Assembly (NCBI RefSeq): GCF_000313135.1
Contig: NW_004457346.1
Location: 102,137-166,136, forward strand
Direction of reading: 5' to 3'
Source of the DNA: Acanthamoeba castellanii str. Neff
Taxonomy: Eukaryota; Discosea; Longamoebia; Acanthamoebidae
Length of the DNA: 64,000 nt
The notes under the pieces were generated by a model that saw only the letters and a program-made list of their open reading frames with translations, had not been told where the DNA came from and did no database searches. Numbering within the stretch: position 1 is the stretch's first letter; every line of letters starts with the position of its first letter. Shown here in pieces: positions 1 to 64,000 of this stretch. A program made the translations under genes and the position numbers.

Positions 1-2820
1 CCACTGCCTTCCTTGTCATCATCATTGTCATCTTTGTCATGGCCCTCTTTGTCGCCATCTTTGTCATAGTCCTCTTCATCATCTTCTCACTGCCTGGATG
101 GTAGATGGGAAAAAGCTTTTTTTCCTCACCAAGACACACAATTTCACTCTTTTTCAGCCTTGGTGGTGGTGTAGTGGTGCCCCTTCTTGCCTTGGTGGGC
201 AGATGACAGACATTTCTGTCTTGAAGTCTGCCTCCAGTGCACCTTGGTGGATGGAAGATGGAGTGTGACATCTTCAAGTCCACCTTGGGAGCACTGCAAG
301 GTGGGCACAATGGAGAGCACATCATGAGGTGGGCATTACCACCACAACCATACCATACAGGTGAAGAGAAGGTGATTTTGTTGGTGTGCACTGTATTCAA
401 AATATTTTCAATATGTTACAGGCAAAGTGTTGTGCGGTCAAGCCCTCTGGCCTGCATGGGTGGCTGGCTGCACAGCACTCACTCTGCACCACAGAAAGAG
501 TTAGTATATGCATGTTGGCGTGGGATGTTGTGAGGAAGTGTATTAAAATACCACCATAATGAGAGACATGATGCTGTAACTGACTGGTCATGTACATGTA
601 CACAACAACAAAAACTGTAAAACTGGACACTTACTTTATTGTGTATGTGTATGCAACAACAAAAACTGTAAAACCAGACACTTACTTTATTGTGTACACA
701 GACATGATGATGATGCATTTGACTTACCAATACTAAGTTCATTGTGTATGTGTACATGATGAGTTTATTGCATACATGAATGTGATCCAGAAAATCTGAA
801 CTTAGCTTGTTTTGCGTTAGTGCTCCTCTGAACAACTTCAAAATGCACCTTGCTTTTGTGCTTTCATACCCTCCATCAATTCCATCCAACATGCTACTCT
901 CATCCAGTTCATGGTCAACCTCACATCATATTCATTGCAGTTGCACACATGGACTAAACTTCATTCTTCACATTTGTGCTGAATTAAAGCACTATTCCTG
1001 AAGATAAAATTCCACCACAACAAAGCTCTATCTCACACTGACAAAATCACTTTTAACTCCACACATTTCAAGTTTTTATGAAATCTTTTTTATCTCCAGT
1101 CCCTCAATATCACTCATCAGCAGTGGTCTAGTGTGTCAATATCACAGATTCAGTTCCAAATCTTCAAAACTGCCCTATAAATCGCACAAGGGCTTTGAAG
1201 ATCAAGCCTACATGACCTGGACAGCACCATCAATGACTTCTACAGGCAGCTCTTCGTGCACCAGATTGACTTTGCCTTTGACCTGGACAAGGACCATGTC
1301 CTTCTATTTCAAATGGGTGGAGCTCATGCTCAGTGCGTTGGATCACTTCTTCAAGGGCTTTTAAGAGTTCCAGTTCAGCCAGCAACAGTTCAACCTTCCT
1401 CTTGGGTGGAATAGCTGGACCATCACCAAGTGTGTCCACCTTGTGCTGCTACAACACTGTGTTGTTTATAACCACCAAGTTCAATGGCACCTGGGTGACA
1501 GGTGGGCCACACCTCCACAGCCCTGGGTTGTAGTGACAATGGCTGGTGACAAGCATCAGTAGGCTCTGACCAGTGGTAAGGATGATTGACCAGTGGCAAG
1601 GACAGCAGTGAATGACCAGCAGTGAACAACCAGTGGCAAACAACCAGCAGGTCAGCAGCCAACACCATGCCTCTGTTTATCATGTCCACAGTGCAGAGTC
1701 ATGTGGGGAATGTGTTGTGACAGGGAGGTGGAATGGAAGTGTTTGGTTCCCTAGAAGATGCAGGTTTACCATGAACACATATCCACTGCAACTGAGTGGA
1801 ATCTCATCAAACACAGATGCACACCTGGTGACACACAGGTGTGGAGGAGGAGGAGAGAGCTGACTTGGACCTGTACCCTTCTCTTGACTTTTGTATGATG
1901 TATGTGTGTAGTTTTGGTAAATGCTAATGTGCTGATGTTGATGGAGGGTTCATTCAAGGAGTATGGACCCCTGAGCAAGTAGATTCCCATATTGATCCCC
2001 AAAGGACTTGTCAATACTCCTTGAATCAACATCATTGCCCAATTCCTCATCCCTTAAGGATCCCAGACAAACATGGGGATGGTGTGTGTGAGCATGTTGC
2101 CTATTGGGAACAAAGGGACTGGAGGCTTACCCAGGTGACCTGTTTTGTTTGTTTTTGACAAATAAGTTGAATAATTGGCAAGAACCAACTGGTGCCAAGT
2201 TTACCCACAGTGCCAAGCCATACAATCACTGGCCAGCTGACAAGATGTAGCCTACTTGCTAACCACTGTGCAATCACAAACCAAGTGCAATTTCAGATTC
2301 AGGTTGGGATCTGGGCTGCACTCCTGTCCCACTGTGACAAGGCTGCCCAGCTCCAGGCACAACACTCATGCTCATGATTGAGTAATTCTTGCTATTGTGG
2401 TTGTCACAGTTCATGTGAATTCTTTCTATTCTAACAATAAATTGCACTAGGAGGTCCCCACCCACTGACCACTGAGGAGAATGGACCAGCACCAGGCCTG
2501 GCCAGACCTCTAGTGGGGTGCTGAGGTGGATAATTGGGAGAAAAGATGAGTACTGCTGGATGTGGCTGGGGACAGTAACAAATCTACATGTCAGGCCAGT
2601 TGGCACTGGGGGGAAATGAAGGCAGACAGGTGTCACTAATTCACTGGGGCGCCTGTATACAGAAATGTATCACCATGTTGACTGACCAAGGCTGGACTCA
2701 ACACACTCAGTTGGGTTCTTTGTTGGTAGGTCAGACAATTCTCTTTTATAGTGATAAATTAGCCAATAATTAAAAAACAAAAATGGGACCAAAAAGTGTA
2801 CAACGAGAGTGGAGGGATGT
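1..2820. other. CpG-starved, gene-free low-GC spacer (block A)
   Basis: I find no convincing gene in this stretch. Open frames are short, lack splice-linked continuation and show no family motif. Composition differs sharply from the rest of the window: GC is moderate, TpG and CpA are abundant, and I count only nine CpG dinucleotides in the first 2.8 kb, whereas neighbouring genes have several per line. The block ends at the stop codon of the START-domain gene. It could be old, silenced transposon or virus-like DNA decayed by methylation, or unusual intergenic DNA. No terminal repeats were recognised. Confidence 0.7.
603..704. repeat. Tandem direct repeat, two copies of about 51 bp
   Basis: Two adjacent copies begin at 603 and 654 with the shared word caacaacaaaaactgtaaaa and continue through 'cacttactttattgtgta'. 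They differ at a few positions near the middle and end. The repeat lies inside the CpG-starved block and outside any gene. Confidence 0.75.
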
Positions 2821-2823
2821 GCC

Positions 2824-4203
2824 TCACTTGTTGAAGGACTTGACGCCCTTCTCCAGAAGCAGCTTGATCCTGATTGATTGAGAAAGAACAGAAAATGATT
2901 GGTTCGTGCGCAGGTTAGAAGAACGCTCGAGCTAACACATAGAAGAACGTGGGCTGTAAGTACTTGGCAAGCACGAGTGGCTGATCGACGTCAAAATTGA
3001 CGGCCCACTTGGGCAGGTAGCCGCAGGGGTCGCATTCGCAGATGTAAGTTACCACGCAGGCGTCGGGGTTGCCAGCAACACTGCGATCGGAGAGGAAGAG
3101 AATGAACATTCACGTCGTGATGATGTGAGGGTGCGAGAGGTTGTGTTGCGAGCGTACGCCTTGATCTGATAGCCCGAGGCCCGCAGGTCGGCGCGCACGT
3201 ACTGCTCGGTGGTGGGCACATGGCCGGAATCGACCGAGCGGGCGATGGCGAGCCACGTCTCGTCGTCCACCTTCGTGTAGACCTCCAGGCACTGGAAGTC
3301 ACGCGGGTAGAGTGGGAAGGGGAACCTGCGATGATGTTTACAAAAACCCGTCAGCTTTCCATAATGCAAAGAATGCGCGCGTGTCGTGTCGTGTCGTGTG
3401 NNNNNNNNNNNNNNNNNNNNNNNNNNNNNNNNNNNNNNNNNNNNNNNNNNNNNNNNNNNNNNNNNNNNNNNNNNNNNNNNNNNNNNNNNNNNNNNNNNNN
3501 NNNNNNNNNNNNNNNNNNNNNNNNNNNNNNNNNNGAGAATGGCGTGCTCGGGGTCATACTGCTCGCAGACCTTGGAGCTTATGTACAGCTGGTCCACGTA
3601 CTTGAGGTGCGTAGAGTCCACCAGGGCCTCGAACACCTTCTCGGGCGCCACGTTGATCGTGGTTTGACCTGCGGTGTGCATAAGTGGTGGTGAGCGCTCG
3701 AAGGTTTGTGTGGCATGATCGTATGAAGTGGGAAAAAGAAGGTAAAAAAAAACCTCGAAGTCGGTTGATGTCGGACGAAGCGGTGGCCTTGCGGTGGATG
3801 GTGACACCGTCCTGCGTCTTGGCCAGCTGCGTGCGTGTGATCACACAATACCGCACAAAAAGAAAGTGGTGGTTGGCCAAAAAGCGTAAAAAATAAACTA
3901 CGGCGCGCACGGTACCTGCCAGCCATCTTCAGGCCGTCCCTGGACGGTCTCCACGAACTCGGCAACCATGGCACGGCCCACGTCCAGGTAGTTCTCCGCG
4001 CTCACCTGGTCCAACGCCCTCATCGGTCCCGCCTTGCGCTTCTCACCCTCTGATGTGCAGAGATTTCGGAATGCCATCAAATGAGATGAATTGTGTGCAT
4101 TTAAATTAAATCCAAATGACAAAAGACAAAGACGCGTACCGGGGGTGCCCGCCGGGCTCTTGGCAGTCGCATCAGCCTTGGATCCAAAGAGGGAGTTCCA
4201 CAT
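2824..4203 (-). CDS. START (StAR-related lipid-transfer) domain protein, interrupted by an assembly gap
   Basis: Predicted soluble lipid-binding protein. The ATG at 4203 opens a short N-terminal exon (MWNSLFGSKADATAK). Exons joined by GTACG-type introns then give a START-like order: a helical segment (about 4055-3925), the DGVTIHRK strand, the INVAPEKVFEALVD helix, YVDQLY, then after the gap CLEVYTKVD, a W-I-ARSVDSGHVP strand, VRADLRASGYQIK, a GYLPKWAVNFDVDQP segment, and a C-terminal helix ending KSFNK with the stop at 2824. These match the hallmark strands and final helix of the family. The 134-N gap lies inside an intron flanked by GTGTC repeats, so little coding sequence is probably lost. 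The gene is head-to-head with another START-encoding gene, which suggests an inverted duplication. The ligand cannot be read from sequence. Confidence 0.8.
3401..3534. other. Assembly gap (134 N)
   Basis: A run of N follows GTGTCGTGTCGTGTCGTGTG directly, so a (GTGTC)n intronic microsatellite probably caused the gap. It falls in an intron of the START-domain gene. Confidence 0.98.
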
Positions 4204-4662
4204 GTCAGCAGTCTAATCAGTTCGGCCACGCAATAAAGAACGAACTGGAAAAATAAATAAATAAATTTCCTTGGCTGTTTCTTTCTCGTAGCAACCACCG
4301 GAGTTGAGCGCCACAAAAACTCACCGACATCCAAATATTTCGGTGTAGCCCGCCTTTTTTCGGGCGACATAGTTCACATTTTTAAGAAGAAACGCGAGTT
4401 TGAAATGGCCATCGACTTTCTTCCCCACAGGCGCAAAATTGCCGCGAGCCGCAGGTAACAAAGCCCGGGACGAGCGACACGCGAGGTGTCTCTGGTTGCA
4501 CTCTCCAACGGCCCATCTCAACCCAGCTGTCTGCGTGTAACCTCTCCCCTTTCCCTCCTTTCTTCCTTCTGTCTGCCTCTTTCATCATTCGAGGAGGCCG
4601 AAATCTGATACCAAGATTCCAAATCGATTTTTTTTTCAATATAGAATTGAGATCGAGTGAGA
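4204..4662. promoter_or_regulatory. Divergent intergenic promoter region between two START-encoding genes
   Basis: These 459 bp separate the ATG codons of two divergent genes that both encode START domains. The region is AT-richer in the middle and pyrimidine-rich near 4545-4580, but I see no certain TATA or initiator element. Shared regulation is inferred from geometry only. Confidence 0.5.
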
Positions 4663-5691
4663 ATGGAGCGATTCTTCAACGGATTCGGCTCCTCCTCTCA
4701 GAAGCAGGCCACCATCAAGGAGGCCACAACACCAAGGAAGGAGGATGTGGCCAAAATCAACGTCGAAGACGATGAGGATTTTACACGCAAGGGGAAGGAC
4801 GTACTGCAGGCCTTCATCGATGTGGCCACGGAGGAGACCACCACGCGCCGCGGGTGGAAGCGAACCAAGGAGCACAAGGGCATCGTCGTCTTCGAGAAGA
4901 GGCGGCCCGATTCGGCCATCAATCTCTTGCGGTTCGAGACGCGGGTCCAGATTGATGCTGAAACGCTTGTCTCCTTCCTCAACGACGCCGAATTCCTGCA
5001 GCGCGTCGCGCCAGCCGTCTTCACCGCCAAGACCATCTTGCGCCAATTCGACGACAACCACTCGATCCTGCACTTCACCTTCCCAACTGTCGGACCCATC
5101 GCCAACCGCGACCTGACCACCTTCGAAACGTCCGCACGCAACGTTGCAGGTAAAAACTCCTCCTCTGCAAATATATATTATTAAACCACCATTATTTTTG
5201 TTTTAAATCAATAATTACGTCAATAAATAACTCTAATCTTTATTGTGTCACGCACAGCCGCATAAACGTCAATAAATAAAGCAAAAAAAATTAAAAAATT
5301 AAAATTTAAAAAAATGCGCTGCTACCAAGTTCTCAGAGTAGCGACTACGTGGTGTGCACAGGGTTCGACTTCGTGACGGCGGCCCGCAGCATTGAGGTGC
5401 CATCCAGCCCGCCGGCTCCTGGCGTCGTGCGCGCCTACGTGTCGGTAGACTCCTCTCTCCCTTTGTGTGTGTGTGTGCTTGCCCTTCATGTCTCACAGGA
5501 ACATGATGTGCTGATGCATCTGGCGGGCCACTTCTATTCACAGGTGACGGGCTATGGTGTCGTTCGCGATGCAGAGACCAGTTGCAAGCTCGTGCACATC
5601 GTGCACGTAAACCCCAAGGGTCAGTCGCCTCTTGCCTCTTGATCTTCGTGTCAGAGAGAGATTGTGCTCACCGCCATCTTCATCTTTCGCT

Positions 5692-5757
<66 letters not shown>

Positions 5758-8700
5758 ACCAGGTGCGCTCATCCCGATGCTGGTCAACATGTTCCAGGTG
5801 AAGCCTCCGCTGGAGGCCGTGGTGGCCATCTGCGCCTACTGCGCCGACTTTGCGCGCAAACGCACCGCCGCCGCCGCCCGACTGACCCAGCCCGACAAGG
5901 CCAAGGAAGCCGACTCAGACGCCGAGTCGGCTCTCAGCTTCGAAGACCCTGCACAACCCGCCAACAACGACGAAGGTACCCTAAGCTGGGCTGGCGGCTT
6001 CGCCACGTTTGGTAGTGCATGCTGCTGACGCGTCACGTCATGTCGGCTGTTCGGTGGATGTGCGCGCAGGCGATTCGTATAGCCATCTGCTCGAGCGACT
6101 CATGGACAACCCGAGCGTACTCGACCAGCTCATGAACCTCACACCCATCAAGCGCCTCATCAAGGACAGCGCGCTACTCAAATCACTCATGAACGGCGAC
6201 AAAGGTACCTTTTACTTTTGTTGACGACGCTACAGCACAGGCTTTCTGACCTGACTCACGCCGGCGCACTTCACAGGCGGCAAGTTGACGGAAATGTTCG
6301 AAGACAAGGCGCAGCTCGAGGACCTGTGCGACATGATCATCTCGGGCGAGATATCGATGCAGGAGCTGACGGGCCTGCTCAACGAGATGTTCGGCTACGA
6401 GAGCACCGACAAGACCGACCGGGCGAGCGAGGAGAAGGACCGCCTGAAGGTGATCGAGGCCTCACTCCTGGGTGCAGGCCAGGACACCCTGCAGTTCCAG
6501 GTGCTGGACGAGCACGAGCTGATCACACCGCTCGGCGCCGAGGGCCAAGGCGCCGACGCCGACGAGGTGTCGCTTCACGGCCGCTGGACCGCCTGCCCGC
6601 TCACCATTCAGCAGCACAACGTCTTCCAGCGCATCGCCGACACGGCCACGGCTAACAACTCGCAGCACGTACAGCAGTGGTGCTGCGACATCAGGTGCGA
6701 CGCGCACCAACAACAGCTGTCGGCCGCCGATGTGCGCAGAATGTGGCAGACGCTGCTCAAGTGCCACCCGGCCCTGCGCACGCTCCTGCTGCGAGTCAAG
6801 CCCGGCATGCGCCGACGAGGTGGCAGCGGCTCCAACTCGTCGCCTTCTCTTTCATCGCGCTCGCCATCGTCGTCTTCGCTCGCAACGTCATCTTCGATCT
6901 TTCAAGTGCTGCCGGGCAGCAGTCTGCCCTTCGTCTTCCGCGAGGTCGACTGGTCGGCCAAGTCGCCCGAGGAGCAGGAGCGCGAGTGGGCCGACCTGGT
7001 CCGGGCCGACGCCCGGAGCGGCTTCGACCTGCGCAAGCTGGAGCACCTCGTGCGCGTGACGCTCGCTATGACCGCCGTCGGCGAGATGAAGCTGTTGTGG
7101 ACCTTCCACGCGGCCCTGCTCGACCACCGCTCGTCGGCCGTCGTGCTGGCCCACTTCATGCGGCTCGTCCGCACCACCCACTCCCAGGGCCAAGGCCAGG
7201 GCCACGTCGGCCTCGACTCACCGCTGGTGCTGGTCAACGCCGAGCCTGAGCCCGCCCAGCCGCCGGCCAAGGACCCGGCCAAGCGCGAGGAGGAGGAGAA
7301 GCGATTCTGGCGCGAGACGCTGCGAGAGATCCGGGCGCCGACGCCGCTCTTCAAGGCGAGCCCGACGACCGCAGGCGGGAGGGAAGCGCAGAGCGAACGC
7401 CACCAGGCGGTCCAGGTCCGTTTGGAGGCCGCCGCGGCGGCCGGCCTGCAGAAGCTGGCGCAGAGCCACCAGGTCTCGCTCGAGACCGTGCTGCTCGCTG
7501 CGTGGGCCTGTCTGCTGCAGCGATGCAGCGGCGGCGAGAAGCGGGTCCTGTTCGGCTCCCTGCTGGCCCAGCCCACACAACACACACCCCGCGCCGGCGC
7601 CGACGCGTCGAGCGGTGATGCGCCGCTGCTGGGGTGCGTCCACGCGGCTGTGCCGACGGTGGTGGACTTCAAAGAGGACAAGTACGCGGGCGACGACGGG
7701 GCGGGGCTCGGCGAAAACGGCGTGGGCGTGCGGCTTGACGCCTTTCTGCGACGACTGGACGCCACGGTGCGCGCGACCAGGGAGCGCGGACAGCAGGCTG
7801 GCGGCGCCGGCGCCACGCTGAGCATCAGCGCCATCCAGCAGCAGAGCGAGGTGGCCGCCGAGTACAGCCTCTTCGAGAGCCTCTTCGTGTGGGACGACTA
7901 CACCCGCGGCCTGCTCGACGCCGCCACCGACGGTGCGGTGGCCGTGGCCGTCAGCTGCGACCACACGACCAATTGGCAGTACCCGCTGGTCCTGGTGGTC
8001 AGACATGGTGCCACGTCATCATCGCCGGCGCCGTACGACCTGACGCTGAGCTACGACGCCGGCCTGTGGCAGCCCAAGGACGCGCAGCGGCTGAGCGTCT
8101 ATCTGTCGACACTGCTCGCCGGTCTGTCGACAGCTGCGCCGGCCCAGACCGTGCACTCGTTGCCGCTGTTGCCCGAGGACGAGGTGCGGCAGCTGGTAGT
8201 GGCGCACAACGACAACGCGCGGCCCTACCCCACCGACGTGCGCATCGAGCGGCTCTTTGAGGCGCAGGCCGCGCGCACGCCCGACCAGGTGGCCATCACC
8301 TTCGACGAGCTCGGCCAGGCGCTCACCTACCGCGAGCTCGACCGACGAGCCAATCAGGTCGCCCACCACCTGCTGTCACTGAACCTGGGCAAGGGCTCCC
8401 TGCTCGCCATCTACATGTACGCCTCTGCGTCGCGTCGCGTGTGTGTGTGTGTGTGTCGTATGTGTGTCATGTGTGTGTGTGTGTGTGTGTGTCATGAGTG
8501 TGTGTCGTGAGTGCCGTATGCGTCATGTTGTGCCATGTCGGCCGTGCGCAAGCTAACGTGGTGTGTGCGGTGTTATCGCAGGACTCGATGCGTGGATGTG
8601 GTGGTCGCCATATTCGGTGTCATCAAAGCCGGTGCGGCCTACCTGCCGCTCGACCCCGAGTACGTCATGCGCATTATTATTATTATTATTTAACTCTGAT

Positions 8701-11700
8701 ATGCTGCGGCGCTATTCACTGGTTCTCAACCACCTTGCCCTCGCCGCCGCCGCCGCTCTCTGCGCGAACAGAACGCCGAAGGAGCGCGTGTGGCAAATCG
8801 CCAAGGATGCCAACGTGGCCAGCATTGTCACGCAGCGAGCCAAGGCCGATGTCCTCTTTGCCGGCCACGACGGGGAGTGTGCTGCGTTGTGCTTGGACGA
8901 CCCCTCCGTGGTGAGCGCCATCCAAAGCTCGCCGGACTCTGCGATGCCGGCTGACGTCACCGCCGCGCTGGACGCCAACCAGCTCATCTACGTCATCTAC
9001 ACAAGCGGTACGCGTGCCCTCGTCTGCTTTTCTTTTCTTTTCTTTTCTTTTTTACACATTCCTCACATGCTCTCGTTGGCCGGCTGGTCGCGTGTGTAGG
9101 CTCGACCGGCAAGCCCAAGGGCGTGCGTATCTGCCACAGGGGGCTGGTCAACCAGTTCCAGTACATCCGATCCCAGCCGGGCATGCGCGAAGGCGACGTC
9201 ATCCTGGGCGTGAGGTAAGTAACCCCATTTTTTAAATATAATAATAATAATAATAATATATTAAAAAGGACGTAGTATTATTTGTAGTTTAATGGTTCGA
9301 CTCATGGGCCGTTGCCTGTGCTGCGCAGTACGCTGTCGTTCGATATTGCGCAGTTGGAGCTCGTGCTGCCTCTCACCTGCGGCGCCAAGATCGTGATGGT
9401 GTCCTCGGCCATCCAGCGGTACACCGACCTTCTCTCCCCTTGGCCACCGCATCATCGCGCCTGACCGTCTGGTCACTGCAACATGACAATTCACCCACGC
9501 ACTCGCGGCCCACGACACACACACACACAGGGACGGCTTCCGCCTGAAGACGCTGCTCGAAGAGAGGCTGGCTGCGCGCGATCCCATCACCATCATGCAG
9601 GCCACCCCGGCTTCGTGGCGCATGCTGTGGTACGTGGCCACCCGCCCGCCCGCCTCGCGGTGTTCGTTGATCGTCGACTACTGGCCGACTCACTTGACGG
9701 CCCATAGTGCGGCGGGCTGGCAGGGCGATGCGGAGCACCTGCGGATCTGGTGCGGCGGCGAGGCCATGACGTGCGACCTCGCGCGGCAGCTCCTGCCGCG
9801 TTGCTCCGCCCTGTGGAACATGTACGGCCCCACGGAGACCACCGTGTGGGCCTCCGCCCTCCGCGTCACTCTCGAACACACCCAGGGCTCCTCCATCCCC
9901 GTAGGTAAGTCTTCATCCACTGCGTGTGCGGTGCGTGCGGCACAAGACAGGACTGATGTGGGTGTTGACAATGTGTTGTTAGGCGGTAAGGAGCACAACA
10001 GCCAGTTCTTCCTCTTGGACGCCTACCGACAACTGGTGCCTGCGGGTGTGCTGGGCGAATTGTACATAGCCGGCGATGGTACGCAGCGCACCCTACCACC
10101 GATCGTCGTCGTCGTCTTCTTCTTCTGCCGCTGATTGATCGTCCTATGTCTGATGTGCGCCAGGGGTGGGTTCGTACGTCGACCCCGAGATGACGGAACG
10201 GTCATTTGTAGATAATCCATTCAAGCTCAAATATTTGCCGCACTCGAGCGACAAGATGTTCCGAGTCGGCGACGTGCTGCGCTACAAGGACGGCGACGAC
10301 AACACGCTCGGTACACCACTCGCTCCTCAAGAATGTACGCCGCGATTGTGTGTGGAATGCTGACGCGTGGTCATTGGCATGCGAAGAATTTTTGGGGCGG
10401 GTCGACCACCAGGTCAAGATCCGGGGCTATAGGATCGAGCTCGAGGAGATCATGAACTGCGTCTACCAGCACCGCAGCGTCAAGGAGTGCCTCGTGGTGG
10501 CCAGGGAGCCGGACTACGCCGGCGGCGAGAAGTACCTGGTGGCCTACATCATCATGGAGAGCAGCGTCATCGGCGATGACGTCAGCAGCGCCGGTGGTGG
10601 TGACGTCAGCAGCAACCACCACGAGGCCAAGGCGCGGATGGTGCAGGAGCTGCGGCTGCTGCTCGAGGAGCGCCTGCCGGCCTACATGGTGCCCTCGCAC
10701 TTCATGGTCCTCGACAAGTGGCCCCTCTCGCCCAACGGCAAGGTCGACCGCACCGCCCTCCCCTCCCCCACGCGCGGCGGGTACGTCTCCCACCCGCGCG
10801 TGTGTCGTCGTGTGCGGCGTGTGCGGTGAGCGCTCACACGTGTAGTGGTGCCTGCAGGCAACACGAGGTGGGGTTCAACTATGCGGCGCCCAACACGGCG
10901 GCCGAGCGCACGCTGGTGGAGGTGTTCGAGTCGATTCTCCACGTGTCGCCGGTCGGGGTGGACGACGACTTCTTCGCCCTGGGCGGCAACTCGCTCCTGG
11001 GCGTGTCCCTCATCGGCGCGCTCGAGGGCAAGTTCGGCGTACGGTTCCCGTTCTCGGTCATCTTCTCGGCCTCGACGGTGCGCCACCTCGCCGTGTGCAT
11101 CGGCGAGGCCCACGCCACGTCAGCAGCCACCTTACTCTCGTGCGGCGGCGGCCGATCGGCCAAGACCACCGAGGAGGATGAGCGCCGCGGCCGCGACAGC
11201 TACGACGACCTCAGCGTCATCGTCAAGGGGTCCAACGCCGGTGTCGGTACCCAGCAGGACCAGCAGCCCGGGCTCGCGCCACCGGCGGCGGCGGTGAGCA
11301 GCGCGGCGCCGACGGCGGTGCTGGCGGAGAAGATGAGCGCGGCCAAGCGGCTGATCTCGTCGTTCGCGTCGCCGCTGGTGCCCCTCCAGACCCGCGGCCC
11401 CGGCCTGCCCCTGTTCGTCATCCACCCGGCCTTCAAGTCATCCGTCTGCTACGGCGCCCTGGCCTACCACCTCGGTACGAGACACGACACGACACGCAAC
11501 ACGACACGGCACGGCACACGACATTGACGCGTGTTGCGCGTACACAGGCGCGGACCAACCGGTGTACGGACTGGAGCCGAGGATCGAGTACCGGTCGATC
11601 GAGGCCATGGCCGCCGACTACGTGGCCGCCATCCGCCCGGTCCAGAAGAGCGGACTCTACAACGTACGCCGTCGCCCCCGCAACTGTCGCGCGTGTCGTG

Positions 11701-12462
11701 CGTGTCGTGTATTGACGCGTGTGTCGTGCGAAACACACACACACACACACGCATGACAGATCGCCGGTTGGTCGTTCGGGTGCACGGTGGCGTACGAAGT
11801 GGCGCGACAGCTGCAGGCGTCGGGCGACGAGGTCAACCTGCTGCTGCTCGACGGCCGCGCGCCGGTCTACGACCCGACCTACCTGCGCTACGACGCCGAC
11901 GCCCTCGCGTTCTGCGTGCTGTGCCGCGGGGCCAAGCAGTACCTCGGCTTCGGCGTCGACGTGTCCTACACCGAGACCGCGCCGCTCTCGCCCGACGAGC
12001 GGCTGCTCAACGTCATGGGCAAGGTCATCGACAAGAACGGGCTCGACCTCGTCCCGCCCTCCGTCGCCATCAACTTCTTCTTCCGCTTCCAGCGCGACAT
12101 CCGCGACAGCGAGGTCCTGTCGCGCAACTACGGCCGGCCGGCCGCGCCCCTGCGCGGGCGCGTCACCCTCTTCCGCACCACCGGCGACAACGACATCCAG
12201 GGCGTCGACGACCCGCTCCTCCACTCTCGGTACCTTTCTCTCTTTTTCTTTCTTTCTCTTTCTTTTTCGAATTTACCAACAACACGCGCTGACCGCACGA
12301 CACACGCGACACGACACGCGCAGGACGCTGGGGTGGGACCAATTTTGTGAGGAGGTGGCGGTGGTGGACGTGGGCGGCGACCACGAGTCGATGGTGTTCC
12401 AGCCGACGGTACTCGAGGTGGCCCGCAAGCTGCGCCCGTGCCTGGCCGGCAAGAGCCCGTGA
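4663..12462 (+). CDS. START-domain / non-ribosomal peptide synthetase fusion (START-C-A-PCP-TE)
   Basis: A roughly 2,000-residue protein from about 19 exons. Order: START domain (4663-5974); helical linker (6070-6450); condensation-like domain (about 6580-8200) with a Ser-rich insert; adenylation domain (8220-10780) with LTYRELDRRANQ, AGAAYLPLDP, TSGSTGKPKG, MYGPTETT, GRVDHQVKIRGYRIE and NGKVDR (Lys at 10740); carrier domain with GGNS (Ser at 10991); thioesterase with GWSFG (Ser at 11772) and GDHES (His at 12382). It should activate one amino acid, load it on phosphopantetheine and release it by hydrolysis, cyclisation or transfer. The condensation motif HHxxxDG reads HAALLDH (7107-7127), so catalysis there is doubtful. 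Splices from START into the NRPS keep one frame (G|GC joins near 5975/6070 and 6206/6277). The first donor, near 5150, is the least certain. Confidence 0.88.
5697..5756 (+). repeat. (GT)n microsatellite in an NRPS intron
   Basis: An uninterrupted GT run lies in the intron between the exon ending ...VNPKG and the exon starting with ALIPML of the START domain. It ends a few bases before the CACCAG acceptor. Confidence 0.95.
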
Positions 12463-12838
12463 AGTGAATGGGCACCACAACCAATTTATTTATTAATTCA
12501 TTATTACTTCTTTCTTTCAGAAGTTGTTTCGTGGGAGTGCGCGGTGATGAGATGATTGGTTGGTTGGTTGGAGTCTGGTCTACACGTTCACGTGCGCTTG
12601 CCTATTGGCTACATGGCGGGACCAGATCGAGGTTGATTTGCCCTTTTTAGGAGTTCATGTGTAAATTTGGCTGGGAGTACAGGATTTCTTTAAAGAAATT
12701 ACGGCGCAGCAACGCACAACGCAGCACACGTCACACAAGAACGCGAACACAACAACCAACTACACCGCTAGCACGTTCAAAACGCAACGTGGGCAGTTTT
12801 GAAGAACGGGTCGTTGAAGGCGAAGAAGAACAAGGATC
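12463..12838. other. Intergenic region after the NRPS gene
   Basis: The 3' flank of the NRPS gene is AT-rich (near 12480-12520) and is followed by the 5' flank of the next plus-strand gene. I see no gene or RNA here. Confidence 0.5.
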
Positions 12839-13833
12839 ATGAGCGTGTACCAGGCGCAGCAGAGGAAGAGAATGAAGCGGGAGCCCACCAGCCTGAGCCA
12901 ATCGCTCATCCTCGCGTACCACCCGCCACCACCTCCCTCGCCGCAACCCGACGGACCAGCCGAGGAGGCCGACCACCACTACGACAACAACAACAACGAC
13001 ATCAAAGAAGAAAGCAATCAGGGCAAGTTCAACTCTAATAACGATCAAGACCACAACAGCGACAATGGTGACGACGACGACCAGGAAGACGAGAGCGAAG
13101 CCGGCTTCCAGGCGCTCACGCTGTTCTCTATATTGTCGTCGCCGCAGAGGCAGCCGGCCGGCGGGCTCAAGGTGAAGATCAAGGCGGGCTTCCTGGGCGG
13201 GAGCACCCCCGACTGGGGCCTGGTCCACCACTTTGACCACCACCTCCACCACCACCCCGGCAAAGACGGCGGCGGAGGGTGCGCCGAGGCCCGGCTGCAG
13301 TGCGCGGTGGCCTTTCCGGGCGTGGAGCTGATGGCGCGCGGGCCGAGCGCAATCGGACGGCCGTGGTGCGCACCAAGTACGCGTCGGCCGTGTCCGCCGC
13401 CAACTGGCGGTACCACATGCCCTGCACCGTATTGCTCCACCACCTGCACCTCGACCAGAACGAGCCACGCCGCCGGGTGGTGATGATGACCCGCACGGCC
13501 GGGCAGGTCCTGGTGGTTGCGGCCGCGGTCGGCGCGGAGGGCTTCGTCGTGTCGCTTTGGCGGGTGAGCCACCACTCCATGTTGGCCCAGTGCGGCGACG
13601 ACGGCCAGAGCCTCATCGAAAAGGTACGCACTCCTCACCGCACACACTCGCCACACCGCACACACCGCACACACCGCACACACCGCACACGCACATGCTG
13701 ACATGTACACTGCACCCCCATCCAGTTGCTGGAGGAGCTGGTTGATCCAGTAGTTGTAGTGGGCCACCCCCCGACCGAACCCAGCGACTGCCGGTCCACA
13801 CGCAGGCGGCGGAGCATCCCCGAAGGACCATAA
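12839..13833 (+). CDS. Unknown acidic, Asp/Asn-rich protein with an apparent frameshift
   Basis: I do not recognise the family. The ATG at 12839 begins MSVYQAQQRKRMKREP, followed by a proline patch, an Asn/Asp-rich acidic stretch (about residues 40-80), and a folded-looking part with LFSILSSPQRQPAGG and a His-rich segment. Somewhere between about 13330 and 13370 the good coding frame switches: downstream the convincing reading is KYASAVSAANWRYHMP... to LIEK at 13623. An intron (13624-13725) then leads to a short last exon ending at 13833. The first exon is 785 nt, one base short of keeping frame with exon two. This points to a single-base deletion, either a sequencing error or a real lesion; a tiny missed intron is the alternative. 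It follows the NRPS gene on the same strand, but no functional link is visible. Confidence 0.55.
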
Positions 13834-13908
13834 CCCACCACCATACCACCGGTCTCATGGGAATATGTAAGAACATATCGGGTGAAGTATATGTAACATA
13901 TTGTTAAT

Positions 13909-15615
13909 TTATTTTATTTTATTTTTTATTTGGTCGAGGTACTCTTGCACCGTTCGTACGGGCTGGCCGCCGTAGGGGTTGTCCTTGCGGACGTGGAGCA
14001 TGTGGGCCTGGCGGGCGTCGAACCAGTCCGGCAGCGAGTCGGGGTTGAAGTGGAGGAAGGAGTGGATGGCGCGCGGGGGCCAGAAGAGGGACTTGCCGAA
14101 CTCGCGGGCGTAGGAGGCGTCGGGGCCGAGGAGGTGGTGCATGGCGGCGCCGTCGAGCGGGGCCAGGGCGCGGAGGAGGGCGGGGAGGAGGGGCTCAGCG
14201 GCGCGGTGGTCGCTTTCGAGGCGGCGCACGCGCGGGCGGCGGAGGTAGGCGACGCCCTCGCGCTCGATGCGCTCGCGGTGGCGCGCGACAAAGGTCTTGA
14301 CGTCGATGCGCGCGTGCGGCGGCTCGGCGGCGAAGAGCTGGACGAACTCGTCGGGGTCGATGAGGAAGAGGAAGTCAAAGTCGGCCTGCCAGCGCAGGAA
14401 GGCCTCGCGGCCCATGCACTCGAGCAGGTACGAGTAGGTGACCTTGGGCCGCCCGGTGGGCACGTCGAGGTCGACCAGGGTCACGCGCGCGGTGAGGCGC
14501 GGGTCGTCGTAGCGCGCGATGGCGTCGACGACGGTGGACATGTTGAGGTCGCGCGTCGACACGGCGATGACGATGTGGTCCACGCCCACGATGTCGAGCA
14601 TCCACATGAGCCACAGCTCGTCGTCCGCATTCCACGAATACTTCTTGGTGCACACCGCGCCCACGCGGATCGCCGCCGCGGCCGACCCGGCCGGCGCGCG
14701 CACCACGCTCACCGGCTCCCACGGCGCCGCGGCAAAGGCGGCCGGCCGCTCGTCGTACTCGTCGTAGGTGAGGAAGGTGGTCGGGTCCGGGAAGTGGAGC
14801 ACCTCGGCGAGCGGGAAGAGCGCGGCGTCGCCCGCGGCGTGAACCTTGAGCGCGCCACGGGCGCGCGCGTGGTCGCGCAGCCGCGCAACGACGACGTCGT
14901 CGACCAGGAACGCGCAGCGCACCACGAGCTCGAGGTAGGCCGGCTGGCCGTTGGCCATGCGGTAGTCGGTGCCCTTGGGCAGGTCGTGCAGGCACTGCTG
15001 GGCCGGGAGGCGCTTGACCACCATCCGCCCGACGCCCTCGATCAGCACCACCTGCTCGGCGGTGGAGCCGATGTCGGCGGCGCCGTCGACGTCGTCGTCG
15101 GGCTGGTCGTGCCACCAGAGCTCGACGGTGCCGAAGGCGCTGGTCCAGCTGTTGTCCTTGAGTACCGTGACGAAGCGGTTGGCGAGGCCCAGGTGGAGCT
15201 GGAAGATGCGGAGGCGCGGGTCGCCGGCCAGTTCGGGAAAGGTGGCGGCGCGCACGGCGGGGTCGGCGGGCAGGCGCGCGGGCGGGGGGAAGGCGCGGTG
15301 GTCCTGGCTCGCGCTGACGATGTGGAAGTTGCGGTCGGGCAGGGAGCTGTGCAGGTCCCAGCGAATGCTGAGCGGGTCGGGCCGATGTGAAAAAAAAGAT
15401 GATGATGATTGATCGTCGGGAGACGATGAGACATCTGTGTAGAGGGTGCGATCATAATAGGAGGAGGGATTGGCGGGGAGGAGGGAGGAGAGGAAGTAGA
15501 ATGCGGCGCAGAGCAGAGCCGCGATGATGAGAAGCCGCCGAGTATCCAACCTGCGGCCCAGATTGGACTCTGGTGGTCGATTATCGTCCACCGTGCTGCC
15601 GCTGATTGATCGCAT
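13909..15615 (-). CDS. Glycosyltransferase family 92 (DUF23)-like type II membrane protein
   Basis: Intronless, about 568 residues from the ATG at 15615. That start is preferred over an in-frame one at 15777 because it places one hydrophobic segment at residues 28-46 (LLIIAALLCAAFYFLSSLL) after a short basic tail, the usual Golgi type II anchor. The lumenal part shows the GT92 pattern: AVCTKKYSWNADDELWLMW, then GVDHIVIAVS, then a metal-binding DxD-like FLIDPDEF, and near the end HFNPDSLPDWFDARQ and HMLHVRK. It probably transfers a sugar, perhaps galactose as in animal GT92 enzymes, to secretory glycans. The acceptor is unknown. The GC-rich third codon positions give a long antisense open frame that should be ignored. 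Confidence 0.75.
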   Translation of the reverse strand: MRSISGSTVDDNRPPESNLGRRLDTRRLLIIAALLCAAFYFLSSLLPANPSSYYDRTLYTDVSSSPDDQSSSSFFSHRPDPLSIRWDLHSSLPDRNFHIVSASQDHRAFPPPARLPADPAVRAATFPELAGDPRLRIFQLHLGLANRFVTVLKDNSWTSAFGTVELWWHDQPDDDVDGAADIGSTAEQVVLIEGVGRMVVKRLPAQQCLHDLPKGTDYRMANGQPAYLELVVRCAFLVDDVVVARLRDHARARGALKVHAAGDAALFPLAEVLHFPDPTTFLTYDEYDERPAAFAAAPWEPVSVVRAPAGSAAAAIRVGAVCTKKYSWNADDELWLMWMLDIVGVDHIVIAVSTRDLNMSTVVDAIARYDDPRLTARVTLVDLDVPTGRPKVTYSYLLECMGREAFLRWQADFDFLFLIDPDEFVQLFAAEPPHARIDVKTFVARHRERIEREGVAYLRRPRVRRLESDHRAAEPLLPALLRALAPLDGAAMHHLLGPDASYAREFGKSLFWPPRAIHSFLHFNPDSLPDWFDARQAHMLHVRKDNPYGGQPVRTVQEYLDQIKNKIK

Positions 15616-16173
15616 TATCTGTGCACACACGGTCGTTTGTGGTCCGAGAGCAGATGTGGCATTCAAGCGAGTGGAATCGCTGGTGCTTGTGTGGCACGTC
15701 GTGTTGTGCCAGGCCGGCACAGCAAGCTCACGCGGTGCACGTTTCTTGCCCGGAAATGCTAAGACATCGCATTGCACGCCAAGGTTTTTTGCATTGTGCC
15801 CCGTTTTATTCGGGTTTTATCCGACAAAAATCCCACTTTTACAGTAATCTACAATATTTACAATATTTTAATATAATCTTTAGAAGGGCGCGTGCATTTA
15901 TCTGGTCGGCTAAATCCGCCATAGGAGTTACGCCAGCAAACACTGCCGCACAAGACATTTCTGTGCATGATTGCAAAAACATCGTCACCAGAACTCTCCT
16001 TCATCTCTCGTACGGCAGGTGGGTACAGTACACGGTAGGGTCACCCAAAAATAAAAACGAAAGCTTCTCCTTCCTTCTTCTATCTTCTCTCTTCATTCTT
16101 CTTCATTCTTCTTCGTTCTTCTCGGCCCACCCTCTTTCTCTCTCGCTCGCTCCACCACAAGGCGCCAGGCCCC
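15616..16173. other. Intergenic region between two minus-strand genes
   Basis: This holds the 5' flank of the glycosyltransferase gene and the 3' flank of LIS1. There is an AT-rich patch near 15840-15885 and a CT-rich run (tcttc/ttctt) near 16065-16125. I see no gene here. Confidence 0.5.
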
Positions 16174-18726
16174 TTATGTGGCCGGCCACACCTTGACGGT
16201 GTTGTCAACGCCGCCGGTGGCGAGGAGTGGATACCTCTTGTTCCAGTCCGCACACGACACAAAGTGCGGATGCGCCTGTCATGTGTCAGTGTCACACGGT
16301 GAGAAGGTGCTTGCAGGGTCGATTCAAGCCTTGGGAAGAGTGGATGGACGGCGTACCTCGTGTATCGTTTTGATGCACCGCCTCTGCACCAGGTCCCAGA
16401 TCATGATGGACTTATCGTCCGACACGGAGATCAAGAGCTTCCCGTTGGGGTGGAACAACACGGTGCGCACCCAGTTGTCGTGCCCCACCTGCCGCGATTG
16501 CAATCGCCCACGTGGGCGCTGCGGGTCAGGTCTGTGTTCTCGTCGAGCCGCAGCGCCAGAGGCCAGTGCAAGAGAAGAGCGAAAGCGAAAGAGAAAAAAG
16601 AGCGAAGGCGCCGTACGAGGGTCATGACTTCCTGCTGGGTCTGGGTGTCCCAGATCCTGATGGTCTTGTCTCTCGACCCCGACGCGATGTAGGCGCCCGC
16701 CCCGCCCTTGTTGCCCGCCTTCGTTCGCGTGCGAGCGTTGCGCGTCCTGTGGTTTCCGTTCGAGTCCTGGATTTCAAATATACAATCGCGCGCGTGCGTG
16801 TGAGACTCGTGACGTCCGCTCACGCACGCACCACGAGGCACACGCACGAACGCGCAGGCGGCTGGGTGGGTGAGTGGAGGCAGTGCGTACGGCTTCGCTG
16901 TCCTGGGTGAGAGAGGGAGTGGTGGCTGGCGAGAGCGCGATGGACTCGATGACATGGTCGTGGCCCCTGTACACGCCCGTGCACTCGCCCTTCGCCAAGT
17001 CCCATGTGCGAATGGTCTGGCGCAAACGAGAGAAGTTAGTCGACGAGCGCGGTCGGGGGATGTGGAGGCGCGGTTGTGGGGCAGACGCTTTACCTGGTCG
17101 TAGGACGCCGTGACGACAGTGGTTCCGTCCTCGCTCGTCAGCACGCGCTTCACCCACTCGTCGTGCTGCAGGGTCTTGATGCAATACCTGGCCAATTCAG
17201 AATGGGTTGTTTAGAAAATGAAGAAAATGATTGACGTGAGAAATCGCGAAAGAGAAAGAAGTGAGCGAAAGCGAAAATGGGAGACGCGTACCCGGTGGAC
17301 ACTTCCCACACCTTGACCGTCTTATCTCGCGAAGCGGATATGATGTGGTCTCCCGTTGGCGTAAACACTACTGCCGACACATTGTGATCATGACCCTGTA
17401 GTGAACGGAGAGACTCGAGTCAGTGACTATCGGTAACCAGAGAGTCACGAAACGACGTGGATAAGCCACTGGAGAGCGATGGTAAGATTACTCACCTGCA
17501 ACGTTTTGACGCATTTCCAACTCGAGAGGTCCCACAGCTTCACCGACAGATCAGCAGAGCAAGAAGCTGCGCGCGTACCGAGCAACAAAGGACAATGAGT
17601 TTCAGACGATCATCGGCGATGATGACCGACAGCTACGCAGGCAAGCAAGCGAAGAGGGGGGGAGAAGAGCGGCCGTACCCAAAAATTTGCCCGCCTGGTC
17701 GAAGGCGATGTCCTGAACCGCCAGCGTGTGGCCCTTGAGCGTTCGATCGAACTCGCCCGTTTCGTAGTCCCATAGCATGATCGTGGCGTCCTCGGATGCC
17801 GACGCCAGAATGTTGAACAGCGGGTGGAATCTGTTGCCCACGCTCTAGCGTGAACATACGTTGTCGTGTAGTGTGTCGTGTGTGTCGTGTGCGTCGTGCG
17901 GTGCGTACCGGACGGAGTTGATGTTGTTGCGGTGGCCGGACAGCGTGTATTTACAGGGCGGCCGGGGGTATGTTCTCCCCGTTCTGTTTCTTGGCAGCAC
18001 CGCCGCCTCCCTTATCCACCTCCTCTTGCAACTGCGTCACTTTGCTCTCCAGTTCCATAATCTGCAAACAACAAGTGACCAGCAGCAGGCGGATTGCATT
18101 GTGAGAGATGTGCGTCGATGCCACACAGCGCGCAAAGTACAAATAAGTGTAGATTTGAGAGGGTGCATTCACGATCTGAGCGTAATCGTGGAAATGGAGT
18201 GGGGCTGGGATAGATGGAGTGTAGACGATGCGCAATCAAGCTGGACGAGCGGGGGGGACGGAGCAGAAAGAGCAGAGGCGAGAAAGATTGATTGGTGTGG
18301 AGGAGGGCACCTTCTTCTGCAACCGCAAAACGGAAGTCCATTTCTTCTCGAGGAGGCCGGCCGATTTTGGATCAGGATCAACGAGCGCCTCCTCCTGGAA
18401 GGTTTCCACCGTCTTGGTGAAACCCGCTGATCGCAGGTACTCAAGTACTGCTTTATTCCTGTGGGCCAATAACTGGGTGAGTCGTGTGCGTTCAAGAACA
18501 AGGATGACTTAAACCACTACGTTGAGGGAGGGGAGGGTGCGTAATATCATTGATCGATTAATTTGAGACCCATAGAAAAAGTGAAGGAATTGCTCCCTTA
18601 GCAGCTAATTGGAGGCCGAGAGCGAACGTTCGCTCCTCAAGGGGAAAAGATAGATAAAGAAGAAAGGCGATTCCATCAAAGGGGGGAGGCGTACAGTGAT
18701 TCTTTTTGCTTGTTGGTCATCTCCAT
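16174..18726 (-). CDS. LIS1: LIS1 / PAFAH1B1 homologue, dynein regulator
   Basis: LIS1 binds the dynein motor and supports nuclear movement, spindle and organelle transport. The first exon (18695-18726) encodes [11 protein letters not shown] and splices into [12 protein letters not shown] at 18458, forming the LisH dimerisation motif. Then comes the family signature [17 protein letters not shown], a coiled coil ([16 protein letters not shown]), and seven WD40 blades spread over small exons: [94 protein letters not shown], and [20 protein letters not shown]. The last blade ends [10 protein letters not shown] with the stop at 16174. A small insertion ([11 protein letters not shown]) widens one blade. 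Length and order match the family, and it appears intact. Confidence 0.95.
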
Positions 18727-19479
18727 GATTGTGAAAAGAATTGCAAATCAATTTTCCTGTTGATCTAATGGCCTCCGTCGCTACGCGTCTCGATTAACGT
18801 TCCAATTTTCCCTTTCTAAACGTAAACTAAAGATGGCGAGATCCGCCTTCACCTTGCTCGCGACTTGCCAGGCCTTCCAGGGAATCTTCTCCTCCAGACG
18901 AGAGATGCGCTCTGCTTCGTTTCCGTTTCGTCGCAGCGAAGCCCAAGGCACCAACACAACCGCTGCGCCAACGTACCACCAAACCGGACAATATCCTGGA
19001 ATCTGCGGCCGCAGTCCTGTTCATGCCCGGTTTTTTCCAGCCGCGACCATGCAGAGTTTGTGACGCTCACCGCGCCAACATCACCCTCGCTTGGAGTGAC
19101 TTGGTGCCACCAAGTCGGCCGGCGGTGTAGCTGCGTCCTCCAGATACGCATAACATCTCGAGGGGTCCGGTGGTAAGCAGAACAAGCATGATTCGTGATG
19201 AGTGGTTGTGATAAGGAGTTAGGGAACTCAGTGTTTGAATGTACAGGACCCCTGTGCTGGAAGAGAAAGAAAGAAGAGATCGAAGCCTAGGTGACCGCTG
19301 CCCTGACTACCCAGCTTGCAAGAACCAAGAGACCACACCACAGACGTCAACAACTGCAAGCTCGCCGCTAGAGTAAGGCCCACCCCGAAGTGGGAAAGCC
19401 GGCACACTGTTTAGTTTAGTTTATTTTATTTTATTTTATTTTATTTTTTTCTGCGCAAAGCCACAACTCGCAGCTGAAG
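18727..19479. promoter_or_regulatory. Divergent intergenic region between LIS1 and the RhoBTB-like gene
   Basis: This 753-bp region lies between the start codons of two divergent genes. A GC-rich part (18830-19160) contains weak open frames on both strands without recognisable motifs. A TTTTA-type run sits at about 19411-19447, just before the plus-strand gene. I see no tRNA or other RNA gene. Confidence 0.45.
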
Positions 19480-21837
19480 ATGGAGAAGCCACAGAGCAAG
19501 GTGCTGCTCTTGGGCGATCCGGGCGTAGGCAAGGTACTCTTCCACACACCTCCCTCTCCGCTGGACTTGCTGCCGCGGCTCACACGCTCCGGGCCGGCTA
19601 CAGACCAGCCTCGCCATTCAGCTGGCCCACAACGCCTTCCTTGGTACTACGCAAACCACTTCACTATTTTATTTATTACAATAAAAAAAGGACTTCATTT
19701 TTAATTTAATCTATCATTTTTATTAGTATTATTATTCCTTCCTTCATTTTAAATATATATAAATGTAATATATTTTGCACTACACAGAGATCGAGTCGCC
19801 CGACGGCAAGTATGAGTACGTGACCTCCCTCTCGCCACCCCCCCCCTCTCCCTCTAGCGCAGTTTACGTCACTGTCGCAGCACCCCGCCCTTGTGCGCTG
19901 TTACGCGTCACCACGATGTGTTGTTCGTATTTGTGGGTATCCCCTTTCTCCGTTTCCTGTTCCCGATCGTAGCACCCGACAGTGCACCAACCGCTTCTCG
20001 GGCGCAAATGTTCATTACGTGCCGCGTAACATATTAATGGGTCCATTTTTTAAAGCCCTCGCGGATTACTGACGGGGCGTTACACGTTGTGTGTGCGTGT
20101 GCGTGTGTGTGCGTGTGTGTGCGTGTGTGTGCGTGTGTGTGCGTGTGTACGTTGTGTGTTGTGGGCGCTGTGTGCTTGCGTGTGCCAGATATCACCGCAT
20201 GGTGGATGGCCAGTACCGCGTCGTGCACCTCTTTGACAATGTGCAGACCGAGGACTGGGGCTGGAGCGACCAGATCATTCGTACGTCAGCGCAGTCCGCC
20301 GATAGTGGTTACAACTATTGTATTATACTAATACTTAGCACTGGTCTGACGCTGTGCCCGTTCACGACAGGGGAGTGCACGGCCTTTCTCCTGGTCTATT
20401 CCATCACGTCGCGTTCCTCGTTCGACTCACTTGCCGCCTGGGTAGACCGCATCGTGCGAGGCAAGGTAGCCGCTCTCTCGGCCTTCGTTTTCACTCTTCT
20501 TTTGTGTGTAGAGCCAAGCCTACACAAAGAAGTATCGCGCCACTCACTGACACACCCAAACTTGCGCTGGACCTGGAGCAGGGAGAGCCCACAGGGCCGA
20601 TCGTCCTCGTCGGGGTACGCCGCCACACCTCCGTCCCCTCTCTTCCCCCAATCTCGATGAAGGGTAGCACTCACACCAACCGCCTTCTTCTTCTTCTTCG
20701 TTCTTCTTCGTTCTTCTCAGAACAAGGCCGACCGAGAAGATCTCCGTGAGGTGTCCTACGCCGAAGCCGACTTGCTGGCACAGACCTACGACGCGCTTTT
20801 CTTCGAGGCCTCGGCACGGACTCGCGTACGTGGCCATGACTGCCGCTTCTCTTCTCGCTAAGGAGTTAATTCGTGCGCGTCTCGTGCGCTAACTGGCCAT
20901 GCCTCTTCTCGACGGCGACCACAGTTCAACGTCGAGCAGTGCGTTCTGGCGGCCACGTCACAGGAGGCGCCTGAGCGAAGGCAGGAATGGCACCAAAAAA
21001 AGGTCGCGCGGCTGAAGGCCAAGGGCAAGAAGATTCCTCCAATCCCACCCATGTCACCGGTACGTGCCCTGATTCCGTGGTATGCGTCGTGTGCCGTGTA
21101 CCGTGTGTCGTGTGTCGTGTATGGCGTGTGTGTCGTGTGTGCGGGCGTGTGTGTCGTGTGTGCGGGCGTGTGTTGTGTGTGCCGTGCGTGCGTGTGCGAC
21201 ACTAAGGCATGGAAAACGATCGCACGCACGGCAGGTGTCGTCGACGTACGGGCCGGACTTCTGGTCGCTGGTGGGCGAGCACAAGTGCAGCGACATCGAA
21301 TTCGAGGTGGCCGGCGACATCGTGCCCGCGCACTCGGTCGTCCTCATAGCGCACAGCCCTCGATTCATGAAGGTCCGCACCGTCGCCCGCTCTGCGCCCA
21401 CGCGACCCTCCCCCTCTCAAGCAAGAAGCCAGGCGCAACTATGCGACGTATGCGCACCTGTGACGTGGTGTCTTACTCCCCTTCCCCCCCGAGTGCAGAG
21501 CTTCGTCAGGGAGGGCCGCCGGCGGAAAGCGGTGCTCGGGGTGGACGAAGAAACGTTCAGGGCGGTCCTCGATTGGATCTACGCCGGCATCTTTCCCAAA
21601 CCCGAGTCGACAGGTACACATTCGACACTTGACACACGACACGCGCATCACCGCATGCACACACTGGCCTATGGCACGCGCGCGACACACGAGCTCACGG
21701 AGCGCGCGTCGATCAGATATGAGGGCGTACATCAGGTTGTACAACGCGGCCGTCAAGCTGGGCGTGGATAGCCTCGCCGCAGTCGCCAAGGCCTTTCTCC
21801 AGGGCCAGAGTACGCGTTCGCCCGCTCGTCTTTATCA

Positions 21838-21868
<31 letters not shown>

Positions 21869-24800
21869 AACAATAACAATTATTTGCAGATTACATCGAA
21901 GCCCACCGACAGTACGCGCCGAAAGGCGCCCTCGGCCTGTTCTTCAACTCGAAGATGCTCAGGTGCGCGTGCGGTGCATGTCGTGTGCGTGTCGTGTGCG
22001 CGTGCGTGCGTCAATGGTCATATCAGCGGACTCATTGAGTGTCGCCGTACGCAAACGTGAAGTGACATCACCGTCATCATCGATGGCCGGGAGATCCGCG
22101 CGCACAAGGCCGTTCTCTCCGCACGCAGCGTTCAATGGCACGACATCATCGCCGACTACGAAGTGAACCAGGCCGCCGCCGCCAGCTATTGGGACGGCAG
22201 TCAGCCCACGACACCGCGCACCAACAAAAACCAGTCTCTCACCCTCGTAGAACAGAGGTAACTCCACGCGTGTCGTCTCGTGTGTGTGTCGTGTGTCGTG
22301 TGTCGTGTGTCGTGTGTCGGGTCATCTAACGTTGGGGGGGAGCAGTGCGGCAGCCGGTGGTTACCACGCGCCGGCGATCATCTTCATCACGCTCCTCCAC
22401 TCGCCGTGCCTGCAGTCGACCGACATCTTCCCCAACTCAGGGATGACGCGCTCGGCCTCGTCGCCCACGCTCTCGCCCCACCACGCTGACTTCGAGGCCG
22501 GCGGCAAGAAGAAGACCAAAAAGAAGGACAAGGCCGCCGGCGACCTGCAGCTCTACGATCTCTACCACCTCATGCTCTCGTACTTCGCCCTCTCCCCTTC
22601 GCTTCGTTCTTCGTTCTTCGCCTTTCGCTTTTCTTTTCTTCATCGTGTCCGCGCGTGTATCGTGTTCGGTGGTGCGTGCGGTGAATGAAGTCTGAACGCA
22701 CGACAACACACACACACACACACACACGACGCACACGACGCACACACGACACACGCACACGGCACGCACACACGACAGGTACATGTACACGGACGAAGTC
22801 GAGATAGCCGAGTCGTATGCGCTGGAGCTGTTCCTGCTGGCACTGGACTACGAGGTCACGCACCTGGCCAACCTGGCAGCCCAGGTGGTGCTGGACTCGC
22901 TCACGGTGCAGAGCGTGGCGGGCGTCTACGAGAAGCTGGTCGGCATCCACAAGTCGTCGAGCGTGCTCGGCGAGCTGCGGCGAAAGATCGAACTGTGGAT
23001 CAGCTTTCGCTTCAAAAGCGTGGCCAAGACCAAGGTGCACTCGCCCCACGAATAGCTCTCGACCCCGTCGCACACGACTCACCACATACACACGATACAC
23101 GACACACGCACCACCGCACACGCACACGCTCGGTAATTATTAGGCATTCAAAAAATTCGGGACGCGGTACCCGCAGATCAAGGCCGAGCTCAAACGAAAC
23201 AAGAAGGCCGGCTTCTCTTGTACGGACCTCCCTCTCGACTCTTTTGGTTCAACGTTTTGCTGGTGGCTGACCGCCCAAGCTGACATTTTGTTGTCGACAG
23301 CGTCGGTCAAGACGCCGATGTCGCCCCCGGAGTCCACCACGGCCGCGGCCGCGGCGCCTCGCTCACCCCAGCGCGAGGGCGGCGGCAACAGCGGCGGCCT
23401 GCGCAAGAGCAGCGGCAACAGCAGCAATAGCGGTAGCAACAGCGGAGACCTGTTGTCCACCGCCACGACGACGACCGCCTCCTCGACGCCGAACGGCAAG
23501 CGGCTCCCGCGCTTCCTCAACTCATCCATGCCGACCGTGCCCACGAACCGCTCGTCGTTCTTCACATCGCCGCGCGCCACTGCGCCGGTCGACGAACCCG
23601 ACGACGTGCGTGACATTCCTCACCTTTTTTTGCATACCTTGCATTCCTCCAACAATGGCTGATGTTCCTTCTCGCCAGGAGCTGATCGATCTCTACGAGT
23701 CCTACCAGGAGTACCAGTACGCCAAGAAGATAGCAGAGGTACGGCACGCACGCACGGCAAGCACGACACACACACACGTGGGTGCTGTGGGAAGCCAGCA
23801 CGCGCATGTGTGTACTAAAAGGGTAAACGCGTGCGGCGCAATTAATGGAACACGCAGGCCCGCTTGCCGGTCATCGACCAGCGCAGAAAATGGGCAAAGC
23901 ATATCGGCGATTATCTCGCATCACTCCAGGTCTCTGGTGAACAGGTACACACTTTCCCTCGCACCCTGTAGCCACACGCACGACGCACGACACACGCACA
24001 CACACGCACACACACGCACACACACGACATAACTATTGTTGGCTAACCGAGTACGACCCAGTTCGGGAGCCTCAATATGGCGAACGGATTTCCGCGTAAG
24101 GTGATGTTCGTACCCGACGAGATCACGGAAATCAGCGACACGTTGAGGAAGCTCAAGCTCGACAACAACCTCCTCGGGAACGATCCCATCGTCGTCTACG
24201 ACCGACAGGGCCGCGAGCAGGAGAAGATCGAGCCCCTCTCGTTCGCCGGTAGGCCTCACTACGCCACGCCCACGTCCGTGCATCATGCCATCGCACACAC
24301 AACACTGACGCGCGTGTCGTGTGTCGTGTGTCGTGTGCCGTGTGTCACGGTGTGTGCGTATAGGCATGCGGTCGCTGAAGATGCTGACCGACCTGTCGCT
24401 CAGCCAGAACAACCTGCACACCGTTCCTCGTTCCCTTTGCCATGTACGCTACACACAAGCTGTCTTCTTTCGCCCTTGTACATGAGAGCTAACGTGTGTG
24501 TGTGTATGTGTGTGGTGCGTGTGTGTGTGTGTGTGTTGGTTCTGCGTTGTGTGCGGATACGTATCCAACAGCTTCGTTCGTTGACCAGCCTGAATCTGTC
24601 GCTGTGCAACATCACAGCCGTCCCCTCCTACATCTGCTACCTGCATGCCCTGGAGCGGCTCACCCTGATCGGCAACAAGCTCACCCGGTGCGCACAGAAC
24701 ACAATCAGCCAACCGCGCAGCCACTAACCGTCCTGCGTGTCTTGTGTGCGTCGTGTTGCGTGTGCTGTAGACTGCCCGCGTCGTTGTGCTTGATGCGGAA

Positions 24801-27800
24801 TCTGAAGAAGTTGGACTTGGCGTCCAACGAGCTGAGCGACCACAGCACGAAACCGGGCTACTTTCCCCACTCGCTCACCTCGCTCAACCTGACCAACAAC
24901 CAATGGAACTCATTCCCTCTCGGCATCGTCATCAAAGGTGTGCCCTCCGCCCTCTTCGCATGTGTGTGTGTGTGTGCGTGCGTGCGTGCGTGTGTGTGTG
25001 TCGCGCGTGTGCCTGTCGTGTGTGTCGTGCGTCGTGTGCGGTGCTGCGTGTCGTGTGCTGATGGTCGAATCGTGCAGCCGACAAGGAAGAGGAACGGCAG
25101 CGAACGAAGGAGGAGATCGACCTCAAGAGCTCGGCCGAGTTCTTCCGCTTCCTGTCTCTGGGCGCCGACATCCACCTGCCCAGCGTACTCTCGGGCGAAG
25201 CCGCACCAGGTATGCGTCATCGACCACCCGCCACTTGCCCACTCAGCTCCCGAGCAATTCACTCACCCGGCCCGTGGTGGTGGTGATGATGGTAGTGATG
25301 ATGTCGGACAGGCCGGTGGCGTTGGCAGGCCGGGTGACGACGGAGGAGGCCGAGCGGGCGCGCAGCGGGACGGGCGAGCTCTACAAGGCGCTGGGCAAGG
25401 GCGCCGACAAGTTCATCCGCGAGCAGAAGATCCAGCAGGAGCTCCTCCGCTTCGCCAAAGACGCCATGAAACGGTACCCACCAAACATTTAATTTGTGTT
25501 TATATATTATATTATATTTAATAGAGAATGATAAAACAGGGAAAGAGAGGTGGAGAAGTCGAGGAAGCGGGCGAGCGGGGCCGACGACGACAAGGCGCTG
25601 GACGAGCGCGAGGACGTCATCTTCCAGCGCCTGCTCAAGGTCGAGAGCGGCGACCTGGACATCGAAGTGCGCCCGCTCGAGAACCTCGTGCAGCTCAACC
25701 TCGACGGGTACTCTTCTCTCCTCTGCCATTAGTCATGTGTGCACGTCGTGCGGGTCATTGGAATGTCTCATGTCCGTCGCTGTACGTCCATAGGAACAAC
25801 ATATCGTCCCTGCCCGAGGAAATCCATCAGCTCTCGTCGCTGCGGTGCCTCCGACTCTGCGACAACTACGCCCTCCGATCCCTGCCCGATGGTACACCTC
25901 CCACCCCCCAATGCAGGGCTGAGGCTCGTGCCCGGGGCTGACGCGTCATTTGGTTGGCGCGCGTGCGGCGCATAGGGCTGGCTCGCATGCCGGACCTGCA
26001 GGACCTGGTGATTCCCCTGGACCTCCCGCTTACCGTCAGGGAGGACCAGATCCCCATCTATCAGGTTCGGAGTACTGCTCGTTGTTGCCCCCCCCCCGTT
26101 TTCGCTTTCGTTTTCGCTTTCTTGACGGTTGAACTACCTTTTTTCTAACGTGGGGTCATCGCTGGTGCCTCTGGGTGAACAGCACAAGGTGTCGCCTTCC
26201 GTATGGCGAACGTTGATGGACTTCATCGAAGTGCCCATCCCTCACCCTCTCACACCTGTCACGGGTACGCGTCTGCTCTTGGTGTCGTCTATTTATTTAG
26301 AAACCGAAAACTAAAAACAAATTCTAAAACAAAACAAAACAAAACAAGGGCCGATGCGGTTGATTCCGGAGGAGCTGCAGCTGCGCATTCTGTCGTACAT
26401 TTCGCAGCGCGAGCTGGCCGACACTGTCTCTCTGGTGTGTCGCCATTGGCACGTGCTGGCAAACGACGCCTCCCTCTGGCACTCTTTCCCCTGGAAGCTG
26501 CTCTTCTCCGCCCGACAAGAACAGATCACCCTCGGTACACGGCACCACACACGACACACGACACACGACACACGCCACACGACACACGACAAGGTGCGTA
26601 GTTGATCTCACCGCACTCATGACACACCGCACGCAACCAGAACGCCGAATCAGGCGTCTATGTGTCATGCACCCCGACATTGGCGAGCTCACGCTGCGCA
26701 ACACCAGCGCCTTCCCCGAGCGGGTGCGCCACTGCCGCTCTCTCCTCTGCCCACCCAACACCGATTTATCTTTTATCTTTTATCTTTTATCTTTTATCTT
26801 TTATCTTTTATCTTTTATCTTTTATCTTTTATCTTTTATCTTTTATCTTTTATCTTTTATCTTTTATCTTTTATCTTTTATCTTTTATCTTTTATCTTTT
26901 ATCTTTTATCTTTTATCTTTTATCTTTATATTAATCCTGTCCTCCGCTCAGGCGATAGAACACCTGCTCAACCGGTGCAAGAAGGTGAAGACGATCGACC
27001 TGGACAACTCCATGAACTACTACAAATCCCACCTGGGCTCCTTCCTCGACATCATCACCCAAAACCTCTCCATGCTACGGTACCACCACCTAACCACCGC
27101 CACCTTAAGAAAAGAACAGCAGCAGACTGAAGGACTACTATTACTGCTGCTGCTGCAGGCACATCGCATGCCAGAACTGCTACCTGCCCTATCCGGCGCT
27201 GGCGTGCGTCCTGCAGGCGCCCCGACTGAGTCGGCTGCTGCTGGTCGATTGCGAGTTTTCGTCGTCCGTCTCCGGCTGCCACGGCCGGTCCCTGGCCGAA
27301 CTGCCCGACACCCTCCCGCTGACTCACCTCAGCTTCGAGCGCTCCCGAATCGATCGTGCGTCCACCTCATCATCATCACCGTGACACGACACGACACGAC
27401 ACGACACGACACACAAAGGAAACACGCACACAATGTCGCTCACTCCTGATTGGGTGCGATTGGGTATATAGCGGTTGCATTGGAACTGGTGGTCACGCGG
27501 ATCCCCAACGTGGTCGACCTCAACCTGTCGGCCTGCGAGATCGTGCCGGCGGTGCTGAACTGCATCGGCGAGCGGTGCCGGGCGCTGCTCCACCTCAACC
27601 TCTCCCATACCGCCATCACCGCCACCGACGTCGCCAACATCCTCAACCGTACGCGCACGAGCTACGTCAGCTTTATTTTATTATCTATTTAATTAGTTAT
27701 TTTTTTAACCCCTTCTGCCCTTTCGCTTCTTTGTGCCCCGCAGAGCGCAAGGCCAGCCTGCAGACGATCAACATTCGCGACATTCCCAACGTCATCTCCT

Positions 27801-29252
27801 CCTTCTACAGCCTGGCCAGCAATCTCCTCGTCGATCCCGAAGTACGTAGCCCGCGCTCTTTGCCGTGGCGCTGACACGACACTCACGCACACGACACACG
27901 ACACGACACGCACAGGATGTGGTTTCTCCGAGCTCGTCCCCGCGAGGCAATCCCACGGTCAAGATTCAGGAGTTTGCTCAGCACTTTGCACATATCCGGA
28001 CCCTCACCATCTCCACAACCACCGAAAACGAGGTACGCCGTCCGTCGGCAGAGGCCACATCGACACCAGGCCAGGCTCACTCTGTGTGTCGCGTGTGTCG
28101 TGTGTGTCTGTGTACATCGCGTGTATGTCGTTCATTCAGGCGGCGGGCATCAACCACTTCATCGAGGGTCTGGCGCGGACCAACAGCTCCTTGGTTTCCC
28201 TCGCCATTCGCTCGACCTCCCTCTCCGCCGAGCATCTCGCGTACGTGAATGTATTGATTATTTATTATTTATTTATTATAGATATACATATTGATGACCA
28301 TTTGTGTTGTTATTATTATTAGAAATCTGGCGTTGGCGCGAAGCACGACATTGCGGAAGATCGACCTATCGTGCTGCAACAAGCTCGATGCCAAGGCGGT
28401 CATCACCATCACCGCCAACTGCAAGCGGATCGAGGCGCTCAACCTCAACTTCCTCCCGCAGCTCAACGACTCGGGTATGTTCTCCGGACGCAGCCACACG
28501 TCATGCCTCGCGAGTTAGTCAACTCACAACACACGACACACGACACAACACACACACACACACACACAGCATTGATGGAGATCTCGCGAAAGCACTCGGG
28601 CAGCCTCCGCGTGCTGTCGCTGTACCAGTGCTCTTCGATCACCGATGGTAAACTGCCCGCCCCGCCTTCTGCTGCAAGAGGAGAGTGAGAGCCAACACTA
28701 ACATCACGTTCAATGCGCGCGTTACGCTATTGATATTGATTTGGACAGAGGGAGTGCTGGCGGTCATATTCCGCTGCGCCCGGCTGAAGTTCCTTTCGCT
28801 CACCAAGACCTCCGTGACGGCTCGCTCCGTGCGAGCTGTATCCGAGGTAAGTACACGACACCAGCACAAACACGACACACCACGCACACGCACACTCGAG
28901 TGCGTGAACTAATTATTCAAATTCGCCGCAATAACAGCTGCCAGAGCTGCAAGTGCTGTGCCTCTCGTATGCCGACGTCGAACTCCTCAAAAAGATAGCC
29001 CAGTGCTCCTCCCTTCGCCACTTGGTGCAGCAGCCGCCTTCTCTCTTTTTTGTTTCGCTTTCGTTCTTTTTGTCGTTTTCGTTCTTTTCTCACCACAAGG
29101 TGGGGCGGTCACGCCACGCACAGGTGCTGGATCCGTTCGCCGTGGGGCAGACGGGGATGGGCGAGGGCCAGGGCCTGTTCCCGCACACGGCCATCAACGA
29201 GTACTCGGAACAGAAGCTGCTCCAGATGCACTGGCAGCTGCTCGGCCACTGA
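19480..29252 (+). CDS. Giant RhoBTB-like GTPase / BTB / LRR / F-box / LRR protein
   Basis: One reading frame threads roughly 40 exons. Order: Ras-like GTPase with P-loop GDPGVGKTS (exons 1-2), G4 NKAD and G5 EASA; first BTB (DIEFEVAGDIVPAHSVVL, 21290); second BTB (DITVIIDGREIRAHKAVL, about 22062-22125, completed by YMYTDEVEIAESYALELF, 22781); a BACK-like tail; a Ser/Thr/Pro-rich linker (23300-23600); leucine-rich repeats (24090-26060); F-box (MRLIPEELQLRILSYIS, 26354); and a second leucine-rich series to the stop at 29250. BTB domains recruit CUL3 and F-boxes recruit SKP1-CUL1, so this may be a double ubiquitin-ligase adaptor. Splices into the LRR part (GACGAC|GAG, 23605) and into the F-box (ACGG|GGCCG, 26274/26349) keep frame. 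An ATG at 23654 or 26354 could instead start separate genes. The G3 motif is degenerate (DNVQ at 20235). Confidence 0.72.
26765..26927 (+). repeat. (TTTTATC)n heptamer array, about 23 copies
   Basis: A nearly perfect 7-bp tandem array within an intron of the giant gene, between the exon ending AFPER and the exon starting AIEHLLNRC. No stop codon occurs in any forward frame of the unit, so it inflates open frames here, but it is not convincing coding sequence. Confidence 0.95.
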
Positions 29253-29380
29253 GCGCTGAACCGTCGGCCAGAAGCCGCCGACAACCCGCCCGACCTCTGA
29301 TTGGTCGGTCATTAAATAAAAAGTGATCACCAGAGGGCCGCAACCACAACAACAAAGAGATAAGGTCAACATAAATAAAG

Positions 29381-30418
29381 ATGAGAATCGTAGTGACCGG
29401 TGCTGCGGGTCGCTTGGGTTCTGCGATCGTGCGACACCTCACCAGCCTCATGTCGGCCTTCGACTTGGTGCTGGCCGTGCACAGCCCCGACCTGGCGCCC
29501 GAGTGGCTCAAGCGGTGCGGCGCCGGGGTGTGTGCGGTCGACTACGCCCGGCCGCCGACGCTCGAGGCCGCCTTCGAGGGGGCCAACGTGGTCGTGCTGG
29601 TGTCCCATCCCTCAATCGAGATCGAGCCGCGGGTGGAGATGCACAGGAACGTGATCGACGCGGCGGTCAAGAAGGGCGTCCGGCACATCTTTTACACCTC
29701 CCAGGCATTTGGGGGCAACCTCGAGTCCACGAGCCGGGCGCACGTCATGCAGGCCCATCTGGCCACCGAAGCGTACCTGGCCTCCATAGCCTCGCCTTTC
29801 CCCCCTTCATCTTCATCTTCGCCATCTTCCACTGCATCTTCAGTCAACTCTAAGTCATCTTCATCTTCCGAGACTCATGGCGTGACCTACACGATCATGC
29901 GCCAGGGCATCTACTCAGAGTCCTACCCGCTCTACTTGGGCTTCTTCGACCCCGAGCACCCCGCGGCCGAGGTCGCCCTGCCCGATGACGGCGGGCGCGG
30001 GGTGACCTGGGCAGCGCGCGACGACCTGGGCGAGGCCATGGCCAAGCTGGTCCACTGCTACGCCTACGAGGCCGAGTGCTTCCCCTTCATCAACGAGACG
30101 GTGCTGCTGTCGGGTCCCGAGGCCCTGTCGCTCGAGCGGGTGGCCGAGGTGGTGGGCTGCCTGCTCAACAAGACGATCGCCATCAAGCGGGTGTCGTCAA
30201 TCGACGACTACATCGAGCGCTACGGCGAGGCGGCCAGGCGCGACCCTCGTGTCGGGAACCACATCAGGGAGTGGGCCACTGTCTACGAGGCCATCAGGGC
30301 AGCCGAGTGCGAGGTGCTGACGCCGACGCTGGAGGACTGGCTCGGCCGCCCGCCTGAGTCGTTCGAGGAGACGATCAAGAAGACCCTTTTGTCGAGTAGG
30401 CAGACCCAGGAGCGCTGA
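29381..30418 (+). CDS. NmrA-like atypical short-chain dehydrogenase family protein
   Basis: A single-exon gene of 345 residues. The N-terminal MRIVVTGAAGRLGSAIVRHL is the Rossmann TGxxGxxG nucleotide-binding loop. The strand VVVLVSHPS and the helix-strand NVIDAAVKKGVRHIFYTSQ follow as in NmrA/HSCARG-type proteins, and a substrate-side part carries the IMRQGIYSESYPLY motif typical of this group. It probably binds NAD(P) as a redox sensor or quinone-type reductase; the exact substrate is unknown. A Ser-rich insertion at about residues 145-165 is low complexity. The start is 129 bp after the giant gene's stop, with an AATAAA signal between them near 29315. The lack of introns in an intron-rich region is compatible with acquisition from bacteria. 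Confidence 0.8.
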   Translation: MRIVVTGAAGRLGSAIVRHLTSLMSAFDLVLAVHSPDLAPEWLKRCGAGVCAVDYARPPTLEAAFEGANVVVLVSHPSIEIEPRVEMHRNVIDAAVKKGVRHIFYTSQAFGGNLESTSRAHVMQAHLATEAYLASIASPFPPSSSSSPSSTASSVNSKSSSSSETHGVTYTIMRQGIYSESYPLYLGFFDPEHPAAEVALPDDGGRGVTWAARDDLGEAMAKLVHCYAYEAECFPFINETVLLSGPEALSLERVAEVVGCLLNKTIAIKRVSSIDDYIERYGEAARRDPRVGNHIREWATVYEAIRAAECEVLTPTLEDWLGRPPESFEETIKKTLLSSRQTQER

Positions 30419-30528
30419 CGCTTGAAGAAGTGGAAGGAACACAAGAGTGAGTGACAGCAGGCTGACGTCAGCAGCCTGATCTTCAAGAAATCTCTGCGGC
30501 AGATCGACAAAAGCAACTTCTTGCTCTG

Positions 30529-32194
30529 ATGATGGCGAGGACGAGAGATCAATTCAGCTTCTTTTTGTTGGTGGGCGCTGCAGCTGTGTTGCTCATCTTT
30601 GTGGGCGCGGCTCGGGCGCACGAGAACTTCAAGGGGCTCTACGCCAAGAACATGAAGGCGCTGGTCGATGATTTCCACCCCATCGCGAGTGCTGGCCACA
30701 ACAAGAGGGAAGAGGGCAAGTGCTGGCCTGGCTTCTCTCCCGAGAAGGTACCTCCCACACAAAATCTCATCATTTTTTTTGTTAATTGAAGATTGATCAT
30801 TGGCACACGGCATCTGTCCACTCACAACTTTTACGCACAGAACGACAAGTTGAGCACATGCTGCTGGTATGGTGCCCAGACGTGCTGCAAGTCGAGCGTG
30901 GCCGGCTACGTCCTGCGGACGGTCACGGTACTCACGCCCCCCACGAGCCTCCTTGTGTGCAGTTGTAGCCACGCACGTAGGGGCATACATCATCATCATC
31001 ATCATCTTTCTTGACGCGTCTTGTCTCCTTCTTCTCGTGCAGCAACAACTGGAGGCGGTCCACAAGAACGGCACGAACGACAAGTGCTACGCTGCCGTCG
31101 CGGACCTCCTGTGCCTGTGGTGCAGCCCCGACACCTCCAAGTTCACCGAGGCACGTCGCACCACTAGGCCCTTCCGCCGCAGCAAGGCGTGAGTGTCTTG
31201 CATTGGGTCGTGTTGTGTGCGCTGTGTTGTATGCTAATGAGCGATTGTGCGTGCGGTGCGTGCGGTGCGTGCGGTGCGTGCGGTGTGTGCGGTGTCCGTT
31301 ACACAGGGCGACCAGTACATTTCGATTTCGGTCTGTCCGTCGCTGTGCAACAAGCTGTGGGACGCGTGCCACGACCAGCAGGACAAGTTCGGCATCCACC
31401 CCAAGGCCCTCACCGCGCGTCAGCTGTGCTCCGCCCTGCTCATCGAGGAGGAGGACAAGGAGGGTCCCCAGGGCGGCGTCAACGTCGTCATCGCGCCAGG
31501 TGCGTCTCATGTCCACGCAACACACCACACACATACACATACACACACGCACACGACGCGCGTGCAAGTGGTTTCCTTAGCACTAACGTGGTTCTCCAAT
31601 GCGTACAGCATCCTCGACGACGTGCTACAGCGGCGCTTCGCTCTCAGTTGTCGAGAACAGGTACGCGCTGTGTGGTGGTGTGGTGGTGTGTGTGTGCTGT
31701 GTGCTGAATGTGATGTGGGTGAACTGATCTTCGTGTTTTTGAACAAACGCAGCAACTGCTTGCCCCACGTCACCTCATCCAGCTCGTCCGGCGGTCCCTC
31801 TGGCGGCTCCATTGCGGCCATGGTGCCACTTTCCCCTCCTTTTACAACCACCAGCCTAAAGACGCCGCTGCCATCGGCTGTACTGACGTCATCGTCGTCG
31901 TGGTCGCACACACACACACCACACACAACGACACAGGTGCTGGTGCCGTTCCTGGTGATCGGAATCACGGCCGTGGCCGTGGTGGTCTACTTCCGCGTCC
32001 GCCGGAGGCGAGAGGGCCTCGTCTACCTCGGGGCCGGCGGTGGCGGCGGCGGCGCCGACGAGTTCTCCCTCTCCGCCGACGCGTTCGGCGAGGAGGAGGA
32101 GGGCGGCTTCCTTGACGAGGAGGGCGACATCAGCGAGGGCACGGGCAGCAGCGGCCTCCTGAGCGATGAGGACAACAAGTTTTCCGTGCAGTGA
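30529..32194 (+). CDS. Folate-receptor-like cysteine-rich type I membrane protein
   Basis: The ATG at 30529 opens a signal peptide (hydrophobic residues about 11-28, ending ARA-HENF). Several exons then give a Cys-rich ectodomain: CWPGF, STCCWYGAQTCC, DKCYAAVADLLCLWCSPDTSKF and ISVCPSLCNKLWDACHD. This spacing resembles the folate receptor / riboflavin-binding family, in which the CxxCSP segment is a hallmark. A Ser/Thr-rich stalk follows, then one membrane span (VLVPFLVIGITAVAVVVYF) with a basic stop-transfer RVRRRR. The cytoplasmic tail is glycine-rich and then acidic. Likely a surface or endosomal receptor; ligand residues cannot be assigned. Splicing in the stalk (31660-31935) is uncertain because the frame is open across it. 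Confidence 0.68.
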
Positions 32195-32379
32195 TGGCTG
32201 AGAGGGCAGCAAGTGAGAGAAATGAAGAGTGAGTGCACAGACTTCGAGTGGTTCGTGTACAAGGAGCACACAGCGAGATGCGAAAGCTTGAAGATGGCAG
32301 TGATGACTGAGCATCAAATGCAAGGGGGATTTGTTTTTTGGATTAATGTTATTTTTTCCTCAGGTGAGAATAACCCGCT

Positions 32380-32885
32380 TTACACCCTCTTGACGAGGCC
32401 ATGCGACCTGGCAAGGCGGTTGAAGGCACCGTCGGCCTCACCCATAGCCCTGATGTAGCCGCAGAGAGCGAAGGTCTCGAACTCACCGGGGATGATCTTG
32501 CCGTCGGAATCGACCTTGGCAACGTTGATCTGCACGCTGGCGTGATCCTTGGCAGTGATCAGGCGGTTGGTGGCCGAGCTGGAGAGGGTAAGAATATGAT
32601 TAGTGTATGCTGGAAGAAGCAAGCAATGCTTCAACAAAATTTGAGTTTCAGATATTGTGTCAATCATCAAATGAATTATGACTGGGGCGACAATATAAGT
32701 CATCACTTGTACTAGCACTCTCCCTCTCTTCCTAACACGAACTAAATGCCTACTTCGGTTCATCTCCGCCTCTCCTTCGTTTCGCTTGTTCCATCTTCTT
32801 CCACTTCTTGCATCTAGGGGTGGCGAAGAACGTACCACTTGCGGGGAATGTAGAGATCAACGGCAACACCTTCGTCGTTCTGCAT
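32380..32885 (-). CDS. RPS21: 40S ribosomal protein S21 (eS21)
   Basis: Two exons. The first (32836-32885) encodes [16 protein letters not shown] and ends in phase 2; it splices to 32578 to make [16 protein letters not shown], the diagnostic eS21 segment. The rest ([31 protein letters not shown]) matches the family to its end at 32380. The product is 82 residues, the normal length of this small-subunit protein. It lies head-to-head with ZCCHC4. Confidence 0.96.
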
Positions 32886-33086
32886 GCTGGGTGCGTGGAA
32901 GGGTCGTGAGGGAAGGAAGAAGGAAAAGAAAGACGATGCCGACGGAAGAGAAGCAAAGAAAGCAAATCCCAATTAAATGCCGGATATTTCCCGGATAACA
33001 TTTTATTTACTTTCTTTTTATTGTTTTCACATCAATCTCGTTCTCGTTGCATGCATGCAAGCAGAGCTGGCAAACATGTAGAGAAG
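32886..33086. promoter_or_regulatory. Compact bidirectional promoter, RPS21 / ZCCHC4
   Basis: About 200 bp separates the two divergent start codons. It contains a T-rich patch at 33000-33030. Sharing a promoter between a ribosomal protein and an rRNA-modifying enzyme is inferred from position; I recognise no specific motif. Confidence 0.55.
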
Positions 33087-34867
33087 ATGGAGAAGGAGAG
33101 CCCGAGCTGTGCACACGGGCCGACGCTCCTCTTTCAATCATCGCAACGCCAACATGATGTAGAAGTAGAGGAAGATGGCAGCGCAGCCCGGGCGTCATCT
33201 AGATCCTACTACGCGTGCTCGGCCTACAGGGACCGACGCCTCTGCCCCTTCTTCCTGTGGGCCGACGAATGGGACCCCCTGGCTTCATCTTCATCTTCAT
33301 CTTCTTCTTCTTCTTCATCTTCCGCTCCACAAGCAGCGCAGCCATCTTCAGAGCCGCCCCAAGAAGCAACTCGGGGCGGGGTGCGGCTAAGCGGGAACGC
33401 CAAGGGGTTGGCCCAGTTCATGTTCGACGCGGCCGCACTCGACCTGCTCGCCGCCGCGTGCGTGCGGCTGCCGCACCGCGTGTGCGATGGCGGCGACGTG
33501 GACCCACCGCGCGTGCGGCGCGTTCTGTGCCTCGGCACGCCGCGGCTCCACGAGCGACTGCTCCAGCTGGGCAGCACCGTCGCGGCGAGCCTGCTGCTCG
33601 ACCTAGACCACCGCTTCGCGCCCTTCTTCGGCTCCACCTTCGTTCGCTTCAACATGGGTAACATGCGTGTGCGGTGTGTGCGATCAGCGTGTGCGGTGCG
33701 TGCGGTGTGTCACTGACCGGCCGCCACGCGCTGCGCGCGCACACAGGGAACGCGCACTTCTTTGACGCGGCGGACGAGGCCAAGGTGGCGGGCTTCATGG
33801 CGGCCGGCTGCGACTGCATCGTGCTCGACCCGCCCTACGGCATGCTCGTCTCGTCCCTCGTCGCCACCCTGCGCGCCCTCTCGCGCTCGGCTCGGCCGCC
33901 ACAGTCGCAGTCGCAGCCGCCGTCGCAGCCATCGGAGGTGGTGGCCGATGGCCTCGGCGGGATGTCTGTGATGTGGCTGTGCCCCTTCTACTACGAGGAC
34001 CGCATCAAGGCCAGCCTGCCCTCCTTCCACATGCTCGACTACCAGGTCAGGCGCGCGTGCCGTGCGTGTCGTGTGTCGTGGCGAGCCTCACGTGAGGCGT
34101 GCGTGTCGTGCGGTGCTGATGCGTGGGAGGGTGCAGGTGGGGTACGACAACCATCCGCTGTTCAACCGGGCGACGCCGTCGAAGACGCGGCAGCGGCGGG
34201 CGCGGCGCGGGCGCGGGGACAAGTTCGCGTTCTCGCCGGTGCGCATCTTCACCAACATCGCCGCGAACGTGTTCGTCCTGCCCGAAGCCGAGGGCTATCG
34301 CCTGTGCCCGGCCTGCGACCGCTACGTGTGCCGCAACAACCTGCACTGCGACGCGTGCGGCAAGTGCACATCCAAGGTGTGTCGTGTGCGTGTGTCGTGT
34401 GTCGTGTGTTGTGTGCTGGATGTGACGATGTTGCGTCGTAGGACGGGAGGAAGTGGAGTCACTGCGACGCGTGCGGGCTGTGCGTGCCACCGGGTCGAGT
34501 GCACTGCCACACCTGCGGGCGATGCGACTTGCCGCAGCACGTCCACGCCTCGCCCGTACGACACCTGCGCTCGATCCAATGAATGTGCGTATGTGCGATT
34601 GCGAGTGTGGTGCTCAACGGCGTGTCGTGTCGTGTCGTGTCGTGTCGTGCGTGTTGGGCGCAGGGGGCCGAGCGCTCGGTGGGTTGCTTCACGTGCGGTG
34701 CGACGGACCACAAGAGGCGGGCGTGCCCCACCACCGCATCGACCAAGAAGAGGAAGACCAAGCGAAGGAAGACAACGCACAACGTGGACCAAGCGCAGAG
34801 CGATGGCGGCAACGCCGGTCGTCACGACAACAGCGAAGAGGACCACATCGAGAGTGAGTTGAAATAA
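33087..34867 (+). CDS. ZCCHC4: ZCCHC4-type 28S rRNA N6-adenosine methyltransferase
   Basis: In animals ZCCHC4 places one m6A on large-subunit rRNA. Visible here in order: CAHGPTLLF and the GRF-type zinc-binding segment [18 protein letters not shown]; a poly-Ser insert; the AdoMet-binding region with [14 protein letters not shown] and [11 protein letters not shown]; the catalytic motif DPPYG (about 33830) on a strand after [37 protein letters not shown]; and the C-terminal Cys/His-rich zinc modules ([21 protein letters not shown], then [14 protein letters not shown]) plus a CCHC knuckle ([14 protein letters not shown]). Introns begin GTxCG or GTGTG. The start at 33087 is preferred; an in-frame ATG at 33051 is possible. 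The family motif is usually DPPF; Tyr here is conservative. The stop codon overlaps an AATAAA sequence. Confidence 0.92.
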
Positions 34868-35089
34868 ATAGGCGTCGGGGGGTGTGCCCCCCCTTTATTC
34901 AGCGTCAGCGCCAGCGTCGTCGGCTCCTCCTTGATGATAATGATGATGACGATGGTGGTGATGAACGAGCAGCCAGCACGACGGAGAGTAGCGGTGCTCT
35001 CTCTTCTCTCATCTATGTACAGTCTAAAATATCGCACACATCGCGTCGCACATAGAACACGCGCGCACATGCCATGGTTCCGTGCGCGT

Positions 35090-36262
35090 TTAGGGCCTGG
35101 CTCCGAGGAGCGGCCGTGGTGCGAGCGGCGCGTCGTCCTCCACCTCGTTGTCGTCGAACGACGTGTAGCACTTCGTGCCCTCTGTGTGCCGTGCCATGTC
35201 AGCAACCACACGACACACGACACACGACACAACACGACACACACACACGACACGACACACACAACACGCTCACGCACCTCGTGGTCGATCGTCGAAGGAG
35301 CGGTCAAGTCCGTAGCGCTTGGCGTAGGCCTCGGCGGCCTTGCGGTCCTTCCGTTCCCACTCCTCCTCCTGCTTCCGCGCTGTCCGCTTCGACGATGAAG
35401 ATGAAGATGACGACGAGGGCTCGTGCTTGGCGGCGGCCTTGGCCTCCTCCTTGGTCCGCTTGCGCAGCTCGCGGTCGACCTCCTTCTCCTCCTTCTTCTC
35501 CTTCTTCTCCGAGTCGCGATGGGCGCGCCACTCGTGCAGCTTGCCCCTCAGCTCCTGCTTCTCCTCGCGCAGCGACAGGAAGGTCCCTCGAAGGATGTCC
35601 CTCTTCCTGGCCTTGCCTCCATTCGATGAAGAAGTAGAGGAAGATGATGATGAAGGTGCTTCCTCCTTCGAACGCTTCTTTTGATGTCCGTCTTTGCTCG
35701 TCTTACTCTCCTTGTCCTTGGATCGCAGATTCCTCAGGCTGAGGAAATGGGAGCCGCTACTCGATGGCGATCCATTGTTGGAGCTGTTCCCCGACTTGGG
35801 GGACCCTCCTCCTTCCTCCTTCTGCTTGCTCTGCTTCTGGCGGCCCGCGGGGCCTTGATCGCGCATCGGCAGAGAGGGGAGCGTGCTGGCCGATGCCCAT
35901 CTTCGATCGATGGTGTACTGCTGAGGCTTCATCGAGAGCACGGCCGACACCTCCTTGGCCTTGGGCATCTCTTCCTCCTCTTCGCTCCCCTCCGCCTGCG
36001 GCTCTGTTCGTTCCTTTCCATTCTCTTCCATTCCTCCCGGGTAAGGGCTTTCATCATCATCATACTCCCCATCCGCGTCCATCGAGAGCGTCCTCCTTAG
36101 CATCTCCCTCTCGGCCTCGTCCAATGCCACCGGCTCGCCGTCCGATTCAGATTGGCTCGAAATCTCGTCCTCATCCTCCTCGTCATCGTCGGTGTCCTCT
36201 TCTTCCTCGGCCTGCCGCCGCGCCATGAGGTCCTTCACCATGATGTCGTAGATGTCCCCCAT
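35090..36262 (-). CDS. Unknown highly charged protein with Lys/Glu/Ser-rich body
   Basis: The family is not recognised. Two exons (36262-35278 and 35181-35090) give 358 residues. The N terminus MGDIYDIMVKDLMARRQ may form a short helix and is followed by a long acidic patch (EEEEDTDDDEEDEDE). The middle is Ser- and Lys-rich with serine runs, and residues about 225-315 are strongly helical and basic/acidic (likely coiled or extended single helix). The end carries the compact motif AYAKRYGLDRSFDDRP, and after the splice KCYTSFDDNEVEDDAP, possibly a conserved binding peptide. Composition suggests a nuclear or cytoskeletal scaffold, but that is a guess. It converges with ZCCHC4, with stop codons 222 bp apart. 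Confidence 0.65.
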
Positions 36263-36506
36263 CCCGAAATAATGCAATTTGTCCAATTCAAACACAAATT
36301 GATCCGCGAATGACGGATGATTCCCGCGTTATTCGAATCTCAGCCGAGGCACCCAAGGGCCAACGCTGGTCGGTTCGCCAAGAAGAGACGAAGATGGAGG
36401 AGCGGTAGAGGTGGAAGGGTGGCCTCTTGTTGTGTTTTCTGCAGTCGCTGCTGCGCCTGTTGGGTTGGTTAGGACAACCACCTGTCCTCAACTATTCCAA
36501 ACATTT

Positions 36507-37064
36507 ATGCCTAAGGTATCATAGCATTCCATAAATAATTAACTCAATTCCTGGGCCATCCCCAAAGACAGAGCAGGGTGCTGGTGTCGTCCGTGGTGTG
36601 CTCCGCCAAGTCCCTCACAGACCTGACCGCCGCATCGTCATACTGGAGAACGCACCGCACGCACCGCACGCACCACATACGCCACACCACACGCACACAA
36701 TGCTCACAAAGAGAGGTGCAGGCGCAATCGCGTGGCCTACGACCAGCAGATTCTGCCACGGAGCCACTCCTTTCCGAGGCGGCCCGGTGGCAGCCCCATC
36801 CGCGCCAGGCTGCTCTACGGCGCCAATGACCGACACTCAAGTAAAAGTCCTCCCTCTCGCTCCCGTCTCCTTGTGTGTGACGAAGACGAGGTTGTAGAAG
36901 ACTTCTTGCGTGACTGGTTCACGATGTTTGCTCCGTCATCTGCTGCTGCTGCTTGCAGGTGTGACATCGGCGGCGTGGCTGCTCAGGTGCTGGCGATGTC
37001 GCCCGAAGAGCTCAACGCCGCCTTTGTTGAGGACGCCCTGAAGAGCCGGGGCGTGTTGGTGTGA
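36507..37064 (+). CDS. Possible small unknown protein (structure uncertain)
   Basis: Weakly supported. The frame from about 36714 to the stop at 37062-37064 is open and has the region's GC-rich codon style, giving NRVAYDQQILPRSHSF, RRPGGSPIRARLLYGAND and a helical end (VAAQVLAMSPEELNAAF) finishing SRGVLV. There is no ATG in that frame, so an upstream exon is needed. One candidate is ATGCCTAAG followed by GT at 36507-36517, with acceptors near 36569 or 36710, but I could not find a chain that keeps frame with certainty. The gene is divergent from 36262 and convergent with huntingtin. Confidence 0.35.
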
Positions 37065-37139
37065 CAAGAACACACCTCTCCTCGCCTTGAACAGATCTTC
37101 ACTAGTAATGCTCAATGCAAGAGAAAAAGCACCAACCGC

Positions 37140-40100
37140 TCAGGCAGACGCGTCGTTGTGGTTGTGGTGGTTGTGGTGGTCATCAGTGTCCTCCTCCTTG
37201 GGCCGCTGCTTCTCCTCGTCCTCCTCCTCTGCCTTCTCTCGTCTGCCATCGACATCATCATCGCCAGCCGAAGAAGAAGACGATGACGACGAGGTCTTGT
37301 CCTTCTTGGACTGCGAGGCCCGCCGCTTCTTCTTCGGCTTGTTCGGCGTCAGCGACCCCGTCGCCGTCGTCGGCAGCAGCTGGCGCCGCACACTCGGGCT
37401 CGACCTCGCCTCCTTCTCCTCCTCGGCCACCAGCCTTCGCCTCCCCTGCGCCGCCTCGTCGAAGCTCAGCTCGCGGCGCCTTTCATTGCTCCCATCGCCG
37501 CCCGCACCGTCGGCGTCGCCGCGCGCCTCGGCGTCCTGCCGGTCGGCCAGGTGCTTGATGCGCTGCAGCGCGGCCTCGTCGTAGCTCTTCTCGCGGCGCG
37601 ACGACCGGTGGTGGTCGTAGGGCAGCTGCGGCGACACCTCGCCCTCGCTCCCGCTCCCGCTGCTGCCGGCGTCGGGTCCGCCGCGGCGCATGCGGGCGTA
37701 GAACCGCTCGCGGATGCGCTTCTCGCTGAGCCGGTCCTTGGGCAGCGGCGGGCTGGCCCCGCGCCGGCGGCCGCTGTGGCTGTGGTGGCTGTGGTGCAGG
37801 TCGCGCTCCTCCGAGCCCAGGTCGTTGAGCGACTGGACGGGCGGCAGCGCCGACGTTGACAGCGCCCGGCGCGGCGACAGGTTGGCGGCGGATCGATCAG
37901 CGCTGGTCGGCTCGGCGTCGGCGTCGGCGTCGTCGTCCGATGACAGGGACCGGAGGCGCTTGACCTCGGCGCCGCACACGTGGAGGAGCGACGGGAACGG
38001 CTCTTCGGCGATCTGCGCAAACGTCGACATGAAATTGTCCCTCGCCGTGTCGTCCTCCTATGACCTTCGTGTTAGCTACGACACGCACACGACACGACAC
38101 ACGACACGACGCACGGTGATCGGCGGGAGTACCAGGAGGGTGAAGAAGTGGAAGGCGATGAGCAGGAAGAGGTCCATGGGCACGTAGCCCATTCGTGCCA
38201 CGTCAGCAAACAGCGCGCGCAGTGCTCGCTCACTACGTAGTGAGCCAATCAGAAATCAATCAGTCATCAGCAGGGCCACAGTAGTGATTGGTGGTTGGTT
38301 GGTGCGCGGGCATTACCTGGCCAGGGGCAGGAAGAGGCAGGCGAGGCCCCAGGTCGACCGCGTGACCTGGCGGATGTTGGTGAAGTTGGGCGCACAGATC
38401 AGGATCCACTGCGCCAGCGTCTGCTTGTGCCCCTGCGCCACCAACTGCCGGAACACCTGCGTGTGTCGTGTCGTGTCGTGTCGTGTCGTGTCGTGTCGTG
38501 TCGTGTCGTGTCGTGTCGTGTCGTGTCGTGTCGTGTCGTGTCGTGTCAGTTGGGGGAGAGTTGTGGTACGCCAAGGCGTGTGCGGCTACGAGGGTACCTT
38601 GTAGAGGACGTGGGTGACGGGCGAGGGTGCGCCTTTGGCCACGGCCTTGACGAACTCGCCGATGACCAGCGTCAGCGCCTGCTCCACGCGGAAGAAGTCC
38701 ACCAACACTCGCGGCAGCACCCTACATCACCGTCACCCAAACACACCCATATCAGCTCGCTTCTTGTTGATGTGTGTGTGTGTGTGTGCCGTGTGTGTGT
38801 GTGCTGTGTGCTGTGTGTGTGTGTTTGCGTGCGTACTTGATGACGGCCTGCGTCTCGAAGGAAGACGAGCTGGGCAGCTTGGAGAAGAGGATGGTCACCC
38901 GCTCGATGTTCCTCACCTCATTTCGGCTGGACAATGATAATAATAAATTAATAAATAGTTAAAAGCCAACAATTCCATTTATCATTATTATAATATATTA
39001 GAATAAATGAATAAATGAATGAATAAATAAAGGGTACCTCTCACGGTCGGTGGGCGAGGTGGCGGGGTGGGGCTTGGAGGGCTTGCTGTCGCGCTCGGTG
39101 TACATGACGGTCAGCATGAGGCCCAGCGAATACAGGAACAGCTCACCGTCGCCCTGCCCCACGAACGAGTGGATCTTGCCTGCGTTACGCCCCCCACCCA
39201 ACGCACAGGCTCATGAGCACGCATCCATGACACACGCACGACACACACGCAGGCACACACGCACACACGCAACACACGCACGCACGGCACGCACGACACA
39301 CACGTACTCATGGCAAACTTGGCGAGGCGTTTGCGGTGCGTGTGTGACAGGGAGAAGGAGATCAACAGACGATCAAAGCCCCTAAATATCGCGCTCAACA
39401 TCTGTGGTGCGTGTCGTGTCGTGTCGTGTCGTGTCGTGTCGTGTCGTTGGTGCGTGTGCGGTGTGTTGCGTCAGACGGAGAGTCGCGCGAGGGTGATGAG
39501 CCTGCAGTGGGCGCGTACCATTTTGTCGTCCGAGTTTTCGCCGGTCTTGATCATCTGGGCGAGCGCGCGGCGGGTGAAGTCCTGCTCCTCGGACTCCTTG
39601 GGGTACTGCTCGATCAGCAGGAACGCCACCCCGATCAGGTGCGCCTGCTCCCGCGCCGTTCCCAGCCACTGCCCGCCGCCTGGTCACGAGAGAGAGAGAG
39701 AGAGACGAGCCGCACCACGTGAGACACAGCTGCGTCCAAACCGCACACGTGACCGCACACACGCACACGCGCACCCGCACACACGTACCTTCTTCGCAGA
39801 GGGCCGCGAGGATCGTCTTGAAGAAGTATGGCAGTAGCGGCAGCAACACCTGTGTGTGTGTGTGTGTGTGTCGTCCTGTTAGCGCAATTGAGGCCCGACC
39901 GCATACGGAGAAAGGTGATCGCGTACGCGAGTGAGATTGCCTTCGATGAGTGTGAGCAGGGCGTTGAGCGCGGCGAGCCGCGCGGACTGGTGGGCGCTCT
40001 CGAGCGCGTGGCGGAACGTGTTGGTCACCCACATGGGCGTCACCAGGCCCAGGCAGTCGCGCTCGCTCACCGCCAGCGCCCTCGCAATACCCGCCAGCAG

Positions 40101-43100
40101 GTAGTAGTGCTGCACCTGGTCGTCCACTTGGTCCTGACCGTCACACAACCAAAAATGAATAACGTGCGTGCGGTGGTGAGTGTGCGTGTGTGCGGTCGTG
40201 TCGTGTCGTGCGTGTGCGGTGGTGCGTGTGCGGTTACCTCCTCGAGCATGCGAATGAAGAGTTGGCACATCCAGCGCCATTGGTCGGTGCGGAAGAGGTC
40301 GGAGAGGATGAGGATGCCGCGCATCGCCTCGGCGGCCATCATGGATCCGGGCTCCGAGGCGAGCCTCTTCTCGAACGACCGCAGCAGCACGTCCACCAGG
40401 TTGGTCATGTCGATGCCCTACATTCATTCATCGACCACCCACGCACCTTCAGTGGCCGCCCCTCAAAACGCACACGCACACCGCACACACCGCACACACC
40501 GCACACGCACCTGCCACTTGTATTGTCTGTTCTGTCGCAGCTCGTGGACCGACACTTGCCCGGCGTAGTAGCGCAGCGAAGGCCTGGCAAGAGGCCCAGC
40601 CAACAGCCCGTGCGTGAGCACAAAAGAAGAAGAAGCAAATCGAGAAAAGTAAAAAGAAAATAGTGTGTACCAGCCGATGCGCTCGATGTTCTGGTGGTAG
40701 GGCGAGAGCTGGACGAGGCTGCTGCTCTGCAGGGCCGTGTTGGCCGAGGGCGGCGTCGGGAACTGCCACGAGTCGAGCGACGCGGCGCTGGGCGAGTGCA
40801 GCTTCGACACGGCCGCGGCCAGCGCGCTCTGCAGGCTCACCAGCGTGCGGCCGTTCTCGCTGTTGAGGTAGATCAGCTCGCGCTCGCGCGGCACGTGGAC
40901 CAGCGAGTAGGCGTCCCACGCCATCGTGCCCACCGAGCGCCAGTAGTACCACCCGCTCAGCGGCGTTGGCGAAGTCGTCGTCTCCTGTGTGTGTGTGCGT
41001 GCGTGTGGTGGTGAGTGTTGTGTGTGTCGTGCGTGTGCGGTCGTGTGTTGTGTGTCGTGTCCTGTACGGGCAAGGTGGCGATGCCGAGGCAGGATCGCAT
41101 GAGGAGTGACGTCAGGGAACGAGCCAGCAGGGACTGCGTCTTCAGACTGCACCACTCCTCGTTGACCTTGTTGACGTCGAACATTGCCAGCAGGTTGGCC
41201 CTTTCGAATCGCACACGCGACACCACCGCACACACCGCGCCGAGTCAGCACCGAGCGCGCCAGAACGCACCCACGCGCAGGGAGGTCGCACCAGAGTTTG
41301 GTGAACTGCGAGTTGTGGTCCCAGGTGACGGCGTTGAGCAGGCGCAGCGTGATGGCCAGAATCTTCTCCGGATTCTCATCGAACTTCTGCCGGCTGCTGT
41401 CGTGCATGTTGTTGATGTTCTGCAGCAGGTCGTACTCCAAATAGGCTGTGTGCGCACACCACAACACACCCAACACACACATCAGAAAACACGCACGGCA
41501 TTGGCCCCGTGCGCCACGCCCGCTCGCACCACCCGCCACTCGTGCCGCCGGCACCTGCGCGTGTCATCACCGCACACCACGCACACATGACACACACGAC
41601 ACGACACGACACGCGCGCGTACCGCCTTCGACGATCTGTGGGTAGATGAGTTGGACGTCCTTGCGGGCGAGGGCGGTGACGAGGTCGCAGTAGGCGTTGA
41701 CCACCGGGTTGTCGGCGCACGTGTCGTGGAGGTAGGCGAACCGCTTGTTGTCGGCCTCCGACAGCAGCAGCTCCATCACCCGCTCCATCTTGATCTCCGC
41801 GCGCCGCCGCTCGCCGTCGTGCCACTCTTCGTCGGCCGCCACACTCACCGACTTGCCCGAAATCAGCTCTTGCACCTGTCGGCATCGCGGAATGTCAGTT
41901 ATGTGCATGTGCGTGTCGTGTGTCGTGTGTCGTGGTGTCGTGGTGTCGTGGTGTCGTGTGTCGTGTGTCGTGTTGTGCGGTGTCGTGTGTGGTGTCAGGC
42001 AGAGACCTGGAGGATGCTGGCGAACATGTGCTCCCAGGTGGCCTTCTCATCGTCGGACTGCCACTCGGTCAGGGTCTCGCGCTGGCTGATGGCGATGACG
42101 AGCTCGGTGCACTTGAGCACCACCACCAGGTCGTCCTCCGACGCCGCCGTCTTGCCCGGCGGCGGGGGGCGGGGCTGCCGCGTCGACATAATTCTATCGA
42201 GATAGCGGCGCAGGGCGTAGCCGCAGAAGCGGACCATGTCGAGCTCGGTGAGGTGCTGGTAGAGGGCCTCGGACAGCGAGGCCACGTGGGCCAGCAGCGC
42301 GGCCGATGATGACGTCAGCAGCGATGCGGACGAGCCGTTGGGCGACGACGTTCCCGCGGGTCCCGTTGCTGCTGACGTGGCCGACGACGACGATGACATG
42401 GCAGCCGCCACGACGCTGCGCGATGGGCGGCCGTCGCACTGAAGGACGCACACCACGGACCTGACCACCTGCACAAAGTCGTGCCACGCCGGCTCAGGGG
42501 CGTCGGCGGCGTCGGCGGCGATGACGGACTTGATGTGGGCCGTGATGAGGGCGATGACGGCCTTGCGCACGCTGGCGTCGCGCATGATCGGCTTCGACGT
42601 CAGCACCAGGTGCGCCAGCAGACCCAGGTCGCACGCCGGCTCTTCCTCGGCGCCGTCGGCGTCGCTGTGTGTGGACTGCAGCTTCGGCGTCGTGCGCCTG
42701 AGCAATGCGAGGAATGCCGGCTTGTCGGCGTAGTAGATGGCCTTGAGGCCCGACGCCAGGTGGTCCGCCGTCGCCACGTCGGCCTCGCCGGCCTCGCCGT
42801 TGACCGCCGCAGTACAGCGCTCCATTGCGAACTCGACGATCAGCTGCTTCCAGTTGTCGCCGTGCAGGCGCTGTCGGACGTCGGCCGTGTTGTCGCGCTC
42901 CCGCTGCTGGCGCGCCGAGAAGCCGATCGTTACGTCAGCGTCGGCGTCGGCCGCATTGTCGCTGTCGCCGCTGGGCAGCAGCTCGAGCGCTGCGGCGACG
43001 AAGCGGCCAAAGGCCACCGTTAGTGGCGCGGTCTCGGGGAAGCCCAGGGCGTCGAACCGCCGGCGAGCCTTGGTGACCTGTCGCCGCAGCTTGGCCTCGC

Positions 43101-46100
43101 GCTGGGGCTGACCGTCAATGCCTGCACGTTGCGTCGCAGTGGATCGATCAGGCAACATGTGCGGTGTGTGCCGTGTGCGTTGTGTGTCGTGCGTGTCGTG
43201 CGGTTGCGGTTGCGATTGCGCAGACGTTAGCACGACTTGTGTACCTTGGAGAATGAAGTAGATGCGGGTGCTGGAGAGCACGTAGGAGATCTCCGACGTC
43301 AGTTGAGCCAAGAGCAGCCGCTCGGCGAACAGGGACCGACCGCGACGCTTCAGCACGCGCAACAGGACCTGTGGTCCACAGCCCGCCGCCAACGTGTCAG
43401 CCAAACTCAACTGTTTTTGTACGTCACACGACACACACACCACCGCACACGCACGCACGACACGGGCGAGCGCGAGTACCCCGACAGTGGCCATGGACGG
43501 CGGCAAGCTGCCGAGAGCGGCGAGGAGGTTCTTGAAGTCCTGCTCCTGGCGACCGGCTGCGCTGCCGCTCCCGAGCAGTCGGCTGCGCAGGCTGCCGAGC
43601 AGCTGGAAGGCGAACCGGCCCGAGGCCGTGGCGTACATGGACGGCGACGACAGGGCGCTGCCCACCAACGCCACGAACTTCTTCACCGTCGGCTCGTTCG
43701 TGTGCTCTCTGCAATCGTGACACATGCGTGAGCACGTATGTCGTGTCGTGTGTCGTGTGTCGTGTGTCGTGTCGTGCGTGTGTGTGTGTGTGTGTGTACA
43801 TGAGCAACTGGCCGAGGTCTTCGCTCCAGGTGAGTCCCGACCAGGCGTGGCTGGCGCTCGCGTCCAAGAATGTGGCGAGGTAGCCCACGAGCGCCGTGAG
43901 CTCCACCACGCGCGCCCGCCAGCCCAGCTTGCCACGACCAGCGGCCGTGCGCGACGAGCGCGCGAACTTGAGCATCGCCAGCGACAACTCCGGCAGATCC
44001 AAACAATGGAAAAGTCTGTGCGTGTCGTGTCGTGTCGTGTCGTGTCGTGCCGTGTGTGCGGTTTAGGTGAGGAGTAACTGGGGGTGGAGTGACGGTGGAG
44101 TGGTGTGCGGTACCGCGAGAGGCACACGCAGGCCACTTCGCGGCCGTAGGCGAGGGGTCCGCTGAAGAGGAGCGGGAAGAGCCTCGCGTGGGCAAAGTCG
44201 GTGGCGGCGTCCGTCCACAGCCCGCGCATGGCCGCGTGTATGCGCGGAAAGCGCGCGGGCGAGGCGAGGGCGATCAGGTGGGTCACCAGATGCGCGTAGA
44301 GCTCGACACTGAACGCCGACGCATGCTCTCGCTTCATCGTGTCCTCTACAGTCCTCACAATCAGTGTCGTGTCGTGCGTGTCGTGCGTATCGTGTCGTGC
44401 GTATCGTGTCGTGCGTGTCGTGTCGTGTCGTGTCGTGTCGTGTGGTGGACGCACGGAGGGCGATGAGGACGAGCTCCATCATGCGACGGACGAAGACATC
44501 CTCGCCGGGGCTTGAGCTCGCTGGGTCGTCGTCGAGCTTAGCCAGGGCCGGCAGGATTTCCTCTTCGCTCCGCATGCCCAGGAAGCGCAAATACTACCGC
44601 AGGCACACACGCACGCAGTCGTCATAGTGTGAGAACACGACACACGACACACGACACGCGGCGGACGCATACCACAAGGGCCGGCGGCAACCAATAGGGG
44701 CCGGTCACGGATTTGATGGACTGCTCGAGGTCGCGTGCCGATAGGAGCTTGCCTTCGCCGAACTGGGGCGTCTCCTCCGGCCGCGATTCGACCTCCTTCA
44801 GCTGCAGAAAGGCACGCGTTCAATCGTGTTCGTTTGCGTGTGGCGTGTGGCGTGTGGCGTGTGGCGTGTGGCGTGTGGCGTGTGGCGTGTGGCGTGTGGC
44901 GTGTGGCGTGTGGCGTGTGGCGTGTGGCGTGTGGCGTGTGGCGTGTGGCGTGTGGCGTGTGGCGTGTGGCGTGTGCGTTGGTGTGCGTGCGTACCAATTG
45001 CACGAAGCCTTCGCAAAGCGAGTCGGTGGTTTCTTTCTTCGTCTTCTCCGATTCGCTGTGCTTCTCCACGACCTTGTCGAACAGGGCGTAGAGCTCCAGC
45101 AATTCCTGTGTTCGTGTGTGTGGTCACGATTTGCCAGTGAGTTCGTGTAGTTGTGGTTGTCCCTGAGGGGAGGGGACCTAAGGTGGGGTCAGGTGTACAT
45201 AGTCGTTGGTGGCAATGTTGGCCGCGAGCGACGCGGAGGCCAACAGAGGGAAGAGGGTCTGTCCGATCTTGAGCGCATACCTAGACGCACTTGCTCAGCA
45301 CACACATGGCACACACATGGCACACACATGGCACACACGGCACACACACACACACACCACACAGACGCTCGAGTGGGGGACTGGAAGAGCTATTTACCCC
45401 TTGCACTCTTCGACGCGGTAGCGGCTCTTGAAGAGTATGATCGACAGAAGCCCGATGCCGTGGCTCAGGTTGGCCCGCTTGAGGATGCGTGCCAGAAATT
45501 CCTCGCGCAGTTCCGTGAGCTCCTTCTCGCAGTCCTCCTCGGTCCACTTGGTCGTCGTCTGCGAACTGAACAGCTCCCGCAGCAGGCTATCCAAACACAA
45601 AAATGCGAGGAATGCACACACACACACACACACACACGCGCGAGCGCGTCAGAAGCTTGGAGTGCGTGCGTGCGTGCGTGCGTGCTTACCTGGCGATAGT
45701 GGGCAGCAACGTGCCAGAGCTCGCCCAGTACGGCGAGCTGAAGACGCACGACGTCAGCCGCAGGAGACGGTCATTTGAAAGCGTCTGCCGTGTCACACAT
45801 CAAAAGGAAAGCTGTGTCAGATCACACGACGCATACACACGGCACACGCACGATACACGACAGACACGACACAGACACGACACGACACACACTCACGTCA
45901 CGGAAAAGGGGCAGCTGCGATACGAACCCCGGGCAGGTGTTTGCGGATGATGGCGAGCACGGAGAGGAAGTCGAATATGTAGGGCAGGATGTGCGGCGGG
46001 TGCGGGAGGTAGGACTTCTTGCCCATGATTTGATTGATGACGTGACCCAGGAACGACTGGTCCTTGTCGAGCCGCGAAAAGTCAATCTGGTCGCGGTCGC

Positions 46101-49100
46101 ACAGCATCGTGAGTCACGAGCACACACGCACACGCACACGCGCACGCGCACAACCGCACACGCACCACAGCACACACACAGACGCACAGTGGGCGAAGAA
46201 TGATACCCCGAACTTGATGAGCTGCGTCATGACGAAGAGGACCTGTTTCTGCAGGCCGAGATCGTGCGTGTCTCTGTACAGCTTCATGGCGCCGATCACC
46301 AGCGGCTCGAACATGCGGATCAGCGACTTGCCGCTCCTGTCGTCATTCGCCCCCCAACACCATAAAGTGAGCTGCGCGCAGTCGTGCGCGTGTGCGGTGG
46401 TGCGGTGGTGCGGTGGTGTGCGCGGTGGTGTATGCGGTGGTGCATGTGCAGCTGATGGGCGGGTTACCGGATGATTTTGTCGGCCTCGATCAGGGGAATG
46501 GGGAGGTCCACCTTGCTGTAGAAGTCCTCCGACTGGGTCTCGCGGAGTCGATAGGGGTGCGACAGGAGGGAAGGCCGCAGGGACGGAACCTTGGAGGCGT
46601 CCTGCAGCGAGGCCGCCATCGCCGCTTCCTCATCGAAGCCCTGGTACAGCTGCTCGTAGACACCCAAGTCTGCAACAAGAATAATGATTTATTATTTATT
46701 TATTGTTATTGTTATTGTTATTGTTATTGTTATTGTTATTGTTATTTAAAGTGTAAATAAAGCTGGTGGTGTGTACTGTGCGGGTGGACGATGGCCTGGT
46801 GGGATTTGTAGTTGGCGTCGTGGAAGACGCGTTGGACTTGGGCCTTGGACGGTTGCACGGGGTGGAACGTGACCATGAACAGCTCCAACAAGCACGACAT
46901 CACCTCCTGTATGCCGGGCGGTCACCAATGAATTGGTGATCGACGCCCGACACACACACACACCCACACACACCCACACACACACAACACATACAAGGCG
47001 CGTACGGGAGTGAGAAGTACCTTCGGGGAGAGGAAGAAGTGGACGTTAAGGTGGTTGAGGATTTCCTGGGCGAAGGGCACCACGTAGCGTCCCACGTTCC
47101 TGATCAGCATGGCCATCGCCTGCGCCGCCACCATCAGATCGGAAGCGTGTGAGACAGTGGAATGAAGAGGCCAAGAATCCAACAACCCCGAGGGTGAAAC
47201 AGGGGGCTCGAGCGAACCTTGAAGCAGGACTTGCGGAGGAGGGAGAACTTGTCCTGCTCGAAGGAGATCAGGGAGGTGGAGAAGGTGCTGTGCAGCTTTT
47301 CGTAGAGTTCGGTGTAGACGCCCTGGGTCGCGGCCGTTCCCAGCACTGCGCCCTTGGTCGCCGGCGATGCTGCGCATACCAGACCAAACAATTCGGCCAT
47401 ATAATAAGAATAAGGAATAAGAATAGTAAGAAAATTAATAAGACATAAATAGTAATAATAGTAATAGTAATAATACAAATATGTGCGCACCGGCGAGGTC
47501 GGCGATCATGGCAAAGCCCGAGGCAGTTTCGGGTCTGGACTGGGGTGCCGGCTTGCGCTGGGCGATGTGGCTGAGGAGGGTGATCACCGCGAGCAGGTGT
47601 TGCAGGATGCGCAGCCACTGCGAGGTGAGGTGATGTCGCTCCGATTTCTTGCACATGTAGCCGATGATCTGGTGGTGGTGGTGGTGGTGGTGGTGGTGGT
47701 GGTGGTGGTGGTGGTGGTGGTGGTGGTGGTGGTCGTTGTTGTTGTTGGCCAGTGAGTACTTCATAGCGGCTGCGTAGAGCGTCGGGTGAGTGTGTACCTG
47801 GACGAGGTCGATGTGTACGTCGAGATCAGTGGCAGCCCATGACGACGTGAGCCGTTCGACGATCAGCGGGACGAAGTCGCCAAAGTAGATGGCCATCGGG
47901 TTGGGCAGCGCATCAAAGTTCTTCATCCCCTCAGCTGTTAGAAAAAAATTAATAAAGTTAGAAAAGAAAGAAAAGGAAAAAAAGGAAAAAAATGGTGTGG
48001 TGACATTCACACGAGACAGGGACTGGAGGAGAGTACTGTGGGCGTGGGTCAAGTAGGTGTGAGGCTTGGCGTAGGCCTTGCAGAGGAGCAGCAGCGCGTG
48101 GTAGATTCCTCGCACGCCGTCCTCCGGCACCAGCGCGTTCACCCGCTCCAACAGGAGCTGCGCCACCTGCGACAAATTATGCAGCACGTCCCTCCGAATC
48201 GCGAACTGTACACGCGTGCGCCAAAAAAACGGGGCATCAGCGATCGCACATGGCCGCACGCGACACACACACACACACACACAACGCAGGCGTGGTGGTG
48301 GTGTGCACCTTCTTGATGGAGTGGACGGTGCACAGGTGGCGAATGTGGCGTTCGATGAGCGCAGCGTAGGGGTGCGTAGGCCCGGCGGGCGAGTACAACT
48401 GAAGCCTCTCCACGAGCGTCACCACAGCCTCAGCCGCAGCCTTGAGACGCGATAAGGTTTTTTATAAAAAAATTAGAATGATTAGAAAATAATCCAATAA
48501 TGGAATGTAGGGAATGTACCTGGCGCACGCGAGCGTCGGGGCTGGCGAGTAGGTCGAGGACCATGTTGAGGCAGCGCCGCTGGAACGACGTCTCCTCGCG
48601 AGTGTAGACGAAGACCCGGTTTTCCGTGGCCAGGTCTCGCTCGACCACCTGAAGCGCGCAGTAGTCCACACTCGCCACAAAGGCCAGCGCCTACACACGC
48701 AACACAAACCGTTCAATTTGGTTGTGTGCGTGTGCGTGTGCGTGTGCGTGCGCGTGCGCGTGCGCGTGTGGTTTAGTTGATTACCTCGGTCTTGACGAGC
48801 CAATAGGTGTCCTCACGGATGCTGTCGATGAGGGTGTAGAGGATCGTGATTGCGCAGCGCGCATACGCCGAGGCGAGGATGTCGTCGAAGCACGTGATGA
48901 GCGCGCGACACACCATTTTGCGCACGTTGGCGGACTCGTCGAGCAGCAGCCGGAGCAGGTAGTCAACGATGAGCGACTGCACGTCGATCACCTCGAGGGC
49001 AAGCACCGGCACCGGCACCGACTCCTCCGCGCCCGGACTCGTTGCCGCCGTCGCTTGTGCGGGTGTCGCCGTGGTGTGCGGATTGCGAAGAATGCCAGCG

Positions 49101-51695
49101 ATGAAGCAGGCGATGATGTGGGCGAGGCTGCCGCGGATCAGCGGATCGGAGAAGGTCACCAGCTGCAGCAGCTCCTTCATCGTGTGCTGGTTCTGCGCGT
49201 AGGTGGTCTGCGCGACGCCGCTGCCGCCGTTGTCAGCTGCAGCCTCGGCTTCATCGGCCGGTGCCGCCGCGGCGTCGCCCTTGGAGAGATCATCGACGGC
49301 GGTGGCGGCCTCGGCGCCGTCGGTGAGCCGGAAGTAGTCGCAGAAGGTCTGGGTGTAGTGGAGGGCCAGGAACGACAGGCACTGGAGCACCACCGCGCGC
49401 GAGGCCACTCGAACGGGAGGCTTGCGGTTGAGGATCCACGTAAGTCGGCCCAGGATCTCAGGCACTGTCATTTAAAGCCACACAGGTGAGTAGTGTAAAA
49501 CAGCACGACACACACCGCACACACAACACACTAGCACGACACGCACATGAAGAGAGAGAGAGAGAGAGAAAAAGAGAGAGAGAGAGAGAGGAGGGTACCG
49601 GTCGTGGGAGATACGAGCTGCGAGTTGAGAACGGCATTGCGCGAGGGACTGTGCGAGGCTGCCAGAATGGCCTGGAGGAGCTCCAACGCGATGCCCATCA
49701 CGTTCTGGTCGTAATGGACCATACTAAACACCAGCTCGAGTCAACACAGCGCAAACGCACACACGACACACATACCACACACGACACACACACGCACACA
49801 CGACACACATACCACACACGACACACACACACACACCACACTCACACACACGACACACACGGGAGATGCGGTACCATTTGGAGGCCAGGTCGTGTAGGAA
49901 GGGCACATGCGGGAGAATGGGGTTGCGCGGATCCACGACTCGGCTCTTCCACTCTTCGGAGAGGTTGAGCAGCTGCAGCAGGCAGTACAGGATGCCGTAC
50001 AGGTTGGCCTCCGATATCGGCTGTTTCACTGCGCGCATATCAATTTCAGTTTAAAACTTTAAATAGTTATAATAATAAATAATAACTAATAAGAATAAAA
50101 TACAACTACCTTCGTTTGAAGCCTTTTCGTCCTCCTTCTCGTGCTCCTTGCGGGAGTTGTCGGCGCCGTCCTTTTCCTCTTCGTCCATGTTGATGTCGTC
50201 GTCGTCCTTGTTGTCCTTGTCGTCCATGAACGACATCGCCCGATTCTGCACCGCCGAATCCTTGCGCGGCGACGTGATCGCCGGCGCAGCGCGCGCCACC
50301 TTGGGCGAGCCCACGGGCGTCGACACCTTAACAAATGTTATCGCACACGTGAGCTACCACAAAAAAAGCGTTTGATGTGTCGTGTCGTGTCGTGTCGTGT
50401 CGTGTCGTGTCGTGTCGTGTCGTGTCGTGTCGTGTCGTGTCGTGTCGTACCTGATGGTCGGGTTTGGTTGCGGGGATGATGTAGGACTGGAGCTGCTTGC
50501 GAATGGTGTAGATGGCAAAGTCGAACGGCGACTTAGGGTAGTGGCGGCAGATGACCACAATCGAAGCCGCCGATGCGCGCCGAATCGCTCCTGCGTGGTT
50601 GACGTGCGGTGTAAGAAGAGGCCACACACGACGCACACGATACAAACGGGGAAGATGAATCGTGTTCATGAAGAAATGTGTGCGGCTGGCACACGCGCGC
50701 GCGTGATGCGTACCAGACACGTCGGCGAGGTTGCGGACCAGGAGTTCGATGATGTTGTTGACCTCCTTCTCGCGCAGATAGTAGACCAGCGTGCAGCAGA
50801 GCTTGTCCATCGAGTCGCTCAGCGTCTGCTGGATCAACTCATCGCCCTGTCGTAATCGAACAAGCCAATCAGCATTAAAAAACCAAACATCAAACAAATA
50901 GAATCAAAGAAAATATAATAATATAATGTAATATTATTAATATTAATATGCTGAGGTGTACCCGTTCGATGATGTCCTGGATCACGTTGAGAAGCGAGGA
51001 CACATATTTTCTGCACTTGGTGGGGTGGATGTGATCGCAGACTTCGGAGAACTTGAGCAGCGCCGATCGTCGTGCCCGCGTGCTCTCCGAGCTCTGCGCG
51101 CAGAGGCAAACACCTTGAGTTATAGAGGCCTCACCACACGCACGACCGCGCACGCAGAACACTTACTTTGATGCCTTTGTAGAGCGCAATCAGAACTCGG
51201 TCTTGGAAGGAGGCGATCAGGGTCTGGCAGCAGTGGTTACGAGGGCGTGAGTGGCAGGGAACTGATTTGTCAGCCGCTCACTGCACGTGGACGAAAGAGA
51301 GCCTTCCTTACCTTGATGACCTTGTTGAGGGTCTCGTCAGCGACCGTCCACACGGACATGTCCTTGTCGCCGCATGTGTGCAGGAGGGCAGCGATGCCAC
51401 GCGACAGCTGCGCTGCAAAGTCGGTATTCGCCCTACAAAGCCACACACACGAATATTGTTATATAAAAATAATAATGTAGCAAATGCGTAACACGAGCAA
51501 CAGTAAATAGTAATAGCATAAGAAATTAGAATTTAAAAAATAATGAATGAATTGATACCGAAGGGCAAGGTTGCACAGATGGGCGGCGATGAGTCGGCAG
51601 CTCTTGATCCTGCTCTCGCGGAACTCGACCGTCTCAGGGGCCGCAGCCGTGGGCGTCTCGAGGATCTTGAGCGCCCGCTCGAGCGACAAATCCAT
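37140..51695 (-). CDS. HTT: Huntingtin homologue
   Basis: A large HEAT-repeat scaffold protein encoded by many small exons. The ATG at 51695 gives MDLSLERALKILETPTA, similar in length and amphipathic pattern to animal huntingtin's first 17 residues, but without a following polyglutamine or polyproline tract. Exon two (51434-51312) contains VWTVADETLNKVIK, a family signature; the next carry IALYKGIK and RRSALLKFSEVCDHIHPTKCRKY, again as in huntingtin. Internal matches include LIKFGVSFF followed by LLCDRDQIDFSRLDKDQSFLG (46240-46020). C-terminal matches are QTLAQWILICAPNFTNI, STWGLACLFLPLA (38460-38310), DLFLLIAFHFFTLL and FPSLLHVC (38030-37970). A charged tail of about 270 residues with KPKKKRR extends beyond the family's usual end. 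Huntingtin links dynein/dynactin, vesicle transport and autophagy in animals. Exact introns were not all traced, and a second gene inside the span cannot be excluded. Confidence 0.87.
38463..38547. repeat. (GTGTC)n pentamer array in a huntingtin intron
   Basis: About 17 uninterrupted copies; on the transcript strand they read GACAC. They lie between the exon starting QVFRQLVAQ and the exon upstream of it. Confidence 0.95.
44836..44977. repeat. (GCGTGTG)n heptamer array in a huntingtin intron
   Basis: About 20 nearly perfect 7-bp copies. It is intronic relative to the minus-strand gene: flanking exons end near 44995 and resume near 44802. Confidence 0.95.
46702..46747. repeat. (ATTGTT)n hexamer array in a huntingtin intron
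   Basis: Seven to eight hexamer copies in an AT-rich intron of the minus-strand gene, just upstream on that strand of the exon beginning LGVYEQLYQGFDEEA. Confidence 0.9.
47671..47733. repeat. (GGT)21 trinucleotide array; reads as poly-His in the huntingtin frame
   Basis: Twenty-one GGT units. On the huntingtin strand this is CAC/CCA repeat ending CACCAG before ATCATCGGCTAC. The array can be the 3' end of an intron that starts CAG|GTACACAC near 47797. Because the interval is a multiple of three without stops, it is also translatable as Asn4-Asp-His(21) if retained. Confidence 0.85.
50377..50448. repeat. (GTGTC)n pentamer array in a huntingtin intron
   Basis: About 14 copies in the intron following the exon that ends IIPATKPDHQ on the minus strand. 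It is the same motif as at 38463 and at the assembly gap near 3400. Confidence 0.95.
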
Positions 51696-51848
51696 GGCAG
51701 CGCACTCACCCCTGCGCAAACAGTTACTGTTTTATTCTTTTTGTGGCCAACAAATTTCTTTTTGTTTCTCTGTGCCCACACCCTCCCTTGCTGTTTTGGC
51801 GCGACGAAGTGTCCCATGAAAGGGCAAGTTCTGCCCCAGCAACAGGAC

Positions 51849-53213
51849 GATGAACTGTACTGAGATTTCTGAAACTCAACCTCAGTATTCCAGATATCAC
51901 ATTTCACAAGACCACCCAGATTTGCTCAACATCACAGCTCCTGATTTGTCCATCTTCAAACCAAGAAGCACAGCCACAGGCTGAGCAGTGATGGAGAGGA
52001 AGAGAAAGAGGAAGAGGAAGAAAAGAAAGAGATGGAGGAAGAGAAGCAGCAAGGCAGATGAGTTTCCAGATGCAATGCAGTTCATCTGGCTAATAATGGA
52101 GGCAGCAGCTGGCATCTCTCACTGCCACCTCAGCAGCCTGGAATGCTGACATCTGGTCCAGAACCACTCTGGGGAAGTGGGAAATAAGTAGTTAGGCCAC
52201 AATGATGCCAAGGCAAGGGTAGAGTGATGTAATGGTCTGTAGGGCTTTAGCATTAAGGTTGTTTTGTAATGTATTGAGGTAGTCAAGTGACATTAAGTCC
52301 TGACCCTCAGGCATCATTTGGTTGCAGCTTCTCTTCCTCAGCACCATTTGCATGTTAGCCACATCCATCAGCTCAGAGTTTGAGAAGAGGATAAGAGAAA
52401 GAAGAGATATGAAGCATTCCAGACCTTCAGCCACCATTGTCCAGTCAGTTCAGGTCTGGGTTCCCCAACTTGCACTCATTTGAAGTAAGAGGTCCAGTCA
52501 TTTGTCAAGCACCCAGTTGGAAAGAGATGTTGGCTTGCAAAAAAGAGTCACTGTCCCCTTTTCATGCCCACCCAGTGTATGGAGCAGTGTATGGATTGCA
52601 TGTCCAGTGAATCTCAGTGGAAGGCCCTGTTACCATTAAAATCAACTTTCTTCCTTTCCCCACCCATCCCTCTTGTATTGATTCCACAGGCAGCCTGGAG
52701 GGTGACATTGTTGTTTGGTTTGCAACAATGACCTGTCAGACTGTTGTCAAACTCCAGAAAGAGTGGCTCATTGTTGCAGTCATCATTGCCACCATGAGTA
52801 GTATCACCCAGAGTGAAGTCCTCACCTTTGAGGTGAGTCAGGTTGAGCAGCAGCAGTGTTCCCCCTCAGGCAACCTGACCAGGGGAGGTGGCACAGTCCT
52901 CAGAGCAGTGGTGCAAGTACCTTGATGGTGGTCTCCACTGGTGCTGGTGGGGCTGTTGAGCATTGAAGGCTGGTCATTGGTTGACAACTTGCTATTTTGA
53001 CCTAAAGCACACTTCAAAAATCACACAACCAGACTCTTGCCTGCATACACCAGCTTGGTGTGCCACAATATCAAGGTGTCCAACATGCTTGTTTGGCACA
53101 CACCAAAGGATGGTTTGTTTCTCCTCTTTAGCTTCTCATTGGCATCATCACACCTAAGGACTTGCACCTGTTGTTGTCATTGTTGTGCCTGATGTACTCC
53201 AGATGCCTGATGG
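51849..53213. other. CpG-free block B between huntingtin and a broken PFKFB gene
   Basis: I scanned this interval line by line and found no CpG in about 1,365 bases, although C, G, TpG and CpA are common. No credible gene was found; open frames are short and lack motifs or splice partners. Its left edge is about 150 bp upstream of the huntingtin start codon, and its right edge lies exactly where the PFKFB reading frame begins, at about 53208. It is probably an inserted, methylation-decayed element or other foreign DNA. No terminal repeats or target-site duplication were recognised. Confidence 0.75.
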
Positions 53214-53982
53214 CGTGAGCTTGGAGTCGCCGCCGATCTTGTCCTCCGTGTAGTCCATGCTCTGCCTGTGCCTTGGCTACGGGGGGCGTACAGCGCACAC
53301 GCCGCGCAAATTACACGTGAGCCTAAGGCGGCAGCAAAGAGAGAAGAGAGCAGAGGCAACGCGTACCAGGAAGATGGGATGGGGGATAATGTGGAGGTTC
53401 ATGTAGGAAGACGGCAGATCTTCTTTCCCACGTCGAACATCGTGATGAAGCTGTCCAAACAATGTTTGTCAGATGGAACGCGCGTGAGTTGGGGGGTTGA
53501 TAGACACAACCGCGCGAGGATCGACAACAGAGGCGATGTTACCTTGACCGTTTCCAATAACTGAAAGTCCTCAAGAAGGAACGAACCTGGATCCTTGCAA
53601 TTGCTCTTAATGAAGCTAACACGACATGATAAGCTGCCGCCTCGACTTGGTAGAGTTGGTGGCGTCGTAGATGCCCACGCAACCACCCTTGCGCAGCCAC
53701 TCAAACATGTCGTCCAGCACGAGCACCGCCTAGCCTCAAACGAAGAGAAGAAGAGGGATGGGGTGGAATGACTAGACGTCACACACACACACACACACAA
53801 CACACACACAACACACACACTCACACACACACACACACACAACACACACAACACACACACCAAGTAATGCAAAGAGGCAAAGAAAGCGCATGGTACCATG
53901 GTACCATGTGCAGGCGCTGAGTGCTGCCGTCAGGGTTGGTGGGGTCGAAGAACTCGGGCGCTGCTTTGCGCCTAGCTTCTCA
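53206..53982 (-). pseudogene. PFKFB (6-phosphofructo-2-kinase/fructose-2,6-bisphosphatase) fragment, inverted part
   Basis: PFKFB makes and degrades fructose-2,6-bisphosphate, the glycolytic switch. On the minus strand the exons read RKAAPEFFDPTNPDG (about 53982-53920), LVLDDMFEWLRKGGCVGIYDATNSTK (53728-53645, kinase domain), FIKSNCKDPG, a FDVGKK / YMNLHIIPHP segment (53440-53370), and RHRQSMDYTEDKIGGDSKLTPSG (53270-53208), the start of the phosphatase domain. The phosphatase signature is normally RHGES or RHGQS; here Gly is replaced by Arg. The kinase N terminus with the P-loop is absent. The frame stops at the edge of the CpG-free block. The next part of the same gene lies on the opposite strand from 54028, so this piece is inverted relative to it. 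Confidence 0.75.
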
Positions 53983-54027
53983 CGAGAGTCATGAGAGCTG
54001 GCAGGGTGTTTGTATGCATTCATGTAG

Positions 54028-54640
54028 ATCTCGAGAGGTACGCCCAGGCGCTCTCGTCCTGGGTCAACCAGCGTATCTTCGAGGCCAAGGCTGAAGGCAA
54101 GAAGAAGAGCACTATGGAGAAGACCGTTTCGTACAACGGGGCCGAGGACAATCTCATGAAGCTCACTGTGTGGACCTCCACCCTCCAGCGAGCCATCGCC
54201 ACTTCACAGGTACTTGGCTTCTCCACTGTGTGTGCGCGTGTGCGTGCGTGCGTGCGTGTATAGTCGTAAGCCAGCGGCCTTCTTACAATAGGGCATGTTG
54301 TAACTGTACTATAGTACCTGCCACAGCGCAAGATCCAACTGCGTTGCTTGGACGAAATCGATGCAGGCAAGTGCGATGGCATGACCTACGAGGAAATTGG
54401 TACGGCACCGCACGCATAGGAGAGGGAGGGATCATGGAGGGCTCACGCCTGTGCGCCTTCCAGCTAAGAAGATGCCCGAGGAGTTTGCTGCTCGTGCTGC
54501 GGAAGAGGAAGATGTCATCCAAGTACCTTTTACTAGATCGCGATCACTCACAGCGCTGTACGCCTACGTCAAGGAGAAGCTCGCCGGCGAGTGCCCGCAC
54601 GTTGGTGTGCACCTGCCACCGCCCAGAGGTGATGATTAAA
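54028..54640 (+). pseudogene. PFKFB fragment, continuation of the phosphatase domain on the opposite strand
   Basis: The plus-strand exons read LERYAQALSSWVNQRI (from about 54028), LTVWTSTLQRAIATSQ (54160-54209), QLRCLDEIDAGKCDGMTYEEI (about 54330-54398) and KKMPEEFAARAAEE (54466-54508). These are consecutive phosphatase-domain segments of PFKFB and begin where the minus-strand fragment (ending LTPSG) stops. After about 54510 the expected RYRYPRGES region is missing; the frame instead continues through unrelated-looking sequence to a stop at about 54640. The gene therefore lacks its 5' end, its 3' end, or both, and is split by an inversion. It may be a true pseudogene or an assembly error. 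Confidence 0.75.
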
Positions 54641-54722
54641 AAGGTTAACAGCTAAGTTCCGTGCAAGATCTTAATAAGGTTATTTTTTCGAAGTGTTCAA
54701 GAACAGCCTCAACCGCAAATGA

Positions 54723-54865
54723 GCAGTTACTGCGCAGCAGTAACTTGCATTATCACGAGCGGTGGGCGCAGCGGAAATATCAGGATATTTCCGGGAGCGG
54801 CACGGAGTGCGTGCCGTGGTGCGTTTGTCGCTGTCAATTGACAGGAGTGGCAATTGACGAGGGCG
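54723..54865. other. Cluster of perfect and near-perfect palindromes
   Basis: Four hairpin-capable elements follow one another: gcagttactgc with cagtaacttgc (54723-54748, one extra T); ggaaatatc/gatatttcc with a 2-nt loop (54773-54792); cggcacg/cgtgccg with a 5-nt loop (54798-54816); and the perfect 14-bp palindrome ctgtcaattgacag (54831-54844), followed by a partial copy, caattgac (54851-54858). No gene covers this stretch. It lies between the broken PFKFB gene and the next plus-strand gene. Confidence 0.8.
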
Positions 54866-55201
54866 ACAAAACGCTGGTGGAGGGACGTGTTCAGCATGTT
54901 TTTTCTTTCTCTGAGCGTCAGGTCCCGCCCGCCCGCCCGTGTCGTTGTTTGTGTGCGCAGGGTCCACCATCGGCACCGCTCTCTGGCATTCTCTGCCGGA
55001 GCATTCGGCATCGCGGGCACCAGGCAGCCAGGGAGGGGATGGGAGAGGGTGAGGTTAGAGATAGGAGGAGGTGATGTGTACAGGATGATGCTATACACCC
55101 AATGAAATATCATGTGTTTTCAGCTGACGCCGAGGGAGTGATAATCCCCTCATCTCCAAGCTCCGGCACTTGAGGATTGAGAAAGAGTAGGCGAGGCCGC
55201 T

Positions 55202-57292
55202 ATGGGTAAGCGCTGGCTCACTCTCGTAATCTGTTGTTGCCTGTGGGCGCTCTCTGCCACCAACGGGCAACGAACGGTCAAACCTGCCAAAACCTGTCCA
55301 CTGGAACTATCCGATGGCTCACCAACCGTCTTTGATGGTCCACTCGATGGCTACAGGTACCCTCGTGAATCCATGCACACGTTGCTACTAAGTCTCGATA
55401 TAAAACTCAATGTAAACCATAAAATCTAATACCCTCTCATTTCTTCTAGATTTTCAGACTTCAACCTGATCTCGTTCGGCAACTTCAAAGCGACAGGTGG
55501 TGGCTCCAGCATCAGAGGCCGTCTGGCAGTCCAACACAATGTGTCGATCTCCGGGACCTTCAGCATCGGCGGTGCGCGCAACGTGCGCCAGCAGCGCTAC
55601 TCGGTGGTGATAGGCGGAGAGTCGGTGACGTGGCGCTCGGGCAGCGTGAGCGGCGGCGGCTTGCTGGTAACCTCTACCAACGAGGGAGCCATGCAGCTGG
55701 ACTTGGGCAAGTCCCTCCAACGACAGACCGTGGGCGGCTGCGACGTTGCCTCCAACTGCTTGATTTCGTTCTTCGACGATGCCTTCTCCTACTTTGACGG
55801 CTTCACCAGCGACATGGCCAGCGACGCCCAGGCCACCGGCGCCGGCTCAGTGACCCTGCTGCACGGCGGGCTCCACTTCACCGGTCCTCGCTGGGCGCAA
55901 GGCACCAGACGTCTGGTGTTCAGCGTGCCCTTGGAGCAGTGGAACTCGGCGCACTACTTCACCAAGGCCTACGTCGCGGAAGACCAGGAGTTGGTGGTGG
56001 TGATCGACCAGGACGGTAGCGCCCAGTCCCTCAGGACCAAGATGCCCGCCGACGGATTCCCTCATCTTAGCAACAAGCTAGTGGTCGCGTTGGCCGGCCA
56101 AGGGCCGAAGGTGGAGGTCGAAGGTCCCGTCCCGTTCGGCGGTTCGCTGCTGGCCCCCCAGCGTGACGTCCACCTACTCCAGGGCAGCTCAGTCAGAGGA
56201 GTACTCGTGGCGGCCGACCTCCACCAGTACAAATCAAGCCGGGTCCTCCACCAGGAGTGCTCACCGGGCTGCATCGCCACGCCCTGGCGCGTCCCAAACA
56301 ATGCCACCGAGACTACGCTCTACGTGTTCGCCGGCGACGACGCGCGGCTACGCCCCGACTTCCTGGCCGTCATCGAGTTCGATGAGCTCTCCCGTGACTA
56401 CGGCAAGGTAGTGCTCACGGTCCCTCTGCCACCGCCCGGGAACATCGGAAACGAGCCGCACCACTGCGGCCTGGTCACGGAGAACCGCAACATCCTGGCG
56501 TGTGGCGGTCTGCTGAGCCTGCTGAGCGACCAGGACGGCATCTTCTTCTTCGATGTTTCCGAGCCGCGTCGCCCTCGATTCCTATCCTCAACCCGCGCCA
56601 GACATTCAAGCATAACTGACGACTTCCTGCCGCTGCCCAGCGGTGGATTTCTGGTCACCCAGATGGGCTCGGCCACCGGCGGAGCACCGGGCCGCCTTGC
56701 CGAGTTCGACCGTTGCCTTCGATTGGTCGCTGAGCACCCTCGCAAGCCGTTGCCTGCGGATGACCCCGGCTTCAACCCTCACGGCGTCTCGGCCCACTTC
56801 GACCTCAACATGCTGGTCACCTCCGACTACGTCAACCCTGTGAGTACTCTCAATGCCTACGCGGGCGGCGTCGAGCTGCGCGGGACCATCAGGTTTTGGG
56901 ACCTCGAGCGGCGGGAGATCAGCAGCACGGTCGTCATGCCTGGCCCGCCCATGGGCATCATGGACATCAAGTTCATTCCACACGACCCGCATGGCATCGC
57001 CGTCGCGGGCGCCATGTTCTCCGGAGTCTACTACACGGTCGACCCCACCACCGGCAGCGTGACCGAGGCGTACAACTGTCGACAGATCGTGCCCCAGTTG
57101 GGCGAGCCCAGCCAGTGCATGGTCCACCTCCTGACCCCGATGAACAGCGGTGACAGACTCCTGGCGTCGTCGTCCTACGGTCAAGTGCTGCTGCTGGACA
57201 TCTCCAACCGCGCTAGGTTCCACCAGTTGTCCGTGGTCAACCTCGGTGTCACTGCTGGGCCACACGTGCTGGCGCTCACCCAGAGGCATTGA
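55202..57292 (+). CDS. Secreted choice-of-anchor A / SBP56 (selenium-binding protein) fusion
   Basis: Two exons (55202-55356, 55450-57292), 665 residues. The start gives a signal peptide (MGKRWLTLVICCCLWALSATNG). Residues about 55-250 read FSDFNLISFGNFKATGGGSSIRG... LLAPQRDVHLLQGSSVRGVLVA, the bacterial choice-of-anchor A pattern. The second half resembles SBP56/methanethiol oxidase: ECSPGCIATPW (56257, where the family has CGPGYA), VPLPPPGNIGNEPHHCG with the paired His at 56459, a blade FFFDVSEPRRP, NPHGVSAHFDLNMLVTSDYV, GTIRFWDLERREI and the late AGPHVLALTQRH. It then stops, shorter than full-length SBP56 proteins, exactly where CpG-free block C begins. Probably a secreted or surface beta-propeller; the substituted Cys/Gly loop makes oxidase activity uncertain. 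Few introns suggest recent bacterial origin. Confidence 0.78.
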
Positions 57293-57818
57293 CTTCTAAG
57301 GTTTTAGTTTGTTACTCTTTGCTCTGTTGCAGTGTTACAGGGGAGACATGCCTAGATTTTAAGTGGTATGTTTGTCCTCCACCCAGGCAAGTCCTCTTAG
57401 ATCCAGGTGGGCTCAGGGAACTGGCAGAAATTGGTCAGAGAGTGGGTGAGTCAGTCACTAAACCTAAGTTTGGTGGGCCAGCAAAAGGGCCAAGAAAAGG
57501 GCACAGGAAAGGAAAGCTTCTTTGCTTGTTTCCTACACATGTCTGCCTATACTGTACTTAGTTTTCTTTGGCCACAGAAGCAGCCAATGTGCCTGGCATG
57601 GTGGTAATTTGTTTTAAAAACATGCAAATAAATTTAACAGAGTCACCTGGGACTTTTCTGAGAAATTTCAATGATTCTGGTGTATCATGATCTCCTGATT
57701 GAGGACTTGGAAATGTCACTACATGCTTGGTTTGCTTGTGTTTGGTTTGTTGGTAATACACCAATTTTAAAAATACTTTCTAAATATTTTGATTCAGCAG
57801 CAGAGCAAAGTTCAAATG
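57293..57818. other. CpG-free block C between two convergent genes
   Basis: No CpG occurs from 57274 to 57818. The block starts at the stop codon of the SBP56-like gene and ends just before the RIF1 stop codon. Short protein-like stretches appear in several plus-strand and minus-strand frames (for example HDLLIEDLEMSLHAWF at about 57690) but are broken by stops; I cannot assign them. It resembles blocks A and B in composition. Confidence 0.65.
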
Positions 57819-57831
57819 CGGGTGCGTGCCC

Positions 57832-59854
57832 TCAGTTGCTGAGCTTGGTGCGCAGCTGTTGGGTGGTGGCGGAGAGGAGGCGCGTGAGCTTGTCCTGCAC
57901 TGCAAACAGCTGGCGCACGTCGAACCCGGCCAGCAGCGCGGCCGCGCCGTCCTTCATCTGCGCCTCGAACCCGTCGGTCTCCCCCGACCCGCACAGCGCC
58001 TCCAGCATCTGCCGCAGCTCCGGTTGCCGCCGCCGCCGGCCGTCGTCATCGTGGCATTCAATCACCATCATCGCTTCTTCTTCTTCTTCTTTTTCCTCTT
58101 TCTCCTTCTTGTTCTCCTTCTTCGTCTTGACGTCGTCGTTGTTGTCGTTTTGCTGCTTCTGGCGCTTGGCCGCTGGCGCGTCGTCCTCCTCTTTCTCCTG
58201 TCGCTCAATCTGCTCCTTGCGCCAGTTGAGCGAGGCGCGCCGCCGCAGCCGCACGGTCTCCTTCGAGTTGCTCCGCTCGCGCTCGCGCTGCTCGAGCTCC
58301 TCCACCTCGCGCCGCTCCTTCTCCAGCCGCTCGCGCTTCTCCCTCAGCTCCTTCTCCCGTTGCAGCTTGGCCGCATCCTCGGCCTCGGCCTCGGCCTTGG
58401 CCTTGCGTGCAGCTTGCTCGGCCTTGACCTTTGACGTCGACGTCGTCGTAGTTGTTGATGACTTGTTGTTGTTGCTGCTGCTGGCGCCGACCGAGACCGG
58501 TGCGCCGTCGTCGTCATCGGCGGGCGACGTAAAGAGCGAGCCGGCAGCGAACAGATTGAAATTGGCCCCGTCCTGGGAGGACTGATCCAGTCCGTTGTAG
58601 AACGCGACGGCCTTGACCTCCTTCCTCTGCCGCTCCAACACCTCGCGCTGCATGTGCAAATAAGTGTGAGTGTGCGTGCGGTGTGTCGTGTCGTGTTCTT
58701 GCGTCCAGAAAAAAGTGATGATGGATGCACACGTGTACCTGATGGTCGGTGAGCAGCTCGTCCTTGTCGTTCTTGGGCTTCTTCAGCGCCCCGCCCCTGT
58801 TGACCGTGTCCACGTACTTGCGATCGTTCTCCTTTTCGTCCTGCTGACTCTCGACCGCTGCACACATCCGCACACACCAACCAGCCAGAAAGCGCTGTTA
58901 GGCCCAAAAGCAAACCCCCAATTTGCAATGCGCGTGGGCGGCGCAGAACGCACGAGCGGGCGCGACGCTTCGCTTCCGCTTGGCGAGGCGACGGGGGCTC
59001 TCCGGCTGCGGCGCCGCCACCGCCGCGGGCGCAGTAGGCTTGTGGAACTTGTGCGGCGCATCAAAACCTGGCGCGTTCGCGTTGCGTCGTGTGAGCCACA
59101 CTCAACCCGGTAAGAAAATATTATCGCTTTCTATTTGTTGATTAAGGGACCTTACCTGGGAAGACTTGGGTGGGCACATGCGTCGTGTCGTCGTCGGCAA
59201 ACACCAGGCTCGCCATGTCGGCCGACGACATGGAAGGCGTGACATCTTCACACACCGACAGTGTCAGCAGTTGTTCGCTGGTCAACAACATAGATTGGGA
59301 GTGGAGAGGAGGCTACCGGTGTCGCCGTTCCAGCCGGGCGGGAGCTTGATGGGCACCTTGCCCTGCAGTTTGGCCAGGACCGCGATCAGACCCTCCGGTA
59401 CCACCGTCAGCGATGGCGCCGTGCCAACTAATCACCACACCAGCACACAACAATTTGTTAAAGCTTTCATGTACGGTGTGTGCTTGTGCGCGTGTGCGCG
59501 TGCGGTCATGCAATATAGTGCGTGTGCGTACAGGTGGCATTCCAGAACTGAATGGCCGCATTCTTCAACACTTTCCTCTTGGTCACCAGGGCCTCCTGTT
59601 GTTTGGTGGCAACACACCCCCGTGGGTCAAGGTCTGAAGCGGGTTGGGCCAAGCGCAGTGGTGGCAGTCAATCGTACCGTGAGCAGCGGGGCCAGGAGCT
59701 TCAGGGACTCGGCGTCGTCGTAGGGCGGCTTGTGGTTGGTAGTGACGGCCTTGGCCACCACGTCGAACAGCTTGTCCAGCTCCTTGCGCATGTTCGTCGC
59801 GGCGCTTCGGGAGAGAACAACACTGTATGCCGCATATAAGTTTAGCAAGTGTGG

Positions 59855-59902
<48 letters not shown>

Positions 59903-62900
59903 TGTGCGTGTGTCGAGCTGCGTATGTACCTGGAATCGGGAGGGACGGGACTGTCCTTGAGCCACTTGGCGATGCCCTCGCCAAAGGTGGAGACCAGACA
60001 GAGCACCTCCGCTCTGCCCCGCGCCTTGCTGTACAGGGCGGTGATGGTGTCCGCCAAGTAGGACAACGACAGCTGCCACTCGTTCATGATCAGCTGCTTC
60101 GTCGCCTGGTCCTTGTCTGCGATCGCAATCAGTAAGTGACAGGAGTTGAAAATAATAATGGTGTAATAAATAAAAAAATAGAAAGCACGACAGGAGGTTA
60201 TACCCTTCATCCACTCGTGCTCGTACTCCTCCTGGCGCGCCAGCGTCTCGGGGTAAACGGACATAGCGTTGAACAGGCGCAGCAGCAACCCCACCAACGT
60301 GCTTGGGTCACTGACACATGTGCGCGAAAAGAAAAATGTGAGCAGGTGCGACACACGCACAGCACACCCGCGCACACACGACACGCACAGCGGCACACGT
60401 ACGAGGGCTTCGATCGGTTCTTGGTGGCTCCCCTCGGCCGCGAGCAGCTGGCGATGAACGCGTGCGTGGGCCCGGCCACCTCGACCATCGTGTAAGTGGC
60501 CTCGATGATCTTGCCCACGCCGTTGTTCCACCGGATCCCGGGCCGCAGGATCTCCATGATGAGGTGGCACAGGTGGTCCACACACCCCTCGGCCTCATCC
60601 TTGAGCGCATTTATCCTGCAGCGCCCACCCACGGGCGTATGAGCATATAGTAGTGTGTCGCGTGTGTCGCGTGCCATGCGTGTGCGGTGTCTCCGGTTCA
60701 TACCGGAAAAACGTGGAGTAGAAGGAGTTCCAGGTCTTCTTGATGTCGCCCACGGTGCCGTCCACGAGCACGGTCCACGAGGACTGCCCATCGCCCTGCA
60801 GCGCAGCACGGAGTGGAAACAGCAGAGCTCTGCCGAGAAAGAAGAGAATATTAACGATGCGTTGGTCACATCATACGTTATGCGTGTCGTGTTGTGTCAT
60901 TATTATGTTGTGTGCGGCGACGGGAGGCAGTACGTGTAGTAAACAGTCCTGTGATCGTGCTTGTTGGGGAGGGCAAACGGAAACGGCGTGTCGGCGGCGC
61001 AGTTGGTTTCGTCCATCCTCTCCTCCAGGCTCCGCGCTGTGTTTATGTAAATACAAAGTAAAGACGACGATGAACGAGAAGCGAGAGGGCAGATGTCAGC
61101 AAAGGCGTCGGGCGTAGATAGACAGGGAGGGGATCGTACCAACGCTGAGCCAGCCCAGCATCAACACCTTCTGATTGGTTTTGCGGGAGACGGACGACTC
61201 CAGCAGGCTTTGTAGCACGTATAGAGCAGTGAGCAGCGAGGTGTTGGGATTCACCTGGTCCGCTTTCTGATATGTGGTGCGATGCGAGTCAAAAATGAAC
61301 AACAAGCTGTGTAAAAGAAAGTGTGTGTATGCCGTGTGTCGTGCGTCGTGTGTGTGAGTGGCTCACCTTGGCGGGAGTGACGCTGAGCAGTAGTTGAAGC
61401 GTGTCGCCGAACTGCTTCTGGTCCTTGATGGCGTTGGGGTTCGAAAAGAGTCCGCGCAGCAGAACTCCTGTTTACGCCAAGAGCATTGGTGTGAGCAGGC
61501 ACACAATGGGCCAGTGAACAGTGAGTTGTGCGGAACGAATGATATCGCTGTACCGAGGATGGTGGAGGTGGACGCGTGCGCCGAGGGAGACGACGAGTCC
61601 GATAGGGCGTAGTGTGGCGACAGTGCGAGCTTGAACGACGTGTGTGGCGACTTGTTGGCAGCTACGGCGGAGAAGGCCCGGAGGAAGCGCGTGAGGACTG
61701 TCGAGGCGTAGCCCAGCGGCAATGGCGGTGCGTCCTTGTCGCCCGACAGCGCAGTCCCTGAGGCGAGGAGGTCGGACAGGAAGTGCACTACCTGAGATAC
61801 AACCGCTATGACCCTCTGCATATCAACGACAACATATTCGCACATATCAATGTATCAAACATATCAACCGCATTTGCAAGCGCCGATGTAGTAGTAGTAT
61901 CTACCTTGCTCTCAGGATCCTGTGCGTGCAGGTGTGCCACTCGCGCAACTAGCCCTTGCCACACATCCAAGATCGCGTCCTGCACATCACAATCAATTAA
62001 TCAATCAATTTTATGAATTGAGCCACAACGCGCTGTGCAGCGGCGCTATTGCTGAGCGGGGTACCGAAGTCCTCGAGATGCAGCTCGGCAGTATTTGGAG
62101 AACAAAAAGGGCAAAGTCGTCCACCACCCAGTCGGCCTCGAGCGGAAGTGGTCGCGGCTCTGAGGAAACAACGGTCCCATTAACTCCCATTTGAGTGAAG
62201 GCCTGGAAAAGAGATGTAGTTGATGGCGTACCGGCGCTGCTGTCGCTCGCATCCGGCAAGGCCACCAATTTGCCTGGCGTGATCGCGTGAGACGAACGAG
62301 CAAAGATTGAAGAAGAAGGAGACGGCTCATGTGGTACCGACAAATTGAAACACTTCCTCGGCGAGCTCCGTCTCGGGCACCTTGGCGACAAGCTCGAGGA
62401 AGGGGAAGAAGACCTGCGAAAGGAAAGGATGCATATTATGCGACAAACAAACTTTCATCGAAAGACAATGGCATGCAAGATTGTCGCACCCGCGAAAAGA
62501 CGGTGGGCAGCGACGAGCCAAAGCCTGAGACCAGGTGCATCCACGACTGCACCAGCGCTTTCTTGACCTCGACACTCTGTTCCCTCTCCACACTGTGCAG
62601 GGTGAAATGAATTAATCGCTGATGGCGGTCGAGAGGAAACAGACTGCTCATGAGGTATGAGAGACGGTAAGTTACCTGCTGAGGAAGGGCTTCATCAGGA
62701 GGTCTGTGCGCTTGGACTTGGGGCGCAAGAGGTGTTGCATGTCGTGCATGCAGTTGTCCATCAGACTCTTCCACCCGTTCCACGTCACAATCCGCACATT
62801 GGGGTCCGCGTGGTTGAATGTGGTCTACATGCAACACACAAGGCGAGACTCAGTCAGACGGTCACTCTAGACAGGTAAACAAGCTGTCTAGCATGTACCG

Positions 62901-64000
62901 ATGGGATCTGCAGGAACGCCTTGATAAGGCCGCTACTCCACAACTCTTTCTGCAGCAGGATCACCAGATAACCTGTGCGGTGGCGCGTGTGCGGTGCGTG
63001 ATGGTGAGCGCTACACGAAAGGAAAACCTGTAGCGAATCGCAGGGTGTACCCCAGACACGGATGGCGAGGCAGGGCTTGTCCTTGCCCTGAATGGCGGAC
63101 TCCTCGTCCAAGAAGAGGTTGAACCGTTCGAGCATGCCGCCCGTCAGATCACCCACGAGCTTCGACGAAATCGCGGGCGCAATGCCACTCTTCACCAACA
63201 GCGGCAGTGCGATGTTGACGACCGCCTCGGCCTTCTCCCTCACGCTGTGTTGTCGCCCAACAATGTACGAATTAACACATGCAGGAAGAGAAGATGATGG
63301 TGGTAATGAAGTGATTGGGCAGGTACGCAGGGTTCTCGTGGAACAGGCGGGTGTAGACGGCCGGTAGCCAGGCCTCAGCTTGCTTCACCATCAAGTCAGG
63401 AATCTGAGCTAAGAGCTTGCCTGTTTTTTAGTGTTAGCAATGGTATCAACCTTAAACATGTGCGCTAGGAGAAGCATGGGAGTCTAGTGCGCACCAAAGG
63501 CAGCGATGGCCTCATATTCGATGGTGGATGACGAGGCAAAGCGAGCGTTGACCGTGTCGATGAGGCCGGTCACAGCAACGATGATGTCCTTCACCCTCTT
63601 TGCCACTACATGGCGCAGCTGCTGTATGGCAATGCACCACACTGGGCAGGAATATGAGAGAGTTAGCAAGGTTGAGATAAAAGTAATGCGATGAGATGAG
63701 AGTGCAAGTCAGTGTGCGCACCCGCTAAGTTACAAGCCGACTAGTGCACCACAAACAAACAAATCACAGGAATAAGGAGGGAGGTTGTGAGCAATGGCAG
63801 ATTATCATTCAGAAGGGCTCAATGGCAGTGGTACCTTGACTTCAGAGGTGGTGATCACGTCGAGGATCACTGTGAGGATCCGCTCGGACTGCGCCTCTGC
63901 ATCAGCATCACAGACAAAAGAAAAGTGGCAAATGTTGTGAGTGACTGTGGAGTGGCCAAGCATGGGCGGTCTACCATTGAGTTGTGAGACTGCTACGCTG
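57832..64000 (-). CDS. RIF1: RIF1 (Rap1-interacting factor 1)-like HEAT-repeat protein, N terminus outside the window
   Basis: RIF1 controls replication timing and double-strand-break repair, partly by recruiting PP1. Exons on the minus strand show a helical-repeat series with RIF1_N features: LAQIPDLMVKQAEAWLPAVY and VREKAEAVVNIALPLLVKSG (63420-63175); HADPNVRIVTWNGWKSLMDN followed by LRPKSKRTDLLMKPFLS (62815-62680); VKKALVQSWMHLVSGFGSSL; and VFFPFLELVAKVPETEL. Later HEAT-like exons (61800-59700) include LFDVVAKAVTT. The C-terminal part is Ser/Thr-rich, then a long charged coiled coil (58430-58170), then a helical end (LRQMLEALCGSG, FDVRQLFAVQDKLTRLL) to the stop at 57832. KAVAF (about 58610) fits the loose PP1 RVxF pattern. 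The first exon lies beyond 64000. Whether the coiled tail belongs to the same transcript is likely but not proven. Confidence 0.7.
59855..59902. repeat. (GCGT)n tetramer array in a RIF1-like intron
   Basis: About twelve GCGT copies lie in the intron after the exon ending SPVPPDSRY on the minus strand. Confidence 0.95.

Follow-up and report, generated by a model that had tools for sequence, protein, structure and literature searches.

Synthetases of the EntF type (enterobactin synthase component F) carry condensation (C), adenylation (A), carrier (T) and thioesterase (TE) domains in this order, and EntF itself uses serine, relies on a partner carrier and has a C domain that works. A START domain and thioester cleavage are combined in one chain in ACOT11 (Them1) and ACOT12, where a hot-dog thioesterase acting on CoA is joined to a C-terminal START domain, and adenylation and carrier domains are absent. 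For Pseudomonas syringae, a report on the mgo operon (PMC3298696) describes the non-ribosomal peptide synthetase (NRPS) MgoA and the START-superfamily protein MgoD as encoded together, and insertion mutants in the gene of either one as producing no mangotoxin, with polar effects left possible by the authors. Analysis of a window of 64,000 nucleotides from Acanthamoeba castellanii str. Neff yielded a gene in which a START domain and an NRPS module are fused in a single protein of an amoeba.

The fusion gene is located at 4663-12462 on the forward strand (all positions are those of the window). Splice sites were picked by hand, with the preservation of an open reading frame as the criterion, resulting in 19 exons (4663-5149, 5362-5444, 5544-5619, 5763-5975, 6070-6204, 6277-8416, 8582-8659, 8772-9007, 9100-9214, 9329-9418, 9531-9629, 9708-9904, 9983-10078, 10164-10310, 10387-10780, 10858-11474, 11548-11663, 11760-12229 and 12324-12462) and 18 introns, every one GT-AG, and in a protein of 1975 aa without internal stops. 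Long TG repeats are present at 5690-5757 in intron 3 and at 8440-8490 in intron 6. Bacterial-type promoters or terminators were not detected in 5950-6320, which says little for a eukaryotic gene. Six of six Pfam families exceeded their curated cut-offs in the protein, the domain order being START, linker, Condensation, AMP-binding, AMP-binding_C, PP-binding and Thioesterase.

Relatives were collected with a protein search that scored 8,000 candidates having short exact words in common with the query, a procedure from which distant or intron-split relatives can escape. The protein corresponding to the fusion gene, P0001, stems from the source 'lgn', presumably the Logan assemblies built from public reads, and comprises 1974 aa, with 9 member sequences and a longest contig of 6,099 bases. 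It matches the gene model end to end, from the first to the last residue, with two differences (L878F and a missing Ala at 1672), and contains the junction peptides of exons 4/5 and 5/6, tying START to the NRPS part. Its coding sequence of 5,925 nt is uninterrupted; as the contig is shorter than the genomic gene span of 7,800 bp, it does not represent the genomic gene of the window, and it is almost certainly a spliced transcript, an intronless copy elsewhere being a far less likely source. The doubt that the fusion might be false is largely removed by P0001. The spliced frame proposed in the preliminary description, leading from START through a linker into condensation-like, adenylation, carrier and thioesterase domains, is thus borne out by both Pfam and P0001.

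Among the best 120 of 248 proteins matched at E <= 0.001, P0001 alone carries the START family (PF01852). When residues 1-640 were used as the scored region in the same exact-word search, P0001 was the sole match, and a query consisting of START and linker gave 0 matches at E <= 0.01, START proteins of any kind included, which makes this a weak negative; intron-split eukaryotic genes are probably under-represented in the protein set searched. An ortholog of the fusion from another species was not found in these limited searches. The genome (38.4 Mb, 250 contigs) contains an actophorin exon identical at 76 of 76 aligned residues to PDB entry 1ahq, the actophorin of Acanthamoeba castellanii, in agreement with an Acanthamoeba origin. 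In this genome, no second copy was present among 22 matches, counts for large families being lower bounds; outside the fusion gene, matches were obtained on contigs C124 (37% over aa 1314-1611), C94 (31% over aa 1139-1523) and, for START, C44 (24% over aa 43-230). The earlier statement that no START-NRPS fusion had been described agrees with the best 120 of 248 matches and with the open-licence PMC papers listed, among which none was recognised as judged by titles and abstract openings.

The adenylation domain and its C-terminal subdomain (8256-10742, +) were assigned with Pfam to aa 992-1350 (AMP-binding, PF00501, 255 bits, E 1.1e-75) and aa 1421-1516 (AMP-binding_C, E 1.8e-5). All core motifs searched for were found (YTSGSTGKPKG, YGPTE, GRVDHQVKIRGYR and NGKVDR), as the preliminary description had claimed. 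The pocket positions, for which we assumed GrsA numbering, were located by motif and mapped on the relatives, yielding the code DILQWGMVWK. DILQ occupies the first four positions in 14 of the 15 best-scoring A-domain alignments, the exception being DMLQMGLVYK. According to a published study (PMC12283262), the code DILQLGMIWK is common to four glycine-activating domains, and the fusion shares 8 of its 10 residues; Leu or Met at position 299 is traced to glycine domains, and a code with Trp-299, DLYNWSLIWK, occurs in a cysteine context. The Trp at position 299 of the fusion A domain is unusual and deviates from the Leu or Met of glycine domains. From its pocket, the domain is predicted to adenylate glycine and to load it onto the carrier.

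A phylogeny of the A domain was computed with FastTree from 64 sequences, comprising the fusion, its 60 best A-domain matches and three fungal sequences, many of them without organism name. The fusion was placed in a 23-member clade (support 0.999) containing 0 of the three fungal sequences, with P0111, P0024, P0096 and P0098 as nearest neighbours (support 0.946) and a support of 0.149 for the exact sister. Among the 119 other listed proteins (best 120 of 248), those known to be fungal occupy ranks 115, 117 and 118. From this tree of best-scoring matches we read the A domain as being of bacterial origin, and the NRPS module was probably acquired by lateral transfer.

The Condensation-family domain (6900-8198, +; aa 540-972, profile positions 71-456) was recognized by Pfam PF00668 with 67.9 bits and an E-value of 8.9e-19, compared to 188-362 bits in six relatives; the 255 bits of the AMP-binding domain compare to 244-305 bits in the five relatives in which it forms one stretch, and to 478 bits in the sixth, with two stretches. 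Although the profile matches, the second His of the HHxxxDG motif is absent. The motif is replaced by HAALLDH at aa 609-615 (His609, codon 7107-7109; Ala610, codon 7110-7112), with the first His and the Asp retained and the Gly of DG exchanged for His. In a PDB alignment, 'llwtfhaalldhrs' of the fusion is placed opposite 'llaihhlvvdgvs' of PvdL, the motif being free of gaps. P0001 carries the same HAALLDH letters, which speaks against an assembly error. For comparison, 63 alignment pieces were obtained from the 119 other listed proteins (best 120 of 248), and 24 pieces not spanning the motif were dropped; counted as alignment pieces and not as proteins, the second His, Ala in the fusion, is kept in 39 of 39, with the variants HHxxxDG (26), HHxxxDA (10), HHxxxDE (1), HHxxxDH (1) and SHxxxDG (1). 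The ratios of C to A identity for the fusion protein (0.52-0.82, six pairs) overlap with those of P0098 versus other relatives (0.58-0.74, five pairs); as P0098 keeps HH yet shows similar ratios, divergence alone is no proof of C-domain decay.

Judged by its motif, the C domain would no longer form peptide bonds in the usual way. Since it lacks a residue kept in 39 of 39 pieces, it is less likely to be the domain that makes a lipo-amino-acid product; if such a product forms, the thioesterase would be the likelier catalyst. Of the complete one-module NRPS that had been proposed, the adenylation, carrier and thioesterase motifs are intact, while the C motif, with its second His missing, does not conform.

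The carrier domain (10910-11092, +; PP-binding, PF00550, aa 1547-1607, 51.5 bits, E 1.2e-13) contains the phosphopantetheine-accepting Ser1574 in GGNSL (codon 10991-10993), and two ACPS-family matches in the Acanthamoeba genome are candidates for its activation. The alpha/beta-hydrolase thioesterase extends over 11408-12462 (+), with Pfam PF00975 covering aa 1713-1808 (71.9 bits, E 1.2e-19) and the remainder assigned by position. Its Ser1778 is found in GWSFG (codon 11772-11774) and His1950 in GDH (codon 12382-12384), such that the carrier Ser and the thioesterase Ser and His are all in place, as reported earlier; the Asp was assigned by eye only. Relatives of this domain in the PDB are thioesterases of NRPS, of PKS13 and of fatty acid synthase.

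The START domain (4837-5791, +; aa 59-225) was identified by Pfam PF01852 with 44.8 bits against a cut-off of 22 (E 1.2e-11). Its best sequence match among solved structures is STARD10 (6ser, E 1.7e-11), and the START domain of ACOT11 is a weak, non-significant match (E 0.063). The fused START is predicted to bind a lipid. The linker to the C-like domain (5792-6570, + strand, limits approximate) is encoded by exons 4, 5 and 6; it appears helical by eye only, and no Pfam family exceeded its cut-off in the piece searched. A START-only gene, with exons read by hand, is located at 2824-4203 on the reverse strand, head to head with the fusion gene and with the start codons 460 bp apart; its START domain and the fused one are paralogues. 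An N run of 134 bases (3401-3534) falls within this neighbouring gene.

The surroundings were searched for a biosynthetic gene cluster, covering 10 of the 18 single frames of >=300 aa, with N-containing frames left out. Pfam matches were obtained in 2 of these 10 frames, one encoding an NmrA-type reductase and the other an adhesive/SBP56 protein, and a cluster was not adopted, in a test that is weakened by introns. The latter frame (55430-57289, +) combines an ice-binding-like adhesive domain with selenium-binding protein (SBP56), both above cut-off. The frame just downstream of the fusion gene (13912-15816, -; 635 aa) has no Pfam match at E 1e-5.

In the remaining genome, a single other Condensation-family locus was found (L014; G000:C124:1479200-1489100, -), with Condensation, adenylation-like and carrier matches. 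In tblastn, its match to the fusion is confined to the A and T parts. Inspected by eye, its frames end in a thioester-reductase-like stretch, with a possible saccharopine-dehydrogenase-like part upstream, and no START was noticed. At L015-L016 (G000:C9:985000-1002000), ~10 kb of one strand contain an AMP-binding match, two carrier matches and a thioesterase match, probably another large synthase gene, and two carrier matches and one thioesterase match over ~7 kb at L017 (G000:C154:92500-102400, -) represent another probable megasynthase.

For the fusion protein we propose the following mechanism, the core of which (glycine loading, a non-canonical C domain and release by the thioesterase) we consider to have an even chance of being correct. 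A START gene of the host would have been duplicated, and one of the copies fused to a bacterial-type glycine NRPS module, which now has introns. The A domain would adenylate glycine and load it onto the carrier, and the C domain would no longer make ordinary peptide bonds; the thioesterase would take over the glycyl group and, most likely, pass it to an acceptor on release. A lipid would be bound by START, either as this acceptor, giving a glycyl-lipid, or as an anchor that sets the site of the reaction.

The best-surviving alternative, which we regard as possible but clearly less probable than an even chance, is that START serves solely for regulation or targeting, in that it senses a lipid or tethers the protein to it and so controls the enzyme, and that the NRPS makes a small product from glycine that has no relation to lipids. 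It shares the core with the mechanism above and differs only in the role of START, so that the two overlap. A regulatory START has been proposed for START-containing thioesterases (Them1/ACOT11), the START of which is the weak, non-significant match mentioned above; the ACOT thioesterases have a hot-dog fold, however, which limits the parallel to the architecture. A tethered regulator would fit with the long linker, in which no known family was recognised, and START domains have been postulated to modulate the remaining domains of their own protein (PMC3127847).

A particular form of the proposed mechanism, to which we assign a smaller and rather doubtful probability, is that of a eukaryotic lipid-modifying enzyme that employs NRPS chemistry but forms no peptide bonds, in which the thioesterase would transfer the carrier-loaded glycine to a hydroxyl group of a START-presented sterol or phospholipid.

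The lipo-amino-acid product suggested in the preliminary description would follow if the C-like domain were still active and coupled a lipid-derived acyl group, delivered by START, to the nitrogen of the loaded glycine, resulting in an N-acyl-glycine lipid; we consider this unlikely. START domains carry whole lipids and not activated acyl groups, which counts against acyl delivery; further, there is no upstream carrier fused, and the motif has Ala for the second His (kept in 39/39 alignment pieces) and His for the Gly of DG, a position at which DH occurs in one relative's piece and DA or DE in 11. In favour of activity, the first His and the Asp are retained. Altered-motif C domains can also work: according to a review (PMC11546977), activity is not lost in every case when the second His is mutated, and ORF18 with HQxxxDM functions.

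Decay of the gene, with the NRPS part losing function and the condensation domain affected first, would be in line with the degenerate C motif and the low Condensation score; we consider it improbable, as no motif of A, T or TE is damaged, the 19 exons form a frame free of stops, and the sequence is present in a contig of spliced type. The least credible reading splits the locus into two genes, one for START, which would end at 6028 via read-through of intron 4, where the unspliced frame reaches a stop (6026-6028), and one for the NRPS, from the ATG at 6102; this model, and with it the separate START and NRPS mRNAs considered in the preliminary description, is contradicted and largely refuted by full-length P0001, in which a single frame covers both parts and includes the two junction peptides, and whose contig, at 6,099 bases, does not reach the length of the gene.

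A peptide synthetase fused to START was seen in none of the other listed matches. If START hands its lipid to the synthetase, the fusion would constitute a single-protein route to glycyl-lipids, and if glycine goes onto the START-presented lipid, this route to aminoacylated lipids would be independent of tRNA. If START only senses lipid, the activity of a peptide synthetase would be controlled directly by lipid. The gene is testable in a laboratory amoeba, with glycine as the predicted amino acid and ordinary condensation predicted to be absent.

Compared with known systems, the single-module C-A-T-TE proteins P0098 and P0111 are like the fusion in domain order, DILQ-type pocket and A-domain clade, and unlike it in having no START match and in a C motif in which HH is kept, followed by D. 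The EntF-type synthetases have A and TE domains related to those of the fusion and the same C-A-T-TE order; EntF differs in the absence of START, in addition to its serine substrate, its partner carrier and its working C domain. ACOT11 and ACOT12 likewise unite START and thioester cleavage in one chain, unlike the fusion in their hot-dog thioesterase, the C-terminal position of START and the lack of adenylation and carrier domains. In the mgo operon, MgoA and MgoD are separate proteins, and MgoD matches Polyketide_cyc2 and not the START family proper; this pairing of an NRPS with a START-superfamily protein is the nearest functional parallel to the fusion among the literature compared.
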